Assembly: GCA_025350465.1 (NCBI GenBank)
Contig: JANXXU010000052.1
Span: 1 to 64,000 of the forward strand
DNA from: Alphaproteobacteria bacterium
Lineage (GTDB): Bacteria; Pseudomonadota; Alphaproteobacteria; Micropepsales; Micropepsaceae
Length of the DNA: 64,000 nt
Reading direction: 5' to 3'
Position numbers and translations under genes: made by a program
Notes under the pieces: generated by a model
The model's input: only the letters and a program-made list of their open reading frames with translations
Told to the model about the DNA's origin: nothing
The model's database searches: none
Shown here: positions 1 through 64,000 of the stretch, one piece after another
Position numbering within the stretch: the first letter of the stretch is position 1
How the letters are laid out: the number at the start of each line of letters is the position of its first letter

Positions 1-1593
1 ATCCGCTATCGCATCGGCATCAACCTGGGCGACGTCATCGTCGAGGGCGATGACATCTACGGCGAAGGCGTGAACGTCGCTGCGCGCCTGCAGGCCATGG
101 CACCGATCGGCGGTGTCGCCCTGTCGGCTACGGTCCGCGATCACGTCGCCGGCAAGGTGGCGGGCGCGTTCGAGGACCTGGGCGAGCACACGGTCAAGGG
201 CATCCAGCGGCCGGTGCACGTTTTCGTCATGCGCCCCGCGGGCCACGCGGTGGTCGCGGAGCGCAAGGCCGAAGCGCGCCCGCCCGTGTCGATCTGCGTG
301 CTGCCCTTCGCCAACATGAGCGGCGACCCGGAGCAGGAATATTTCTCCGACGGCATCAGCGAAGACATTATTACCGATTTGTCGAAGGTCTCGGCGCTCG
401 CCGTCGTGTCGCGCAACACCGCTTTCACGTTCAAGGGCAAGAACGTCGACATCTCTCAAGTGGCGCGGCAATTGAAAGTCAGCCATGTGCTCGAGGGCAG
501 CGTGCGCAAGTCCGGCAACAAAGTGCGGATCACAGCGCAGCTGATCGACGGCAAGAGCGACGAGCACCTTTGGGCCGAGCGCTGGGACCGCGACCTCACC
601 GATATCTTCGCGCTGCAGGACGAAATCTCCGAGGCGATCGTCAAAGCACTCAAAGTGAAGCTGCTGCCGGAAGAGAAAAAGGCGATCGAGCAGCGCGGTA
701 CGACCAACCTCGAAGCCTTCCAGACCTATCTGATGGGGCGGCAGTATTACCTCACCGGCAACATGACCGACGCGCGCAAGAGCGAGATGGTCATTCGCCT
801 CGCGCGGCGCGCGATCGAACTCGACCCGGACTATGCGCGCGCCTGGGCGCTGGTTGCGGTCGCACAGCGTATGCAAGCCTATTCCGGCACCGACAGCGAT
901 AACGGCATCGCGGCGGCCGAACGCGCGTTGGCGCTCGACCCGACGGTCGTGGACGCACATTCGGTCAAGATCGGCGCGTTGATCTCGGCGCGCGCCTATG
1001 ACGAAGCGCGCGCGGCGATCGACGTGGCGCTGGCGCTCGGTCCCGACTCTTATGAGGTCAACAAAGAGGCCGCTCGCTTGGCGTTCATGCAGCACCGCTT
1101 TCCTGACGCCATTCGCCACTACGAAACGGCGTCGGCTATGGCGGAAGCGGATTTTTCGGCCACAGGCTTGCTGATGAGCTGCTACAGCGCGATCGGCGAC
1201 AAGGCCGGCACGCGCAGCGCCGCTGAGCGAACACTGGCGCGCACCGAAGTCATCGTCGCGCGCGAACCCGACAACGGCTCAGCGCTCAGCATGGGCATCG
1301 GGGCGCTGGCGTATCTCGGGCAAGCGGAACGTGCCAAAGAGTGGTCGCGGCGCGCGTTGCTGCTCGATCCCGATAATCTCAACATGCGCTACAACATCGC
1401 CTGCGCCATGATCCTCGACCTCGGCGAGCTGGAAGCCGGCCTTGACATGTTGGAGCCGGCGATCGCCAAATTCGGCAAAGACCGTCTCGCGCACACCAAG
1501 TCCGACCCCGACTTCGACGCCGTGCGCGATCACCCGCGCTTCAAGGCCATGATTGCCGCCGCCGAAGCGCGGTTGGCGGGGGCAGCCGGATAG
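1..1593 (+). CDS. Class III adenylate/guanylate cyclase with TolB-like and TPR regions (5' partial)
   Basis: The frame is open from base 1, so the start lies outside the window; 530 residues are visible. The first ~75 are the end of a class III nucleotide cyclase catalytic domain (INLGDVIVEGDDIYGEGVNV, then ARLQAMA). Next comes a FlgO/TolB-like domain of about 120 residues (VLPFANMSGDPEQEYFSDGI, VLEGSVRKSGNKVRITAQLI), then tetratricopeptide-like helices (AIELDPDYARAWALVAVAQR, ALALGPDSYEVNKEAARLAF, LLLDPDNLNMRYNIACAMIL). This cyclase-TolB-TPR layout is common in rhizobia-like alphaproteobacteria, where it is thought to sense a signal and make cAMP. The metal-binding half of the catalytic domain is missing from view, so activity cannot be judged. 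Confidence 0.88.
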   Translation: MRYRIGINLGDVIVEGDDIYGEGVNVAARLQAMAPIGGVALSATVRDHVAGKVAGAFEDLGEHTVKGIQRPVHVFVMRPAGHAVVAERKAEARPPVSICVLPFANMSGDPEQEYFSDGISEDIITDLSKVSALAVVSRNTAFTFKGKNVDISQVARQLKVSHVLEGSVRKSGNKVRITAQLIDGKSDEHLWAERWDRDLTDIFALQDEISEAIVKALKVKLLPEEKKAIEQRGTTNLEAFQTYLMGRQYYLTGNMTDARKSEMVIRLARRAIELDPDYARAWALVAVAQRMQAYSGTDSDNGIAAAERALALDPTVVDAHSVKIGALISARAYDEARAAIDVALALGPDSYEVNKEAARLAFMQHRFPDAIRHYETASAMAEADFSATGLLMSCYSAIGDKAGTRSAAERTLARTEVIVAREPDNGSALSMGIGALAYLGQAERAKEWSRRALLLDPDNLNMRYNIACAMILDLGELEAGLDMLEPAIAKFGKDRLAHTKSDPDFDAVRDHPRFKAMIAAAEARLAGAAG

Positions 1594-1650
1594 GCATATG
1601 GTCCGCGCTATGCGGGTGGCGAAATCCGCCGGCGATAAGGGGAGGAAGAC

Positions 1651-2046
1651 ATGAACGTTTCAGGGACGTTGTGCGTATCGGCTTTGGTGCTCGCGATGTT
1701 GGCGGCGACGGCTGGGGGCGCGGTTGCGGCGCCGGGCAGGTCGACCACCGTCATGATCGACGGCAGTGCGAGCGCCGCCATGGCTTGCAGCAGCAAAGGC
1801 GGCATCGTCTCGACATTGGGTGGTCAGACGTGGTGCACCACACCGTCTGGTGCGTGCATGTCGAACAACATCTACTCAGGCGAATCGAGCAGCATCAACA
1901 TCAACGACACGGCGGCCGTCAGAGCGTGCTTCGACGTCTGCGGTTTAGTCTCGACCCAGGGTGGGCAGGGCGTTTGCATCAAGCCCGGCACGATGATGCC
2001 GGATGCATCGTCCTCGGCGCCGCCGGGCCGCGAGCCCAGCAACTGA
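1651..2046 (+). CDS. Small secreted Cys-rich protein with internal repeat, unknown function
   Basis: 131 residues. A strong ribosome site (GGGGAGG) sits 6 bases before the ATG. Residues 1-26 form a Sec signal peptide (hydrophobic core SALVLAMLAATAGGAVA, then APG). The mature part holds two imperfect copies of one motif: GGIVSTLGGQTWCTTPSG and CGLVSTQGGQGVCIKPGT, each with a preceding Cys. This suggests a duplicated disulphide-bonded unit in the periplasm or outside the cell. I do not recognise the family. It stands alone, 57 bases after the cyclase gene and 65 before the flavin oxidase. Confidence 0.7.
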   Translation: MNVSGTLCVSALVLAMLAATAGGAVAAPGRSTTVMIDGSASAAMACSSKGGIVSTLGGQTWCTTPSGACMSNNIYSGESSSININDTAAVRACFDVCGLVSTQGGQGVCIKPGTMMPDASSSAPPGREPSN

Positions 2047-2111
2047 GGCTAACGCAGCCTGACCCATGCAACGCAAACTGACCGCCGCCGCCGAAGCGAG
2101 GCTGGTGTCGC

Positions 2112-3260
2112 GTGAACGCAACAAAGGCATTTGACATCGCCGTCGTCGGGCTTGGCGCCGTCGGCGGTGCCGCGCTGCTGGCGGGGGCGCGCGCCGGAGC
2201 GCGCGTCGTCGGCCTCGATCGCTTCGCGCCGCCGCACGAATTCGGCTCGAGCCACGGCGAAACCCGCATCGTGCGCGCCGCGATCGGCGAGGGTGTCGCG
2301 TACACGCCCTTCGCCCAGCGCTCGTTTGAATTGTGGGACCGGCTGAGCGTCGAGAGCGGCGAGACGCTCGTCACCCGCTGCGGTTTGCTGGTGCTGGGTG
2401 GCGTCCTGCCGCACGCGACGCACGTGCCGCAGGGGTTTTTGGAAACGACGATCGCGGCGGCGCAATCCTTCGCCATCGCGCATGAGATTTTGACGGACGC
2501 GGAAGTGCGCGCGCGGTTTCCGGCCTATGCCCGGTTCGACGGCGAGCGCGCTTATTTCGAGCCGGGCGCCGGCATGGCCGATCCCGAGCGCGTGGTCGCG
2601 GCGCAGCTGGCACGAGCGGCGGCGCTCGGCGCGCGAATCCGGATCAACACGCCGGTCATGTCGATCGCCAAGGACGGCGACGGCGTCATCATCCGTACAC
2701 AGACGGAAACGATCCGCGCGGCCCATGTCGTGCTGGCGGCCGGCGCCTGGGCGCCTGCGTTCCTGCCGCGCGATTATGCGATGCGCCTGACGGTCACACG
2801 GCAGACGCTGCACTGGTTCGCGCCGCCGGCGAATTCATCGGCCTACGAACCAAGCCGCATGCCGGTTTTCATCTGGAACGATCTCTACGGCTTTCCCATC
2901 GCGACGCCGGGCGGCGGCGTCAAGGTCGCCACCGAATCGCTTCAGGCGACGGTGCGTGCGGATGACTATCGCGCAAACGTCACGCGCGAGGAGATCGATC
3001 TCGTCACGCCGCGCGTGCGCGCCGCGTTCCCCGATCTGGGCGCGCATCTTCGCGGCGCGACGTGTCTCTATACGTCGACGCCGGATTTCAATTTCTGGGT
3101 CGGGCCGCATCCGGAGATCGAGCACGTGACCGTCGTATCCGCGTGCTCGGGGCACGGCTTCAAACACGCAGCCGCGTTGGGCGAGGCGGTCGTCGCCAAT
3201 GCGATGGCGATGCCGGCAACCGCGATTCCGGCGTCGTGGAGCGTGGCGCGGCCGGCCTAA
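2112..3260 (+). CDS. FAD-dependent N-methyl amino acid oxidase (SolA/MSOX-like)
   Basis: 382 residues from a GTG start. The N-terminus is a classic FAD-binding beta-alpha-beta fold (VVGLGAVGGAALLAGARAGA, ending with the ribose-binding acidic residue in GLDRF). SSHGETRIVRAA is the conserved stretch after the Rossmann motif of monomeric sarcosine oxidase and N-methyltryptophan oxidase, and CLYTSTPDFNFWVG with ACSGHGFKHAAALGE is the matching C-terminal flavin-linking region. In MSOX-type enzymes a Cys near here is covalently bound to FAD, and CLYT fits. The likely reaction is oxidative demethylation of a secondary amine giving formaldehyde and peroxide. The exact substrate is not readable. The gene ends directly against the convergent VOC gene, with no base between the stop codons. 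Confidence 0.85.
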   Translation: MNATKAFDIAVVGLGAVGGAALLAGARAGARVVGLDRFAPPHEFGSSHGETRIVRAAIGEGVAYTPFAQRSFELWDRLSVESGETLVTRCGLLVLGGVLPHATHVPQGFLETTIAAAQSFAIAHEILTDAEVRARFPAYARFDGERAYFEPGAGMADPERVVAAQLARAAALGARIRINTPVMSIAKDGDGVIIRTQTETIRAAHVVLAAGAWAPAFLPRDYAMRLTVTRQTLHWFAPPANSSAYEPSRMPVFIWNDLYGFPIATPGGGVKVATESLQATVRADDYRANVTREEIDLVTPRVRAAFPDLGAHLRGATCLYTSTPDFNFWVGPHPEIEHVTVVSACSGHGFKHAAALGEAVVANAMAMPATAIPASWSVARPA

Positions 3261-3719
3261 TCAAACGTCGGGCGGCGGCGAGCGAAATTCCCCAGACACC
3301 GGACTCATGAGACCGACCGCGATGCCGTCCGGATCTTCGACGATGGCGTATCGCGCGCCCCAGAACGCATCGAAGGGCTCTTGCAATCCGACATAACCGG
3401 CTGCTTTCAATTCGCCGTAGAGTTCGTCGACGCGGCCGCGCGACGGCACGCCGAAGCCGAGAACCACGCGGCCGCCGAGTTTGTCGCGGCCCTTCCATCC
3501 GGCGTTCCATTTTTGCGCAAAGGCGGTGCTGTCGATGTCGAAATCCAGGGCCTCGGCGTCCGCCGCAGACGTCCCGCTCGCATGATGAAGGCCGGTGTTT
3601 GTTTTCCAGATGCGTTCCTCAGGGATGTCGATCCCCAAGCGGCGATAGAAGGCGACCGATGCCGCCGGATTGCTGCTGACAATATTCAACTGATCGAATC
3701 TGGGTCTCGTGCCGGTCAT
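3261..3719 (-). CDS. VOC (glyoxalase/bleomycin resistance) family protein
   Basis: 152 residues. The ATG has an AGGAG ribosome site 7 bases upstream. One VOC module can be seen: the opening FDQLNIVSSNPAASVAFYRR and the closing YAIVEDPDGIAVGLMSPV, with paired beta-alpha-beta-beta-beta units between. VOC proteins are metal-dependent enzymes or binding proteins, and the reaction cannot be named. The start lies 2 bases after the alpha-L-fucosidase stop, so the two genes are almost certainly one minus-strand transcript. A longer reading extends upstream into the fucosidase gene but has no ribosome site and is not credible. Confidence 0.8.
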   Translation of the reverse strand: MTGTRPRFDQLNIVSSNPAASVAFYRRLGIDIPEERIWKTNTGLHHASGTSAADAEALDFDIDSTAFAQKWNAGWKGRDKLGGRVVLGFGVPSRGRVDELYGELKAAGYVGLQEPFDAFWGARYAIVEDPDGIAVGLMSPVSGEFRSPPPDV

Positions 3720-3721
3720 CG

Positions 3722-4888
3722 CTATTCTCCTTGCGAATGGATGTTTCTTCGCGTGGCGCCGAGCGTCTTGCCGAGCGCGAGCAGCGGCGCACTTTGCTCG
3801 GGCGGGATCGCGGCGTCGGCCATCGGACCGACGTTGATCAGGAGATTGCCGCCGGCCGAGGTCACCTCGCGGTGGAGGGCGATGAGCGCGGCGGGGCTTA
3901 AGTAGTCCGTGGGTAACTCTTCGCGGTTGTAGCCGAAGGCGAGGCCGAGGCCGCGGCAGGCTTCCCATTTCTTATCCTTGGGGATCGTACCCATGCCGTA
4001 TTCGACGGTGCGGAAATCGCAATGCGGCGGCGGCGGGCTTTCGAGCGGCCCGGTGCTGGCCGCGATGCGCGCCTTCATTGTTGCATTGAAAGCGGCGCGG
4101 GGGCCCGCGTCGCGCAGATGATTGAAGAAGCCGTCTTCGGCGAACCAGCGATCGTTGACGACGCCGTCGGGGACGGCCGCGTAGTAATCGGCGAAGAGCG
4201 CCGGTACTTGGGCCTTCGACGGCCAGGCGATGTCGTTCCAGAGGACGCTCGGCTTGTAGCGCGCGATCAATTCGCGAAGCTGGGCCGAGGCATAGTCCGT
4301 GTACTGACGCTCCGTCGGCACGCAAGCGAACATGTCGCCGAGATTGGCGATTGGGTTCGAGCGCGCGGTCCAATCGAGGCCACCCGAATAATAGAGACCG
4401 AAACGCATGCCGCGCGCGCGCACGGCCTGCGCCAACTCGCCCACGAAATCGCGGCGGCTGTGCCAGCCGGGGCGCCACGGGTTCTCCACCGCCGTCGGCC
4501 ACAGGCAATAGCCGTCGTGATGCTTGGTCACGAAGACGACGTAGCACGCGCCCGCCGCCTTGAAGAGATCGGCCCAGACGTTCGCATCGAAGGCGCGCGT
4601 GGCGTCGTCGAAGGCCGGGCGAAAGGCCGTGTACGGACGGTCGCCGTAAGCCGTCGCGTGATGGCGCTGGGTGGCGCTGCCCTTCAAACGCAACGCGTTC
4701 TCGTACCATTCCGCATAGGGCAGATAGGCGTTCATGTCGTCGTAGTTTTCGCGCATCAGCACATCGATGGCGCGCCCGCGCGGCGCAAAGGCCGGCACCG
4801 AGAAGATGCCCCAATGGATGAAAATGCCGAAGCCCGCTTGCGCGAACCAATCGGGACAGGGGCGATCCTTGAAGGCGTCGAAGCTCAT
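3722..4888 (-). CDS. Alpha-L-fucosidase-like glycoside hydrolase (GH29)
   Basis: 388 residues from the chosen ATG at 4888; an in-frame ATG at 4966 would add 26. GH29 features: PDWFAQAGFGIFIHWGIFSV near the start, YVVFVTKHHDGYCLWPTAVE, GLYYSGGLDW, and PSVLWNDIAWPS, whose Asp is in the position of the catalytic nucleophile. GGNLLINVGPMADAAIPPEQ is the typical end of the catalytic barrel. GH29 enzymes release alpha-L-fucose from glycans. No signal peptide is seen, which points to a cytoplasmic enzyme acting on imported oligosaccharides, and no C-terminal beta-sandwich follows, so it is short for the family. It leads the pair with the VOC gene. Confidence 0.85.
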   Translation of the reverse strand: MSFDAFKDRPCPDWFAQAGFGIFIHWGIFSVPAFAPRGRAIDVLMRENYDDMNAYLPYAEWYENALRLKGSATQRHHATAYGDRPYTAFRPAFDDATRAFDANVWADLFKAAGACYVVFVTKHHDGYCLWPTAVENPWRPGWHSRRDFVGELAQAVRARGMRFGLYYSGGLDWTARSNPIANLGDMFACVPTERQYTDYASAQLRELIARYKPSVLWNDIAWPSKAQVPALFADYYAAVPDGVVNDRWFAEDGFFNHLRDAGPRAAFNATMKARIAASTGPLESPPPPHCDFRTVEYGMGTIPKDKKWEACRGLGLAFGYNREELPTDYLSPAALIALHREVTSAGGNLLINVGPMADAAIPPEQSAPLLALGKTLGATRRNIHSQGE

Positions 4889-5014
4889 CGCGCGCGACCC
4901 TAGCGTGCGTAAGCCATGGCGCCAAACGTCGAGTTCGCGAGGCAGCTCAACTGAGGTAGAGTTCATGCCGAAGGGGGCGTCGATCGAGGGTGACCGGCGC
5001 GGGGGAGCACGGAC

Positions 5015-5773
5015 ATGGCGGACCTCACGGGCACGGGCGAGAAAAACTATCTGCCGGCGTTTCTGCGCGGCGTCTTTCTGCTCTTCGATCAGGCTGAAGG
5101 GCCGAGCTATTCGGCGCGCGCGGGCATTCGTTTGCTCGTCGTCGTGGTTGTGCTCGAGCTCGTGATCGGTCCGCGCGCGCACATCCTTGAGCTCTTCGAT
5201 TTGCCGCCACCGCCCGCTTGGCTGCGCACCGGCACGCTTCTGCTCGAGGCGCTGGCGGCCGCGAGATTGTGGGCGGATGTGCGTTTCAACGACATCGGAT
5301 TCTCATCGCCGGGCAAATGGACGGCGAGCGAGGTGTTTTACTTTGGCGAGATCGTTGTCGTCGCGAGCGCGGCGTTCATCGCCCTGCGCGGGCGCGAGTT
5401 GGGCCTCTATCCGGGCGATGCGCCGGCGTGGACCGCGGCGGCCTTTCTCGTCGGCCCGCAATTGCTATGGGGCTTCTATCAGGAACTCATCTATCGCGGA
5501 TTGTTGCAGACCGAGTTGACGCGCCGGTGGGGCGGCGTTGCCGGGGTGTTGCTTGCCAATGTCGCTTTCACCTTCGGGCCGTTGCACTTCTATCATCTGG
5601 CGAAGATGCGCCCCGAGACGACGAACGCGACGCTCACTGTCATCGCCGCGACCTTCCTCATGGGCCTCGTGTTCGCTTTCATCTTTCATCGCACGCGCAA
5701 CATTTGGCTCGTCGGCCTGATGCACGGCATCGGCAACGCCTTCATCAATGCGGCGGGCTCCCCCGCAACGTAG
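5015..5773 (+). CDS. CPBP family intramembrane metalloprotease-like protein
   Basis: 252 residues with several hydrophobic helices (LLVVVVVLELVIG, AAFLVGPQLLWGFY, LTVIAATFLMGLVFAFIF). CPBP (CaaX protease/bacteriocin-processing, Rce1-like) motifs are present: QELIYRGLLQ for motif 1, FTFGPLHF for motif 2, and MHGIGNAF for motif 3. Motif 1 is usually EExxxR. Here the first Glu is Gln, which may weaken or change catalysis. Members cut prenylated or membrane proteins, or act in bacteriocin immunity. The ATG has a GGGGGAG ribosome site. The gene is divergent from the fucosidase gene and 62 bases before the enoyl-CoA hydratase gene. Confidence 0.75.
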   Translation: MADLTGTGEKNYLPAFLRGVFLLFDQAEGPSYSARAGIRLLVVVVVLELVIGPRAHILELFDLPPPPAWLRTGTLLLEALAAARLWADVRFNDIGFSSPGKWTASEVFYFGEIVVVASAAFIALRGRELGLYPGDAPAWTAAAFLVGPQLLWGFYQELIYRGLLQTELTRRWGGVAGVLLANVAFTFGPLHFYHLAKMRPETTNATLTVIAATFLMGLVFAFIFHRTRNIWLVGLMHGIGNAFINAAGSPAT

Positions 5774-5835
5774 CGGTTGCTTTGCCGGCGGCGCGACGTA
5801 ACGTCGCCTTATCCACGCAAACGTATGAGGACCTC

Positions 5836-6618
5836 ATGACCACCGAGCCCGTGATTTTGGTCGAGAAGACGGGCGAGCTTGCACTCGTCACGCTGAACCG
5901 GCCGCAGGCGATGAACGCGTTGTCGCGCGAGTTGCGCGCGGCGATCGCGGAGACCTTCGATGCGCTGGAGGCCGACCCGAACGTGCGTGTCGCCATTCTG
6001 ACGGGCGCGGGCAAGGCGTTCTGCGCCGGGCTCGATCTCAAAGAACTCGGGCGCGGCGCCGACACGGTGCAAGGCTCGGTCTCGACGCGCGATCCGGTGA
6101 CGTCGATCGGGCGTTTCTCCGGCCCGGTGATCGGCGCGATCAACGGCGTCGCGGTCACCGGTGGGTTCGAGCTCGCGCTCGCCTGCGACGTCTTGATCTG
6201 CTCGAGCGAGGCGCGCTTTGCCGACACGCACGGGCGCGTCGGGATCCTGCCGGGCTGGGGCCTGTCGCAAAAACTGTCGCGCACGATCGGCATCTACCGC
6301 GCGAAGGAATTGTCGCTCACCGGCAATTTCTTGAGCGCAACGCAAGCCGTCGAATGGGGCCTCGCCAATCGCGTCGTGGCGCCGGGCGAGTTGCTGCCCG
6401 CGTGCCGCAAGCTCGCCGTCGACATGCTCTCGCTCGTGCCGGAGTGCCTCTCGGGTTACAAGCGGCTGATCGATCAGGGCTATGCCGAGAGTTTCGGCGA
6501 CGCGCTGAAGACGGAGCTGAACGTCTCGGCCAACGCCAACAAAACGGTGCGCTCGAGCGAAGTCGAAGCGCGGCGCGAAGCCATCCGCCGCCGCGGCCAA
6601 GCGCAATCGGGGGCTTGA
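5836..6618 (+). CDS. Enoyl-CoA hydratase/isomerase (crotonase family)
   Basis: 260 residues, the usual length. Crotonase signatures: LVTLNRPQAMNALSRELRAA at the start, AILTGAGKAFCAGLDLKELG (first oxyanion-hole strand) and GAINGVAVTGGFELALACDV (second). In FADTHGRVGILPGWGLSQKL the catalytic Glu found in classical enoyl-CoA hydratases is replaced by Gly-Arg-Val, so hydration should not be assumed and an isomerase or another crotonase reaction is possible. The reading frame stays open far upstream, inside the CPBP gene, but the ATG at 5836 is the first start that gives a normal crotonase N-terminus. Confidence 0.85.
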   Translation: MTTEPVILVEKTGELALVTLNRPQAMNALSRELRAAIAETFDALEADPNVRVAILTGAGKAFCAGLDLKELGRGADTVQGSVSTRDPVTSIGRFSGPVIGAINGVAVTGGFELALACDVLICSSEARFADTHGRVGILPGWGLSQKLSRTIGIYRAKELSLTGNFLSATQAVEWGLANRVVAPGELLPACRKLAVDMLSLVPECLSGYKRLIDQGYAESFGDALKTELNVSANANKTVRSSEVEARREAIRRRGQAQSGA

Positions 6619-6636
6619 GGCCAGAACACTCTCTTT

Positions 6637-6802
6637 GTCATCCCGGAGTTAGGCGAGCCCAACTGCGTGAGCAGTTGGCTTTGGCGAGCCTTACATCCGG
6701 GACCCAGCGATCATAGGGCTCAGCGTGTCACTCCTGGGTCCCGGCTCTAAGCGTCGCAACTCCGATTGCGATGCAATCGGGCTCCGCTAAGGCCGGGATG
6801 AC
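6637..6802. repeat. Intergenic repeat family A, copy 1
   Basis: Bounded by inverted ends GTCATCCCGG and CCGGGATGAC. Inside are smaller inverted pieces (CCAACTGC with GCAGTTGG) and the strings GGCGAGCC and CGGCTCTAAGCGTCGCAA. It is about 85-90% identical to copy 2, in the same orientation, 92 bases further on. The structure fits a dispersed palindromic chromosomal repeat without its own gene. Confidence 0.85.
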
Positions 6803-6820
6803 ATCTGTGTTTGCAGGCAG

Positions 6821-6874
6821 TGCCAATCGTGCCGATAGCGACAATAGCGACAATAGCTATCGGCGCTATTGGCG
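6821..6874. repeat. Short palindrome family B (CCAATAG/CGACAATAG), copy 1
   Basis: Built from the units TGCCAAT, GCCGATAG, CGACAATAG (twice), CTATCGGC and CTATTGGC. GCCGATAG and CTATCGGC can pair. It lies between the two copies of family A. Related copies are at 8671 and 11759. Confidence 0.75.
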
Positions 6875-6894
6875 TTGAGAAAAACACTGCACGT

Positions 6895-7059
6895 GTCATC
6901 CCGGAGTTAGGCGAGCCCAACTGCGTGAGCAGTCGGTTTTGGCGAGCCTTACATCCGGGAGCCAGGGATCGTAGCGCTCAGTGCTGTCGCTCCTGGGTCC
7001 CGGCTCTAAGCGTCGCAAGCGGATCGCAAGCGATCCGGCTCCGCTAAGGCCGGGATGAC
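6895..7059. repeat. Intergenic repeat family A, copy 2
   Basis: Same ends as copy 1 (GTCATCCCGG and CCGGGATGAC) and nearly the same interior. The main difference is in the part before CCGCTAAGGCC, where a small inverted stem has changed on both sides, suggesting the RNA or cruciform stem is conserved rather than the bases. Confidence 0.85.
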
Positions 7060-7082
7060 ATCGGAGTCTTGTCGCGCGCGCG

Positions 7083-7733
7083 TTAGCGGCTAAGCGGGGT
7101 CAGGTTGGCGGCGACTTGGCCGTTGCTGCCTTTGATCTGCGCCGCCTGGACCATGAGATAGCTCGTGAGGGCGCGCAGGTCGGCGTGGTTTGCCGATAGT
7201 CTGCGGGCAAAGTCCTCGCGCTCGTGGATGGAGACCCACATGCCGGCGATCTGCACGTCGATGATCTTGAATTGCCCGCCGGCGCGCGAGAGGCGAAGCC
7301 AAATGAAGACGGGGTCCTGGCCGCGATATTCGGCCGAGGGCCGCGCCTGCGTGATGACCGTCGTGTCGCCTTGGCCCGCATCCATCGACGTCACGACCTT
7401 GAAATCGAAGGCGCGGAAGGTGATGAGCCGCGCTTCATAGATGGCGGTGATGTAGTCGGTGAAGGCGGCGACGTAATTCTCGACGATCTGCGGTTCGAGC
7501 TCGCGCTGATAACCGCCCAGCGCGAAGAGCGCCGTCTTGCGCGCATCCAAGTTCTGCATCACGAGCTGGTGGAGCCGATCGCCGACGCCGCCGTTGTCGT
7601 GCAGAACCGCCGCGGTTTGTTGCAGCAAGCCGCCGGCAAATTGTTCCGCGGCGCGGTCGCCTGCCGCCGCGGCCGATGCGGAACCCGCGCCGAGCAGGAC
7701 CGCGAAGACGAGTGATTTCCAATGGAACTGCAT
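7083..7733 (-). CDS. MlaC/Ttg2D-family periplasmic phospholipid-binding protein
   Basis: 216 residues. The ribosome site GGGGAGG is 8 bases before the ATG. Residues 1-23 are a Sec signal peptide (SLVFAVLLGAGSASAAAAG). The mature part has the MlaC pattern: KTALFALGGYQRELEPQIVE, then a Tyr-rich segment FTDYITAIYEARLITF, and near the end FKIIDVQIAGMWVSIHERED followed by FARRLSANHADLRAL. MlaC proteins carry phospholipids between the outer membrane MlaA complex and the inner membrane MlaFEDB pump. No mla partners are next to this copy. A second MlaC gene lies at 37094, beside mlaA. Confidence 0.85.
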   Translation of the reverse strand: MQFHWKSLVFAVLLGAGSASAAAAGDRAAEQFAGGLLQQTAAVLHDNGGVGDRLHQLVMQNLDARKTALFALGGYQRELEPQIVENYVAAFTDYITAIYEARLITFRAFDFKVVTSMDAGQGDTTVITQARPSAEYRGQDPVFIWLRLSRAGGQFKIIDVQIAGMWVSIHEREDFARRLSANHADLRALTSYLMVQAAQIKGSNGQVAANLTPLSR

Positions 7734-7981
7734 GGTCTAACCTCCCCAAGAACACAGAGCTTCTTAAACGCCCGTCTTCCTCGGAAGGTCACCCGCGAAC
7801 TGCTGTTCTTCTTTGCGACGCTGATTCGCGCTTCAGAGTCTAAGAAGCGATTTGAGTTGCTCCTAGGTAGATCGGCAACGCATGGGATTTCGAGTCGCCG
7901 CCTGAATCAAATTTGCAACAACGCCCGGCGGCACGGGCGCATCGTCGTCTTCGATCAGGGGTGCGGCCCCGAGAGAGGGCG

Positions 7982-8209
7982 CTAGGCCGCCTTGTCCGTC
8001 GCCACTTCGACCGCAACAGGCTCGGTCAAAATCGGGCGCGGCGCGGCGAGCGGTCCGACGACTTGCTGCGACGCCCGGCAGTGCGCAAGCAGACGGTCGA
8101 TCAGGATTTCCTTCTTGGTATAGCAGCCCATGCCTGAGAGCGGATCGTTCTCGACGCCGTCGATGATCGCGCGGATGGACTCTTTCGTCACGGTGGTAGG
8201 GGCTGCCAT
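7982..8209 (-). CDS. Small protein of unknown function (75 aa)
   Basis: The ATG at 8209 has a good AAGGAG ribosome site 7 bases upstream, which decides the start against a longer reading to 8335. The sequence begins TVTKESIRAIIDGVENDPLS and contains GCYTKKEILIDRLLAHCRAS, a likely helical core, then a Pro/Val/Ala-rich tail. There is no signal peptide or membrane segment. I do not recognise the family. Nothing around it gives a function. Confidence 0.55.
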   Translation of the reverse strand: MAAPTTVTKESIRAIIDGVENDPLSGMGCYTKKEILIDRLLAHCRASQQVVGPLAAPRPILTEPVAVEVATDKAA

Positions 8210-8543
8210 TCGATCACTCCTTGCGGGTGGGATTTGTCCAAACATGCGATGCGCGGCCGATCTTGCCATCGCTCCACTTGCGGCCAAAGGCAGTGCGAGC
8301 CAGGAAAGCAAATGCGGAAGCAGATCCTTGCGCATGACTCAACCTGATGCCCGTGCACGGCCCCGTGCCACCGCCCTTTTTGGCGATGCGCGATTAAAGG
8401 GCATCGCTGAACGCGGGTCCAGACCGGGGTCGCGGTAAAATATGGTTAGGGGGGCAAGCGTGCGCGCCTTAAGGCGCCTCTATTGCGTCGGGGGGCTGCC
8501 CAGCGCCGATCGTGCCAATAGTGCCAAAACGCTGCCTTTATTT

Positions 8544-8657
8544 GTCATTCCCGCGGAGGCGGGAATCCAGCAACGAAATTGCACCGGACGTCTTTGCAGA
8601 TTCGGCAAGAAAGAGTCTTCCTTAGATGGACTGGATTCCCGCCTCCGCGGGAATGAC
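8544..8657. repeat. Intergenic repeat family C (GTCATTCCCGC), copy 1
   Basis: Inverted ends GTCATTCCCGC and GCGGGAATGAC, each followed by a second inverted layer (GGAGGCGGGAATCCAG with CTGGATTCCCGCCTCC). The core contains AAGAGTCTTCCTTAGA. A second copy in the opposite orientation is at 14859. Confidence 0.85.
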
Positions 8658-8670
8658 AGTTTGGGACGTC

Positions 8671-8718
8671 GGCGCCGATAGTGCCAATAGCGACAATAGC
8701 TATCGGCACTATTGGCAC
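8671..8718. repeat. Short palindrome family B, copy 2
   Basis: GCCGATAGTGCCAATAG followed by CGACAATAG and CTATCGGCACTATTGGC. GTGCCAATAG pairs with CTATTGGCAC, and GCCGATAG with CTATCGGC. The two pairings exclude each other, so two alternative hairpins are possible. It ends 26 bases from the stop of the nitronate-monooxygenase-like gene. Confidence 0.75.
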
Positions 8719-8743
8719 GGCGCGACGAGAGAGAGCGGGCGCC

Positions 8744-9718
8744 TCAAGCCGCCAGTTTGGCCAGGCGTTGGCGGATGATTTCGTTGGCTTGGGCCATCGT
8801 GCGGTCGATCAGCTCCTTGCACGTCGGGATGTCGTTGATGAGGCCCACGACCATGCCGCAGGACCAGGCGCCCGCTTCCATGTCGCCCTCTTGCATGATG
8901 CGCGGATAGACGCCGGCGACCTCGGCGATGATGTCCTCGAACTTGAGGTTGGCGCCCAGCGTCTTTTCTTTGGCGAGCAGGCGCTCGACGGCGGCGTTCT
9001 TCAAGACGCGCTCGGTATTGCGCAACGGGCGCATGATCAGGCGCGTGTCGAGCTCGGACGCGGCGACGATGGCTTGCTTCACGTGGTCGTGCACCGGCGC
9101 CTCTTTGGTGGCGATGAAGCGCGTGCCCATGTTCATGCCTTCCGCACCCATGGCCAGCGCCGCGACGAGCGAGCGCCCGTCAGCCATGCCGCCCGAAGCG
9201 ACGAACGGGATCTTCAATTCGTCGGCCGCGCGCGGCAGCAGGATCATGTTGGGCACGTCGTCCTCGCCCGGATGGCCGCCGCACTCGAAGCCGTCGACCG
9301 AGACCGCGTCGCAGCCGATCGACTCCGCCTTCAACGAGTGGCGCACCGAGGTGCATTTGTGGATGACCTTGATGCCGTTCTCCTTCAGCACCGGCATCCA
9401 TTTCTGCGGATTGTTGCCAGCCGTCTCGACGATCTTCACGCCGCCGTCGATGATCGCCTTGATGTAGCCCGGATAATCGGGCGCGGTCATCACGGGCAGA
9501 AAGGTGAGGTTGACGCCGATCGGCTTCTTGGTGAGCGCCTTGCAGCGCGCGATCTCTTTCGCCAGCAGCTCGGGCGTGCGCTGCGTCAGGCCGGTGATGA
9601 TGCCAAGGCCGCCTGCATTCGAGACGGCGGCGGCGAGTTCGGCGAGGCCGACGAAATGCATGCCGCCTTGGATAATCGGATGCTCGATGCCGAACATTTC
9701 GGTGATGCGGGTCTTCAT
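8744..9718 (-). CDS. NAD(P)H-dependent flavin oxidoreductase / nitronate monooxygenase-like
   Basis: 324 residues, the usual size. TIM-barrel FMN enzyme of the 2-nitropropane dioxygenase/IMPDH-like family: GIEHPIIQGGMHFVGLAELA and VSNAGGLGIITGL at the start, CTSVRHSLKAESIGCDAVSV, then FECGGHPGEDD (the conserved Gly-Gly-His with the candidate catalytic His), PFVASGGMADGRSLVAALAM and GAEGMNMGTRFIATKEAPVH (phosphate-binding end). Such enzymes oxidise alkyl nitronates or reduce enoyl compounds; the true substrate is open. The start at 9718 was chosen because it precedes the canonical ITEMFGIEHPI opening. Confidence 0.85.
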   Translation of the reverse strand: MKTRITEMFGIEHPIIQGGMHFVGLAELAAAVSNAGGLGIITGLTQRTPELLAKEIARCKALTKKPIGVNLTFLPVMTAPDYPGYIKAIIDGGVKIVETAGNNPQKWMPVLKENGIKVIHKCTSVRHSLKAESIGCDAVSVDGFECGGHPGEDDVPNMILLPRAADELKIPFVASGGMADGRSLVAALAMGAEGMNMGTRFIATKEAPVHDHVKQAIVAASELDTRLIMRPLRNTERVLKNAAVERLLAKEKTLGANLKFEDIIAEVAGVYPRIMQEGDMEAGAWSCGMVVGLINDIPTCKELIDRTMAQANEIIRQRLAKLAA

Positions 9719-9869
9719 GGGTGCTGGTCTCCGAGTGGCAAGGGCGCTGGAAAAGGTTTCGCATGCGGCCGGCCGCCGGTCCAGCGCGCGAAACCGAGCC
9801 AAACGGCATTTCTGCTACAGCCGATCGCTCGGCGATTGTGATCTCTCTGAGAAAAGCCGAAGGAAACCC

Positions 9870-10640
9870 GTGAAGCCCATGACAAGTGCGACCAGCCCTG
9901 ACGCCGGCGAAGACGCAGCAAACGCCGCGACTACAGCCACGCGCATTGTCGCCGTTATCGTGTGCGCCGCGATGTTCGCGATCTTCTATTTCGGCAGCAG
10001 CTTTCTTTCCGGCGCCGCCGCGCCGTTCCTCGATGCGCTCGCCAAACCCGCCGACGCGTCGCCCATTTGGTGGGATGTCGCCAAGCACTTCGCGCGCTCG
10101 GGCGCGGCCGAGCTCATCGCGGTCTTCGTGCCGGTTTGGCTCTATTGCGCGTTGCGCGGGCGCAGCTTCGCCGATCTCGGATTCAATCGAGCAGGAACGG
10201 CGCTGCCGTGGATCGTCGTTCTGGCGGTCGAGGCGGTGCTGCTCTTCATCGAGCTGCGCGGGCCCATCGGCAGCGTCGGCGAGCGCTTCACGCCTTACGC
10301 CCTTTACGCCTCGGTGATCGTGGCCTTCTCGGCCGCGTTCTCCGAGGAACTTTTTTTTCGCGGCTTCCTGATGGACGAATTGCGGCGCGGCGGCTTCGGC
10401 GTTCTGCCGCAAGTCGTCATCTCGATGCTGTTCTTCGGCGTCGCGCATCTGAGCTACATTCCAAAGGATATCAACGGTTGGACCATCCCCGTCTTCACCG
10501 CGCTTGCCGGCGGCTTCTGGTCGCTGATCTATGTGTGGGGCAAGCGCAGCTTATGGCCGACGATCACGGCGCACTTCATCAACGACTTCGTGGTCCTGCC
10601 GGCCGCGTTCTATTTGTTCGCGACCCACCCAGGCGCCTGA
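9870..10640 (+). CDS. CPBP family intramembrane metalloprotease
   Basis: 256 residues from a GTG start at 9870, 5 bases after AAGGAA; an ATG at 9879 is the alternative. Hydrophobic segments include IVAVIVCAAMFAIFYFG, WIVVLAVEAVLLFIEL and VVISMLFFGVAHLSY. All three CPBP/Rce1-like motifs are intact: SEELFFRGFLMDEL (EExxxRG), FFGVAHLSY (FxxxH) and HFINDF (HxxxN/D). It is therefore a better candidate protease than the relative at 5015. The cupin gene follows 58 bases downstream on the same strand. Confidence 0.82.
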   Translation: MKPMTSATSPDAGEDAANAATTATRIVAVIVCAAMFAIFYFGSSFLSGAAAPFLDALAKPADASPIWWDVAKHFARSGAAELIAVFVPVWLYCALRGRSFADLGFNRAGTALPWIVVLAVEAVLLFIELRGPIGSVGERFTPYALYASVIVAFSAAFSEELFFRGFLMDELRRGGFGVLPQVVISMLFFGVAHLSYIPKDINGWTIPVFTALAGGFWSLIYVWGKRSLWPTITAHFINDFVVLPAAFYLFATHPGA

Positions 10641-10698
10641 CTTGCGCGCCCTCTAGGCCGCGCTATTGTTTTCGCTAATCACAGGAGGCTCGCGTCCC

Positions 10699-11139
10699 AT
10701 GCCCGCTCAACCGCTCGTCGTCACCCCCAAGGATTACGCGCCCGCGCTCAATATCGTGGGCGAGCACCTCACCATCCTTGCCTCCGGCAAGGCGACGGGC
10801 AGCTATGAAATCTTCCTGCAGCAGGGGCCGGAAGGCTCGGGCCCGCCACCGCACAGCCACGATTGGGACGAAGCCTTCTTCGTGATCAAGGGGCAGATCG
10901 ATTTCGGCATTGCCGAGAAGGCTATGACGGCGGCGCCCGGCACGCTTGTGCATCTGCCGGCGGGCACGACGCATTGGTTTCGCTTCGGCAAAGGCGGGGG
11001 CGAGATGGTGTCGATGACGTCGCGCGAAGGCGCCTCGCATCTCTTCACCGACCTCGACCGCGAAATCGCGCCCGACAAGCCGGATCTGAACAAGCTGATC
11101 GAGGTCGGCAAGCGGCACGGCTTGAAGGTCAGCGTCTAG
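10699..11139 (+). CDS. Cupin-domain protein
   Basis: 146 residues. A perfect AGGAGG is placed before the ATG. Single cupin barrel: PPPHSHDWDEAFFVIKGQID (motif 1 with the His-x-His and Glu metal ligands) and APGTLVHLPAGTTHWFRFGK (motif 2 with the last His). It probably binds a divalent metal. The function could be enzymatic (dioxygenase, isomerase) or ligand binding. The frameshifted VOC gene follows after 28 bases, so the two may be cotranscribed. Confidence 0.8.
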   Translation: MPAQPLVVTPKDYAPALNIVGEHLTILASGKATGSYEIFLQQGPEGSGPPPHSHDWDEAFFVIKGQIDFGIAEKAMTAAPGTLVHLPAGTTHWFRFGKGGGEMVSMTSREGASHLFTDLDREIAPDKPDLNKLIEVGKRHGLKVSV

Positions 11140-11167
11140 ATTCGGCATCGCTATTGAGAGAGCGCAG

Positions 11168-11552
11168 ATGTTCAGTCACATAACGCTCGGCACGAACGAC
11201 ATCGCGCGGGCGGAGAAATTCTACGATGCGGTGATGGGTGCGCTCGGCCATCCGGTGCTATTCAAGGCGCTGCCGAACGTCATCTCGTACGGCACGGGCA
11301 CGGGCGAGAAGCTCTTCGTGCTGACGCCGTTCGATCAGAAGGAAGCGCGGGCCGGCAACGGCGTGCATGCGGCGTTCAAAGTCGAAAGCCGCGCGACGGT
11401 CGACGCGTTTCATGCAGCGGCGCTTGCCAACGGCGGCAGCGACGAGGGCGCGCCCGGGCCCGCGCCCGCACTATCACGCGAACTATTACGGCGCCTACGT
11501 CCGTGATCCCGACGGCAACAAGATCCAAGCGGTGTGTCACCGCAAGTCTTGA
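11168..11552 (+). pseudogene. VOC/glyoxalase family gene with single-base frameshift
   Basis: The first frame reads a normal VOC protein (FSHITLGTNDIARAEKFYDA through FHAAALANGGSDEGAPGP), then breaks and runs to a stop at 11506. The family's expected ending, RPHYHANYYGAYVRDPDGNK followed by IQAVCH, continues in the next frame to 11552. Removing one base in the run CCCGGGCCC (11453-11461) restores a 127-residue protein. Both halves are fully conserved, so this is either a very recent mutation or an assembly error in a GC run. Confidence 0.82.
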
Positions 11553-11570
11553 GCCGGCGGTGCGCTCTTC

Positions 11571-11733
11571 TTTCCTCCCTCGCTTTAGCGGGGGAGGGGG
11601 ACCGCGCAGCGGTGGAGGGGGCGAAACGAGGCGCAGTGCGTGTCACAGCCCCCTCCGTCTCGCCACTGACGTCGTCGATGATCGCAAAGGCTCGGCCGGC
11701 TCGCCACCTCCCCCGCCGAAGCGAGGGAGGAAA
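11571..11733. repeat. Long inverted repeat (family D, copy 1)
   Basis: Perfect 15-base arms TTTCCTCCCTCGCTT and AAGCGAGGGAGGAAA enclose about 130 bases with further inverted pieces (GGAGGGGGCGAAACGAG against CCCCCTCCGTCTCG). It is non-coding although a frame happens to stay open across it. A minimal version is at 13492. Confidence 0.8.
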
Positions 11734-11758
11734 CAAGGAGACCGGCGCTCCGTTCCTC

Positions 11759-11805
11759 GTGCCAATAGCGACAATAGCTTTTGTCGCTATCGTCTCCATT
11801 GGCAC
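11759..11805. repeat. Short palindrome family B, copy 3
   Basis: GTGCCAATAGCGACAATAGC, then TTTTGTCGCTATCG and ATTGGCAC. AGCGACAA pairs with TTGTCGCT and GTGCCAAT with ATTGGCAC, giving an interrupted hairpin. Confidence 0.75.
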
Positions 11806-11839
11806 TGTCTTCATTTGCGGCATTAGGCACCAGACGCAC

Positions 11840-11965
11840 CTAGTCTTTTGCTCGAGTCGCCAAATACCCAATGCCCGCAAATGCTGCGATGGCGGCAACT
11901 GCGCCCATGACCCAAAAGCTGTCGGTCAGGAGGAAGAACTTCATGAAATAGAGGACCACGCCCAT
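11840..11965 (-). CDS. Small single-pass membrane protein (41 aa)
   Basis: Begins near MGVVLYFMKFFLLTDSFWVM and continues GAVAAIAAFAGIGYLATRAK D. It has one hydrophobic helix of about 20 residues and a positively charged end. No convincing ribosome site precedes the start at 11965; a start at the internal Met (MKFFLL) is equally possible. The composition is clearly membrane-like rather than random, which is the main support. Function unknown. The promoter would lie in the gap shared with the divergent hydrolase-cyclase gene. Confidence 0.4.
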   Translation of the reverse strand: MGVVLYFMKFFLLTDSFWVMGAVAAIAAFAGIGYLATRAKD

Positions 11966-12127
11966 CGGGTTACGATAGCCGCCGGATGGCAGAGATGCAC
12001 GTTGGATTGTGCATCTGGCTCGCCCATGCATGAAGTCGTGGCGAGAAACTCCGCGGGACAGGGGCTAGTGAACCGCGCCCGGCGCGGTATCATCCTCTCG
12101 CCACTTCCGGTTGACGAGGCCCAAGCG

Positions 12128-13462
12128 TTGATATTGCCAAAGACGAAATATGCGCGCAGCGGCGAGGTTCGCATCGCTTATCAGGTCACGGGCGAGGGGC
12201 CGTTCGATATCGTCATGGCGCCCGGCACCATGTCGCATCTCGATATGGATTGGGAATTGCCGCGGCGCGCCATGTTCTTCGAGCGCTTCTCGAAGATTTG
12301 CCGGTTGATCCGTTTCGACAAGCGCGGCACCGGCCTCTCGGACCGGCCGACCAACATGGCGACCCTCGAAAAGCGCAGCGACGACATTCGCGCGGTGATG
12401 GATGATCTGGCCCTCGAGCGGGCAACGATCTTCGGCGTCTCGGAAGGCGGCTCGATGGCGTGCATGTTTGCCGCGACCTATCCCCAGCGCATCAACGCGC
12501 TCTTGGTGTGGGGCGCGCAAGCCAAGTGGATCCGCACGAGCGATCATCCGTGGGGCCAGACGCCCGAGGAATACGAAGAGATGATGAAGATGATCGAGGA
12601 CGATTGGCCCTCGGTCAATTACATCACCGGCCCCGGCGCGGGTCTGGGCAGACACGCTGACCCGGCGGCGATTGAATCACTCGCGCGGTATATGCGCGCC
12701 GCCGCCAGCCCCTCGGCGGTCTACGCTTATGAGCGCATGAACGGCGAGATCGACACGCGCCCCATTCTCTCGGCCATCCGGGCGCCGACGCTGGTGATGA
12801 ACCGCGTCGGCGATCCGGTCGCCAGCGTCGACGCCGCGCGCGACATGGCGATGCGCATTCCCGGCGCCAAGTTCGTCGAATATCCGGGCGCGAGCCACTC
12901 ACTGATGCTCGACGACATGGACACGATCCTGGCCGACATTTCGGAATTCGTCACCGGAGAGCGGCCGAGCGAGGTGGCCGATCGCATCCTTGCGACAGTC
13001 CTCTTCCTCGACATCGTATCGTCGACGGAGCGCGCAGCTCAGCTCGGCGATGCGGGGTGGCGCAATACGATGAACGCGTATTATGCGATCGTGCGCAAAG
13101 AGCTGGCGCGTTTTCGCGGCAAGGAAACGAACACGGCCGGCGACGGGTTCCTCGCGACGTTCGACGGCCCCGCGCGTGCGGTGCGCTGCGCGCTCGCCAT
13201 CGCGCAAGCCGTCAAGCAACTCGGCATCGAGGTTCGCGCCGGCGTTCACACGGGCGAATGCGAATTGATGGGCGACAACGTCGGCGGCATCGCGGTGCAC
13301 GCGGGCGCGCGCATCATGGCGAAAGCTCAACCGGGCACCGTGGTGGCGTCGCGCACGGTGAAGGACTTGGTGGCAGGGTCGGGCATCGCCTTCGAAGACA
13401 TCGGCGCACACACGCTCAAAGGGTTGGCGGGCGAATGGGACCTGGTCGTCGCGCGAGCTTGA
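12128..13462 (+). CDS. Alpha/beta-hydrolase fused to class III nucleotide cyclase domain
   Basis: About 444 residues. Residues ~1-270 are an alpha/beta-hydrolase: GPFDIVMAPGTMSHLDMDWE, FDKRGTGLSDRP, the nucleophile elbow GVSEGGSMACMFAATYP, RAPTLVMNRVGDPVASVDAA (acid) and YPGASHSLM (His). Residues ~280-444 are a class III cyclase homology domain: TVLFLDIVSSTERAAQLGDA with the first metal Asp, NTAGDGFLATFDGPARAVRC with the second, and VRAGVHTGECELMGDNVGGI. This fusion is a known architecture in which the hydrolase part probably senses a small molecule. The start is uncertain: TTG at 12128 follows a GAGG, and ATG at 12026 is the alternative. The upstream open frame crosses repeats and is not coding. 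Confidence 0.82.
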   Translation: MILPKTKYARSGEVRIAYQVTGEGPFDIVMAPGTMSHLDMDWELPRRAMFFERFSKICRLIRFDKRGTGLSDRPTNMATLEKRSDDIRAVMDDLALERATIFGVSEGGSMACMFAATYPQRINALLVWGAQAKWIRTSDHPWGQTPEEYEEMMKMIEDDWPSVNYITGPGAGLGRHADPAAIESLARYMRAAASPSAVYAYERMNGEIDTRPILSAIRAPTLVMNRVGDPVASVDAARDMAMRIPGAKFVEYPGASHSLMLDDMDTILADISEFVTGERPSEVADRILATVLFLDIVSSTERAAQLGDAGWRNTMNAYYAIVRKELARFRGKETNTAGDGFLATFDGPARAVRCALAIAQAVKQLGIEVRAGVHTGECELMGDNVGGIAVHAGARIMAKAQPGTVVASRTVKDLVAGSGIAFEDIGAHTLKGLAGEWDLVVARA

Positions 13463-13491
13463 CGGTCATCTCCTACGATCACGGCTCACTC

Positions 13492-13521
13492 TTTCCTCCC
13501 TCGCTTTAGCGCGGGAGGAAA
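13492..13521. terminator. Hairpin between convergent genes (family D, short copy)
   Basis: TTTCCTCCC and GGGAGGAAA form a 9-bp stem around a 12-base loop. It lies 29 bases after the cyclase stop and 29 before the stop of the convergent peroxiredoxin-like gene, so it could end transcription from both sides. There is no long T tract. Confidence 0.5.
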
Positions 13522-13550
13522 GAGGAAACGCGCTGGGTACCGCTGGCCGC

Positions 13551-14100
13551 TCACTCACGCCATTTGATCGAGCAGCCCATCGACGGGATTTGATCCTTGG
13601 GGCCGTGGCCGGTTTCGGCGACGAGTTTCATGGCGTTGAAGAGTTCGCGCTTGGCGTTCTTCACCTCGCGCATGCCGGACTCGTCAAGCCGGCCGCGATA
13701 TTGCAACTCGTCCTTGGCGTTGAAGCCGAAGAAATCGGGGGTGGCGACGGCGCCGTAAGCGCGCGCGACGGCCTGCGTCTCGTCGATCACGTAAGGGAAC
13801 GTGAAGTCGTGCTTCTTGGCGAAGGCCTTCATGTTGTCGAAGGAGTCTTCGGGATAGCCCTGCGTATCGTTCGGCATGACGGCGATGACGCCGATGCCGA
13901 GCGGTTGGAGCGCGCGCCTCGCTCGCCAGGCGGTCGACGATCGCCTTCACATACGGGCAGTGGTTGCAGATGAAGACGACGAGCGTGCCCTTGGGCCCGC
14001 GCACGTCTTTCAGCACGTAGGTCTTGCCGTCGACGCCCTTGAGGGAAAAGCCGGGCGCCTTCCAGCCGAAATTGCAAACGGGCGGTTGGGTGAGTGCCAT
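13551..14100 (-). pseudogene. Peroxiredoxin/thioredoxin-like (AhpC/TSA) gene with single-base frameshift
   Basis: From ATG 14100 the frame reads a thioredoxin-fold protein: CNFGWKAPGFSLKGVDGKTY, then VVFICNHCPYVKAIVDRLAS with a CxxC-like pair. It then shifts. The matching continuation LQPLGIGVIAVMPNDTQGYP, DSFDNMKAFAKKHDFTFPYV and DETQAVARAYGAVATPDFFG is in another frame and runs to the stop at 13551. Deleting one base within the GCGCGC run at 13909-13917 joins them into a normal ~182-residue protein. As with the VOC gene, no other decay is visible. Confidence 0.8.
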
Positions 14101-14146
14101 GGGATGCGCCTTCGTTGTCGCCGAGCGGCAAGAAGGTAGCGCCTCT

Positions 14147-14752
14147 TCAGGCGTAATTGAAGCTGACCGAGATGCGTTCGCCGCGGGCGCGGTTGAGCGG
14201 CACTTCGTGGCGCAGCCAGCTCTCCCAAAGGAGGAGGGTGCGGGGCTTCGGTTCCACATAGACGAAGGTTTGGTTTTCGCGGGCGGCGCGGGTTTTGCGC
14301 CGCGGGGCTGCCATCATCAAGCCGAGGCGCGGGTCTTCGAGCTTGAGCGCGCTGGCGCCAGGCGGCACGGTCACATAGTACGTACCGCTGATGACGCTCT
14401 TGGGATGGATGTGTGCGGTGTGGACGCCGCCGCTCTTCATGACGTTGAGCCAGAGCGAGTCGAGCTTCAGCGCGCGAGCGCCTAAGTCGAAATCAAGCGC
14501 GCGGGCGAAGGCTGCGACGTGGCTGTCGAGATGCTTGACGAGGTCGGCAAAGGCCGGTGCGCGCTCAGGCAAATCGGCGAGCGAAGCGTAGGAGGTGTAG
14601 CCCCGATAGCCGTGCTTTCGCGACCAAGCCTGGCCGGCGCGATCCTCGCGCGGTATCTCTCTGCAAGCTTGCTCAAGCTCATCATTGAGACGCCGCGCGT
14701 TCAGAACCGCGCGATAGAGTTTAGTCGCAAAGAGAGTTTCGATCGATGCCAT
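14147..14752 (-). CDS. Putative 2-oxoglutarate/Fe(II)-dependent oxygenase
   Basis: 201 residues. The central part GGVHTAHIHPKSVISGTYYV and the end RTLLLWESWLRHEVPLNRAR with RISVSFNYA match the family of short 2OG-Fe(II) oxygenases also found in phages and marine bacteria (TIGR02466-like). HTAHIHP supplies the first iron His and an acidic-like position, the later RHEVP supplies the distal His, and the following Arg would bind 2-oxoglutarate. Such proteins are thought to hydroxylate a small molecule or peptide. The start follows the pattern ASIETLFATKLYRAVL typical for the family. Confidence 0.75.
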   Translation of the reverse strand: MASIETLFATKLYRAVLNARRLNDELEQACREIPREDRAGQAWSRKHGYRGYTSYASLADLPERAPAFADLVKHLDSHVAAFARALDFDLGARALKLDSLWLNVMKSGGVHTAHIHPKSVISGTYYVTVPPGASALKLEDPRLGLMMAAPRRKTRAARENQTFVYVEPKPRTLLLWESWLRHEVPLNRARGERISVSFNYA

Positions 14753-15143
14753 GATGCACGGATAACGTGCGCAGAGGCCGCGCGTCAAAGCTAGGCGTGT
14801 ACGAGGGTTAAGACCTGTCTTTGCCCAATTGGCGCAATTGGCACCGATATCTGAGACTGTCATTCCCGCGAAGGCGGGAATCCAGCGGTTCTAAGGAAGA
14901 CTCTTTTTTCCTGAGGCTGATACAGGCGTTGGCGCAAATTTCGTTGCTGGGTTCCCGCCTTTGCGGGAATGACAAATAGGGGAGCTGATGCCTTTGCTCA
15001 AATGTGGCGACGGTGTGGCGACTGTAGCGTCCGGTACAAATGCGGCGGACTTAACGCAAATTCATGCGCCGATCGTCCGTGCACGGCATACATAGACGTT
15101 GCGGCGAACGTCAGGTGATTCGCCGCGATGCAAGAGACCTCTC
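14753..15143. other. 391-bp gene-free region with repeat C copy 2
   Basis: Contains the inverted-end repeat at 14859-14973 and a short CCAATTGGCGCAATTGGC stretch near 14824. The rest holds nothing I can name. It presumably includes the promoters of the flanking divergent genes. Confidence 0.6.
14859..14973. repeat. Intergenic repeat family C, copy 2 (opposite orientation)
   Basis: Ends GTCATTCCCGC and GCGGGAATGAC as in copy 1. The core reads TCTAAGGAAGACTCTTT, the reverse complement of the core in copy 1, so the two copies are inverted with respect to each other, 6.3 kb apart. Compensating changes in the stems (GCGAAGGCGGG / CCCGCCTTTGC) keep the pairing. Confidence 0.85.
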
Positions 15144-15305
15144 ATGTTGACGCAACACGACGCCGTACCCTCGATGTCCGAATTCTGGCGCGGTCTGGTC
15201 ATTGTCGCGATCGCCTTCGGCGTCGCGCTCGTGCTCTCGTGGACGATCGACGCCGCCTTCCCGCGCGAGGCGCAAGGTCCGGTTGCAGGCGTCGAGCGCG
15301 CCTAG
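15144..15305 (+). CDS. Small membrane-anchored protein (53 aa)
   Basis: Begins MLTQHDAVPSMSEFWRGLVI and continues with one hydrophobic helix (VIVAIAFGVALVLSWTID), then a short polar tail. ATG 15144 has only a weak GAGA before it; an internal Met (MSEFW, 15174) is the alternative. It ends one base before the convergent cupin gene. The amino-acid pattern supports a real gene; the function is unknown. Confidence 0.45.
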   Translation: MLTQHDAVPSMSEFWRGLVIVAIAFGVALVLSWTIDAAFPREAQGPVAGVERA

Positions 15306-15306
15306 A

Positions 15307-15768
15307 CTAGGATTTTGGATAGGGCGTGCCATCCTTGTGCACGAACCGGCCGTCGGCGTTTGTGCTCATCATGTCGATGTCGGAGCAGGTGGTAACGTCG
15401 GCGGGCGAGCGCGTGCCGACCTCGAGATAAACCGCCATCGCGCCCGATTTGTTGATCATGTGATGGCCGTTGCCGGAGCCTTTGGCAAAGGCCGCGCAAT
15501 CGCCGGCGCGCAGCACCGTCGCGCCGCCATCTTCGATCAACGTGAGTTCGCCTTCGAGCACATAGACGAATTCGTCTTCGGCCGAATGCCAGTGGCGCTG
15601 GCTCGACCAATTGCCCTGCGGCAGGTGCATGAGATTGACTCCGAAATCGGTGAGCCCGCCGGCGTTGCCCAGCCGCTGCCGCACGCGTTCGGCACACGGT
15701 GTGTCGAATGGCGGCGGATAGCCCGAGCCTTTGCGTTCCGGCACGGCGGCGATGTCAATCTTGGGCAT
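15307..15768 (-). CDS. Cupin-domain protein
   Basis: 153 residues. PFDTPCAERVRQRLGNAGGL precedes the cupin core: GNWSSQRHWHSAEDEFVYVL with the His-x-His and Glu ligands, EGELTLIEDGGATVLRAGDC, and GNGHHMINKSGAMAVYLEVG with the last His. The C-terminus (CSDIDMMSTNADGRFVHKDG) is typical of a cupin group found widely in alphaproteobacteria. Role unknown, perhaps sugar or small-acid binding. It lies 32 bases downstream of the acyl carrier protein gene on the same strand and may be the last gene of that operon. Confidence 0.8.
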   Translation of the reverse strand: MPKIDIAAVPERKGSGYPPPFDTPCAERVRQRLGNAGGLTDFGVNLMHLPQGNWSSQRHWHSAEDEFVYVLEGELTLIEDGGATVLRAGDCAAFAKGSGNGHHMINKSGAMAVYLEVGTRSPADVTTCSDIDMMSTNADGRFVHKDGTPYPKS

Positions 15769-15800
15769 GGCAGTCTTCCTAGGGATCAGCGACCGAGCTT

Positions 15801-16031
15801 TTAGCGCTTCGCGTCGACCAACTTGGCGACATCGTCGAGGCCCTCGATTGCGACGGCCTCGTCGGGCGTCAGTAGGCGGCCGAGGTTTTCCTCCAGCGCC
15901 AGCAAGAGGCGGGCGTGGGCAAGCGAGTCCCATTGCTCGACGCGGCCGAGGCGGGCGTCGCGCGGCACGTCGTGCTCGGCGATCATCAGCGCGCCGGCAA
16001 GGATGCGCGTCGCTGTCGCGTGGGCGCTCAT
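15801..16031 (-). CDS. Acyl carrier protein
   Basis: 76 residues, the standard size. EQWDSLAHARLLLALEENLG contains the Asp-Ser-Leu motif whose Ser takes the 4'-phosphopantetheine arm, and LTPDEAVAIEGLDDVAKLVD is the usual last helix region. It is not beside fatty acid genes, so it is a dedicated carrier. Its ATG overlaps the stop of the upstream GNAT gene by 4 bases (ATGA), which implies translational coupling. Together with the GNAT and the AMP-ligase it forms a small activation, loading and transfer set. Confidence 0.82.
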   Translation of the reverse strand: MSAHATATRILAGALMIAEHDVPRDARLGRVEQWDSLAHARLLLALEENLGRLLTPDEAVAIEGLDDVAKLVDAKR

Positions 16032-16606
16032 GATTTCGTTCCCGCTTTCGTCAGCGCGCGCCAGTCGTCGCGCAGCATGCCGAACTGATATTGATCGAGC
16101 CGCGACCCGTCGACGATCGACAGGCACTGACCGCGCATGATGCCCTCGAGCCGCCAGCCTTGCTGTTTGTAGTTGAAGATCATCGGAAAATTGCGGGCGA
16201 GCGGTTGGCCCCAGGCCTTCTCGAGTCCGCGGCGTTCGAAGAATTCGGTGAGGAGCGCCGCGCGCGTCTCGTTCACGGCGTTCTTGCCCCAATATTGCTT
16301 GTCGCCGATGACGACATTGAAGCCAGCCGAGCGATGCAACTTGCCGACGTCGATTTGATAGAAGCCGACATGCTGACCCATGGCTTTGGAATAGATGCCG
16401 ATCAGGTAGTTACGATCGTTGTCGTGCTGGGCGATGTATTTCGCCAGCTGGTCGCGCGGGCTGCGGCGCGCGGGCATGTTGAGCGGACCCATGATGTCGG
16501 GATCGCCGGACCAGCCGCACCAGCGGTCGGACGCATCGGTGGGCACGTGCGAGCGTATGGTGAAGCGCTCAGTCGCAATCGAAACGGGGCGACCGGGTAG
16601 GTTCAT
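16028..16606 (-). CDS. GNAT-family N-acyltransferase
   Basis: 192 residues. GNAT fold evidence: RFTIRSHVPTDASDRWCGWS at the start, NYLIGIYSKAMGQHVGFYQI and HRSAGFNVVIGDKQYWGKNA in the central sheet, VNETRAALLTEFFERRGLEK as the helix after the acyl-CoA/pantetheine loop, then NYKQQGWRLEGIMRG, the usual last strand. The loop motif is GDKQYWGKNAV rather than a clear Q/RxxGxG/A. It overlaps the upstream ligase and the downstream ACP gene by 4 bases each. The likely role is moving the acyl or aminoacyl group from the ACP to an amine of an unknown acceptor. Confidence 0.78.
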   Translation of the reverse strand: MNLPGRPVSIATERFTIRSHVPTDASDRWCGWSGDPDIMGPLNMPARRSPRDQLAKYIAQHDNDRNYLIGIYSKAMGQHVGFYQIDVGKLHRSAGFNVVIGDKQYWGKNAVNETRAALLTEFFERRGLEKAWGQPLARNFPMIFNYKQQGWRLEGIMRGQCLSIVDGSRLDQYQFGMLRDDWRALTKAGTKS

Positions 16607-17997
16607 GGCGTGTCCGGTATCAATGATTTGCGAACGCTATCGCGGCTGACTTTACCACGCGAGGTCTTTGGGATGTCGTCCACAAAGAACCAGCGTTCGG
16701 GCGTTGCCTCGCGGCGCAAGCGTTCCAGACACCAGGCGCGCAGGCTTTGCGCGGTCTCGCCGCTGCCGGCGACCAGGCGTACGGCGACGGCGACCGTTTC
16801 GCCGCTGGCCGCGTCGGGCACGGCGAAGGTGCAAGCCTCGGCGACCGCGGGATGGCGCTCCAGCAGCATGTCGATTTCCGCGGGCTGCACCTTGAACCCG
16901 GCACGGTTGATCTCGTCCTTGGCGCGTCCGGTCAAACGGATCCGACCGTCGCCGTCGACTTCGCCGAGATCGCCGGTGCGATACCAGCCGTCGCGCAAGA
17001 CGGCTGCGGTCAGGTCGGGGCGATGGAGGTAGCCGGTCATCAGCGCCGGCGATCGGATGGCGATTTCACCCGCACCGACGCCGTGAATTGTGCCGTCGGC
17101 GGCGACGACCGCGGCGCGCCCGCCCCAGGGTTTACCGACGAAGCCGTCACTCGGCGGATGATCTGCGGTCGAGGCGCCGGCGATCCAATTCGCCGTCTCG
17201 GTGATGCCGTAACAATTGACGACCGGGCAGGCGCACCATTCTTCGATGCGCGACCACATGGTGGCGGACAAGGGCGCCGAGCCGACGTGAACGCGGCGCA
17301 ATGTCGATTTCGCCGGGCGAGGGCTCAGACGCAACGCCATCTGCCAGAGCGACGGCACCGAACTCATGAAGCTGATCGCGTGCTCGTCGATGAGCTTGCC
17401 GAGCTGCTGGGCAAGCCCGAGACCGCGTGGAACGAGGACGATGTCGCCGCCGGCCGCGAGCGGTGTCAGCGCGTTGCCGATGAGGCCATGACCGAAATGC
17501 GTCGGCAGCGTCACCAGCGTGCGGGCCAGGATTGCATCACCGATCGCGTCACGATTGAGGCTCAGACGTGCGAGCAATGCGCTGGACGAGAGAACGACGC
17601 CTTTGGGTGCGCCTGTAGTACCGGAGGTGAACAGGATGAGCGCGGCGTCGTCCATCGCGTGGTCGCGCGTTTCGGCGGCGCCGGGCTCGACCGCAACGCG
17701 GTCTTCGCAGAGCACGGCGCGCGGTTTGCAGAAGGCGATGACGTTTTCACGCTCGCTCGGCGTTAGCGCGGGGTCGAGACACGCCGCCGCCGCGCCAAGC
17801 GACCAAACGGCGAGAAGATCGGCGAAGAATGCGGCGCTGCCGCCGTGGGCGATGGCAACGATGGAGCGCGAACCGATGCCGTTCGTCGCGAGCGCTTGCG
17901 CTCGCCGCGCCACCTCGGCGGAGAGTTCAGCAGCACTCCACGCCACACCGGCGGTGAGGTCATGGATCGTGCCGAAGCGTTCAATGGCCAAGAACAT
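16603..17997 (-). CDS. Class I adenylate-forming enzyme (acyl/aminoacyl-ACP ligase)
   Basis: 464 residues. Adenylation motifs in order: ALILFTSGTTGAPKGVVLSS (ATP-binding loop), CYGITETANW, GDLGEVDGDGRIRLTGRAKD (core hinge), EINRAGFKVQPAEIDMLLER, and TSRGKVSRDSVRK with the final catalytic Lys. It is compact, without fused carrier or transferase domains. The next two genes supply exactly those parts (GNAT, ACP), overlapping by 4 bases each. It should activate a carboxylic or amino acid as an adenylate and load it on the ACP. The substrate cannot be read. It is the first gene of the operon. Confidence 0.85.
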   Translation of the reverse strand: MFLAIERFGTIHDLTAGVAWSAAELSAEVARRAQALATNGIGSRSIVAIAHGGSAAFFADLLAVWSLGAAAACLDPALTPSERENVIAFCKPRAVLCEDRVAVEPGAAETRDHAMDDAALILFTSGTTGAPKGVVLSSSALLARLSLNRDAIGDAILARTLVTLPTHFGHGLIGNALTPLAAGGDIVLVPRGLGLAQQLGKLIDEHAISFMSSVPSLWQMALRLSPRPAKSTLRRVHVGSAPLSATMWSRIEEWCACPVVNCYGITETANWIAGASTADHPPSDGFVGKPWGGRAAVVAADGTIHGVGAGEIAIRSPALMTGYLHRPDLTAAVLRDGWYRTGDLGEVDGDGRIRLTGRAKDEINRAGFKVQPAEIDMLLERHPAVAEACTFAVPDAASGETVAVAVRLVAGSGETAQSLRAWCLERLRREATPERWFFVDDIPKTSRGKVSRDSVRKSLIPDTP

Positions 17998-18075
17998 CGA
18001 GGGGTTTTAGCGGGACCTTGCGGGCAATTGCAAAGCGTGGCGTTGTGCGCGACTTGAATTCCTTCGAGGTCGGCC

Positions 18076-18453
18076 ATGCGCTTGAATCAGGTGACGGTCT
18101 CCGTGAGCGATTTGCCGGCGTCGATCGCGTTCTACCAGCGGCTTGGACTCAAGATGATCGTGCGCAACGATCATTACGCGCGGTTCGAGTGTCCGGACGG
18201 CTCATCGACGTTCTCCATCCTGTTGGAGCCGGGGGCCAAGGGCGTGACACAGACCGTGATTCATTTCGAGGACGACGCACTCGATGCGACGGTTGTGCGG
18301 CTCAAGCGCGAAGGTCTGACGTTCGACGATGAGCCGCACGATCAGACGTGGGCGTGGCGCGAAGTCCATCTGCGCGACCCGACCGGCAATGTCATCTGCC
18401 TCTATTTTGCGGGCGAAAACCGGCTCAACCCGCCGTGGCGGCTCAAGGACTAA
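18076..18453 (+). CDS. VOC family protein
   Basis: 125 residues with a single VOC domain: LNQVTVSVSDLPASIAFYQR opens it and WREVHLRDPTGNVICLYFAG closes it, with the usual repeat of two beta-alpha-beta units. Candidate metal ligands are in the closing segment (Glu in WREVHL). It is small enough to work as a dimer. It is divergent from the ligase operon (78 bases between starts), and a lipoprotein gene follows. Function not assignable. Confidence 0.78.
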   Translation: MRLNQVTVSVSDLPASIAFYQRLGLKMIVRNDHYARFECPDGSSTFSILLEPGAKGVTQTVIHFEDDALDATVVRLKREGLTFDDEPHDQTWAWREVHLRDPTGNVICLYFAGENRLNPPWRLKD

Positions 18454-18546
18454 CCACAATTTGGCTGGTGCACGCGTTGCGGTTCGTTGACCACGCCGGG
18501 GCGCGGGTGTTCACTGGATGATCCTGGCTGAGCAAGTGGAGTGCCC

Positions 18547-18804
18547 ATGCGTCCGATCGTCGTTCTGTTTGCCGTTGGCGTTGGCGCTTCTTTCCTCAGC
18601 GGCTGTGCCGCGGTCACCGTCGTCGATGCCGCCGTCAGCGTGACCGCAACTGTGGTCAAAACAGCGGTGGACGTGACGGCCGGCGCGGTCGACGCCGTGG
18701 CCGGACCATCGTCCAAGAGCGACGAGAAGCCGGACTGCGCCGACAAAGACAAAGATAAAGACGTGTGCAAGAAGGCCGAACCCGACAAGGCGCCGGCCTC
18801 CTGA
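18547..18804 (+). CDS. Small lipoprotein, unknown function
   Basis: 85 residues. GGAG lies 6 bases before the ATG at 18547, which is preferred to a GTG two codons upstream. The N-terminus is a lipoprotein signal: VVLFAVGVGASFLSGCAAV, with lipobox LSGC and Cys at about residue 20. The mature part is Val/Ala/Thr-rich (VVDAAVSVTATVVKTAVDVT), likely amphipathic, then a charged, Lys/Asp-rich tail with two Cys (DCADKDKDKDVCKK). It is probably anchored in the outer membrane. Confidence 0.75.
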   Translation: MRPIVVLFAVGVGASFLSGCAAVTVVDAAVSVTATVVKTAVDVTAGAVDAVAGPSSKSDEKPDCADKDKDKDVCKKAEPDKAPAS

Positions 18805-18827
18805 GCAACTGCCAGGCGCGTCCGGTA

Positions 18828-20858
18828 TTACGGATGCGCGAGGGCTTCCTTTAATCCAGGGACGTTGTCTTTGCCGGTCGGCACCGCGATCGAGGAGCCG
18901 TGGAAATCGTCGCCGATCGGTTGGAAGCGCCCGCCCAGACATTGCGAAAGAAACGCTTCCGACACGGCATAGAACGACAATTTGTTTTCCGGCCGCGCGA
19001 AGCCGTGACCTTCGTCGGAATAAAGGACAAAGGTGACCGGCAATCGCTTGGCCGTCATCGCCCTGACGATCTGATCGGCCTCGGCCTGTTTGACGCGCGG
19101 ATCGTTGGCGCCCTGGGCAATCAACAGCGGACGCTGAATGGCGCCGGCCTTGAACAGGGGCGAGCGCTCGCGAAGCAGACGTTGGCCTGCCGGTGTCGTC
19201 GGGTCGCCGATGCGGCGTTTGAAATTATCGAGGAACGAGGCCCAATAAGGTGGGATGCTGGCGAGCAACGTGTTGAGGTTCGACGGCCCGACGATGTCGA
19301 CACCGCAAGCGAACGTCGTCGGCGTGAAGGTCATCCCAACCAGGGTGGCGTAGCCGCCGTAAGAACCGCCATAGATCGCGATCTTGTCTTTTTGCGCGAT
19401 CGAGTGCGCGACGGCCCAATTGACGGCGTCAATCAGATCGTTGTGCATTTTGTGCGCCCACTCCTTGTCGCCGGCATTGACGAAAGCTTTGCCGAAGCCG
19501 GTCGAGGCGCGGAAGTTGACGGACAAAACGGCGTAACCGCGATTTGCAAGCCATTGATGCTCCGGGTTGTAACCGAAGCTGTCGCGGCCCCAGGGACCGC
19601 CATGGACGTCGAGAACCAAGGGCAGCGGGTGGTCCGGTATGCCGTCAGCATCCGCGTCGGTGCCTCTGGGCAGCGTCAGATAAGACACAAGCTCGAGCCC
19701 GTCGCGGGATTTTATTTCGCGCGCGTACATTGGCGAAAGCGGGGCGCCTTCGAGGCTGGGGCGCGCGGTGAAGAGACTCTTCAGCGATTTCGCCTTGCGG
19801 TCATAGAGCGCGAACTTCACGGGCTCGGTGACGTCGTCGATACGCAGGGTCCACAGATTGTTGTTTCGGGTTTGGCTCATGATTTGCCAAACGCCGGGAA
19901 CCTGCTTGTTCAAGAATTCGATGTCGCCCTTCACAGAGTCGTCGAGCGCGACCCAATTGGGCCGGTCGTATTCCGCGGCGTAAGCGAGAACTTTGTTGGT
20001 GAGCGGATCGGCAATGGCCATCGCAATGTCGGCTTTGTCCGACTGGGCGAGGATGGCCGAGGAACCGTCGGCCACACTCACGGTCGTCAACGCCGCTTTG
20101 TCGCGGCCGCGGCTGTCGAGCATCACGAGCGTGGCATTGTCCGCCGCAAAGAACAGAGGCTGTGTCGTCAGCGAGTCGTCGCCGGCGATCTTTGCGAATG
20201 GTTTCCATTGGCCGCCGTCGAGCTTCAGAATCTGCTGTCCGCCGTCGGGCGTCGACTTTTCGGCAAGGCGGATGGCCAGCGTGTTGTCGGCAACGAACCC
20301 CGAATAGCCGTCGTTCTGCTGGACCAATTTCGCTTCGCCGGTGACGACATTGACGAGCCAGGCGTCGTGCCATTGCGCATTGCGATTGTTGATGCCGACA
20401 AGGACTTCGTCGGGATGGTCGTATGAAACCGCAATGATTTCGGCGCGCGTGTCCTTGTACGGTGTCAAGTCCTTGGTCGTGTTCTTGGCGAGATCGACGA
20501 CGTAGAGATGAAAATTCTCGTTGCCGCCTTCGTCCTGCAGGTAAAGCAAGTGCGTGCCGTTGCGCGCCCATTGAAATTCGCGGATCGGCCGCGTCTTGTC
20601 TTGGGTGACGGCTTTGGCTGCACCGAGATCCCCGGTCGGCGCGATCCATACATTCATCACGCCGTTCAACGGGGCGAGGAAGGCAATCTTCGCCCCATCG
20701 GGACTGATGATCGGCAGGTTGCGTTCCGGATTGCCAAAAATGATTTTGCGCGGAATGACTTCGTTCGGCCCAAAGGCGGCGAGAGCGGGAAAGGTTGCGA
20801 CGGCCGCGACCAAGAGCGTCACCGCCGCAAAAGCGGTGAACAGAATATTGCGTCTCAT
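18828..20858 (-). CDS. S9 family serine peptidase (prolyl oligopeptidase-like)
   Basis: 676 residues from ATG 20858. Residues 1-28 form a signal peptide (FTAFAAVTLLVAAVATFPAL then AAFG). The N-terminal half is a WD40-like propeller (ISPDGAKIAFLAPLNGVMNV, FQWARNGTHLLYLQDEGGNE). The C-terminal half is the hydrolase: VLDVHGGPWGRDSFGYNPEH, YAVLSVNFRASTGFGKAF, the nucleophile elbow IYGGSYGGYAT with Ser499, GANDPRVKQAEADQIVRAM with the Asp, and YSDEGHGFARPEN with the His. It should cut peptides or release dipeptides in the periplasm. The upstream 137-base gap separates it from the SIMPL gene on the same strand. Confidence 0.88.
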   Translation of the reverse strand: MRRNILFTAFAAVTLLVAAVATFPALAAFGPNEVIPRKIIFGNPERNLPIISPDGAKIAFLAPLNGVMNVWIAPTGDLGAAKAVTQDKTRPIREFQWARNGTHLLYLQDEGGNENFHLYVVDLAKNTTKDLTPYKDTRAEIIAVSYDHPDEVLVGINNRNAQWHDAWLVNVVTGEAKLVQQNDGYSGFVADNTLAIRLAEKSTPDGGQQILKLDGGQWKPFAKIAGDDSLTTQPLFFAADNATLVMLDSRGRDKAALTTVSVADGSSAILAQSDKADIAMAIADPLTNKVLAYAAEYDRPNWVALDDSVKGDIEFLNKQVPGVWQIMSQTRNNNLWTLRIDDVTEPVKFALYDRKAKSLKSLFTARPSLEGAPLSPMYAREIKSRDGLELVSYLTLPRGTDADADGIPDHPLPLVLDVHGGPWGRDSFGYNPEHQWLANRGYAVLSVNFRASTGFGKAFVNAGDKEWAHKMHNDLIDAVNWAVAHSIAQKDKIAIYGGSYGGYATLVGMTFTPTTFACGVDIVGPSNLNTLLASIPPYWASFLDNFKRRIGDPTTPAGQRLLRERSPLFKAGAIQRPLLIAQGANDPRVKQAEADQIVRAMTAKRLPVTFVLYSDEGHGFARPENKLSFYAVSEAFLSQCLGGRFQPIGDDFHGSSIAVPTGKDNVPGLKEALAHP

Positions 20859-20995
20859 TCGAATGGTTCTCTCTGGCTTCGAAAACGCCGAAGCAGCTTC
20901 AAGCAAATTGACGTTCAACCGCGGGCGCAGCCAATCACAATATGGTGCCGTCCGCGCTATTGGCAGATACACAATAGGGGCGGGTGATTGGTGCG

Positions 20996-21739
20996 TTACT
21001 GAATTTCGTAGACGATCGAGACGTTGGCGCTCAGCGTTTCCTGACCTGCGGCAATCGGTACTTCTGCTGAGGCCATTCTGTCCGCCAAGCCCCACGCCTG
21101 CCGAGGAGCGGCAAATCCTCCGGACTCGGAGATTTGCAAGACGCGCCCGAGTGAGACATGCGCGGCGGCGGCGTAGAGATCTGCTTTGGCGCGCGCATCG
21201 GCGACGGCAAGTTTGCGCGCTTCGTTCTGCAGCGGCTTTGGCTGATCGATGTCGAAGCTGATGCCGTTGATTTGATTGGCGCCGACTTGAACGAGCGTGT
21301 CGAGGATGGCGCCGAGCTTCGCCAGGTTTTTCACACGCACCGTCACCTGATTTGAAACCTGATAGCCGGCGATGTGCGGCGCCTCGTGTTGATTAGGCCG
21401 GCTCGGCGGATATTGCGGCGACACCGAGAAGTTCGAGGTTTGAATATCCAGTTCAGCGATGCCGGCCTTCTTCAAAGCGTCGATGACGGCTGCCATCGCG
21501 GCGTTGTTCTTGGCCAAGGCATCGCGCGCGGTCGGCGCCTCGCTGACGACGCCGCTGTTGATGACGGCCATGTCGGGCTTGGATTTCACCTCACCCGTGC
21601 CGTTGACGGAGATGGTGCGCGGCAGCCCTTGCGCAGGTTCGGTGGCCGATGCGGCGAAACGCGGACCGGCGAGGAGGGCGGCGACGACCGCAGCTGCGAC
21701 GACCAGAGCAGAACCAAACACGACGGAGCGCAATGACAT
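20996..21739 (-). CDS. SIMPL (DUF541, YggE-like) periplasmic protein
   Basis: 247 residues. Residues 1-30 are a signal peptide or anchor (VVFGSALVVAAAVVAALLAG). The SIMPL pattern follows: RTISVNGTGEVKSKPDMAVI, IAELDIQTSNFSVSPQYPP, GYQVSNQVTVRVKNLAKLGA, QINGISFDIDQPKPLQNEAR and KLAVADARAKADLYAAAAHV, with a C-terminal VPIAAGQETLSANVSIVYEI. YggE relatives have been linked to oxidative stress tolerance; the molecular role is unclear. The transposon is inserted 79 bases upstream of the start, so its promoter region may have been altered. Confidence 0.85.
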   Translation of the reverse strand: MSLRSVVFGSALVVAAAVVAALLAGPRFAASATEPAQGLPRTISVNGTGEVKSKPDMAVINSGVVSEAPTARDALAKNNAAMAAVIDALKKAGIAELDIQTSNFSVSPQYPPSRPNQHEAPHIAGYQVSNQVTVRVKNLAKLGAILDTLVQVGANQINGISFDIDQPKPLQNEARKLAVADARAKADLYAAAAHVSLGRVLQISESGGFAAPRQAWGLADRMASAEVPIAAGQETLSANVSIVYEIQ

Positions 21740-21810
21740 GAAGGGCCTCGGATTGGTTGAATTCGTAAGGATGGACGATATCGCGCCCGATCAGGGCCAA
21801 ACAATGGCGC

Positions 21811-21818
21811 AGCCGTCG
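21811..21818. repeat. Target site duplication, left (AGCCGTCG)
   Basis: AGCCGTCG directly abuts the left terminal repeat and recurs exactly at 24450-24457, directly after the right terminal repeat. The 8-base length fits the IS1 group. Confidence 0.88.
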
Positions 21819-21837
21819 GGCGGTGTCCTAATTTGAA
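21819..21837 (+). repeat. Left terminal inverted repeat
   Basis: GGCGGTGTCCTAATTTGAA. Its complement encodes the last residues (Ser-Asn-stop) of the zinc-finger gene. Confidence 0.92.
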
Positions 21838-22079
21838 TTTCGCGGTGATGGCCCCTCGAAAGGCACCGTGTTTGTGAGGCGCTCAATTTGCTGGGCTCGC
21901 CAATCAGCATTCTGCGTCGCAAAGATAGTGCCGATAGTCGCCGTGCAATTGCCGCAGATGCAAAGTTTCATACCCTTGGTTGGGCTGATCCGTACAAGCA
22001 GCGGGCGCTCCTTATTGGCGCCCTCTCCACAGAAGTCACATATAAGTTCGGCTTGTGATTTCGGAATGTCGGCGCTCAT
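21828..22079 (-). CDS. ClpX-type C4 zinc-finger small protein (transposon passenger)
   Basis: 83 residues. LICDFCGEGANKERPLLVRI and MKLCICGNCTATIG give Cys14, Cys17, Cys42 and Cys45 in the spacing of the ClpX N-terminal zinc domain (an extra Cys is at 40). No AAA+ ATPase part follows, so it is a free-standing zinc domain. In ClpX this domain dimerises and binds adaptors and substrates, so an adaptor or decoy role toward ClpXP is possible, but that is inference. The start overlaps the stop of the preceding gene by 4 bases. The stop codon is inside the left terminal repeat. Confidence 0.75.
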   Translation of the reverse strand: MSADIPKSQAELICDFCGEGANKERPLLVRISPTKGMKLCICGNCTATIGTIFATQNADWRAQQIERLTNTVPFEGPSPRNSN

Positions 22080-22375
22080 AATTTAGACCTGTGCTCCGCC
22101 ACGATAGCCGCCCTTACAGCATCGGCCGGCGACGCGACCGGCCCGAAGTGTAGCACCGCAATAAAGCGCCGCTTGCCGTTCTCAAGTTCGTAGGACCACG
22201 CATAGGCGCGCGTCGCCAGCGGGTGGCCGGCAAGCTCAAAAACCGCGACAGCGCCGTCCCAGACCGTTTGGCCGTCCTGCATTTCCTTAACCGGCACCGA
22301 TTGCAGGAACGTGGCTGTGCCGCCGTGCTGAAGTTCGACGGCTTTCTTTAGCTCGGATTGGTCCACTTCGCTCAT
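22076..22375 (-). CDS. Unknown 99-aa protein (transposon passenger)
   Basis: Begins MSEVDQSELKKAVELQHGGT and contains VWDGAVAVFELAGHPLATRA then YAWSYELENGKRRFIAVLHF, a beta-rich pattern, and ends with a helix SPADAVRAAIVAEHRSKL. I do not recognise the family. A longer reading to 22429 exists but ATG 22375 gives the cleaner start. It overlaps the zinc-finger gene by 4 bases (ATGA), so the two are translationally coupled. It is separated from the P63C gene by 129 bases in which I see no gene. Confidence 0.65.
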   Translation of the reverse strand: MSEVDQSELKKAVELQHGGTATFLQSVPVKEMQDGQTVWDGAVAVFELAGHPLATRAYAWSYELENGKRRFIAVLHFGPVASPADAVRAAIVAEHRSKL

Positions 22376-22504
22376 AGGTGCCCACTGTAGTATGTTTTCG
22401 TCACGCGGTCTTTCCGCACTACGCATCACCTCCCATCGGGCAGCCTTGGCAGGCCGGGTCGGAGTTAAGGCTCACAGCGGCGGCAACTGCTGTGAGCCAA
22501 TTCC

Positions 22505-23518
22505 TCAATCGTCGAGCGGCATCTCAATTGTGTGGCCGTAGCGTGGCAACGCGCGATTTATGGCGCGCATGAACTGATCCCAACTAATCGAAGCCTTCAT
22601 GAGCACTATTGTCGCCCACAAATGCTCTCGCAGCCGGGGGTCGCCAACGTCGGCAGTTAGCCATTGGAAATGTCTGTGCCTACGATTGCCCGTTGGAAGT
22701 TTCGGATTCTTTTGCCTTAGCTCTTCCAGCACCCCTGGAGCAAGACGTTCGTAAACGAGATCGTTTGTCCATTTTCCTATAACGCCAGGGCGCTTCACCA
22801 GCCACGGCTTGTACGGCCATTTCCGCAACCGGAAAATCTCCTTATAGAATTCGTCTGGGAACGTCTTGGCCCATTTTCTGAGTTCTTCAGAAATGAACTT
22901 ATCGAGAATTTTTTCGAGTGCGTGCCGTGCCCGCACCTCTTGATATCCGGTCGCTTCGTCAACCAACGCAATGATGCCAACGTGGGCCAAAGCGCGGATC
23001 AAAATCTCAGCCTGCTTTGCAACATGAAGCTGGTTCTGCGGAAGCGCACCAGCATCTCGCGCGCGCAGGTATGTGTCGCAAACCATAGGCAGAATTTCAG
23101 CGCGATAGCCGCTGGCAATCGATCCCCTGGGCAACCGAAATTTAACAGGGCGGCTCTTCTCTAAAAGGTCCTTAGAAATGAACGGCTTAAGGGCTTTGCC
23201 CTGCAAAATTGGTGGCACCGGCTCTTCTTGACCTTCTGCGCGATCAACGTTGGCCTTTCGGTGCCGTCCAAGAGCCTGAAGAAATCCAGCTTGAGTGAGC
23301 ACTCGCGTTTCATCGGCATCGTCAAGGACGTAGCACTGAAGCTCGACATTGCCGACCCGAACGGGGCGATCCGGGCCGCCAAAGGTCGCGATTGGTACGT
23401 CATCCCGCCAGCGCATCGCCGCCGCCTGACGCGCAATCTCGCTTCGCCGCTTCGGACTAAGCGCCTCAGCACGTGCCTTGCCTGCGGCAATGCGGGCTGG
23501 ATCTTTATCAGATGCCAT
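22505..23518 (-). CDS. P63C-domain protein (transposon passenger)
   Basis: 337 residues. The N-terminus ARAEALSPKRRSEIARQAAA then MRWR is a basic helical motif seen at the start of several plasmid and phage proteins. The middle is helical. The C-terminal ~110 residues carry the P63C pattern: FPDEFYKEIFRLRKWPYKPW, VIGKWTNDLVYERLAPGVLE, ELRQKNPK, RHRHFQWLTADVGDPRLREH and a last helix with SWDQFMRAINRALPRYGH. P63C is a domain of unknown function found in bacteria and phages. Nucleic-acid binding or DNA maintenance would fit the basic composition but is not shown. A candidate promoter (TTGATC, 17 bases, TATGTT) lies just upstream. Confidence 0.78.
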   Translation of the reverse strand: MASDKDPARIAAGKARAEALSPKRRSEIARQAAAMRWRDDVPIATFGGPDRPVRVGNVELQCYVLDDADETRVLTQAGFLQALGRHRKANVDRAEGQEEPVPPILQGKALKPFISKDLLEKSRPVKFRLPRGSIASGYRAEILPMVCDTYLRARDAGALPQNQLHVAKQAEILIRALAHVGIIALVDEATGYQEVRARHALEKILDKFISEELRKWAKTFPDEFYKEIFRLRKWPYKPWLVKRPGVIGKWTNDLVYERLAPGVLEELRQKNPKLPTGNRRHRHFQWLTADVGDPRLREHLWATIVLMKASISWDQFMRAINRALPRYGHTIEMPLDD

Positions 23519-23532
23519 GTCTTTAGGCCCTT

Positions 23533-23605
23533 ATGCTTGATAAGGCGAAAACATAATGCTTGCACAAAATCCGATCAAGCATTATCTTTTCAGTGCATCA
23601 AGCAT
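23533..23605. promoter_or_regulatory. Symmetric four-site operator and divergent promoters of the transposon
   Basis: ATGCTTGAT (23533-23541), ATGCTTGCA (23556-23564), ATCAAGCAT (23574-23582) and ATCAAGCAT (23597-23605): two direct pairs in inverted arrangement, start-to-start spacing 23, 18 and 23, with the dyad axis at 23569. Candidate minus-strand promoter: TTGATC at 23578-23573 and TATGTT at 23555-23550, 17-base spacer. Candidate plus-strand promoter: TTGCAC at 23560-23565 and TATCTT at 23583-23588, also 17 bases. The sites cover both promoters, as expected for a shared repressor. The repressor is not identified. Confidence 0.6.
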
Positions 23606-24440
23606 GGGGACAAAAGTGAACCGCACACCGCTTGCCCGTCGCACGCAAATCATTCGGTGCTTGGTAGAGGGCAATTCAATTCGTTCGACCGAAAGATTGA
23701 CGAACACGCATCGCGACACGGTGATGCGTTTGATGGTCGAAGTCGGCACCGGTTGTGCGAAAATCATGGACGAAAAAATGCGCAATCTCCCATGCGAGCG
23801 CATTCAGTGCGACGAAATTTGGTCGTACGTCGCAAAAAAGCAGATGCGTTTGAAGCCGGACGACAATCGCGCGGAGATGGGCGACCAGTGGACTTGGGTT
23901 GCTATTGATCCGGATACGAAGGTCATTCCGTCCTATCGCGTCGGCAAGCGCACACGCGAAAACGCCGTCGCCTTCATCCGCGACCTTTCAGAACGCTTGG
24001 CCAACCGTGTGCAGATTTCGACCGACGCCTTGAGCACCTACGTCGATGCGGTTGAGCGGGCGTTTGGCGCGGATGTCGACTACGGTCAAATAGTTAAATT
24101 CTACGATGCCGAACCGATTGGGCCAGGGCGCTATGCTCCGCCGCGCGTGACAGGCGTGGATCGCACCGTGATCGCAGGTGCGCCGGACCAAAGACACATT
24201 TCAACGAGCATCGTTGAGCGCAACAATCTTCTTATGAGAATGTCGATCCGCAGAATGACGCGCCTGACCGATGCCTTCTCCAAAAAGTTGGCCAACCACA
24301 AGGCCGCAGTGAGCTTGCACTTTGCCCACTACAATTTCGTGCGCCTGCACCGCAGCCTTCGGGTCACGCCCGCTATGGCCGCAGGCGTCAGCGACCGCCT
24401 TTGGTCCCTTGAGGAACTGGTAGAGCAGACTTCAAATTAG
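23604..24440 (+). CDS. IS1-like DDE transposase
   Basis: 278 residues from ATG 23604; a GTG at 23616 after GGGGA and an ATG at 23556 are alternatives. The N-terminal helix-turn-helix PLARRTQIIRCLVEGNSIRS with TNTHRDTVMRLMVEVG binds DNA. Catalytic residues: Asp in IQCDEIWSYV, Asp in QISTDALSTYVDAVERAFG, and Glu in HISTSIVERNNLLMRMSIRR. The end TDAFSKKLANHKAAVSLHFA with HYNFVRLH resembles the IS1 InsB C-terminus. It is a single frame with no programmed frameshift, unlike classical IS1. The TAG stop falls inside the right terminal repeat. Confidence 0.85.
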   Translation: MGTKVNRTPLARRTQIIRCLVEGNSIRSTERLTNTHRDTVMRLMVEVGTGCAKIMDEKMRNLPCERIQCDEIWSYVAKKQMRLKPDDNRAEMGDQWTWVAIDPDTKVIPSYRVGKRTRENAVAFIRDLSERLANRVQISTDALSTYVDAVERAFGADVDYGQIVKFYDAEPIGPGRYAPPRVTGVDRTVIAGAPDQRHISTSIVERNNLLMRMSIRRMTRLTDAFSKKLANHKAAVSLHFAHYNFVRLHRSLRVTPAMAAGVSDRLWSLEELVEQTSN

Positions 24441-24449
24441 GACACCGCC
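24431..24449 (-). repeat. Right terminal inverted repeat
   Basis: TTCAAATTAGGACACCGCC, the exact reverse complement of the left end. It encodes the Ser-Asn-stop of the transposase. Confidence 0.92.
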
Positions 24450-24457
24450 AGCCGTCG
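24450..24457. repeat. Target site duplication, right (AGCCGTCG)
   Basis: Exact copy of 21811-21818, directly adjacent to the right terminal repeat. Confidence 0.88.
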
Positions 24458-24529
24458 AGCCGGCTTGCAGGATGATGAACGCGCGCTCACAAATCGATGA
24501 GGGTTTGGCTGGCCTTCGCGAGCGAAAGC

Positions 24530-24606
24530 TGGTGGGCCCGGCAGGACTCGAACCTGCGACCAGACCGTTATGAGCGGCCCGCTCTAACCAACTGAGCTAC
24601 AGGCCC
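24530..24606 (-). tRNA. tRNA with CAU anticodon (Met elongator or Ile2)
   Basis: 77 bases including an encoded CCA. The acceptor GGGCCTG pairs with CGGGCCC (one U-G), the D arm is GCTCAGTTGGTTAGAGC, the anticodon stem GGCCG/CGGTC holds the loop CTCATAA with anticodon CAU, and the T arm is GCAGG-TTCGAGT-CCTGC. A G1-C72 pair excludes a typical initiator tRNA. Elongator Met and lysidine-modified Ile2 cannot be told apart with confidence by eye. It lies 73 bases from the right target duplication of the transposon. Confidence 0.92.
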
Positions 24607-24712
24607 CACCGTCGTCAGGGCTATAGCAAATGCGCCGGAGTCTACCAAGGCTGCCGCGCCGTGGACAAAACTTGGCTTTCCGTTTCTCTTAAGCCATCGA
24701 GCGGGGAACAGC

Positions 24713-25360
24713 ATGAAGATATTCTTCGACGTCGACGGGGTCTTGATTGATGGCTGGCACAGCAAACCGGAACGCCGGAAGCCTTGGGACGCCCGCTTAG
24801 AGCAGGACCTTGGAATCGATCGGGACGCGTTTCGAAAGAGCTTTTTCGAGTCGCCGACGGGCAAATTCGCCTCGCCGATGCATGCGTGCGTGAAGGGTGA
24901 ACGCGATCTTAAGGAGGCCCTGGCGGCCGTGCTGCCGAGCATCGGGTATAACGGGTCCGTCGACGCGCTCGTCAGCTATTGGTTTGAAAAGGATTCAAAC
25001 GTCAATCCCGACGTATTCGACGCCGTGACGCGGCTTGGCCGACACAGCAATGTCGAGCTCTATGTGGCGACAGGGCAAGAACATTACCGGGCCGCCTATT
25101 TGTGGAATGAGCTGGGGTTCAGCAAGCACTTCAAAGACATTTTTTACAGCGCAAGACTTGGCCACCTAAAGGGCACGCCTGAATTCTTTGCCGAGATTAA
25201 TAGGGCGCTTCGCGTTGCGCCCGACGAGCGCCCGCTTTTTTTCGACGATCAGGAAGAAATTGTCAGCTTGGCTCGCGCGGCGGGATGGGATGCGTGTGTC
25301 TTCGATACGACCGACGACATCCTCGAGCATCCGAGACTCAGGCGCCTGCTACAGCAATAA
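24713..25360 (+). CDS. HAD-superfamily hydrolase
   Basis: 215 residues. HAD motifs: I FFDVDGVLIDG (Asp nucleophile and Asp+2), II VELYVATGQ (Thr), III Lys in RLGHLKGTPEFF, IV ERPLFFDDQEEIVSLARAAG (Asp-Asp). The cap is a four-helix C1 type between motifs I and II (RLEQDLGIDRDAFRKSFFES). It is likely a phosphatase or dehalogenase-like hydrolase of a small phosphorylated compound; the substrate is unknown. It stands alone, convergent with the quinone oxidoreductase gene 6 bases away. Confidence 0.82.
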   Translation: MKIFFDVDGVLIDGWHSKPERRKPWDARLEQDLGIDRDAFRKSFFESPTGKFASPMHACVKGERDLKEALAAVLPSIGYNGSVDALVSYWFEKDSNVNPDVFDAVTRLGRHSNVELYVATGQEHYRAAYLWNELGFSKHFKDIFYSARLGHLKGTPEFFAEINRALRVAPDERPLFFDDQEEIVSLARAAGWDACVFDTTDDILEHPRLRRLLQQ

Positions 25361-25366
25361 CCGCGT

Positions 25367-26341
25367 CTAATCTGACACTTTGAGAACCGTTTTGCCGACG
25401 CCCTCGCGGGCGAGGGCGTAGGTCAACGCCTCGCGGAAGGATTCGAATGGAAAGACGCGGCCGACGGCGGGATTGATCAGTCGCTGTGCGATCAGCTCGC
25501 GCAACGATTTGTCATTGGCGCTGGCGCGATCGGGTTCGAGCGCGAAGAATTGGCGAATGTCGACGCCGACGAGGGCGCCGCCTTTGAGTAGCGCGAGGTT
25601 GGCGCGCAGGGCAGGGATCGGGCCTCCGGCGAAGCCGATCACGAGGTGGCGCCCTTTCCACTTTAGCGAGCGGAAGGCGGGTTCCAGAAACTCCCCGCCG
25701 ACGGGATCGAAGACGATGTCGACGCCGGCGGTGAGTTTTTTCAACTCATCGCGCCAGTTGGCGTCCGTGTAATCAATCACCTGGCGAGCGCCGTGCGAAA
25801 GCGCGAAGTCGCGTTTGGCTTTGGTGGAGCACGCCGCGATCACGTGAGCGCCAAGGGCGTTCGCCAGGTCAACCGCAGCCGCACCGACACCGCCGGAGGC
25901 GCCGAGGACGAGCACGGTCTCGCCCTTGCGTAAGCTCGCGCGATCAACGAGGGCGTGGTACGCGGTCATATAGTTCGTGCGAAAGCCGGAGGCTTGTTCG
26001 AAGGATAGTCCGGTGGGGATGGGACTCATCGCGCTCGCATTAACGGCGATGAATTCGGCCATGCCGCCGCCCAAGGCGCCAGCCATCACGGCGTCACCGA
26101 CACCGAAGGTCTCGACGCCCGCGCCCAGGCTCTCGACGGTTCCAGAGAATTCCATTCCCGGTGTGAAGGGTGCGGGCGGGCGCACCTGATAGCGGCCCGC
26201 CGCAACGAGCGCATCGACATAGCCGACGCCGACGGCTTGGACCTTGACGCAGACTTCGCCGGGTTTGGGCTGAGGGCGCGGTATTTCGACCAGCTCGTAG
26301 AGCTCCGGCGGGCCGAGTTCGCGCCCAACAACGGCTTTCAT
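25367..26341 (-). CDS. NADPH:quinone oxidoreductase-like (zinc-free MDR family)
   Basis: 324 residues. The medium-chain dehydrogenase/reductase fold opens with VKVQAVGVGYVDALVAAGRY and TPGMEFSGTVESLGAGVETF. The NADPH-binding part is VLVLGASGGVGAAAVDLANA, then HVIAACSTKAKRDFALSHGA. No structural or catalytic zinc Cys set is present, as in quinone oxidoreductases (QOR/crotonyl-CoA reductase side). It faces away from the oxidative cluster that starts at 26440 and shares a 98-base control region with it, so it may belong to the same pathway. Confidence 0.85.
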   Translation of the reverse strand: MKAVVGRELGPPELYELVEIPRPQPKPGEVCVKVQAVGVGYVDALVAAGRYQVRPPAPFTPGMEFSGTVESLGAGVETFGVGDAVMAGALGGGMAEFIAVNASAMSPIPTGLSFEQASGFRTNYMTAYHALVDRASLRKGETVLVLGASGGVGAAAVDLANALGAHVIAACSTKAKRDFALSHGARQVIDYTDANWRDELKKLTAGVDIVFDPVGGEFLEPAFRSLKWKGRHLVIGFAGGPIPALRANLALLKGGALVGVDIRQFFALEPDRASANDKSLRELIAQRLINPAVGRVFPFESFREALTYALAREGVGKTVLKVSD

Positions 26342-26387
26342 CGTGCACCTTTGGCTGTTTTCGACGGTTCGTCCGGCCGCTTGATTT

Positions 26388-26403
26388 TCTAATCCAAATT
26401 AGA
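26388..26403. promoter_or_regulatory. Palindromic operator candidate (TCTAAT-CCAA-ATTAGA)
   Basis: A 16-base inverted repeat with perfect 6-base arms in the region between the divergent quinone oxidoreductase and Rieske oxygenase genes. Its size fits a TetR-type operator, and a TetR gene lies in the cluster it precedes. Confidence 0.5.
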
Positions 26404-26439
26404 TTATGAATCAAACCCCGTCACCGGAGTTTGGTCCGC

Positions 26440-27597
26440 ATGCGCCACGAACGACAAGTGGAATTGCTCCGCAGACTCAAGGGCATCGATCCGGCAAGCC
26501 CGTGGCCGCTCGCTCCCGCCAGCATGCGCAACCCGGCGAAGCACTATGTCGATCCGGCGCGCTTCGAACATGAGCGGCAGGTGCTGTTCCGTGGACATCC
26601 GCAGCTCATCGGCTTGAGCTGCGAATGCCGCGAGCCCGGCTCCAGCGTGACCGCGGACCTCGGCGGCGTGCCCGTCGCCATCGTGCGCCAGCGTGACGGT
26701 TCGTTGCGCGGCTTCGTCAACGCGTGCCGTCATCGCGGTGCGCCGGTGGTTTCCGGCGACGGCGCGGCGCGCCCCCGGCTCACATGCCCATATCACGGTT
26801 GGGTCTACGAGCTCGACGGGTCGCTGCATGCGCGACCGCATGCGGAAGAAGCGTTCGCGGACGTGCCGAAGGCGGCGTGCGCGCTGAAGCCCGTTGCGGT
26901 GGCCGAAGGTTATGGGTTGATTTTCGCGCAGTATGAAGGCGGGGCAAACCTAACGGCCGACAAGGCGTTGTGCGGTGCGCAGAGCGAGATCGCCGGTTAT
27001 GGGCTCGACACGTTCGCGTTCATCGAAGCGCGCGAGACCGTGTGCGACTTCAATTGGAAGCTGGTGCTCGACACCTTCACCGAGAGTTATCACATCCGCA
27101 CGCTGCACAAGGATTCCATCGCGGCGACCTATCTGGCGAACGTCTCGATCTGCGATACGTTCGGGCCTCATCCGCGGATGATCGGCCTGCTCAAGACCGT
27201 GCTTGAGGAGATCGAGAAGCCATCGGAAGCGGATTGGCAATTCCTGCCGCACACGACGGCGCAATACATCTTCATGCCCTCGGGCCTCATCACCTATCAG
27301 CGCGACCACATCGAGCTGTGGCGCGTGACGCCGTTGTCGGCCGACCGCACGATCGTGCGCACGAGCCTTTACGCGCCGGAGCCGCCGGCGACCGACAAGG
27401 CGCGCGCCTATTGGAAGAAAAATCTCGACATGCTGCTCGACGTGACCGGCGGCGAGGATTTCCCGCTGATGGCGCGCATTCACCGATCGCTGAAGTCGGG
27501 AGCGCTGGATGAACTCGTCTACGGACGCAACGAGCCGGCGCTGAGCCACCTCCACCGATCGATCAACGCCGCGCTTGCAGCGGCGGGAGCGGGGTGA
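26440..27597 (+). CDS. Rieske non-heme iron oxygenase, large subunit
   Basis: 385 residues from the ATG 10 bases after GGAG. The Rieske [2Fe-2S] motif is complete: Cys96 and His98 in NACRHRGAP, Cys116 and His119 in TCPYHGW. The mononuclear iron site is in FNWKLVLDTFTESYHIRTLH (His218, His223). The protein belongs to the alpha-subunit group that hydroxylates or demethylates aromatic, alicyclic or quaternary-amine compounds. No ferredoxin, reductase or beta-subunit gene is nearby, so electrons must come from elsewhere. It is the first gene of a run that continues with SDR, LLM, TetR, P450 and SDR genes. Confidence 0.88.
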   Translation: MRHERQVELLRRLKGIDPASPWPLAPASMRNPAKHYVDPARFEHERQVLFRGHPQLIGLSCECREPGSSVTADLGGVPVAIVRQRDGSLRGFVNACRHRGAPVVSGDGAARPRLTCPYHGWVYELDGSLHARPHAEEAFADVPKAACALKPVAVAEGYGLIFAQYEGGANLTADKALCGAQSEIAGYGLDTFAFIEARETVCDFNWKLVLDTFTESYHIRTLHKDSIAATYLANVSICDTFGPHPRMIGLLKTVLEEIEKPSEADWQFLPHTTAQYIFMPSGLITYQRDHIELWRVTPLSADRTIVRTSLYAPEPPATDKARAYWKKNLDMLLDVTGGEDFPLMARIHRSLKSGALDELVYGRNEPALSHLHRSINAALAAAGAG

Positions 27598-27600
27598 GGA

Positions 27601-28392
27601 ATGGACCTCGAACTCAAGGGCGCGAAAGTGATCGTGACTGGCGGCGCCTCGCACATCGGCCAAGCCATCGTCTTCGCGTTCGCACATGAAGGCGCCTTGA
27701 TCGCTATCATCGACAAGGACGGCTCCCAAGCCGAGCGCACGGCGAAGGCGGCGCGCGAGCGCGGTGCGCCCGCGGTCTTCGTCGTCGAAGCCGACCTGAG
27801 CGATCGCGTTCAAGGGGAGAGCGCCTGCGCGAAAGCCATCGCTGAACTCGGCGGCACCGACGTCTTGGTGACCAATGTCGGCTCGAACCGGCCCGACTTC
27901 TTCCTCGAACTCGACCCCGACGGATGGCAGCGCACGATCGATGTGAACCTGACGTCAGTCATGGCCTGCGTTCGTGCCGTACTGCCGGAGATGATCAAGA
28001 CGCGGCGCGGCGCGATCGTCTCGATCACGTCGATCGCGGCGTTCGGCGAGCCGCGCCAAAGCGTCTATGCGGCGGCGAAGGCCGGCGTCATCGGCTTCAT
28101 CAAGACAATCGCGCGCGAATATGGCGGCCGCGGCATCCGCGCCAACCTCGTGGCGCCGGGCCTGACGTTACCCGAAGACCCTGAGGCAGTCGGCCGCCAC
28201 TCATTGTGGAACGAACGCGACGAGATCATGAACCCGGCACAAACAGATTATGTCGTCAAGAACACGGCGCTGCGTCGCCTGTCGAAAGCAGAAGACATCG
28301 CGAACGCCGTCGTGTTTCTCGCGTCGGAGCGTGCGGCGCGTCAAGTCACGGGCGAACTCATCGCCGTATCGGGCGGCTTCGGATCGCGCTGA
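27601..28392 (+). CDS. SDR-family oxidoreductase
   Basis: 263 residues. VIVTGGASHIGQAIVFAFAH is the cofactor-binding turn, VLVTNVGSNRPD replaces the common NNAG, the catalytic Ser is in IVSITSIAAFG and the YxxxK in SVYAAAKAGVIGFIKTIARE. VTGELIAVSGGFGSR is the normal C-terminus. In the first strand end the acidic IIDKDGS suggests NAD(H). It starts 3 bases after the Rieske oxygenase gene and very probably oxidises the alcohol or diol formed by it. Confidence 0.86.
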   Translation: MDLELKGAKVIVTGGASHIGQAIVFAFAHEGALIAIIDKDGSQAERTAKAARERGAPAVFVVEADLSDRVQGESACAKAIAELGGTDVLVTNVGSNRPDFFLELDPDGWQRTIDVNLTSVMACVRAVLPEMIKTRRGAIVSITSIAAFGEPRQSVYAAAKAGVIGFIKTIAREYGGRGIRANLVAPGLTLPEDPEAVGRHSLWNERDEIMNPAQTDYVVKNTALRRLSKAEDIANAVVFLASERAARQVTGELIAVSGGFGSR

Positions 28393-28422
28393 ACAGCGTT
28401 TGGAATATTGGAGAAAACGAAC

Positions 28423-29544
28423 ATGCATGTCGGCTTGGGACTGTGTTTTCAAAATCTCGACGGCAAGATGACGGACGGCGATGTCTACAAGCTGGAACTG
28501 GGTTTTGCCGCCCGCGCGGAGGACGCCGGCTTCGACTCTGTTTGGACACCCGAGCATCATTTCTCCGACTATCAGTTGACGCCGAATGTGCCGCAATTCC
28601 TGGCTTGGGTGGCGGGGCAGACCAAGCGCGTGAAGCTCGGCACAATGGTGACGGTGCTGCCTTGGCACGATCCGGTGCGTGTCGCCGAGAACTTCATCTT
28701 GCTCGATCATCTATCCGAAGGGCGGGCCATTGTGGGGCTCGGACGCGGCTTGGGGCGCGTCGAATTCAACGGCTTCCGCGCGAAGATGGGAGAGTCGCGC
28801 CGGCGCTTCGTCGAATACACCGAGGCGATCCTCGCGGGGCTTGAGACGGGTGTGATGGAATATGACGGCGAGCTCTACAAGCAGCCGCGCGTGAAAATTC
28901 GCCCGGCGCCGTACGCCAGTTTCCGTGGCCGGACGTTCGCCTCCGCGATCTCGCCCAGTTCGATCGATCTGATGGCGAGGCTGGGCATCGGTCTCATGGT
29001 GATCGCGCAAAAGCCGTGGAACAAAGTCGTCGAAGATCTGACCAGTTATCGCCAACGGTATCTCGAGATCAACGGCGTCGAAGCGCCGAAACCCATCCTC
29101 GCGGTCTTCGTGGCGACCCACGAGGATCCGAAAGAAGCGCAACGTATGCGCGAAACTTACCTGCAACGCTACGCGCGCTCGACCGTCGAACACTATGAGT
29201 TCGGCAATGTGGGCTTTGCCGAAATCGAGGGCTACGAGTACTACGCGGGCCTCGCAAAAAACATCGCCAAGCACGGGCTGGAAACCTTCAACGGCTTTCT
29301 TGCCGACCTTCAGGTCTGGGGAACGCCGAACGAGGTCGTCGCCAAACTCAAGGCCTATGTCGATTTGCTGCAGGCCGGCGGACTGCTGATCCTGCCTTGC
29401 TATGGCGCCATGCCGAAAGAGGTCGCTCGGGCGAACTACGATCTCATCGCGCGCAAGGTTTTGCCCGCGCTCACGGCGCATGACGTGGGCGGCGATCTCG
29501 GCGTGACCTACGCACCGTCGATTCAATACGCCGCGGCGGAGTAG
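28423..29544 (+). CDS. LLM-class (luciferase-like) flavin monooxygenase
   Basis: 373 residues from ATG 28423, 9 bases after GGAGA. TIM-barrel luciferase-like features: DAGFDSVWTPEHHFSDYQLT (the Glu-His-His typical for the family), TKRVKLGTMVTVLPWHDPVR, LSEGRAIVGLGRGLGRVEFN, and FNGFLADLQVWGTPNEVVAK near the end. These enzymes use FMNH2 and oxygen (or F420) to oxidise alkanals, terpenoids or aromatic compounds. The position in the oxidative cluster argues for a role in the same breakdown route. Confidence 0.85.
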   Translation: MHVGLGLCFQNLDGKMTDGDVYKLELGFAARAEDAGFDSVWTPEHHFSDYQLTPNVPQFLAWVAGQTKRVKLGTMVTVLPWHDPVRVAENFILLDHLSEGRAIVGLGRGLGRVEFNGFRAKMGESRRRFVEYTEAILAGLETGVMEYDGELYKQPRVKIRPAPYASFRGRTFASAISPSSIDLMARLGIGLMVIAQKPWNKVVEDLTSYRQRYLEINGVEAPKPILAVFVATHEDPKEAQRMRETYLQRYARSTVEHYEFGNVGFAEIEGYEYYAGLAKNIAKHGLETFNGFLADLQVWGTPNEVVAKLKAYVDLLQAGGLLILPCYGAMPKEVARANYDLIARKVLPALTAHDVGGDLGVTYAPSIQYAAAE

Positions 29545-29548
29545 GCGC

Positions 29549-30199
29549 GTGCTCGACCAGCGCCACGCTCGACGCGGCGATGCTACGGAAGACCTGGGCA
29601 AAGCCGAGGCGACACGCCAGAGCATTCTGGCGGCGGCGGCGCGGGTCTTTCGCGCCGACGGCTATGCGGGCGCGCGCCTCTCCGATATCGCCGCGAAGGT
29701 CGGGATGAAGGCCGGCAGCCTCTATTACCACTTCGATTCGCGCGAGGCCCTGGTCGAGGCGGTGATGGATCTGGGCCTCAAGCAGACGCACGAGACCGTC
29801 GCCAAGCGGTTGCGGGCGTTGCCTCCCGACGTAGGGCATGTGCGGCGGCTCGAAGTCGCCATCGAGGCTCATCTCGAACTGGTGCTGGCGCACGAAGATA
29901 TTTCATCGGCAACCATTAAATTGATCTGGCAAGTGCCCGCACAAATCCGCGAGCGTCAACTCGCGGATCAACGGGCCTACGGCGCGCTGTGGCGCAAGCT
30001 TCTGACCGACGCGCGCAAAGCCGGCGCCATCCGCGGCGACGTCGATCTGTCGGTCGTGCGCATGGCGATCATGGGCGCACTCAATTGGGCGGCCGATTGG
30101 TACAAGCCCGGACGCATGACGCCCAGGCAAATCGCGCGCGATATCGCTGCCATGGTTCTGGGCGGTCTGGCGGGCGAGCCAAAGAACAAACGCAAATGA
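29549..30199 (+). CDS. TetR-family transcriptional regulator
   Basis: 216 residues from a GTG 4 bases after the LLM gene stop. The N-terminal TetR helix-turn-helix is complete: [40 protein letters not shown] and [13 protein letters not shown]. The C-terminal helical part forms the ligand pocket and dimer surface (TCR-type, with [20 protein letters not shown] and [14 protein letters not shown]). It is placed inside the operon, so it probably autoregulates it by binding the palindrome at 26388; the link is inference. Confidence 0.88.
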
Positions 30200-30215
30200 C
30201 ACGGAGGAAACGAGC

Positions 30216-31510
30216 ATGAGTGCGGCTCTTGATATCGACGTGCGTATTCCAAAATCGATCGCCGAGACGCTGGTGAACCCCGCGGCTTACGCGGATCGGC
30301 GCCTTCACGACGCCTTTGTCTGGCTTCGAGCGAACAATCCCGTCGGCCTTGCCGAACCCGATGGGTTCGAACCCTTCTGGGCCGTCACCAAGCACGCGGA
30401 TATTCTCGAAGTCAGCCGCCAGAACGCGCTGTTCAACAGCGGACAGAAGCAAGTGATCGTTACCACCAAGGCGGCCGACGGCAGAATCAGAAAACTCACC
30501 GGCGGCGACCACATCATCATCCGCTCGCTTGTGTCGATGGACGCGCCGGATCATCCGAAGTATCGCGCCCTAACGCAGGCTTGGTTTCTGCCGCAAAACA
30601 TCACAAAGCTCGAGACGCGCATTCGCACGATCGCGTGCCGCTCCATCGACAAGATGATCGCAACTGGTGGGCGCTGCGATTTCGTCGCCGATGTGGCGCT
30701 GGGCTTTCCGCTTCATGTTGTCATGGACATCATGGGCGTGCCGGAGGAAGACGAGGCGCGCATGCTTATGCTAACGCAGCAGATTTTCGGGCCGCAAGAC
30801 CCCGATATGGCGCGCGATGCGGGCGAGCAAAACGATCCGGCGAAGTGGGCGGAGCAGTTGGCGGCGATCTTTGCCGACTTCAACGGTTATTTCTCGACGC
30901 TAAGTGCCGAGCGCCGCGCGCATCCGCGCGAGGATCTAGCGACGGTGATCGCCAATGCGCGCATCGACGGCAAGCCGATCGCCGAACGCGAAGCGATGAG
31001 CTACTACATCATCGTTGCGACGGCCGGCCACGATACCACCTCATCCTCGACGGCCGGTGCGATGTGGCAGCTCGCGGCCGGTCCCGGCGAATTTGCGAAG
31101 GTCAAGGCCGATCTCTCGCTCATTCCGGGCCTGGTCGACGAGGCGATCCGTTGGACGACGCCGGTCAAGCACTTCATGCGCTGCGCGACCGCTGATACGG
31201 AGCTGCGAGGCCGTCGCATCGCCAAAGGCGACTGGCTGATGCTGTGCTACGCCTCGGGCAATCGCGATGAGGAGGTGTTCGACGCGCCGTTCGAATTCCG
31301 CTCCGAGCGAAAGCCGAACAAACACCTGGCGTTCGGCTACGGCGCGCATCTGTGTCTCGGCCAGCACTTGGCGAAGATGGAATGCGCATCCTGTTCGAAG
31401 AGCTGCTGCCGCGGTTGAAATCGGTCGAACTCGACGGCGAGCCGCGCAATTCGCAAAGCTCCTTCGTCAACGGTCCGAAGACGCTGCCTCTGCGCTTCAC
31501 GCTCGCCTGA
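30216..31510 (+). pseudogene. Cytochrome P450 gene with single-base frameshift near the 3' end
   Basis: ATG with GGAGG upstream. P450 hallmarks are intact: [11 protein letters not shown] (oxygen-binding I helix), EAIR (ExxR), and the heme loop [19 protein letters not shown] with Cys380. Right after KME the frame shifts and stops at 31418. The expected end ([20 protein letters not shown], then PRNSQSSFVNGPKTLPLRFT) continues in another frame to TGA 31510. One missing A around 31381 explains it; with it restored the protein has 431 residues. The heme-binding core is before the break, so partial function is conceivable. It is likely to work with the Rieske oxygenase and LLM enzyme on one substrate. 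Confidence 0.85.
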
Positions 31511-31515
31511 CCGGC

Positions 31516-32298
31516 ATGACCCAACAACGCCAAACGGCGCGCTACGCCTCGGGTGCCGCCATTGTGGCCGGCGGCTCGGGCGGCATCGGCGCCGCAATCT
31601 GCCGCGCACTGGCAAACGCGGGAAGCGATGTCGCGCTGACCTATCACCGCAATGGGGATCGTGCAGCCGCAGTCGCCGGCGAGGTGGAAGCAGTCGGCCG
31701 CAAAGCGCGCACCACCCAAGTCGATCTGACGGACGAGGCCGCTGTCCGCGCATTCGTCGACGAGAGCGCACGCGAATTCGGTGCAGTCCATACCGTCGTC
31801 TATGCGGCCGGTCCCTACATCCATATGCGACACGTCAGCCGCCTTGAACCGAAGCTCTTCCGCGATACGGTCGCGACTGATCTCTTCGGCGCCTACCATC
31901 TGATCCATGCCGCATTGCCTGAATTGAGGAAGACGCGTGGCGTCTTGGTGGCGCTGGCGACGCCCGCGATGCGCCGCTATGCGGTGAAGGACGTCATGTC
32001 CGCGGCGCCCAAGGCTGCGGTCGAAGCCATCGTCAAAGCGGTGGCGGCGGAGGAGGGGCGGTTCGGCATCCGCGCCAATTGTGTGGGCGTCGGCGTGATT
32101 TCGGACGGCATGTACCATCAACTCGTCGCAACCGGAGACATGGACGACAAATTTCTCGAGTCGACGAAGAACATCCTGGCATTGCGCCGCTTGGGCAGAG
32201 CCGAAGAGATCGCCGATGTCGTCGAGTTCTTGGCCTCGGACCGTTCCAGCTACGTCACGGGGCAGACGCTGATGGCCGACGGGGGCTATGCGATGTAG
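31516..32298 (+). CDS. SDR-like protein lacking the catalytic Tyr
   Basis: 260 residues, starting 6 bases after the repaired P450 end. The nucleotide-binding turn AIVAGGSGGIGAAICRALAN is good, and VVYAAGPYIHMRH stands in the NNAG position. SSYVTGQTLMADGGYAM is the normal C-terminus. The YxxxK segment, however, reads DVMSAAPKAAVEAIVKAVAA, with Ser where the catalytic Tyr should be, and the preceding strand reads GVLVALATPAMRRYAV without the usual Ser. Dehydrogenase activity by the normal mechanism is therefore doubtful; it may be an enoyl reductase-like or binding member. Last gene of the oxidative cluster. Confidence 0.8.
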   Translation: MTQQRQTARYASGAAIVAGGSGGIGAAICRALANAGSDVALTYHRNGDRAAAVAGEVEAVGRKARTTQVDLTDEAAVRAFVDESAREFGAVHTVVYAAGPYIHMRHVSRLEPKLFRDTVATDLFGAYHLIHAALPELRKTRGVLVALATPAMRRYAVKDVMSAAPKAAVEAIVKAVAAEEGRFGIRANCVGVGVISDGMYHQLVATGDMDDKFLESTKNILALRRLGRAEEIADVVEFLASDRSSYVTGQTLMADGGYAM

Positions 32299-32446
32299 CC
32301 TCCCGCCGGCGTTCCTTCGAATCAGATTTTTCGATTCAACATGAGGGCGATCACAACGAAGCATTAAGGGCTCGCAGACAGAATGCGGAAAAGCTCGCAG
32401 GTGGTTTATGATCTGCGGTGCGCGCTGATTTGCTCCGGAGCCCGCA

Positions 32447-34834
32447 ATGTCCCCCATCCGCCTGATTTCACCGATTTCCGTTGCCGCACGCCAGGGCGTG
32501 CTCGCCCTGAGCGTCAGCGTCATACCGCTCGCCGCCAATGCAGCCGAGTCGCCTGACGGCCAGTGGGTCTACGGGGTTGCGGCCCGCCAGGCAGAGGACG
32601 CTGCCGCGGCGAAAGAGAACTATGTCGACTTCGGCAGTCTCGGCTCTGCACAAGCCGGCGGCGTGAATATTCTCGTCGTCGGAGCTACGGGTGCGGGCGT
32701 CATCGTTGGCATCGTCGATACCGGCATCGATCTCGACCACCCGGAATTTACCGGCCGCATCGCGGCCGGCGGCACCTGTTTCGGCGATCCGACGACGGCG
32801 TGCGCCGGCGCTGCAGCCTTCGGGGCAGACGACAACGGTCACGGCACGCACGTCGCCGGCATCGTCGCGGCGGCGAATGACGGCGTGGGTAAGACCGGCG
32901 TTGCGCCCGGCGCAAGTCTCTTGCCGGTGAAGGTGCTCGACGCCAGCGGCAGCGGCTCTTATTTGGACGTTGCCAACGGCATTGTCTACGCGGCGGCGAA
33001 TGGAGCCAAGGTCATCAATATGAGCCTTGGCGGTTCGTCGCCGTCGCTAACGTTGCTGAGCGCCCTCCAGCAGGCGGCGCCGAGTTCCGTTATCGTCGCG
33101 GCTGCAGGCAACAGCGGCAATCGGACTCCACCATTATACCCCGCTGCTTATGCCACGGCGCTCGGCGTCGTCGGCAGCATGATCATCGTGGGGTCGGTCG
33201 ACGCCAACAACCACATCTCGAGCTTCTCGGATACGCCCGGCGCTGGCGGCTGCGTCAACAGCCGTACGGCCCGCACCTGCTACAAGGACGTATTCCTCGT
33301 CGCGCCGGGCCGGAATATTTTTTCGACCTATCCCGAAGAGAGCTACGCGACGCTGTCGGGTACGTCGATGGCGACGCCGTACGTGGCGGGTGCTGCGGCC
33401 CTTGTGCTGAGCGCCGCGCCCTATCTGACGCCAAAACAAGTCGTCAGCATCCTCCTTAGCTCAGCAATCGATCTCGGCACGCGCGGTACCGACACCGTCT
33501 ACGGACGCGGCTTGGTCAATCCGGCGGGCGCGCTTGCGCCGCTCGGCGGCGCTTCGATTGCAACCTCGGGCGCGACGACAAGCAACTACGTGAACTCAGG
33601 CGGATTGAGCATAAGCTCATTGAGCGGGCCGCTGGGCTTTGGCGTGCGTAACGCGCAAATCGCAAAGCAGACGGTCTTTTTCGATGGCTATGGGCGCGAC
33701 TACCATGCCGACATCACGAAGTCGGTATCGAGCGGCAGCGTCAGCCTGGCGGGGGTCGTGTCGGCCACCGGTCGAGCGATACACAATGTCACGGCGTTCG
33801 GAGACGGGTTTGCAGTCTCCGGCTTCGTCTCGGAGGACGCTGCGAACGGCGTCGAGACTGCGGGGTTTGCGGCCGTTCAACAGTCGCAGCTGAGCGACGT
33901 CGTGGTCACAGCCCGGTTCGGTGACGACACGACGATGAGCGTCGGCCACAACGCGACGTTTGCAGGCCATTTCGATCAACTCGATCTCGCGGCGAGCCAG
34001 GCCTATGACGGACTCTTTATGTCGGCGAGTGCGCTGAATTCACCGTATCTGGCGCTAACGACCGATGCGAACTTTGTCGCGGGCGCGGTCGACCTCGGTG
34101 ACGGCGTCACGTTCTCAGCCGGGCGCGCGGAGCAGCAAGCCGACAGCCTCGCCGCTTACAACGACGGCGTCTTGTCGCTCGAAGAAATGATCGGTCTCAA
34201 TCAGTCCGACACGGCGCACATGCGTTCCGCTTCGAATTCGGCGACGGCAGTGAGTTGGCAGATCGCGCCGTGGGCGATAGTCGGCATGACCGCCGGTTAC
34301 ACCGATGAACAGAATAGCGTGCTAGGCGGCACGGAAGCCGGTGCGCTGGCCTTGGTCGGCGATGCGCAAACGGCTTCGATCGGCCTCGCGGGGCGCGTCA
34401 ATTTGGGCGGTAACTGGGTCACGTCGGCGTCGTGGAGCCAGGGCTCGACGACGGCATCGCCGACGAGCGGAAGCTTGTTCCAGAGCTTGTCGCAGATCGA
34501 AAGCGAAGCTTATGGCGTTGCGCTCTCGAAGCTCGGCGTTCTTGGCGACACCGACTCCTTGGGTGTTTCCGTGTCGCGTCCGTTGCACATCACGAACGGC
34601 TCGGCGATCATGACGCTCTCGACGGGCGTGACCGATGCGCGCGCGATCATTTATTCAACCGAACGCGTCGACTTGGCGAGCTCAACGCCCGAAACCGACT
34701 ATGAGTTCGGCTATACGACAAAGTTAGCAAATGCCCTGACGCTGCAGGCCAACGCGCTTTATCAGCAGGATGTTGCCGGCGAAGCTGGCCAGAATGGGGC
34801 CGCGGCGTTTGCGACGATCAAGGCGACCTGGTGA
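32447..34834 (+). CDS. Subtilisin-like (S8) autotransporter serine protease
   Basis: 795 residues. Residues ~10-31 resemble a signal peptide (ARQGVLALSVSVIPLAANAA). The S8 catalytic triad is complete: Asp91 in VGIVDTGIDLDHPEF, His132 in DDNGHGTHVAGIVAA and Ser307 in LSGTSMATPYVAGAAAL, with the oxyanion Asn in VIVAAAGNSGN. After residue ~360 comes a Gly/Ser/Ala-rich passenger end, then from about 500 repeated amphipathic strands (ASWSQGSTTASPTSG, YGVALSKLGVLGDTD, YEFGYTTKLANALTLQANAL) ending with Trp. This fits a beta-barrel translocator, so the protease would be surface-displayed or released. The barrel is judged by pattern only. Confidence 0.82.
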   Translation: MSPIRLISPISVAARQGVLALSVSVIPLAANAAESPDGQWVYGVAARQAEDAAAAKENYVDFGSLGSAQAGGVNILVVGATGAGVIVGIVDTGIDLDHPEFTGRIAAGGTCFGDPTTACAGAAAFGADDNGHGTHVAGIVAAANDGVGKTGVAPGASLLPVKVLDASGSGSYLDVANGIVYAAANGAKVINMSLGGSSPSLTLLSALQQAAPSSVIVAAAGNSGNRTPPLYPAAYATALGVVGSMIIVGSVDANNHISSFSDTPGAGGCVNSRTARTCYKDVFLVAPGRNIFSTYPEESYATLSGTSMATPYVAGAAALVLSAAPYLTPKQVVSILLSSAIDLGTRGTDTVYGRGLVNPAGALAPLGGASIATSGATTSNYVNSGGLSISSLSGPLGFGVRNAQIAKQTVFFDGYGRDYHADITKSVSSGSVSLAGVVSATGRAIHNVTAFGDGFAVSGFVSEDAANGVETAGFAAVQQSQLSDVVVTARFGDDTTMSVGHNATFAGHFDQLDLAASQAYDGLFMSASALNSPYLALTTDANFVAGAVDLGDGVTFSAGRAEQQADSLAAYNDGVLSLEEMIGLNQSDTAHMRSASNSATAVSWQIAPWAIVGMTAGYTDEQNSVLGGTEAGALALVGDAQTASIGLAGRVNLGGNWVTSASWSQGSTTASPTSGSLFQSLSQIESEAYGVALSKLGVLGDTDSLGVSVSRPLHITNGSAIMTLSTGVTDARAIIYSTERVDLASSTPETDYEFGYTTKLANALTLQANALYQQDVAGEAGQNGAAAFATIKATW

Positions 34835-34841
34835 TCGAAAC

Positions 34842-34868
34842 GGTCAAGGGTGCTATTCGCCCTTGACC
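34842..34868. terminator. Hairpin between convergent genes
   Basis: GGTCAAGGG and CCCTTGACC form a 9-base perfect stem with a 9-base loop. It lies between the S8 gene stop and the PH-domain gene stop, which it overlaps. There is no T tract, so termination is only a suggestion. Confidence 0.45.
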
Positions 34869-35260
34869 TTCAGGCCTTCGCGGGCGGTCTGAATCTCGCG
34901 GCGCATGCGGATGGGATTATCGACGATACCGCATTTGATGTCGCCCATGCCGGTGCCGTGCACTTGCACATTGCCGTAACCGAAGATGCGGCCAAGGATT
35001 GATTGATCGACCGTCACTTCTTCGATCTTGTCGAGACTGACCTCTTCGCTCTTGATGGCCACGAGGCCGCTCTTGCGCACGAAACGGTCGCTGGTGACCG
35101 CGATTTCGGTGGCAAAGGCGCGCACGAACATCGCGATGCCCCAAGGCACCCCGATGACCGAAATCGTCAGCAGCATGGCGCCGAGCGAATAGAGCCAGTG
35201 ATACCCCGTTTGGTAGAGGATGCGCTCCTTCGATCCGAGTGTCTGATTGATGTAGCTCAT
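34853..35260 (-). CDS. Bacterial PH-domain membrane protein
   Basis: 135 residues from ATG 35260. SYINQTLGSKERILYQTGYH then WLYSLGAMLLTISVIGVPWG gives a short cytosolic start and one or two membrane segments, followed by a bacterial PH-like (bPH2, YdbS/YdbT) beta domain: IAVTSDRFVRKSGLVAIKSE, EVSLDKIEEVTVDQSILGRI and FGYGNVQVHGTGMGDIKCGI. The role of such proteins is poorly known; membrane organisation or stress resistance is likely. It is divergent from ettA, 159 bases away. Confidence 0.8.
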   Translation of the reverse strand: MSYINQTLGSKERILYQTGYHWLYSLGAMLLTISVIGVPWGIAMFVRAFATEIAVTSDRFVRKSGLVAIKSEEVSLDKIEEVTVDQSILGRIFGYGNVQVHGTGMGDIKCGIVDNPIRMRREIQTAREGLKVKGE

Positions 35261-35419
35261 TGGGCTGCCCCTTGGTTCGGGCCCTGAGAGTACGAGCGCG
35301 CGCGCGGCGCAGCAAGGCGCGGTGTTTCGGAGCAGGCTCGACTTGCGAGGGTGGGGCACCTCCGATAGAACCCGCGCAACTTTCGCCACATTGACGATCC
35401 ACGCGGAGCAGGCGGTCCA

Positions 35420-37078
35420 ATGGCCTCCTATCAATATGTTTACGTGATGAAAAACCTGGCCAAGACCTATCCGGGCGGCAAACAGGTTTTGAAGGACATT
35501 TATCTGTCATTCTACCCCGGCGCGAAGGTCGGCGTCATCGGTTTGAACGGCTCCGGCAAATCGACCCTGCTCAGAATCATGGCCGGCCTTGAGAACGAAT
35601 ACTCGGGGGAGGCCTGGGCGGCACAGGGGGCAAGGGTCGGCTTGTTGTCTCAGGAGCCGCAACTCGATCCGACCAAGGACGTGCTCGGCAACGTGATGCA
35701 AGCCGTCGCGACCAAGAAGGCCGTGCTCGACCGCTACAACGAGATCGCCGCCAATTATTCCGACGAAACGGCGGACGAGATGGCCAAGCTGCAAGATCAA
35801 ATCGACGCGCAAAATCTGTGGGATCTGGAAAGCCAGATCGAACAGGCGCTCGATGCGCTGCGCTGCCCGCCCGGCGATGCGTCGATCGACCGGCTTTCGG
35901 GCGGCGAAAAGCGCCGCGTCGCGCTCTGCCGCCTACTGCTCGAAGCGCCCGATCTGTTGCTGCTCGACGAACCGACAAACCATCTGGATGCCGAGTCCGT
36001 CGCGTGGCTCGAGCATCATCTGAAGGAATACAAAGGCACCGTGGTGCTCGTGACCCACGATCGATACTTCCTCGACAACGTGACGGGCTGGATCCTCGAA
36101 CTCGATCGCGGGCAGGGAATTCCCTACGAGGGCAATTATTCGTCGTGGCTGGAACAAAAAGAGAAGCGGCTCTTCGTCGAGTCGAAAGGCGAGGAAGCGC
36201 GTCTTAAGACCGTGGCGCGAGAGCGCGAGTGGATCAGGGCCAGTCCGAAAGCGCGCCAGGCCAAATCCAAGGCACGCATCAAGGCGTATGAGGATTTGCT
36301 CAACGCCGCCAACAACAACAAATATGAAGCGGGCCAGATCGTTATCCCAGCGGGGCCACGCCTGGGTTCGACGGTCGTGGAGGCTCAGCATTTGGGGAAG
36401 GGCTATAGCGATCGATTGCTGATCGACGACTTGAATTTTTCGCTGCCGCCGGGCGGAATTGTGGGCGTCATCGGCCCGAACGGCGCGGGCAAGACGACGC
36501 TCTTTCGCATGATCACCGGCGGGGAGAAACCCGACGCTGGATCGTTGAAAATCGGCGAGACGGTGATGATGTCCTATGTCGATCAATCGCGTGATGCGCT
36601 CGACGCCAAGAAAACGGTGTGGGAGGAAATTTCTGGCGGACTCGAGCTCATCGAGCTCGGCAAGAGACAGGTGCCGAGCCGAGCCTATGTGTCGGCATTC
36701 AACTTCAAGGGGATCGATCAGCAGAAGAAGACCGTTCAGCTCTCGGGCGGCGAGCGCAACCGCGTGCATTTGGCCAAAATGTTGAAATCAGGCGGCAATC
36801 TTCTGTTGCTCGACGAGCCGACCAACGATCTCGACGTCGAGACGCTTCGGGCTCTTGAGGACGCGTTGAACGAGTTTGCCGGATGTGCCGTCATCATCAG
36901 TCACGACCGCTGGTTCCTCGACCGCGTCGCGACGCATATCCTGGCCTTCGAAGGCGACAGCCATGTCGAATGGTTCGAGGGCAATTACGAAGCCTACGAA
37001 GCCGACCGCAAACGCCGCCTCGGCGACGATGCGATGGTGCCGCACCGGATCAAATACAAGAAGCTTTCGCGCAGTTGA
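35420..37078 (+). CDS. ettA: Energy-dependent translational throttle protein EttA (ABC-F)
   Basis: 552 residues, close to E. coli EttA (555). It has two ATP-binding cassettes in one chain, without membrane segments: Walker [17 protein letters not shown] and [16 protein letters not shown], signatures [15 protein letters not shown] and [15 protein letters not shown], Walker [16 protein letters not shown] and [15 protein letters not shown]. Between them are the EttA arm (in the first cassette, [20 protein letters not shown]) and the linker rich in Lys/Arg ([20 protein letters not shown]). EttA binds the ribosomal E site and gates the first peptide bond according to the ATP/ADP level. Confidence 0.93.
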
Positions 37079-37093
37079 GCGGGCGCCCGCGCT

Positions 37094-37723
37094 TCAATCG
37101 TGACCGCCCGAATTGATGCGATCGGTCTGTTTCTCGATCTCGCGGGTCAAATCCGGAATGTTGCTGCCGTTCCGGCTCAGAATCGCGCGAAATTGTTCGA
37201 GCTGGCTTTGTGATATCCAGGCGCCCTCGATTTGGACATCCGCGAATTTGTAGTTGCCGGCCGAGCCAAGCAGCCGAAATGCGATGCGAAGCGCCTTGTC
37301 CGAACTGCCGTGATCGTCGACGACAGTCGCGACTGTTACGTCGCCGGGTTTGTTGTCGACCGAGCCGGTGACACGCAGCGCCTTGTCTTTGTACTTGCCG
37401 AGGCTGTGCGCGTAGAGAGCGAACTCATACTCGCGGTAAGCATCGACGAAGGCGTCAATGTCCGCTTTGTTGGCGCCGCGGCGGTATGGGCCCAACGTGA
37501 ACATGGCGGCCGACGTTGCATCGGCGTATTTGACGATGAAGTTGTGAAATTTGCCGCTTCGCCCGTCGCCGCCGTCGCGCAAGATCGAGAGACCTTCGTC
37601 GACAACGCGCTGAGTGAAGGCTTCCGCATCCTGGTTGGCGAGCGCGGCCGGCGTGGCCACGATCCATGCCGCCGCCGATAGCAGTGCAACCATTGCAAAG
37701 CGGCTAAACGTACCTACGGTCAT
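37094..37723 (-). CDS. mlaC: MlaC-family periplasmic phospholipid-binding protein
   Basis: 209 residues. The start (MTVGTFSRFAMVALLS) gives a clean Sec signal peptide ending near AALANQDAEAF. MlaC pattern: VDEGLSILRDGGDGRSGKFH, YADATSAAMFTLGPYRRGAN, AYREYEFALYAHSLGKYKDK, and near the end GNYKFADVQIEGAWISQSQL then EQFRAILSRNGSNIPDL. It lies 84 bases downstream of mlaA in the same direction. The pair would move phospholipids between the outer membrane and the inner membrane Mla pump, whose genes are not in this window. Confidence 0.87.
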   Translation of the reverse strand: MTVGTFSRFAMVALLSAAAWIVATPAALANQDAEAFTQRVVDEGLSILRDGGDGRSGKFHNFIVKYADATSAAMFTLGPYRRGANKADIDAFVDAYREYEFALYAHSLGKYKDKALRVTGSVDNKPGDVTVATVVDDHGSSDKALRIAFRLLGSAGNYKFADVQIEGAWISQSQLEQFRAILSRNGSNIPDLTREIEKQTDRINSGGHD

Positions 37724-37807
37724 GTCTAGGTATCTCCCGGCGGGCGCCGCCCCGCGCAGCACCCGTCCCCGCATATCATAACGCGGCTATTGCGTATCCG
37801 GATTTTG

Positions 37808-38620
37808 TCAATTTAGAGGCGCCGTTGTTACTCCGCCGCCGGAGTCGAAGTTCGGAAGGTCGGTCGAGGGTTTGCCATTGCGGATCGCGTCGGCCCGCGA
37901 CTGGCGGTAAAGGCTACGGATCGAGGCGTAGTAGTCCACCGACGTGCGTTCGATTTCATCCAGGGTTTCAATGTTGCGTGAACGAAGGTCAAGGACGTTG
38001 ACCACCGCGCGGGTAATCGGCACCCACTGGTAGTCGTTGCCCCAACCGACATAGGTCAACGGGTCGAGGCCGCGATCGACAATGAAGCCCGTGAGGTCAC
38101 GCGCCGACGATGGACCCATAATGAAGAAGTAGAAGTAGGGACCGTCGTTGACACCCCAGACGGCCAGCGTCTGTCCGAAGTCTTCGTCGTGATAGGGATA
38201 ACCGAGGTCTCCAGCGACGTCGATCAGGCCGCCTATGCCGACGGTTGAATTGATTCCGAAGCGCACCATCGTCGTGCCGGCGCGATCGCCTTCGCCCTGC
38301 ATCAAATCATTGGCGAAGATCACCGGGGAATTCAGGTTGTTCAGCAAATTGCGTACGCCGTCGCGGGCAAATTCCGGCAGCACGGCCTTGTAGACGACGG
38401 CCGCCGGACGAGCCAACGCTTCGTCCAAAACTTGGTTTACGCCGAAGAAGAAGCGATTCGATCCTTCGAACGGGTCGTTTTCATCTTGCTGTTGGACTTG
38501 GTCGGTCGTGACGACCGAAGGCTCGGCCGCAGGCGCCTTGTCGTCCGCGCGCGCGCTCGGGGCGCCCAACGAAATCATGCTTGCCGTGGCAACAACCAAC
38601 CACTTACGGAACGCGTACAT
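37808..38620 (-). CDS. mlaA: MlaA (VacJ) family outer membrane lipid asymmetry protein
   Basis: 270 residues from ATG 38620, chosen because AAGGTAGG lies 8 bases upstream; an ATG at 38641 is the alternative. MlaA pattern: NDPFEGSNRFFFGVNQVLDE, VRNLLNNLNSPVIFANDLMQ, RFGINSTVGIGGLIDVAGDL, DFGQTLAVWGVNDGPYFYFF and IMGPSSARDLTGFIVDRGLD. The signal peptide (KWLVVATASMISLGAPSARA) has no lipobox Cys, while well-studied MlaA is a lipoprotein. The protein may therefore be held in the outer membrane by its own hydrophobic ring or by porins. First gene of the mlaA-mlaC pair. Confidence 0.88.
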   Translation of the reverse strand: MYAFRKWLVVATASMISLGAPSARADDKAPAAEPSVVTTDQVQQQDENDPFEGSNRFFFGVNQVLDEALARPAAVVYKAVLPEFARDGVRNLLNNLNSPVIFANDLMQGEGDRAGTTMVRFGINSTVGIGGLIDVAGDLGYPYHDEDFGQTLAVWGVNDGPYFYFFIMGPSSARDLTGFIVDRGLDPLTYVGWGNDYQWVPITRAVVNVLDLRSRNIETLDEIERTSVDYYASIRSLYRQSRADAIRNGKPSTDLPNFDSGGGVTTAPLN

Positions 38621-38870
38621 GCGCCGCCTACCTTCTGTCATGATCCAGACCTGGTCCAGACAGCACCCAGAAAAGGTACAGCCCCAACCCCCCAACCGGG
38701 TCAAACGTCGCCGCGCGCCCAACCAGGCGGACGGTCCATCGACCCCAACTTATACGTCAGTGGAGGATGCGCCTATAAGGTTACGAACACGTGAGGGCGG
38801 TCTTTATTCAGCGCTGTTGCAATCATACCGCGCAGTGTGATGATCCGCACACTATATGCCTAGCTGAATA

Positions 38871-38896
38871 ATGATATAAAGATATCTTTATATCAT
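38871..38896. promoter_or_regulatory. 26-bp perfect palindrome, operator of the met operon
   Basis: Each half is ATGATATAAAGAT read toward the centre (axis between 38883 and 38884), and all 13 pairs match. It lies 15 bases before the start of the ArsR-type regulator, so it is probably its own binding site and would overlap the promoter or the ribosome loading region. Length and AT-rich content agree with ArsR-family (SahR-like) operators in front of methionine-cycle genes. Confidence 0.75.
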
Positions 38897-38910
38897 ATGC
38901 GGTAAGGCTG

Positions 38911-39894
38911 ATGACCGGTTTGGACGAGATTCTGATAGGCCTGAGGGCGGCGGGCGAAGAGACCCGCTTCCGTCTTTTGGTTCTATTTACCAAGGCCGAG
39001 CTGACCGTCAGCGAGGTCACCCAAATTCTACGCCAAAGTCAGCCTCGAGTTAGCCGTCACCTCAAATTGATGAGCGAGGCCGGCCTCATTGAGCGCATAC
39101 GCGAAGGGACCTGGGTCTTTTACCGGCTCGCGGAAGCGGGACCCGGGCGGGCGTTGGTCGAGCGGCTAAGCGAGCTTATTCCTTGGAGCGACCCCGCGCT
39201 GAAGCGCGATCTGGAGCGCCTCGACGCAGTGCGGCGGGCGCGCGCCGAGGAGGCACAATCCTATTTCGCGGCAAATGCGGCGGAGTGGGACACGTTGCGC
39301 TCACTGCATATTCCGGAAGCCGAGGTCGAGGCGGCCCTGCTGTCGTTCCTCGGAAGCGGTCAGGTTTCGTCTTATCTCGATCTCGGCACCGGAACGGGGC
39401 GCATTCTTGAAGTGGTCGCGCCGCGCGCGCGACGCGCTGTCGGTGTCGACCTCAACAACGAAATGCTTTCGTTGGCGCGCGCACGGATCGAAAAGGCGCG
39501 TCTTGCACAAGCCCAAGTGCGTCGCGGCGACCTCTTCGAATTGCCTTATCCCGAGGCGAGCTTCGACCTCGTAACCGTGCACCAAGTGCTCCACTACCTC
39601 GAAGATCCGGCAGCGGCGATCAACGAGGCGGCGCGCGTTCTGACGCCCGGCGGACGCATCGTGATCGCCGATTTTGCGCCGCATATGCTCGAATTCTTGC
39701 GCGACGAACATCAGCATCGCCGCTTGGGATTTTCAGACAAAGAGGCCGCGCATTGGTTCAAGTCCGCGGGACTCTCGTTGACGCAAACGAAGGCGTTGCC
39801 GCCGCGCGGCGATAAAGGCCTGACCGTCATGTTGTGGATGGCGACGGCGCCAGCTGGATCGGCGCGCCGCCCCAGGCCGGCGGAGGCCGCATGA
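38911..39894 (+). CDS. ArsR-family regulator fused to SAM-dependent methyltransferase domain (SahR-like)
   Basis: 327 residues. Residues ~1-85 are an ArsR winged helix (TRFRLLVLFTKAELTVSEVT, QILRQSQPRVSRHLKLMSEA, REGTWVFYRLAE). Metal-binding Cys are absent. Residues ~140-300 are a class I methyltransferase fold: YLDLGTGTGRILEVVAPRAR (SAM loop), VGVDLNNEMLSLARARIEKA, FDLVTVHQVLHYLEDPAAAI and ARVLTPGGRIVIADFAPHML. The stop overlaps the start of metF (ATGA), and metH overlaps metF in the same way. The simplest reading is a repressor that senses SAM or S-adenosylhomocysteine through the methyltransferase-like part and controls methionine synthesis. Confidence 0.87.
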   Translation: MTGLDEILIGLRAAGEETRFRLLVLFTKAELTVSEVTQILRQSQPRVSRHLKLMSEAGLIERIREGTWVFYRLAEAGPGRALVERLSELIPWSDPALKRDLERLDAVRRARAEEAQSYFAANAAEWDTLRSLHIPEAEVEAALLSFLGSGQVSSYLDLGTGTGRILEVVAPRARRAVGVDLNNEMLSLARARIEKARLAQAQVRRGDLFELPYPEASFDLVTVHQVLHYLEDPAAAINEAARVLTPGGRIVIADFAPHMLEFLRDEHQHRRLGFSDKEAAHWFKSAGLSLTQTKALPPRGDKGLTVMLWMATAPAGSARRPRPAEAA

Positions 39895-40754
39895 GTCTTT
39901 CTGTCTCCTTCGAATTCTTTCCGCCGAAGACGCCTGAGATGGAGGCGACGCTGTGGCGCTCGATCGCGCGTCTTGCACCGTTGCGGCCGGCATTCGTGTC
40001 GGTCACGTACGGTGCCGGCGGTTCGACGCGCGAGCGCACGCACGCGACTCTGAAGCGCATCCTGGCGGAAACGGAGTTGACACCGGCTGCGCATTTGACG
40101 TGCGTGGGCGCATCGCGCGCCGTGGTTGACGAGGTTGTGCGCGACTACTGGCAGTCCGGTATTCGCCACATCGTCGCGTTGCGCGGCGACATGCCGGAGG
40201 CGGGCGCCGCCTATCGTCCGCACAACGACGGCTATGCCTCGACGCCGGATCTCATTCGCGGCATTCAAAGGGTCGCGCCGTTCGAGATCAGCGTTTCGGC
40301 GTATCCCGAACGGCATCCCGAGTCGCCGTCGCTCGACGCGGACTACGCGTTGCTGAAGGCGAAAATCGACGCCGGCGCAAATCGCGCGATCACGCAATTC
40401 GTCTATGACACCGATGTCGTGCTGCGCTTTGCGGACCGCGCCTACAAGGAAGGCATACGCGTGCCGATCGTGCCCGGCATCATGCCGGCGACGAACTTCA
40501 AGGGTGTCGCGCGCATGGCGCAACGCTGCGGCGCGACGATCCCGGCCTGGCTTGCCGATCGCTTCGACGGCATAGACGGCGACCTTGAGACGCGGAAGTT
40601 GATGGCGGCAACAGTCGCCGCCGAGCAGGTCGAACGCCTACGCCGGCACGGCTTCGACTCGTTTCATTTTTACACGCTTAATCAGGCCGATTTGACGTTT
40701 GCGATTTGTCACCTCTTAGGCGTGCGTCCGCCGCGCGAGAAGGAAAGCGCATGA
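39891..40754 (+). CDS. metF: 5,10-methylenetetrahydrofolate reductase
   Basis: 287 residues. The TIM-barrel FAD enzyme begins [40 protein letters not shown] is the conserved substrate/FAD loop with the Glu-containing SFEFFP region before it; [13 protein letters not shown] and [20 protein letters not shown] bind FAD, then [20 protein letters not shown] and [20 protein letters not shown]. It makes 5-methyl-THF, the methyl donor used by MetH, encoded next with a 4-base overlap. Confidence 0.95.
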
Positions 40755-43700
40755 GCGAGACTGCACGACAAACCCGGATTGCGGCACTTCACGCCGCCGC
40801 GCGCCAACGAATTATCCTGCTCGACGGCGCCAAGGGCGCGTTCATGCAAGGCATGGGACTGACGGAGCAGGACTTCCGCGGCAAGCGGTTCGGCAACGCG
40901 GAGCGCGATCTGAAGGGCAATTTCGACATCCTGGCGCTGACCAAACCGTCGGCGCTGACGCATGTCCATGACGCGTTTCTCGCCGCCGGGTCCGACATTA
41001 TTCAGACGAACACGTTCAATGCGAACCGGGTCAGCCAAACCGACTACGCGATGCAGCACCTCGTCGCCGAGATCAATTTCGAGGCGGCACGCATTGCGCG
41101 CGCGAGCGCCGACAAATTCTCGGTCGACGGCAAAATGCGCTGGGTCGTGGGGTCGATAGGGCCGACCAATCGCACTGCGTCGCTTTCGCCGGACGTCAAC
41201 GATCCGGGATTTCGCGGCATTACGTTCGAAGAACTCGCGACCGCCTATGGCGAGCAGGCGCGGGCGCTGATCGAGGGCGGCGTCGACGCGCTGATCATCG
41301 AGACGATCTTCGATACGCTAAATGCGAAGGCGGCGATCTTTGCCGTGGAGACGCTGTTCGAAGAAACCGGCGAGCGTGTTCCCGTATGGCTGTCGGGCAC
41401 GATTACGGACAAATCCGGACGCACGTTGACCGGACAGACGACCGAGGCGTTTTGGCATTCGATCCGCCACGCCAAGCCGTTTGCCGTGGGCTTGAACTGC
41501 GCGCTCGGCGCGGCAGATCTGCGTCAATACGTGTCGGACCTGTCGAAGGTCGCGGATACGCTGGTCTCGACTCATCCTAACGCAGGTTTGCCGAACGCGT
41601 TCGGCGACTACGACGATTCGCCGGAATATATGGCGGGCGTACTGGGCGAGTTTGCCGAAGCTGGCCTGCTCAACATCGTCGGCGGCTGTTGCGGCGTGTC
41701 GCCCGCCCACATCACAGCTATCGCCGACGCCGTAAAGCGCCACCCGCCCCGCAAGATTCCTGAGCCCACGCGTTTGATGCGCCTTGCCGGCCTCGAGCCG
41801 TTCACACTGACGGCGGAAACAAATTTTGTGAATGTCGGTGAACGCACCAACGTCACAGGTTCGGCCAAGTTTCGCAAACTGATCACCGACGGCCAATACG
41901 AACAGGCGCTCGACGTTGCGCGCGGCCAAGTGGAGAACGGCGCGCAGATCATCGACGTCAACATGGACGAAGGACTTCTCGACAGCGAAGCCGCGATGAA
42001 ACGGTTCTTGAATCTGATCGCGGCGGAACCCGAGATCGCGCGCGTGCCGGTGATGATCGATTCTTCCAAGTGGAAGGTGATCGAGGCCGGCTTGCGCTGT
42101 GTGCAAGGCAAGCCGGTCGTAAACTCGATCAGCTTGAAGGAAGGCGAGGAGGCGTTCGTTGCCCAAGCAAAGCTCGTGCAGCGTTATGGCGCGGCGGTCG
42201 TCGTCATGGCGTTCGACGAAAAGGGTCAGGCCGATACGGCTGAACGCAAGGTCGAGATCTGCAAGCGTTGCTACGACGTTTTGGTGAACAAGGTTGGCTT
42301 CGCGCCCGAAGACATTATCTTCGACCCCAACATTTTTGCCGTCGCAACTGGCATCGAAGAACACAACGACTACGGCAACGCGTTCATCGCGGCGGCGAAG
42401 CGCATCAAAACCGAGTTGCCGCATACGCATGTCTCAGGCGGCGTATCGAACATCTCGTTCGCATTTCGCGGCAATGAGCGCGTGCGTGAAGCGATGCATT
42501 CGGCGTTCCTCTATCATGCGATCCGCGCCGGCATGGACATGGGGATCGTCAATGCCGGGCAGCTGACGGTCTATGAGGAAATTCCCCGCGACCTGCGCGA
42601 TGCCGTCGAGGATGTCTTGCTTAACCGGCGCGACGATGCGACGGAGCGGTTGCTCGGCATGGCCGCGAAATACAAGAACGATCAGGAAGTCAGACCGGAA
42701 GAGATTTTGGCCTGGCGCGAGGCGCCGGTCGACGAGCGGCTGAAGCATGCGCTCGTCAATGGCATTGCCGACTTCGTTGTCGAAGACACGGAAGAGGCGC
42801 GCCAGAAGGCGAAGCGGCCGCTCGATGTCATCGAGGGGCCGCTGATGGCCGGGATGAACGTCGTCGGCGACTTGTTCGGCTCCGGCAAGATGTTCCTGCC
42901 GCAGGTCGTGAAGTCGGCGCGCGTGATGAAAAAGGCGGTCGCACATCTCATCCCGTTCATGGAGAAGGAGCGCGAAGCCTCAGGCCAAAAGCGGCAGTCG
43001 GCAGGCAAGATCGTGATGGCGACGGTGAAGGGCGACGTGCATGATATCGGCAAGAACATCGTCGGCGTCGTTCTCCAGTGCAACAACTACGAGGTCGTCG
43101 ACCTCGGCGTCATGGTGCCTGCCGCTAAGATTCTCGAAGCGGCCCTCGCCGAGAAGGCCGACATCATCGGCCTCTCAGGTTTGATCACGCCGTCGCTCGA
43201 CGAAATGTGCCATGTTGCGGCCGAAATGGAGCGTGGGGGTTTCAGCGTGCCCTTGCTTATCGGCGGCGCGACGACGTCGAAGATTCACACGGCCGTCAAG
43301 ATCGAGCCGAACTATCGCCATGGTGCGACGATCTACGTTGCGGACGCGAGCCGCGCAGTCAGCGTTGCCTCAAGCCTGCTTTCGGAGGAACGGCGGCCGG
43401 GGTTCGTCGAGGCGACGCGTACCGAATACGCGCGGATCGCGGCCGCGCACAACAGGGGCAAGGCGCCGGAGCGGCGTTTGGCGATCGCTGACGCGCGCGC
43501 CAACGCACTGAAACTCGATTGGAAAACTTACACGCCGCCGCGGCCGACGTGGTTGGGTCTGAAGACTTTCGACGCGGTCGACCTTGCGGAAATCGCGCGT
43601 TACATCGACTGGACGCCGTTCTTCCGCACTTGGGAACTCGTCGGCACTTACCCGATGATCCTTGACGACGACAAGATGGGCGAGGCGGCGCGAGGACTGT

Positions 43701-44476
43701 TCGCCGACGCGCAGAAGATGCTGGCGCGTATCGTGAGCGAGAAATGGCTGACCGCGCGTGCGGTCGTCGGGTTTTGGCCGGCCAATCGCAGCGGCGCCGA
43801 CGACATCGAACTTTACACCGACGAGACGCGAGGCAAGCGCCTTGCCGTACTGCACACGCTGCGACAGCAAATGAAGCGCGACGATGGGCGGCCGAACCAA
43901 GCGCTCGCGGATTTGATCGCGCCCAAGGAGACGGGCCTTGCGGACTATTTGGGCGGCTTTGCGGTGACGGCCGGACACGGCGAGGTCGAGCGTTCGAAAT
44001 TGTTCAAGGCCGCGCTTGACGACTATGACGGCATCCTGTTCAAGGCCCTCGCCGACCGCCTCGCGGAAGCGTTGGCGGAGCGCATGCACCAGCGTGTGCG
44101 GCGCGAGTTTTGGGCGTACGCGCCGGAGGAAAATCTATCGAACGTCGATCTGATCGGCGAAAAATATCGCGGTATCCGGCCGGCGCCCGGTTATCCCGCC
44201 CAACCCGATCACACCGAAAAGGCGACGGTGTTCCAGCTCTTGGAGGCCGAGGCGCGCGCCGGGATAAATCTGACCGAGAGTTTTGCCATGTGGCCGGCGT
44301 CATCGGTCAGCGGACTCTATTTCTCCCATCCGCAGTCGGCATACTTCGGCGTGGGCCGCATCGATCGCGATCAGGTCGAAGACTACGCGCGACGTAAGGG
44401 AATGACTCTGGCCGAGATGGAAAAATGGCTGGCGCCGATCCTGTCGTATCAACCGGGCGCGGCGGCCGCTGCTTGA
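40751..44476 (+). CDS. metH: Cobalamin-dependent methionine synthase
   Basis: 1,241 residues with all four modules. Homocysteine barrel with zinc ligands Cys250 ([10 protein letters not shown]) and Cys313/Cys314 ([12 protein letters not shown]). Pterin-binding barrel ([20 protein letters not shown], then [12 protein letters not shown]). Cobalamin domain with the lower-ligand His764 in [21 protein letters not shown]-terminal reactivation domain with [20 protein letters not shown], which binds SAM. It transfers the methyl group of 5-methyl-THF to homocysteine through methylcobalamin. It is the third gene of the overlapping regulator-metF-metH operon. No cobalamin riboswitch was seen. Confidence 0.96.
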
Positions 44477-44478
44477 TG

Positions 44479-44820
44479 TCAGCGACGGGCGCGCAACGCC
44501 CAGCGTTCGGCCCAGTCGTGAAGCGGTGCGATGGCGTCGATCAGCGCGGTCCCGTCGCTAGATAGCCGATATCCGCCCGGCGACTCTTGATCCACGATTC
44601 CAGCGTCGCGCAGTTCCGCCAGGCGCGTATTCAAAACCGCCGGGCTGATTTCGCCGCAGGCCTGTTGCAAATCGCGAAACGTCAGTTGCCTTGACCGCAA
44701 CTCCCACAAAATCCTTAGCGCCCACCGTCGCCCAAACAGATCGAGCGCGGCCATGATCGGCCGCCCGGTGGTCGAGCCGCGGACTTTGGTTCCCGGGAGA
44801 GGCGGGCGCTTGCGAGTCAT
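44479..44820 (-). CDS. HxlR-family transcriptional regulator
   Basis: 113 residues. The HxlR-type winged helix is clear: IMAALDLFGRRWALRILWEL, RQLTFRDLQQACGEISPAVL, NTRLAELRDAGIVDQESPGG and YRLSSDGTALIDAIAPLHDW. The usual N-terminal Cys sensor is not present, so it does not look like a HypR/QorR redox type. It is divergent from the CMD gene, and the gap of 70 bases holds two similar dyads. It most likely represses itself and the CMD gene. Confidence 0.86.
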   Translation of the reverse strand: MTRKRPPLPGTKVRGSTTGRPIMAALDLFGRRWALRILWELRSRQLTFRDLQQACGEISPAVLNTRLAELRDAGIVDQESPGGYRLSSDGTALIDAIAPLHDWAERWALRARR

Positions 44821-44821
44821 C

Positions 44822-44873
44822 TGCTATTAAAATAGTAGCGCGACCACGAAACGTCTGCTATTAAATTCATAGC
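44822..44873. promoter_or_regulatory. Two repeated dyads between HxlR and CMD genes
   Basis: TGCTATTAAAATAGTAGC (about 44822-44839) and TGCTATTAAATTCATAGC (about 44856-44873). Both start TGCTATTAAA and each is an imperfect inverted repeat (GCTAT with ATAGC in the second). The spacing of 34 bases is near three helical turns, so two regulator dimers could sit on the same face. The likely binder is the adjacent HxlR protein. Confidence 0.6.
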
Positions 44874-44890
44874 AACTCTCGGAGACCACA

Positions 44891-45463
44891 ATGATCCCGC
44901 GCATCGCCGCTGTCGAACCGCCCTTCGCGCCCGATGTCAAGGACGCGCTCGAGCGCATCATGCCGCCGGGTGTGCAGCCCCTTACGCTGTTCACGACGGT
45001 CGCCCGAAACCCGCGTGTCTTCTTGCGGATGATGGCGGGCGGGCTGCTCGACAAAGGGTCGATCACGTTGCGCGAGCGCGAAATCATGATCGACCGCACC
45101 TGCGCGCGCTGTGGATCGGAATACGAGTGGGGCGTGCACGCTTTTATGTTCGGCGAAAAGGCGGGGCTGATGCCGGAGCACCTGGCCGCGACGGTGCTCG
45201 GCAGCGCCACCGAGCCGGTTTGGAGCACGCGCGATCGCCTCATCTTGCGGACGGCGGACGAGCTTCACGAAACGTCGTCGATCAGCGACGGTTTATGGGC
45301 CGGCTTGAGGGCCGAGTTCGGTGAGGAGCAAATTCTTGAATTGGTAGCGCTTGCCGGCTTCTACCGTACGATCTCGTACCTCACGAACGCGTTGCAAATT
45401 CCGCTGGAGAGCTATGCCGCGCGGTTTCCGTCGAGACCTCAGCCGGTGAACGCGGCGCGATAG
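44891..45463 (+). CDS. Carboxymuconolactone decarboxylase (CMD) family protein
   Basis: 190 residues. CMD/AhpD-type helical protein: LFTTVARNPRVFLRMMAGGL, LREREIMIDRTCARCGSEYE with an ECG-like Cys-x-x-Cys (CARC) in the place of the AhpD redox pair, WGVHAFMFGEKAGL with the following His, and VALAGFYRTISYLTNALQIP. Such proteins act as peroxidases or as gamma-carboxymuconolactone decarboxylases; the Cys pair favours a peroxidase-like role. It is controlled from the shared region with the HxlR gene. Confidence 0.84.
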   Translation: MIPRIAAVEPPFAPDVKDALERIMPPGVQPLTLFTTVARNPRVFLRMMAGGLLDKGSITLREREIMIDRTCARCGSEYEWGVHAFMFGEKAGLMPEHLAATVLGSATEPVWSTRDRLILRTADELHETSSISDGLWAGLRAEFGEEQILELVALAGFYRTISYLTNALQIPLESYAARFPSRPQPVNAAR

Positions 45464-45545
45464 GGCAAGGCCGTTAGGGCGCCGATACCAACTCGAAGGC
45501 GGTCGAGACGATGGCGTGCTCATGGTTAATCCGCAGGGCGCAAAA

Positions 45546-45577
45546 AAGGGCCGGAGGCACAACGCCCTCCGGCCCTT
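45546..45577 (-). terminator. Intrinsic terminator (minus strand)
   Basis: A perfect 12-base stem (AAGGGCCGGAGG with CCTCCGGCCCTT) and 8-base loop, followed on the minus strand by TTTTTT. It is placed 29 bases after the stop of the 25-residue gene at 45606 and may also stop transcripts of the convergent CMD gene, though the T tract only serves the minus strand. Confidence 0.85.
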
Positions 45578-45605
45578 CAGAAACTCCCCGATCAGTTCGC
45601 GAATC

Positions 45606-45683
45606 TCAAAGCAAGCCAATCAAGATGGCACCGAGAAATGCAAACACGACCCCTGTGGTGATGAGTCCAAGCTGCTCTGCCAT
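45606..45683 (-). CDS. 25-residue single-pass membrane peptide
   Basis: Translates as MAEQLGLITTGVVFAFLGAI then LIGLL. An excellent ribosome site AAAGGAGG sits 6 bases before the ATG, and an intrinsic terminator follows 29 bases after the stop. These two marks on a 78-base frame make it very likely a real gene. It is nearly all one hydrophobic helix, so it should insert in the inner membrane, perhaps as a regulator of a larger complex or a stress peptide. No partner is apparent. Confidence 0.72.
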   Translation of the reverse strand: MAEQLGLITTGVVFAFLGAILIGLL

Positions 45684-45795
45684 GAGAGCCTCCTTTCCTA
45701 CCAGGGCGCCTTAATTATGCCTTTTTCCGCCTTGTTTTGAAACAACATTCCGTCTTGCAGTGCACCATGTAGATGGCGACGAGCAATTCGTTGAT

Positions 45796-46488
45796 TCACC
45801 AAGGGATTTCCTGCCCGTCGAATGCCAGATAGCGACCGCTGTCGGTCACGCTCAAAGCGGCAATCAGCTTCCTTTGCGCCGCAACACTAACGTCCGGGAA
45901 TAAGGAAGCGTCCCGGCCTCCCATGTCGGTTTTTACCCATCCCGGGTGGAGCAGAACGACGATGATTCCGTCCGGACCTAGAGCCAACGCCGCGCCGCGC
46001 ATGGCGTTGTTCAGCGCAGCCTTGGCAGAGCGATAGATCAACGCCGATCCGTCATGGCGCGCGGTCGAGCCCATGCCACTGGTGATTGCAATCGCCTTTT
46101 TTTCCTTCCCCTTTTGCAGGTTCGGAAGAAGAGCGGTGAGTAAGCGGAGGGGTCCGATCGTGTTGACTGCAAGCGTGCGCGACCAAGCTTCAAAGTCGAG
46201 GTCGCGCAGCGTTTGGTGATCGCCGCCGTAGACGCCCGCATTGTTGATCAGGATGTCGATGGGTGTGCCGTCGAGTTCCTGGGTCAGATGCGCGACCGAA
46301 GCCGTGCTCGTCATCTCCAAAGGATGGACGGTGATCCGGCCCTCCGATTTGGCGGCGAGGGCGACCAGGTCCTTCGCCTCGCCGGGAACGCGTGCGCAGG
46401 CCAGGACACGCGCGCCGTCCGCCGCATATTGGCGGACGAATTCAAGACCGATGCCGCGATTGGCGCCGGTGACGAGTACGGTGCTCAT
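45796..46488 (-). CDS. SDR-family oxidoreductase
   Basis: 230 residues. [20 protein letters not shown] binds the cofactor, [20 protein letters not shown] carries the NNAG motif, the catalytic Ser is in [20 protein letters not shown] and the Tyr-Lys pair in [40 protein letters not shown] is typical of the C-factor/CsgA-like subgroup. It overlaps the stop of the 5-oxoprolinase gene by 4 bases and is cotranslated with it. The substrate is unknown. Confidence 0.86.
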
Positions 46489-49400
46489 GATTTCTTTCCT
46501 TTGCGATCCTCAGGTGTTCCAAAGCCGCCGCCGCCCGGCGTCTCGATAATGAAGACATCGCCGGGCGTGAGTTCAACTTCGGCGCATCCGGCGAGTTCCT
46601 CGATCCGACCGTTCGCTCGCCTGACCGCATTGCGGCCCAGCTTTGCGTTCTCGCCGCCAGCCAAGCCGAAAGGCGCCGTGCGACGGCGGGTCGACAGAAT
46701 GCCGGCTTGCATCCTCTCGCGAAATTCGACTTCGCGCGCGGTGCCGTCGCCGCCGCGATGGGCGCCGTCGCCGCCCGAGTTTGCGCGTAGCTCGAAACGC
46801 CGCAGCAGCACCGGATAGCGCCATTCGAGGATTTCCGGATCCGTCAGGCGCGAGTTTGTCATATGCGTGTGGACGCCGCTCGCGCCGTCATAGTCGGGAC
46901 CCGCTCCGGAACCGCCACAGATTGTCTCGTAGTATTGGTAACGGTCGTTGCCGAAGGTAAAGTTGTTCATTGTTCCTTGTGCTGCCGCCATCACGCCAAG
47001 CGCGCCGAACAGTGCATCGGTAATGGCTTGGCTGGTTTCGACATTGCCGGCAACGACGGCGGCGGGATAGCGCGGACTCAACATCGAAGCCTCGGGAACA
47101 ATGATGTTGATGGGCCGCAGGCAGCCGGCGTTCAACGGTATGTCGCTGTCGATAAGGCAGCGAAAGACATAGAGCACAGCCGCGGTGGTGACGGAGCGCG
47201 GTGCGTTGAAATTGTTCGGTCGCTGCGCGCTCGTGCCGGTGAAATCGACGACCGCCGAGCGTTTTGCGCGGTCAAGCCGGACGGCGACCCGGATGATCGC
47301 GCCGTCGTCCATTTCGTGCGTGAAGTCGCCTTCTTTCAACTGACCGATGGCGCGCCGAACTTGTTCTTCCGCGTTATCTTGAACATAGCGCATATAAGCG
47401 GCGACGACGCCGTCGCCGTAGTGGGCACGTAGCTTGGCAAGCTCCTCGGCGCCCTTCGTGCACGAGGCGATTTGCGCCTTGAGGTCGGCGACGTTTTGCG
47501 CCGGGTTTCGCGCCGGATAGTCGCCTGAGGCCAAGATGCTCCGCACGACCGCTTCGTCGAAAACACCGCCGCGCATGATGCGCAAGCCATCGAACAGAAC
47601 GCCTTCTTCGGAAATGACTTTCGAGTCCGGCGGCATCGAACCTGGCGCGATGCCGCCGATGTCGGCGTGATGGCCGCGCGATGCGACAAAGAATGCGGGC
47701 TCGGCGGCCGAGGCGAAAACCGGCATGACAACAGTGATGTCCGGTAAATGCGTACCGCCGTCGTAGGGCGCGTTCAGAGCGTAAGCCTCGCCCGGCGACA
47801 TGGAGCCGGCGTGCTTGCGCATTATCGTCTGTACGGTTTCGCCCATCGAACCCAGATGCACAGGCATATGGGGCGCGTTTGCTACGAGATTGCCTTGGGC
47901 GTCGAAGAGGGCGCAGGAAAAATCCAGACGCTCCTTGATATTGACCGACGACGCGGTCTTCTCGAGCGTGACGCCCATTTGTTCGGCCGCGGACATGAAA
48001 AGTGCGTTGAAGATTTCAAGGCGCACCGGATCGAGTTCGGCAGCCTGCGCCTTGCGCGCGCCGGCAGCGCCGCGGGTCAGGACGAGATCGCCGCTTTCGG
48101 TGTAGGTCGCTTGCCATTGCGGATCGATGACGATCGTCGAGTTCGGCTCGGCGATCAGCGCGGGCCCGGCGATTCGATCGCCTGATTGGAGATCGTCGCG
48201 TTTGAAGATTGGCGCGGCGTGAGATTGGCCATCAACAAAGAGGCTCGCGTTTGCAACCGGCCTGAGTACCACGCCGGCCGGACGTGGTTGCGGCTTCGGT
48301 AATGCTGGCGCCGGCATTTGCCCGGAGGCTTCGACACTCAGTGACTCTACAATCAATTGGCGTTGCTGATCCCAAAAGCCGAACCGCCGGCGATGGACCT
48401 CGGCAAAACGAGCTTCAAGTTCGCTCCGCCGGCCCAGCGGAACGGCGAGCGCGGTGTCCGTTCCTGCGTATCTGAGATGCGTCGACACGACGATCGAGAT
48501 CGATGCGCGCGGGATACCTTGTTCGGCTGCTTCGTTTGCGGCCTCACCGGACAATTCGTACGCGATCGTTTCCAGCGTGCCGATCAACCCGTCGTCCAGC
48601 GGTGCCTCAATCGCGCGCTCGCGCCGCGCCTCGATATGCGCGTGACCCATGCCGAACGCCGACAGCACGCCGGCGAGCGGGTGAATCAAGATCGTACGCA
48701 TCGACAAGGCGTCGGCGACTCGACAAGCGAGCTGCGCCCCGGCGCCGCCAAAACATTGCAACGCATACTCGCTGACGTCGGCGCCTTGAGCGACCGAGAT
48801 CTTCTTGATGGCTTCCGCCATGTTGGCGACGGCAATCGCCAAGAACCCGTCGGCGGTCTCTCGCGGTTTGCGTCCAAGCTCACGAGCGAGATCGGCAAAA
48901 CGTTCGCCCACAACATTCGTGTCGAGCGGTTGGTCTCCCGTTGCGCCAAAAACTTTTGGAAAGAAGTCAGATTGAATCCGTCCCGTCAGGACATTGGCGT
49001 CCGTCACCGTCAGCGGTCCGCCGCGTCGGTAGCACGCGGGGCCGGGCAGGGCGCCTGCACTTTCCGGACCGGCGCGCACGCGAAGCCCATCGAACGCCAA
49101 TATCGAACCGCCGCCCGCCGCCACCGTGTGCACCGCCAACATCGGCGCGCGGATGCGAACGCCGGCGATCTCGGCTTCGAAGGTGCGCTCATACGTGCCG
49201 TCGAACCGGGATACGTCCGTCGATGTGCCGCCCATGTCGAAGCCGATGACTTTATCGAATCCCGCGGCGCGCGCCGTTTCGGCCATGCCGACGACGCCAC
49301 CCGCCGGACCGGAGAGAACGGCGTCCTTGCCGCTGAAATAACGTGCGACCGCCAAACCGCCGCTTGAGCGCATGAAGCGCAATCGTTGATCATGCGCGAC

Positions 49401-50105
49401 ATCGCCAAGGGCATTGGAAACGCCTTGCACGTAGCGTCGCAGTACGGGGGTCAAATACGCGTCGGCAACCGTCGTATGCCCACGACTTACGAATTTCATG
49501 AGCGGGTTGACGTCGTGGCTCGTGGAGACTTGGTCGAAGCCGAGCCGCCGCGCGATTGCCGCGACTTGCAGTTCGTGCGCGGGGTAACGGTAAGCGTGCA
49601 TGAAGACAATGGCGCAGGATTTGAAGCCCAAATCGAGCGCGCCCTTCAGATCCTTTTCGACGATCGATTCTTGCGGGACGTTGAGGATAGTGCCTTCGGC
49701 AGTGACGCGCTCGTCGACCTCGATGACATGCGAATAGAGCGGCTCAGGCAGCACAATACGGCGCACGAAGAGTTTGGGGCGGTGCTGATAGCCGATGCGC
49801 AGCTGATCACGCAGACCCTGCGTGGTGATCAGCACGACGCGCGCGCCCTTGCGCTCAAGCAGCGCGTTCGTGGCGACCGTCGTGCCCATGCTGACCTCGG
49901 CGATTCGGTCGGCATCGATCGCCTCGGCGGGCGCGACCTGCATCAAGCGCCTAATGCCTTCTATGGCGGCATCGGCGTAACGCTCGGGGTTTTCCGACAG
50001 GAGCTTTTCTGTGACGATCTTGCCGTCTGGCGCGCGGGCCACGATATCGGTAAAGGTCCCGCCTCGATCGATCCAAAAACGCCAGCGGCCGTCTTGTGCG
50101 GTCAT
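46485..50105 (-). CDS. 5-oxoprolinase / hydantoinase A-B fusion
   Basis: 1,206 residues from ATG 50105; an ATG at 50138 would add 11. N-terminal half: hydantoinase A type ([40 protein letters not shown] with the ATP/metal loop, TLLERKGAR-like segment). C-terminal half: hydantoinase B type ([40 protein letters not shown] and [20 protein letters not shown], ending [18 protein letters not shown]). A single fused chain is the eukaryote-like OplAH form that opens 5-oxoproline with ATP; hydantoin or N-methylhydantoin substrates are also possible. The SDR gene follows in the operon. Confidence 0.88.
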
Positions 50106-50158
50106 ATCTTCGCCCGAATTCCAGTCTTGAACCGACATTAACGTAAGACGGTCACGTC

Positions 50159-50935
50159 ATGTCCATCTGGGGGAAACTTACCGGCGCAGCCGCTGGTCTC
50201 GCGATCGGCGGGCCGATCGGGGCGCTCATCGGCGTCTTTGCCGGGCATTTCATCATCGATCGTGCCGGTCGGGAACATTACGACGACGGCCGCGCAAACG
50301 GCCATGACGCTCGCGCGCGGTCAGACGACGGCGCCCGGACGCAAGATGAAATCGCCTTCACGATCGGTGTTATCGCGCTTGCCGCCAAGCTCGCCAAAGC
50401 GGATGGCATGGTGACGCGCGATGAAGTGGAAATGTTCAAGCGGGTCTTTCCGATCCCGCCGGAGGAGGAAGCCAATGTCGGCCACCTCTTCAATCTCGCC
50501 AAGCAGGACGTTGCCGGCTTTGAAGCCTATGCCAAGCAGGTCGCCTATCTGTTCAGAGCGCGGCCCGGCGTGCTCGAGGATCTGCTCGACAGTTTGTTCT
50601 TGATCGCGCGCGCCGATGGGCAATTGCATCCGGGAGAACAGGAGTATCTACGTCGTGTCGCCGATATTTTCGGCCTTTCCGAAGATCAATTTCAACGTAT
50701 TCGCGCAGCGCATTTTGGCCCCGATGCCCAAGACCCCTATGTGATCTTGGGCATCGAGCGCTCGATCTCGACGGACGATTTGAAACGCGCCTACCACAAG
50801 CTCGTCCGCGAAAATCATCCCGACAGTTTGACGGGGCGCGGCGTACCGCCCGAATTCATTCGCACGGCGACCGAGCGTCTGGCGGCGATCAACGGTGCCT
50901 ATGACCGCATCTGCCGCGAGCGCGGCATCAGTTAG
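50159..50935 (+). CDS. TerB-domain/DnaJ co-chaperone (DjlA-like)
   Basis: 258 residues. Residues ~5-35 form a Gly-rich membrane-active segment (LTGAAAGLAIGGPIGALIGV, then FAGHFIID). Residues ~65-180 are a TerB-like helical domain (FTIGVIALAAKLAKADGMVT, LLDSLFLIARADGQLHPGEQ), and the C-terminus is a J domain: DPYVILGIERSISTDDLKRA with HPD in LVRENHPDSLTG. This is the DjlA order (membrane, TerB, J). It should stimulate DnaK at the inner membrane. It is divergent from the 5-oxoprolinase gene; the EamA gene follows at once. Confidence 0.88.
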   Translation: MSIWGKLTGAAAGLAIGGPIGALIGVFAGHFIIDRAGREHYDDGRANGHDARARSDDGARTQDEIAFTIGVIALAAKLAKADGMVTRDEVEMFKRVFPIPPEEEANVGHLFNLAKQDVAGFEAYAKQVAYLFRARPGVLEDLLDSLFLIARADGQLHPGEQEYLRRVADIFGLSEDQFQRIRAAHFGPDAQDPYVILGIERSISTDDLKRAYHKLVRENHPDSLTGRGVPPEFIRTATERLAAINGAYDRICRERGIS

Positions 50936-51005
50936 CCTGGACAATTCGGGCCGTTCCGGTCCACAAGCGGCATCTTCCGATATCGTGAGTTCACTCGGCC
51001 GCCGC

Positions 51006-51878
51006 ATGCCCGTCCGCGACCTTCTCTTTCTGTTGCTCATCAACGTGGTTTGGGGCCTGGCGCTGGTCGCGGCGGCGGCGAGCCTCAAGCACTTCCCGCC
51101 GCTCGAATTCACCTGGCTGCGCTTCATGCTGCTCAGCATCGTGCTGGTACCGTTTCTGCGCTGGCACGAAGGACAGATGGGACGGATCTTCTGGATCGCA
51201 ATGACAGGCGGCACGTTCAACTTCGCCTTGCTGTTCCTCGGCGTCCATCTGGCGGGCGAAGTGTCGATCGTCGCCATCGCCGGCCAGCTGGGCGTGCCGT
51301 TTGCCACCATTTTGTCGATCTTCCTCTTAAATGAAGTCGTGCACTGGCGGCGTTGGACCGGCATTGCGCTTTCGTTTGCCGGCATCGCCGTCATCGGATT
51401 CGATCCGCGCGTCATTCTTCATGTGGACGGGTTTCTCTCCGTCGTTGCTGCGGCGTTGGTCGGCTCGGTCTCGTCGATCCTGATGCGCCAGATCAAGGGC
51501 GTGCCGGTGTTTCAAATGCAGGCTTGGATCGCAACGCTGTCATGGCCCGTGCTGATGGCGATGTCTCTGGCATTCGAGAACGGACAGGTTGAGGCGGCGC
51601 GCACGGCGTCGATCCAACATTGGGCCGGCATCGCCTACACCGCGCTACTCTCGAGTCTGGTCGCGCACGCTGGATTTTACTACATGCTGCAGCGCTACGA
51701 AGTTTCGAAAATATCGCCCTTCACGCTGCTGGCACCTCTGTTTACGGTTATATTCAGCGTGCTGCTGCTCGGCGAAGGGCTGTCGTGGCGCATCGTCGTG
51801 GGCGGTGCGATAACGCTCCTTGGCGTCGCTATCATTTCGCTGCGCGAGCGCGACCTGGTGAAGGAGCCGATCGTTTGA
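51006..51878 (+). CDS. EamA/DMT-superfamily transporter
   Basis: 290 residues with about ten hydrophobic helices in two repeats: LLFLLLINVVWGLALVAAAA and LRFMLLSIVLVPFLRW in the first, and GIAYTALLSSLVAHAGFYYM, ISPFTLLAPLFTVIFSVLLL and IVVGGAITLLGVAIISL in the second. EamA proteins export amino acids or other metabolites. The start is ATG 51006; a GTG at 50985 is possible. The stop overlaps the TTG start of the amidase gene. Confidence 0.86.
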   Translation: MPVRDLLFLLLINVVWGLALVAAAASLKHFPPLEFTWLRFMLLSIVLVPFLRWHEGQMGRIFWIAMTGGTFNFALLFLGVHLAGEVSIVAIAGQLGVPFATILSIFLLNEVVHWRRWTGIALSFAGIAVIGFDPRVILHVDGFLSVVAAALVGSVSSILMRQIKGVPVFQMQAWIATLSWPVLMAMSLAFENGQVEAARTASIQHWAGIAYTALLSSLVAHAGFYYMLQRYEVSKISPFTLLAPLFTVIFSVLLLGEGLSWRIVVGGAITLLGVAIISLRERDLVKEPIV

Positions 51879-52615
51879 AGACTGTGGAACGACCTTCGCC
51901 GAATTTCAATGACCGACAAGGCGGCGCGCCGGTCGACATTCTCGTCCTGCATTACACAGGCATGCCGAATGCCGAGGCCGCACTGGAATTGCTGACAACT
52001 GTCGAAGGTAAGGTCAGCTCGCACTACATGGTCGGCGAAGGCGGCGCGGTCTATTCTCTGGTGGCGGAGAATATGCGGGCATGGCACGCCGGCGTCTCGT
52101 CGTGGGGCGGAGCCACAGACATCAACTCCCGCTCGATCGGTATCGAGATCGTCAATCCCGGCCATGAGTTTGGCTATCGCCCATTCACGCCGGTGCAGAT
52201 CGAAGCTGTGATCGCCCTCTGCAAGGGTATCCTTCAACGTTGGCCGATCACGCCGGCGCGCGTTTTGGCGCACTCCGATGTGGCGCCGGGCCGCAAGATC
52301 GATCCCGGCGAATTGTTTCCATGGGATGAACTTGCGCGCCATGGCATTGGTCGTTGGCCGCGGCTTCATACAGCTGACACTGGGTTGCTAGCGATCGCGC
52401 CGGGTGATCGCGGTGAGCACGTAGCCCGACTGCAGGGCGAATTGGTCCGATATGGCTACGGCCTCGAGGCGACCGGCGTGTTCGACGAACGCTCGCAAGC
52501 CGTCGTCTCCGCCTTCCAACGCCATTTCCGACGCTCAAGGTTCGACGGCGTCGCCGACGCCGACACCCAGTTCATATTGGCGGACCTTCTGAATCAGCTT
52601 GACGCGGTCGCCTGA
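51875..52615 (+). CDS. N-acetylmuramoyl-L-alanine amidase (AmiD-like) with peptidoglycan-binding domain
   Basis: 246 residues from TTG 51875, which overlaps the EamA stop and has AAGGAG 8 bases upstream. Amidase_2 zinc fold: APVDILVLHYTGMPNAEAAL with the first His, VSSHYMVGEGGAVYSLVAEN, RAWHAGVSSWGGATDINSRS with the second, SIGIEIVNPG and ARVLAHSDVAPGRKIDPGEL with the last His and Asp. A C-terminal PG-binding_1 domain follows (RGEHVARLQGELVRYGYGLE). No signal peptide is seen, so it may recycle muropeptides inside the cell like AmpD. Confidence 0.9.
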   Translation: MKTVERPSPNFNDRQGGAPVDILVLHYTGMPNAEAALELLTTVEGKVSSHYMVGEGGAVYSLVAENMRAWHAGVSSWGGATDINSRSIGIEIVNPGHEFGYRPFTPVQIEAVIALCKGILQRWPITPARVLAHSDVAPGRKIDPGELFPWDELARHGIGRWPRLHTADTGLLAIAPGDRGEHVARLQGELVRYGYGLEATGVFDERSQAVVSAFQRHFRRSRFDGVADADTQFILADLLNQLDAVA

Positions 52616-52632
52616 CAGGGCGAACTAACGGC

Positions 52633-52999
<367 letters not shown>

Positions 53000-53316
53000 T
53001 CGCCTACTACAGGTAGTCAGGTGAGGAGATCGAGTCACACTGGCGCCTTGATCGTTCCTCTCGTCGGTAGTTGATGCCCCCACAATGTCTTGTATTTTTG
53101 TTTACGATTGAGGACGCGAAATCTCTCCTAACGTATTGAATTTTATAGTATTGCCGTTGACGCCCATGATTTCCCATGATATCCCAACGTTGCGATGGGC
53201 CAGCATTCTTCTGGGAACGGGTTGAGGGCAGTGAGCCGTTGCTCGCCGGCCACGCCGTTGAGGGCAAAGCTTGTGGGGCTTGGGGTTTCGAAAGGGTTAG
53301 GGCGGAGGGCGCGGCG
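53000..53316 (+). promoter_or_regulatory. Leader and control region of the dcw cluster
   Basis: 317 bases with no gene. It holds the MraZ box at 53162-53186, an AT-rich patch (about 53131-53152) and a candidate -35 TTGACG at 53157. From the box to the mraZ ATG is 130 bases. Confidence 0.6.
53162..53186 (-). promoter_or_regulatory. MraZ-binding box (three TGGGN repeats)
   Basis: On the minus strand the order is TGGGA, 5 bases, TGGGA, 5 bases, TGGGC, an exact 10-base period. Three such repeats are the known binding site of MraZ, which represses its own dcw operon. It overlaps a candidate plus-strand promoter (TTGACG at 53157-53162, then 17 bases, then TATCCC). Confidence 0.7.
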
Positions 53317-53787
53317 ATGATCGTTGGGCGCTCCTTCCTCGCGACCTTCACCAACAAGATCGACTCCAAGGGCCGGGTTTCGGTACCGGCCAAGTTTCGC
53401 GAAATTCTCGAAGCCCAGGGGTCCCGGGCGCTCTATTGCCGGGCATCGTTCGTTGCACCCGCGATCGCCGCAGGGGGCGCCGACTGGATGGCTACGCTGA
53501 CGCAGCTGGTCGAGGGGCATGATCCATCAAGCGAAATGCACGATGATTTTGCCTACACGCTGCTCGGAGAGACCATCGAGTTGACGTTCGATCCGGAAGG
53601 TCGGGTGGCATTGCCAGACGAATTGGTTGCGCATGCGAAGCTGAGCGAGGCTGCGTCTTTCGTAGGACTTGGAGGGTATTTCGAGATCTGGGAGCCGCGG
53701 GCGCTCGAGATTCGCAAAATTCAAGCGCGCCGGGCGGCGTCCGAGCGCCGCGGCTTGCTGCGCCCCAAAATCGGCGGCGCGGCATGA
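53317..53787 (+). CDS. mraZ: Transcriptional regulator MraZ
   Basis: 156 residues. It starts MIVGRSFLATFTNKIDSKGR and has two AbrB-like halves; the DNA-contacting DxKGR motif occurs as DSKGRVSVPAKFR in the first and as DPEGRVALPDELVAHAKLSE in the second. FVGLGGYFEIWEP is the conserved end before the C-terminal helix. It forms rings that bind TGGGN repeats, and the three found upstream fit. It overlaps rsmH by 4 bases. Confidence 0.93.
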   Translation: MIVGRSFLATFTNKIDSKGRVSVPAKFREILEAQGSRALYCRASFVAPAIAAGGADWMATLTQLVEGHDPSSEMHDDFAYTLLGETIELTFDPEGRVALPDELVAHAKLSEAASFVGLGGYFEIWEPRALEIRKIQARRAASERRGLLRPKIGGAA

Positions 53788-54773
53788 GCGGGAACGGTCG
53801 GCATGTCTCGGTGTTGCGCAACGAGGTCGTCGTCGCGCTCGCGCCAAGCAACGGCGAGAAGTTCGTCGACGGGACGTTTGGCGCCGGCGGTTATGCGCGC
53901 GCACTGCTCGATGCCGCGAAATGCAGCGTCTTTGGATTCGATCGCGACCCCGATGCCATCACCCGCGCCGGTGCACTGACGTCCCGGTACGGCGATCGTT
54001 TGACTCTGATCACGGGACGCTTCGGCAACATGGAAGAGCTCTTGCGCGCCCGTCAGGTGACTGCGGTCGACGGCGTCGCGCTCGATCTTGGCATGTCGTC
54101 GGATCAAATCGATGAGGCCGAGCGCGGGTTTTCGTTTCAAAAAGACGGCCCCCTCGACATGCGAATGGAGCTTGCCGGACCATCGGCCGCAGATGTGTTG
54201 AACTCCTACAGCGAAGGCGCACTCGACCAAATCATTTGGACGCTTGGCGAGGAGCGCAAAGCGCGCGCCCTTGCGAGAGCCATCGTCGCCGCGCGTGCCA
54301 CTGCGCCGCTTATGCGCACTGGCGACTTGGCGGAGATTTGCGCGCGGGTCGTCGGCGGCCATCACGATGGACTGCATCCAGCGACGCGGACGTTTCAAGC
54401 GTTGCGCATATATGTGAACGACGAATTGGGCGAATTGGCGCGCGGGCTTGCGGCAGCGGAGCGGTTGCTCAAGCCCGGTGGGCGGCTTGCGGTCGTGTCG
54501 TTTCATTCGCTGGAAGACAGGATCGTCAAGCGCTTCTTGGCCGAACGCTCGGGCCACGTGCCGCGCGCTTCGCGTCATACGCCGAGCATGGGCTCACCGG
54601 CGCCGGGATCGTTCGCGCTCAAGACGCGAAAGGCGATCACGCCGAGTGCCGCCGAGATCGCGCGCAATCCGCGCGCCCGCTCGGCCAAGCTTCGTGCGGC
54701 CGTCCGGACATCTGCGCCCGCTCTGCCCTTCGATCCTGTGAAATCGGGCTTGCTTGTCGAGGTTCGTCAATGA
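53784..54773 (+). CDS. rsmH: 16S rRNA (cytosine-1402 N4)-methyltransferase RsmH
   Basis: 329 residues. HVSVLRNEVVVALAPSNGEK then FVDGTFGAGGYARALLDAAK is the SAM-binding start, FGFDRDPDAI the acidic loop, DGVALDLGMSSDQIDEAERG the catalytic-type segment, and HHDGLHPATRTFQALRIYVN with AVVSFHSLEDRIVKRFL the C-terminal family signature. It methylates C1402 of 16S rRNA in the small subunit. Its place after mraZ is standard. Confidence 0.95.
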   Translation: MSGNGRHVSVLRNEVVVALAPSNGEKFVDGTFGAGGYARALLDAAKCSVFGFDRDPDAITRAGALTSRYGDRLTLITGRFGNMEELLRARQVTAVDGVALDLGMSSDQIDEAERGFSFQKDGPLDMRMELAGPSAADVLNSYSEGALDQIIWTLGEERKARALARAIVAARATAPLMRTGDLAEICARVVGGHHDGLHPATRTFQALRIYVNDELGELARGLAAAERLLKPGGRLAVVSFHSLEDRIVKRFLAERSGHVPRASRHTPSMGSPAPGSFALKTRKAITPSAAEIARNPRARSAKLRAAVRTSAPALPFDPVKSGLLVEVRQ

Positions 54774-55165
54774 TCCGTCTGTTGAGCGCCGTCGGCGTTA
54801 CGCTGCTCATCCTTGTAAGTTTTGGCCTTTACAACGGTGTTTACGCCGCCAAGGCACATGAGCGCGAGCTTCAGGCGTTGTCGGCGGAGATTGTGAAGGA
54901 GGGAGAGTCCATCCGCGTGCTCAAAGCGGAATGGAGCTACCTCAATCAACCGGAGCGGTTGCAGGCTCTGGCACGCAAGCACTTGGCATTGGCGCCGACA
55001 GGCGCGAACCAGATCGTGGTGCTTGCCTCGTTGCCGCTGCGCAGCGAGGCTTGGTCGAACGAATCGCCGATCGTTGGATTCAACGACCTGCCGCGCCGCC
55101 TCGCTCGCTTAGCGCCAATGCCACGTGCGAAGCCGCAAATCCCAATGCGCGAAGGTGCGCGGTGA
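54770..55165 (+). CDS. ftsL: Cell division protein FtsL
   Basis: 131 residues. A short cytosolic start, one membrane helix (LLSAVGVTLLILVSFGLYNG), then a periplasmic coiled coil (HERELQALSAEIVKEGESIR) with WSYLNQPERLQALARKHLAL, the conserved end of alphaproteobacterial FtsL. The ATG overlaps the rsmH stop. It joins FtsB and FtsQ at the division site and activates FtsWI. Confidence 0.87.
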   Translation: MIRLLSAVGVTLLILVSFGLYNGVYAAKAHERELQALSAEIVKEGESIRVLKAEWSYLNQPERLQALARKHLALAPTGANQIVVLASLPLRSEAWSNESPIVGFNDLPRRLARLAPMPRAKPQIPMREGAR

Positions 55166-56844
55166 GCGAGGAAGATCGCGTCACACTCGACGGCGTTGCG
55201 AAAGCAGCGCTCGCCTCGACACGCGGAAGGCTCATGGTCGTGTCGTTGGCTTTCCTGCTGGGCTTCACCATCCTTATCGGGCGCCTCGCCGAGGTTACGA
55301 TGTTGCGCGATGGGGTTGTGCGAGGGCCAGCGCAAGTGACCGACAACACCTCGCTCTCGCGTGTGGACATCACGGATCGCAATGGTGAAATCTTAGCGAC
55401 CGACCTGCGTGGCACCTCCCTTTATGCCGACGCGCGCGTGATCTGGGACCCGATCGAGGCAGCGCAATCATTGGCAAGAGTCGTCACCGGACTTGATGTC
55501 GAGGCCGTGGCGCGCAAGCTCAGCACGCATCAGGCGTTTGTCTGGATCAAGCGCGATTTGAGTTCTCGCGAGCGCGACCAAGTTCACGATCTCGGTATTC
55601 CGGGATTGTATTTTCGCGACGAGCCGCGACGGGTTTATCCCAACGGACGCACGGCTGCGCACGTTCTAGGCTATGTGAGCGTCGACAATCGAGGTCTCGC
55701 CGGCGTCGAACACGGCCTTGAAGAAACGATCAGCGACAAGACGCGCGACGGGCATCCGCTGGCGCTCTCTTTGGACTTGCGTGTTCAGCACGCCGTGCAA
55801 GATGAGCTTGCGAGCGCGATGGCGAATTTTCGAGCGATTGGCGGCGTCGGAATTGTGATGCATGTCGATAGCGGAGAAATTCTTGCGCTCTGCTCGTTGC
55901 CGGACTTCGATCCCAACGAAGGGGTGTCGGCACCGAAGGACGGCCTGTTCAATCGCGCGACTTTGGGCGTCTTTGAAATGGGCTCGACGTTCAAAACTTT
56001 CACGACGGCGATGGCGCTAGATTCGGGAAAGGTGACGCTCACCACGCGCTATGACGCGCGCAAGCCCCTTCAGGTCGGCCGGTTCACGATCAGCGATTTT
56101 CATCCGGAGAATCGCTGGCTCACGGTCCCCGAAATCTTCATGCATTCGTCCAATATCGGCAGCGCGGAAATGGCGCTCGATGTCGGGACGGATGCCCAAA
56201 AAGCGTTCTTGGCGAAGATGGGCTTCATGCAACCGCTCGTCACGGAGATCAGAGAGGCCGGGAATCCTTTGATGCCGCGTCAATGGCACGACCTAGAAAC
56301 GATGACGGTCGGCTACGGACATGGAATTGCCGTCTCTCCGCTGCAAATGGCGGCTGGGGGCGCGGCGATCGTGAACGGCGGCAAGTTGGTGCATCCGACG
56401 CTGCTGCGCCGGCCAAGTGACGAAACGGTTGCCTTTACTCGCGTCGTCTCTGAAGAAACAAGCCGACAGATGCGCGATTTGTTACGCCTGGTTGTGACCA
56501 GCGGCACTGGCACGAAAGCGGATGTTCTGGGCTACCCTGTTGCCGGTAAAACTGGCACCGCCGAAAAAGCGCGTGGCGGCGGGTACGCGCACACGAAGCT
56601 GCTGTCGTCGTTCATGGGCGTCTTTCCGGCGCAACATCCGGAGTACTTGGTGCTGATCATCCTCGACGAACCGCAGGGCACGAAGCAAACGTTCGGTTTT
56701 GCGACCGCCGGGTGGACGGCAGCGCCGACGGCAGGCAACGTCATTCGGCGCATCGCGCCGTTGTTGAACGTGCCCGTGACACCGACGGATCCGGGTGCGC
56801 GACGTCTGCCGACGACGATGGCGGCCTACGAAGAGGCACATTGA
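55162..56844 (+). CDS. ftsI: Peptidoglycan transpeptidase FtsI (PBP3)
   Basis: 560 residues from a GTG that overlaps the ftsL stop. One N-terminal membrane helix (LMVVSLAFLLGFTILIGRLA), the PBP dimer/pedestal region (RRVYPNGRTAAHVLGYVSVD), then the transpeptidase: Ser275-x-x-Lys278 in FEMGSTFKTFT, Ser329-x-Asn331 in HSSNIGSAEMA, and Lys463-Thr-Gly in VAGKTGTAEKARGG. It makes the cross-links of the division septum with FtsW. Confidence 0.95.
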   Translation: MSEEDRVTLDGVAKAALASTRGRLMVVSLAFLLGFTILIGRLAEVTMLRDGVVRGPAQVTDNTSLSRVDITDRNGEILATDLRGTSLYADARVIWDPIEAAQSLARVVTGLDVEAVARKLSTHQAFVWIKRDLSSRERDQVHDLGIPGLYFRDEPRRVYPNGRTAAHVLGYVSVDNRGLAGVEHGLEETISDKTRDGHPLALSLDLRVQHAVQDELASAMANFRAIGGVGIVMHVDSGEILALCSLPDFDPNEGVSAPKDGLFNRATLGVFEMGSTFKTFTTAMALDSGKVTLTTRYDARKPLQVGRFTISDFHPENRWLTVPEIFMHSSNIGSAEMALDVGTDAQKAFLAKMGFMQPLVTEIREAGNPLMPRQWHDLETMTVGYGHGIAVSPLQMAAGGAAIVNGGKLVHPTLLRRPSDETVAFTRVVSEETSRQMRDLLRLVVTSGTGTKADVLGYPVAGKTGTAEKARGGGYAHTKLLSSFMGVFPAQHPEYLVLIILDEPQGTKQTFGFATAGWTAAPTAGNVIRRIAPLLNVPVTPTDPGARRLPTTMAAYEEAH

Positions 56845-56847
56845 GCA

Positions 56848-58299
56848 ATGCGTTTGAGTGCGCTCACCGCGGACATCGTTGCGGGTCGCGATCCTGAGAT
56901 TGCGGGATTGAGCGCGGATAGCCGCACAGTTGCGCCGAGCTTCCTATTTGCGGCTTTGCCAGGCGTGAACGCCGATGGCGGAGCTTTTGTTGCCGGCGCC
57001 GTGAAAAAGGGCGCCGTCGCTATTCTTGGGTCAAGCGCAGCACGCGAAAAAATAGGCAGCCAGGTTGTCGCTGTCATCGACGAAAACCCGCGCCAGCGAT
57101 TGGCTCAGATCGCGGCGCGCTTCCACGGAAAGCAACCCGACACAATTGTTGCGGTCACCGGCACGAATGGAAAGACCTCGGTCGCTTCATTCGTGCGTCA
57201 GATATGGACCCACCTGGGCCGGCGCGCGGCAAGTGTCGGGACGATCGGCGTCGTCACTGAAGCAAAGACGAAACCGTTGTCGCACACGACGCCTGACCCG
57301 ATCGAGATTCATTGCATCTTGGCGGAGCTTGCCGGCGAGGGTATCGAGCATGTGGCCTTCGAAGCGTCGAGCCACGGACTCGCGCAATATCGAGTCGACG
57401 CCGTGACGTTGAAAGCGGCCGCCTTCACCAATCTCACGCGCGATCACCTGGATTACCACCCGACGTTCGAAGCCTATACGCAAGCCAAGCTTCGATTGTT
57501 CGGGGAAGTGCTTTCCAGCGACGGCGCGGCGATCATCAACGCAGATAGTCCGTCGGCGGGTGCGTTTGAAGACCTTGCTCGCGCGCGAGGGCAACGCGTC
57601 ATAATGGTCGGCGAGAGCGGGCGTGATTTGCAACTCACGGAGCGATCTCCGCGCGATGACGGACAACGCCTTGTCGTGCGCTGGAAGCGTCGTGAGCACC
57701 GCATTCAGCTGCCGCTTGCGGGCGCGTTCCAAGCATCCAATGCGTTGATCGCGGCGGCGCTTGTTTTGAGCCTCGAGGGTGAGGCAGCCGACGTGCTTGG
57801 CGCGCTTGAGACTATTAAAGGCGCACCCGGCCGGCTCGAGAAAGTTGTCGTTTCGCCGAAGGGCGCGCCGGTCTATGTGGATTACGCCCACACGCCTGAC
57901 GCCATCGAAACGGTGCTGCGGGCGCTTCGTCCGCATACGGAAGGTAAGCTTTGGATCGTGTTCGGTTGTGGCGGCGATCGTGACCCGGGCAAACGGCCGT
58001 TGATGGGCGCGGCAGCCGCGCGCTTTGCCGACCGTGTCATCGTGACGGACGACAATCCGCGTACGGAAGATGCCGCGCTCATTCGCCGCGCGGTGCTCGC
58101 AACGGCTGGTGCTGCGCTTGAAATCGGCGACCGCGCCAAGGCGATCGAAACGGCAATCGCATCGCTTGATGCGCGCGATGTGTTGGTGGTCGCCGGCAAA
58201 GGCCACGAGGCCGGCCAAATAATCGGTCGAGAGACGAAGCCGTTCAACGACACGGACGTGGCGCGGGCCACCGCTGCGCGATTGACGAGGGCATCGTGA
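56848..58299 (+). CDS. murE: UDP-MurNAc-L-Ala-D-Glu:meso-DAP ligase MurE
   Basis: 483 residues. The N-terminal uridine-binding part has ADSRTVAPSFLFAALPGVNA, the ATP loop is VAVTGTNGKTSVASFVRQ, and THTPDPIEIH-like TPDPIEIHCILAELAGEGIE and EASSHGLAQYRVDAVTLKAA are central. VTDDNPRTEDAALIRRAVLA carries DNPR, the meso-diaminopimelate signature, so the cell wall is of the DAP type. It overlaps murF by 4 bases. Confidence 0.95.
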   Translation: MRLSALTADIVAGRDPEIAGLSADSRTVAPSFLFAALPGVNADGGAFVAGAVKKGAVAILGSSAAREKIGSQVVAVIDENPRQRLAQIAARFHGKQPDTIVAVTGTNGKTSVASFVRQIWTHLGRRAASVGTIGVVTEAKTKPLSHTTPDPIEIHCILAELAGEGIEHVAFEASSHGLAQYRVDAVTLKAAAFTNLTRDHLDYHPTFEAYTQAKLRLFGEVLSSDGAAIINADSPSAGAFEDLARARGQRVIMVGESGRDLQLTERSPRDDGQRLVVRWKRREHRIQLPLAGAFQASNALIAAALVLSLEGEAADVLGALETIKGAPGRLEKVVVSPKGAPVYVDYAHTPDAIETVLRALRPHTEGKLWIVFGCGGDRDPGKRPLMGAAAARFADRVIVTDDNPRTEDAALIRRAVLATAGAALEIGDRAKAIETAIASLDARDVLVVAGKGHEAGQIIGRETKPFNDTDVARATAARLTRAS

Positions 58300-59696
58300 G
58301 CGCGCCCCTCTGGACGTCGGTACAGATCGGCTCGGCAACGGGCGCGGTCGTCGCGCCAAACATTGCTGTTTCCGGCGTCTCGATCGATAGCCGCGCGCTT
58401 GAGCCCGGCGATCTGTTTGTCGCGCTTAAGGTTGCACGTGATGGCCACGATTTCGTAGCCGATGCGATCGCGAACGGCGCAGTTGCGGCGCTGGTTTCGC
58501 GCGACGTGGCGGGCGTTGGCCCGGAGAAATTGATCAAAGTCGCCGATCCGCTTCGGGCGCTCGAGGCACTGGGTCGCGCGCGGCGCACGCAGACGAGCGC
58601 GAGAGTTGCCGCTGTGACAGGCAGCGTCGGAAAGACGAGCACCAAGGAGGCTCTGCGCCATCTTCTCAGCCTGCAACGCCTGACGCACGCCTCTGCCGCT
58701 TCGTACAACAATCTTTGGGGCGTGCCGCTTTCCCTGGCGCGCATGCCGACCGATACGCGCTTCGGCGTTTTTGAGATCGGTATGAACCATCCGGGCGAGA
58801 TCACGCCGCTGACGAAGCAGGTGCGGCCCCATGTGGCGATTGTGACGATGGTCGCTCCTGTCCACCTCGAACATTTCAGTTCGGTCGGGGATATCGCCGA
58901 CGCGAAGGGCGAAGTTTTTTCCGGACTTGAGCCGGGCGGTATTGCAGTCATCAACGGCGATCTTGAATGGACATCGAGATTGCGCCGGCATGCCGCAGAG
59001 GCGGGCGCCGGTCAGATCGTCACCTTCGGCCGGGGCGCGACGTGCGACGTGCGGCTGTTGTCGCTCCATATGGGCGAGGATTATTCCGAGCTTCATGTCG
59101 GTTTCCTCGGCGAAGACCTTCGCTATCGGCTGAGCGCACCGGGCCAACATTGGGCGATGAACAGCCTCGGTGTTTTGGCTGTGGTCAACGCGCTCGGCGG
59201 CGACACCGTTCGCGCCGCGGCAGACATGGCGGGAATCGTCGCGCTATCCGGGCGCGGCGCGCGTGAACAAATCGGTGGACCCAACGGCCGCTTTGAATTG
59301 ATCGATGAAAGCTACAACGCCAACCCAGCGTCCATGGCATCCGCCATCGCCGTGCTCGGTCAAGTGAAACCTGCGGGCGCAGGGCGCCGCGTCGCCGTAT
59401 TGGGCGACATGCTCGAGCTTGGACCGCAGGCGGGCGAACTGCATGCGGGGCTACTTGCCGCGTTGAACGACGCGCGGATCGATCGCGTTTTCGCCGGCGG
59501 ACCGCTGATGAAGCATCTTTGGGATGTGCTTGCACCTGCGATGCGCGGCGTGTACGGAGCATCGTCAAAAGACATCGCCGAAACGGTCGCAAGCGACGTG
59601 CGCGCCGGCGACGTGGTGATGATAAAAGGATCGTACGGGTCGAAGATGAGCGTCGTGGTCGAGGCGCTCCGCCGCCTCACACAGCAAAAGGGATAA
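58296..59696 (+). CDS. murF: UDP-MurNAc-tripeptide:D-Ala-D-Ala ligase MurF
   Basis: 466 residues from a GTG overlapping the murE stop. [20 protein letters not shown] is the substrate part, [20 protein letters not shown] the ATP loop, [20 protein letters not shown] and [20 protein letters not shown] the middle, and [20 protein letters not shown] the C-terminal signature. It adds D-Ala-D-Ala to finish the pentapeptide precursor. Confidence 0.95.
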
Positions 59697-59706
59697 GAGC
59701 GCCGCG

Positions 59707-60816
59707 ATGCTTTATTATTACCTTGTTCCGTTGGCGGAAAAATTCCAACCGTTCAACGTCTTCCGCTACATCACGTTTCGCACCGGCGGTGCGATCATGA
59801 CCGCGCTCGTCATCGCTTTCGTGCTGGGGCCGCGCCTCATCCAATGGTTGAAAATCAGGCAAGGCAAGGGTCAACCGATCCGTGAGGACGGACCGCAACG
59901 CCATCTCCTGGAAAAGAAGGGCACGCCTACGATGGGCGGGCTTTTGATTCTGCTCGCGCTGACGATTTCGACGCTGCTGTGGGCCGATCTCTCCAACATG
60001 TATGTGTGGACCGTGCTTGGCGTGACAATGGCGTTTGGGCTGCTTGGCTTTGCCGACGATTACCTGAAGGTCACCAAGCGGTCGTCCGACGGCGTTTCCG
60101 GTCGCGTTAAATTGCTGTTCCAAGCAGCGGTCTCCGTCGCCGCCGCCTACGTCATCATGCAATTGCATCTGGTCCAGGCGACAGGCCAGACCGCGCATTT
60201 GTCCGGCACGGTCGCGTTCCCGTTTCTGAAAGATATCTTGTTGCCTCTGGGCTGGGGCTTTCTGATTTTCGGCATGCTCGTCATTGTGGGCGCATCGAAC
60301 GCCGTCAATTTGACCGACGGATTGGATGGCCTGGCCATCGTGCCAGTGATGATCGCGGGTGCGAGCTTCGGGTTGATCGCCTACTTGGTCGGCAATTTCG
60401 TTTTTGCCAACTATCTGCAAATTCTTCACGTCCCGCGCACCGGCGAACTTGCGGTGCTGTGCGGCGCGCTCCTGGGCGCCAGTCTCGGATTTCTTTGGTA
60501 CAACGCGCCGCCGGCGATGGTGTTCATGGGCGACACCGGCTCGCTTGCACTGGGCGGGATGCTCGGCACGATCGCCGTCGCGATTAAACATGAGATCGTT
60601 CTCGGAATCATCGGCGGCTTGTTCGTACTCGAGGCCGTGTCGGTCATCGTGCAGGTTGCGTCGTTCAAACTCACCGGCAAGCGCGTCTTCAAGATGGCGC
60701 CGATCCATCACCACTTCGAGCAGCTGGGCTGGCGCGAGCCGACGATCGTCATCAGATTCTGGATTATCGCCGTAATCTTGGCGCTGGTTGGCCTTGCGAC
60801 CTTGAAGTTGAGGTGA
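59707..60816 (+). CDS. mraY: Phospho-MurNAc-pentapeptide translocase MraY
   Basis: 369 residues and about ten membrane helices. Conserved parts: [60 protein letters not shown] (Asp-Asp), [20 protein letters not shown] and the loop [20 protein letters not shown] with the triple His. It makes lipid I on the inner membrane. It starts 10 bases after murF. Confidence 0.95.
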
Positions 60817-60820
60817 CGGC

Positions 60821-62233
60821 TTGATTTCGGTCGGCCAGTTCCAAAACCGTGCGGTCGCCATTTGCGGACTGGCGCGCTCCGGTGTTTCGGCGGGCAAGGC
60901 GTTGCTGGCGGGCGGCGCCAAGGTTCTTGCTTGGGACGACAAGCCCGAGGCGCGCGAGATCGGCGCAAAGATGGGGCTGACGATCGCCGATCTGCATACG
61001 CGCGATTGGTCGGACATAGCCGCGCTGATCTTGAGTCCGGGCGTGCCGCTGACGCATCCGACACCACATCCTTTCGTCGAGAAAGCCCGCCAGGTCGGTG
61101 CCGAGATCATCGGAGACGTTGAGCTTTTTTTCCGCGCCGTGCGTGGCGAAGGCGTACCGGCAGCCAAAATCGTCTGCATCACCGGCACGAACGGCAAGTC
61201 CACGACGACGGCCCTCATCGGTCATATCCTCGGGCGTTTGGGCTTCGATGCGCAGGTCGGGGGTAATATCGGCAAGCCGGTCTTGGAGCTTGCGCCGCCG
61301 TCGCCGGGCGTCGTCTATGTCCTGGAGTTGTCCTCGTTCCAACTCGATCTTGCGCCGTCGCTCAAGCCCGATGTCGCGGTGCTGATCAACATCACGCCGG
61401 ATCATTTGGATCGGCACGGCACGATGGAGCATTATGCGGAAGTCAAAGCGTCGATTTTCCGGCATCAGGCGCGCGGCGATGTTGCCGTCATCGGCGTCGA
61501 CGACCCGTATTCGTCAGCTCTCTGCACGCGAATTGCGTCGCATGGACCGTCGGTGGTCCCGGCGTCGGTGGGTAAGGTGTTGGGCCGTGGTATTTTTGTT
61601 CTCGACGGAAAACTTTACGACGCCGCCGGCGCGACGACACGCGAGATCCGCGATCTCAAGACGCTGTCGAGCCTGCCGGGCGCACATAATTGGCAGAACG
61701 TGGCGGTCGCCTACGCGGCCACACGTTCGCTCGTCAAAGATCCGCGCGATATCGCCGGTGCGATCGCGACGTTTCCCGGACTTGCTCACCGCATCGAGCA
61801 GGTTGGGGCGATCGGTCGTGTACGCTTTGTCAACGATTCCAAGGCGACAAATGCAGATGCCGCGGCGAAGGCGCTCGCGTGCTACGACAACATCTATTGG
61901 ATCGCCGGCGGCAAGGCGAAGGAGGGTGGTATCGCAAGTCTCTCTCCGTTCTTCTCCCGTGTTCGCGGCGCTTATCTGATCGGCGCAGCTGCCGAATCGT
62001 TCTCCGGTACCCTGTCGACGCAGGTCGATCACGAAGTCTCGGGCACGCTTGAGGCAGCCATGCGCCACGCGGCGGCCGATGCTGAGGTGTCGTCGGCAGC
62101 TGACCCTGTCGTCCTATTGTCGCCGGCCTGCGCGTCATTCGATCAATTCCGCGATTTCGAACATAGGGGCAATGAATTCAAGCGTATCTTCAACGTTCTT
62201 GCGGAAGAAGACCGTCTCAGAGGTGCCGCCTAG
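60821..62233 (+). CDS. murD: UDP-MurNAc-L-Ala:D-Glu ligase MurD
   Basis: 470 residues from TTG 60821, 4 bases after mraY and preceded by GAGGTG; no ATG lies in a fitting place. VAICGLARSGVSAGKALLAG binds the uridine part, VCITGTNGKSTTTALIGHIL is the ATP loop, ELSSFQLDLAPSLKPDVAVL and INITPDHLDRHGTMEHYAEV are central, and VLLSPACASFDQFRDFEHRG is the C-terminal signature. It adds D-Glu. Confidence 0.94.
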   Translation: MISVGQFQNRAVAICGLARSGVSAGKALLAGGAKVLAWDDKPEAREIGAKMGLTIADLHTRDWSDIAALILSPGVPLTHPTPHPFVEKARQVGAEIIGDVELFFRAVRGEGVPAAKIVCITGTNGKSTTTALIGHILGRLGFDAQVGGNIGKPVLELAPPSPGVVYVLELSSFQLDLAPSLKPDVAVLINITPDHLDRHGTMEHYAEVKASIFRHQARGDVAVIGVDDPYSSALCTRIASHGPSVVPASVGKVLGRGIFVLDGKLYDAAGATTREIRDLKTLSSLPGAHNWQNVAVAYAATRSLVKDPRDIAGAIATFPGLAHRIEQVGAIGRVRFVNDSKATNADAAAKALACYDNIYWIAGGKAKEGGIASLSPFFSRVRGAYLIGAAAESFSGTLSTQVDHEVSGTLEAAMRHAAADAEVSSAADPVVLLSPACASFDQFRDFEHRGNEFKRIFNVLAEEDRLRGAA

Positions 62234-63361
62234 ATGGCATTGCTTTCGCGTACCGATCGAAGCGTGCTGGCGCGTTGGTGGTGGACGGTGGACCACTGGT
62301 CGGTCGCTTGCGTCGCCGTCTTGATCGCGGCCGGCGTGCTTTTGGCGTTGGCGGCAAGCCCGGCGGTCGCGCACCGCATCGGGGTCGAACCGTTCTATTT
62401 CGTCTATCGCCAGCTCAGCTTCGTCGCCCCCTCACTCATACTGATTTTTGCCGTATCGCTCCTCGGGCCGCGTGACGTTCGGCGGTTCGCTCTGGTTCTC
62501 TTCGTCGTCGCGTTTGGCTTGATGGTTGCGACACTCTTTTTCGGGCCGGAGATCAAAGGTGCGCAACGCTGGCTGCAGATTGGAATTTTTTCGCTTGAAC
62601 CGTCGGAATTCGTGAAGCCGGCATTCGTTGTGTTGATCGCTGCAGTGCTGGCGGAGCGCAATCGAAGCCCGCGATTTCCCGGTACCGCTTTTGCAATCGC
62701 GCTTTATGCGATGGTGGTCGGCGTTCTCATTCTCCAGCCGGACTTTGGTCAAACGCTATTGATTACAACGGTTTGCGCGGCGTTGTTTTTCCTGGCCGGG
62801 TTGCGATGGTTTTGGATGGCGGCGTTCGGCGCGGTCGCACTCCTCGGCGCGATTGGGACCTACGTCATGGTACCGCATGTCGCGAGTCGCGTGGATCGCT
62901 TCGTCAATCCGGAGCACGGCGACACCTTTCAAGTGAACACCGCGCTCAACGCTTTCACGCAAGGCGGCCTTACCGGTGTCGGCCCCGGCGAAGGGACCGT
63001 GAAGTTCGTTCTGCCGGATGCGCACACCGATTTTATTTTTGCGGTGGCGGGTGAGGAGTTCGGACTTGCCGCTTGCACGCTTCTGATCGTGCTCTTCGGC
63101 GTCATTGTGATCCGCGCATTAAATCGCGCGTTGGCTGAGAAAGACCATTTCATCCAGCTCGCCTCGGCCGGACTCGCGACGATGTTGGGCTTGCAGGCTT
63201 TCATCAATATGGCGGTCAATCTGAGCTTAATCCCGGCGAAAGGCATGACACTGCCATTCGTCTCGTATGGCGGCTCGTCGATGCTTGCAGTTGCGTTGAC
63301 CGCAGGCATGCTCTTGGCGCTTACGCGCCGCAGGCCGCCTGCTGCCGCGCAAAGACGCTGA
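62234..63361 (+). CDS. ftsW: Peptidoglycan glycosyltransferase FtsW
   Basis: 375 residues; the ATG follows the murD stop directly. SEDS family with about ten helices: FYFVYRQLSFVAPSLILIFA, KGAQRWLQIGIFSLEPSEFV (conserved), ILQPDFGQTLLITTVCAALF with the catalytic-type Asp region, FQVNTALNAFTQGGLTGVGP, and NLSLIPAKGMTLPFVSYGGS near the end. It polymerises septal glycan with FtsI. Confidence 0.95.
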   Translation: MALLSRTDRSVLARWWWTVDHWSVACVAVLIAAGVLLALAASPAVAHRIGVEPFYFVYRQLSFVAPSLILIFAVSLLGPRDVRRFALVLFVVAFGLMVATLFFGPEIKGAQRWLQIGIFSLEPSEFVKPAFVVLIAAVLAERNRSPRFPGTAFAIALYAMVVGVLILQPDFGQTLLITTVCAALFFLAGLRWFWMAAFGAVALLGAIGTYVMVPHVASRVDRFVNPEHGDTFQVNTALNAFTQGGLTGVGPGEGTVKFVLPDAHTDFIFAVAGEEFGLAACTLLIVLFGVIVIRALNRALAEKDHFIQLASAGLATMLGLQAFINMAVNLSLIPAKGMTLPFVSYGGSSMLAVALTAGMLLALTRRRPPAAAQRR

Positions 63362-64000
63362 TGGCAACGGTCGTCATCGCGGCGGGGGGCACGGGCGGGC
63401 ACCTCTTTCCTGCGCAAGCTTTGGCGGATGAGTTGGCGCACCGTCGGCACCGCGTTGTGTTGATGACGGATGATCGCGGCCAAAATTATGCGCAGACGTT
63501 TCCTCGGGCCGAGATCGTGACAATCCCGTCCGCGACGTTTGCCGATCGCGGTGCGGTCGGAAAAGGGTTCGCAGTCTTGCGGCTGGCGCGAGGTGCACTC
63601 TCCGCTTTCGCGACGCTCGGCCGGATCAAACCGGCCGTGGTCGTCGGCTTTGGCGGATATCCGGCGCTGCCGACGATGTTTGCGGCGGCGCGTCGCGGAT
63701 TGCCAAGCGTCATTCACGAGCAGAACGCCATTCTGGGGCGCGTCAACCGCTGGCTCGCGCCGGCGGTGACGCGTATCGCTTCCTCATTCGCCAATATGAA
63801 ATATCTCGATCCCGTGTTGTCTCCGCGCGTGGCGATGACCGGCAATCCGGTGCGGCCGGCAATTCTAGCCAGTGTTCGTGCGTACACGGCGCCGCAACCG
63901 AACGGCCCGTTCAACCTCCTCGTGTTCGGCGGGAGCCAAGGGGCGCGGGTGTTTTCGACTCTGGTTCCCGACGCCGTCAGCAAACTGCCCGATGCTTTGC
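63361..64000 (+). CDS. murG: UDP-GlcNAc:lipid I glycosyltransferase MurG (3' partial)
   Basis: 213 residues are visible before the window ends. The ATG shares its A with the ftsW stop. TVVIAAGGTGGHLFPAQALA is the glycine-rich lipid-I/UDP-binding start, KPAVVVGFGGYPALPTMFAA and SVIHEQNAILGRVNRWLAPA are typical, and FNLLVFGGSQGARVFSTLVP opens the second domain that binds UDP-GlcNAc. It makes lipid II. Confidence 0.94.
   Translation, partial: MATVVIAAGGTGGHLFPAQALADELAHRRHRVVLMTDDRGQNYAQTFPRAEIVTIPSATFADRGAVGKGFAVLRLARGALSAFATLGRIKPAVVVGFGGYPALPTMFAAARRGLPSVIHEQNAILGRVNRWLAPAVTRIASSFANMKYLDPVLSPRVAMTGNPVRPAILASVRAYTAPQPNGPFNLLVFGGSQGARVFSTLVPDAVSKLPDAL

Follow-up and report, generated by a model that had tools for sequence, protein, structure and literature searches.

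We describe here, from its sequence, a complete, cargo-bearing, IS1-like unit transposon at positions 21819-24449 of the window (the whole 64,000-nucleotide stretch that was analysed). One of its passengers encodes a P63C protein with an N-terminal motif, GGK, and we propose, with a probability of about 0.6, that this protein represses both its own gene and the transposase through repeated ATGCTTG sites, while the body of P63C is a phage-derived effector carried as a passenger. If a cargo-encoded protein also controls the transposase, the fate of the passenger is tied to the activity of its vehicle.

The element is about 2.6 kb long and ends in perfect 19-nt inverted repeats, GGCGGTGTCCTAATTTGAA at 21819-21837 (+ strand) and its counterpart at 24431-24449 (- strand), which were recovered by sequence comparison and an end scan. 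Exact 8-bp copies of the target duplication AGCCGTCG lie on both flanks (21811-21818 and 24450-24457, by sequence match). The ends, the duplication, the single IS1-like transposase and the three leftward genes on the opposite arm had been read correctly to the base in the first-pass annotation. With up to three mismatches allowed, the end pattern has no occurrence in the 52 contigs of the assembly other than these two, and a backwards control pattern has one. The insertion site was compared with relatives lacking the element through synteny and short blocks rather than base for base. Seven loci from the same genus encode a close orthologue of SIMPL (61-66% identity); each of them lacks the element and has a tRNA-Met gene a few hundred bases upstream. 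Blocks from either side of the insertion point were found in these seven relatives in the correct order, with 7-27 nt between them; the tRNA-side block exceeded the best of 100 shuffles in seven of seven and the SIMPL-side block in five of seven. The tRNA-Met gene is on the opposite strand in the relatives, and the far flank has therefore been rearranged as well. An Rfam scan gave a tRNA as its sole match. The passengers thus lie within the ends and are missing from the same place in seven relatives, none of which holds them there without the ends. Together with the ends, the duplication and the exchangeable cargo of sister elements, this empty-site comparison bears out the earlier description of the element as a complete, cargo-bearing transposon whose transposase is IS1-like.

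The transposase ORF was called at 23556-24440 on the + strand, and alignment places its probable start at a GTG at 23616 (23616-24440). The protein matches PF03400 (DDE_Tnp_IS1) at 27.0 bits, above the Pfam cut-off of 24.1, and NCBIfam NF033558 (IS1) with an E value of 8e-15, its 55 bits being below the 100-bit cut-off of that model. Residues D70, D141 and E205 (in the 278-aa reading from 23604) are invariant across 19 aligned sequences; the stop codon falls within the right terminal repeat, and the enzyme would act on the 19-nt ends. IS1 family members have short ends starting with GG and an 8-9 bp target duplication, and the element resembles them in its DDE_Tnp_IS1 match, its GG-starting ends and its exact 8-bp duplication. 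Classical members, however, are smaller than 1 kb and have two overlapping frames joined via a frameshift, whereas the frame is single, long and uninterrupted here and in the aligned relatives, and of the 84 relatives that we delimited 83 are at least 1.5 kb. Because of the single ORF we call the element IS1-like and not IS1, bearing in mind that single-ORF branches of the IS1 family exist.

Comparison with these relatives places the element in a widespread IS1-like branch in which nearly all members have passengers, often defence or addiction genes. A transposase match was present at 123 loci, and 89 of these had ends (at most four mismatches in 17) and an exact 8-bp duplication; the same search with a reversed flank gave three matches in 123, none starting with GG. 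(An offset flank gave 83 of 123, since true ends can be re-found, and the reversed flank was used instead.) We kept 84 distinct elements, leaving out four that were doubtful or did not start with GG (L095, L099, L118 and L166) and one duplicate (L105, of L063). Apart from one 948-bp remnant they measure 1,504-6,033 bp (median 3,215), so that the earlier statement that IS1-group elements are normally without cargo fails for this branch. The cargo differs between elements with close transposases. Scans of 135 of the 138 ORFs that reach 150 aa (three overlapping ones were omitted) found, among the 25 commonest families listed, RosmerTA-like proteins (RmrA), restriction systems (R-M), Panacea, Zeta and GmrSD, and HigB was identified by eye in element L067. 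Transposons of about 3 kb whose toxin-antitoxin, restriction and other defence-type cargo is swapped among close transposases offer a compact route for the movement of such genes. Most copies carry cargo unrelated to that of the present element, but P63C recurs in 10 of the 84, dispersed over the transposase tree, with 10 changes of state for 10 bearers (quick tree). In having one transposase, short ends and passengers unneeded for transposition, the family is like the cargo-bearing insertion sequences termed tIS, of which the IS1595 branch is an example. Tn7-like transposition machinery differs from the single IS1-like transposase of this family of elements of about 3 kb. The likeness to Tn7-like transposons lies in the cargo, which there too includes diverse defence systems, as summarised in PMC8649781. 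A search of the open literature, at the level of listings, found no description of the IS1-like cargo branch, its two accessory genes or the operator link.

The P63C protein (337 aa, 22505-23518, - strand) contains a P63C domain at residues 204-296 (PF10546, 127 bits, cut-off 26) and is a full-length relative of PHROG 2384, of unknown function (residues 4-337, E 2e-119). P63C genes are present in Salmonella, Stx, Gordonia and other phages. The protein shares with those of phages its full-length kinship and the upstream sites common to most GGK-bearing members, and is unlike them in sitting within a unit transposon, divergent from a transposase. A literature search found no role for P63C genes, PADLOC models had no match to the four proteins of the element at E 0.1, and neither sequence nor the fold of a weak structure model (pLDDT 74, pTM 0.49) found a relative in the PDB. 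GGK, at about residues 10-37, is a 30-aa motif of some P63C proteins (GGxxRA..L[ST]....R..IA..AA..RW) with no Pfam match; a Pfam scan of eight small GGK proteins likewise gave nothing close to the cut-off, and GGK was called with an HMM built from such small proteins. Between the P63C and transposase genes, and over the start regions of both, analysis of the ATGCTTG word places four predicted operators (23533-23605): O1 (ATGCTTGAT, 23533-23541) and O2 (ATGCTTGCA, 23556-23564) on the + strand, and O3 (23575-23582) and O4 (23598-23605) on the - strand, each reading TCAAGCAT on the + strand. By eye, a promoter-like TTGATC-17-TATGTT precedes P63C (23550-23578, - strand; 8 of 12 consensus bases) and TTGCAC-17-TATCTT the transposase (23560-23588, + strand; 7 of 12). 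A consensus promoter scan of 23500-23660 found no promoter and reached neither of these readings, and a terminator scan was negative.

The association between GGK and ATGCTTG extends well beyond this element. At least two words lie within 160 nt upstream of 30 of 34 GGK-bearing P63C genes, compared with about 1.0 expected, and in 22 of 25 groups formed at 60% protein identity; among 13 P63C genes without GGK (three of them partial matches, L017, L194 and L195, with L010, cut by a contig start, left out), one has sites, even when the search is widened to 400 nt. It was in part of the 34-gene set that the word first came to notice; in a later-fetched set, some of whose genes are related to the earlier ones, sites within 160 nt were present for six of eight distinct GGK genes versus none of eight without GGK (two of these eight have two words if 400 nt is allowed). 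Conservation continues past the searched word, a C following ATGCTTG in 87%. Phages of Gordonia, Salmonella, Burkholderia and Pseudomonas, plasmids and transposons all have GGK-bearing P63C genes with the word upstream, so that what is conserved across distant members is a repeated predicted operator upstream of their own gene. On the transposase side, seven of the 10 P63C-bearing elements have two or more words within 180 nt ahead of the transposase, and the word occurs in the preceding 150 nt in 42 of 55 GGK-bearing elements versus one of 28 without GGK (Fisher 7e-11, background 0.088). These include sister elements of clade 2, which encode free small GGK proteins (67-138 aa as called) and also have the word before the transposase. 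It is absent from four of the 34 GGK-bearing P63C genes, two of eight in the later set and 13 of the 55 elements. Standalone GGK genes in other genomes (1.5-kb flanks) mostly lack a site pair; pairs occur in L058, L059 and L197, at the transposase start. The conserved upstream sites offer a direct and cheap test of the action of P63C on DNA.

Since the predicted sites cover both divergent start regions, we propose that P63C, binding all four through its GGK motif, would repress its own gene and the transposase and hold the element silent until P63C declines or loses its activity; in the clade-2 sisters, the free small GGK protein would take the repressor part. Transposition control, one of several functions suggested in the first-pass annotation, is now the best supported, as a prediction from the GGK/ATGCTTG association. 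An element-encoded regulator controlling its element has a parallel in CvkR, which PMC9938897 presents as a MerR-type repressor encoded by a type V-K CAST transposon; GGK and P63C, unlike CvkR, match no such Pfam family. The body of P63C (residues ~45-337) would be the passenger under selection: an effector of phage origin, most likely a prophage-type exclusion gene, and an anti-phage or addiction role, as also suggested earlier, is plausible from the sister cargo and the phage context. More tentatively, GGK may be a small sequence-specific DNA-binding module that reads ATGCTTG and represses transposition throughout a large, defence-carrying IS1-like family, fused in P63C to a phage-derived sensor/effector, such that a loss of repression upon phage attack would set off the passenger and free the transposase together.

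A serious competitor, to which we give somewhat less than even odds, is that P63C serves mainly in anti-phage defence or superinfection exclusion, as a moron comparable to lambda rexAB, and regulates its own promoter only, the overlap with the transposase promoter being incidental to the divergent gene order. P63C lies immediately downstream of a repressor gene in six of 16 phage or phage-like records (SPN9CC, 146851_sal5, where the gene is split, SI8, Midgardsormr38, Kuwabara and a phage-like region of E. coli RHB46-C23), but away from it in the nin region of Nil3 and ST2-8624 and beside virion genes in Pkon1, a Pantoea prophage region and EM03-18-08. Its plasmid neighbours (Abi and HTH genes on two plasmids, the LlaMI restriction enzyme, an AAA ATPase with a DNA methyltransferase, DndB) and the RmrA, R-M, GmrSD, Zeta and Panacea cargo of the sisters fit exclusion as well, whereas around 12 transposon-free P63C genes PADLOC matched only four families, one protein each, in 101 neighbours. 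Sites before the transposase are present in GGK-bearing elements that lack P63C too, and control of the transposase would therefore not be incidental in the family. That P63C is instead an antirepressor-like prophage regulator (Ant/BRO/KilA-N type) with no defence role, hitch-hiked by the transposon, seems unlikely to us: residues 217-295 do match PHROG 2899, 'anti-repressor Ant' (8e-8), and a PHROG scan placed phage genes, including integrases and Ant proteins, near the transposon-free P63C genes, yet P63C also occurs on transposons and small plasmids where no target phage repressor is seen, and it recurs across many branches of the transposase tree.

The link between GGK and ATGCTTG in clade-2 transposase promoters could also reflect descent from one ancestral promoter and not a regulator-operator pair. 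The -35 consensus TTGACA makes up part of the site, and a tree-corrected test was not significant, although with seven independent pairs it was underpowered (on average 3.3 in the same direction, 0 opposite and 3.7 without difference; median p 0.25). We regard common descent as doubtful, since the same word accompanies GGK-bearing P63C in phages of several genera and on plasmids, the transposase of the element has no match at the 12 transposon-free genomic P63C loci, and in clade 1 two words precede the transposase in four of six elements with P63C versus none of 24 others.

The gene described earlier as a 99-aa unknown (22076-22375, - strand) is present as read but is not unique: it occurs in 23 of 28 clade-1 elements, and its product would be a clade-1 transposition accessory. 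A specific link between it and P63C was rejected, as the gene tracks transposase clade 1 whatever the cargo. The 83-aa gene (21828-22079, - strand) does encode a CxxC...CxxC protein, but its match to PF06689 (zf-C4_ClpX; E 0.017) reaches 15.4 bits against a gathering cut-off of 27, so that 'ClpX-type zinc finger' holds only as a weak resemblance. Apart from this sub-threshold match, nothing favours the idea that it forms with P63C a travelling module acting on host ClpX proteolysis, which we consider very improbable: the gene is found in one of 84 elements, with no relative in the other 83 and no match at E 0.01 among 72,556 plasmid records, and the module was rejected. The 83-aa gene would be incidental; its stop codon falls within the left terminal repeat.

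The element at 21819-24449 is 2,631 bp long, its ends are a perfect 19-nt pair, GGCGGTGTCCTAATTTGAA, and both of its flanks read AGCCGTCG, an 8-bp duplication. The outermost gene on each side overlaps an end, the stop codon of the 83-aa gene lying inside the left one and that of the transposase inside the right; the end pattern, with up to 3 mismatches allowed, had no further occurrence in the assembly. The insertion point lies between a SIMPL/DUF541 gene and tRNA-Met. All seven same-genus loci that have a close orthologue of SIMPL lack the element between these genes, and tRNA-Met stands a few hundred bases upstream of SIMPL in each. Short blocks flanking the insertion point keep their order in the relatives at a spacing of 7-27 nt, the tRNA-side block exceeding 100 shuffles in 7/7 and the SIMPL-side block in 5/7; the empty-site comparison thus works at the level of synteny and blocks rather than of single bases. 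Relative to SIMPL, tRNA-Met is on opposite strands in the window and in the seven relatives, which argues that the far flank is also rearranged. In the interval 24488-25360, which takes in tRNA-Met, the HAD-family gene beyond the tRNA gave no match when 10 other genomes of the genus were compared; this flank seems to have been rearranged or newly acquired.

The transposase is IS1-like (PF03400, 27 bits against a cut-off of 24.1; the NCBIfam IS1 model also matches, with a score under its cut-off) and is encoded by a single ORF in which D70, D141 and E205 are invariant across 19 aligned sequences. Matches to it, fragments counted, occur in 39/96 family genomes. Among the matches listed, relatives lie on contigs whose titles range from Alphaproteobacteria to Acidobacteria, Verrucomicrobia, Planctomycetaceae and Nitrospira, and these contigs are mostly MAGs (best 80 of at least 571 relatives). 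Ends with an exact 8-bp duplication were found in 89 of 123 transposase-match loci, the others being at a contig edge, fragmentary or lacking an end pair; the reversed-flank control gave 3/123 matches, none with a GG start. The 84 elements retained measure 948-6,033 bp (median 3,215). The 948-bp copy, L098:7176-8123, has matching ends and a duplication around a transposase fragment only, like a non-autonomous copy. In two other loci, L007 (5811-5850) and L092 (reverse complement, 4780-4820), two family-type ends stand back to back, the second directly after the first element's right duplication, and a single 8-bp duplication is common to both. Family elements with exact duplications also occur in contigs classed as viral (L004-L007), one of which, L005, carries a DNA-methylase-type gene.

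We estimate a probability of about 0.6 that P63C is an autorepressor that here would also silence the transposase, a reading drawn from sequence comparison. Over its full length the protein is related to phage proteins (PHROG 2384), and its C-terminal part resembles the anti-repressor Ant. Among 16 phage or phage-like records, its gene directly follows that of the phage repressor in 6 and does not in the other 10. Four ATGCTTG words, the predicted operator, lie between P63C and the transposase (23533-23605), and P63C genes elsewhere are preceded by these words too. When the roughly 30-aa N-terminal GGK motif was called with an HMM built from free GGK proteins, two or more words were present within 160 nt upstream of 30/34 GGK-bearing P63C genes (against 0.99 expected when windows are drawn at random from those loci), and, over 400 nt, of 1/13 assessable genes without GGK, which include three partial matches and exclude a fourteenth cut by a contig start. 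Grouping at 60% protein identity left words in 22/25 GGK-bearing groups, and the set extends over Gordonia, Burkholderia, Salmonella and Pseudomonas phages, a Deinococcus plasmid and transposons. Conservation extends to the bases beside the searched word (A 61%, then C 87%, A 57%; 98 sites). A later-fetched set, partly dependent because it includes relatives of genes in the earlier set, had words within 160 nt in 6/8 distinct GGK genes vs 0/8 without GGK, or 2/8 of the latter with 400 nt allowed. Four word-less P63C genes (L188, L295, L296, L074) have other repeats at the same upstream place, as if site and motif had changed together; the two later-set GGK genes without words are among them, alongside L074 and L188. 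P63C may also have an effector body that excludes phages, a tentative suggestion. Open-access titles and abstracts gave no recognisable description of this IS1-like branch or of P63C function.

Among the 83 elements that have a usable transposase start, 42/55 of those bearing GGK have a word in the 150 nt before the transposase vs 1/28 of those without GGK (Fisher 7e-11; word background 0.088), and clade-2 promoters, those of the sister elements with free GGK proteins, commonly read ATGCTTGACA ... CAAGCATAAT. In an earlier split by ORF calls, two words were present in 7/10 P63C, 6/24 small-GGK and 5/50 other elements; all five of the last were found to carry GGK. Against a link of GGK and word at the transposase we count the 13/55 GGK-bearing elements in which the word is absent there, and the small number of tree-independent pairs, only seven (on average 3.3 agree, 0 oppose and 3.7 are uninformative; p 0.25). 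In 48 elements the transposase and its neighbouring gene are divergent; in 32 they are in tandem. A consensus promoter scan around the P63C and transposase start regions of the window found none, and promoter readings there are by eye.

The family has two accessory genes. The 99-aa gene occurs in 23/28 clade-1 elements and in one further locus, L104; GGK occurs in 7 of those 28, five times within P63C, and in 48/56 non-clade-1 elements (of these 56, 52 are placed on the tree and 4 are absent from it), in most cases as a small free-standing protein close to the left end. The window's copy of the 99-aa gene therefore goes with the vehicle and not with P63C. Homologues of this gene also occur apart from the transposase: 28/96 genomes have matches, and several of the contigs concerned have no transposase match. 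P63C itself shows 10 changes for 10 bearers on the transposase tree, a quick tree with 17 of 77 inner branches starred and 30 open, and cargo differs between close transposases, as in L064 and L065. Profile scans of 135 of the 138 cargo ORFs measuring 150 aa or more, in batches of 68 and 67 that each gave the 25 commonest families, found P63C in 6 + 4 ORFs and RmrA-type proteins, the commonest single model, in 4 + 9. Further families include N6/N4 methylases, Tsp45I, SLFN_AlbA, SocA/Panacea, Fic, GmrSD, Zeta and AAA/AbiEii-like proteins. Among individual relatives, L107 carries a Tsp45I endonuclease with a methylase, L164 GmrSD, and L003, outside the 84 because its right end meets the contig end, Vsr with a C5-methylase. 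The host has a second family element on contig C48 (L067:5420-9156), with an XRE-ImmA gene. A HigB-like gene was noticed in L067 by eye only, and transposase remnants lie on host contigs C10 and C43.
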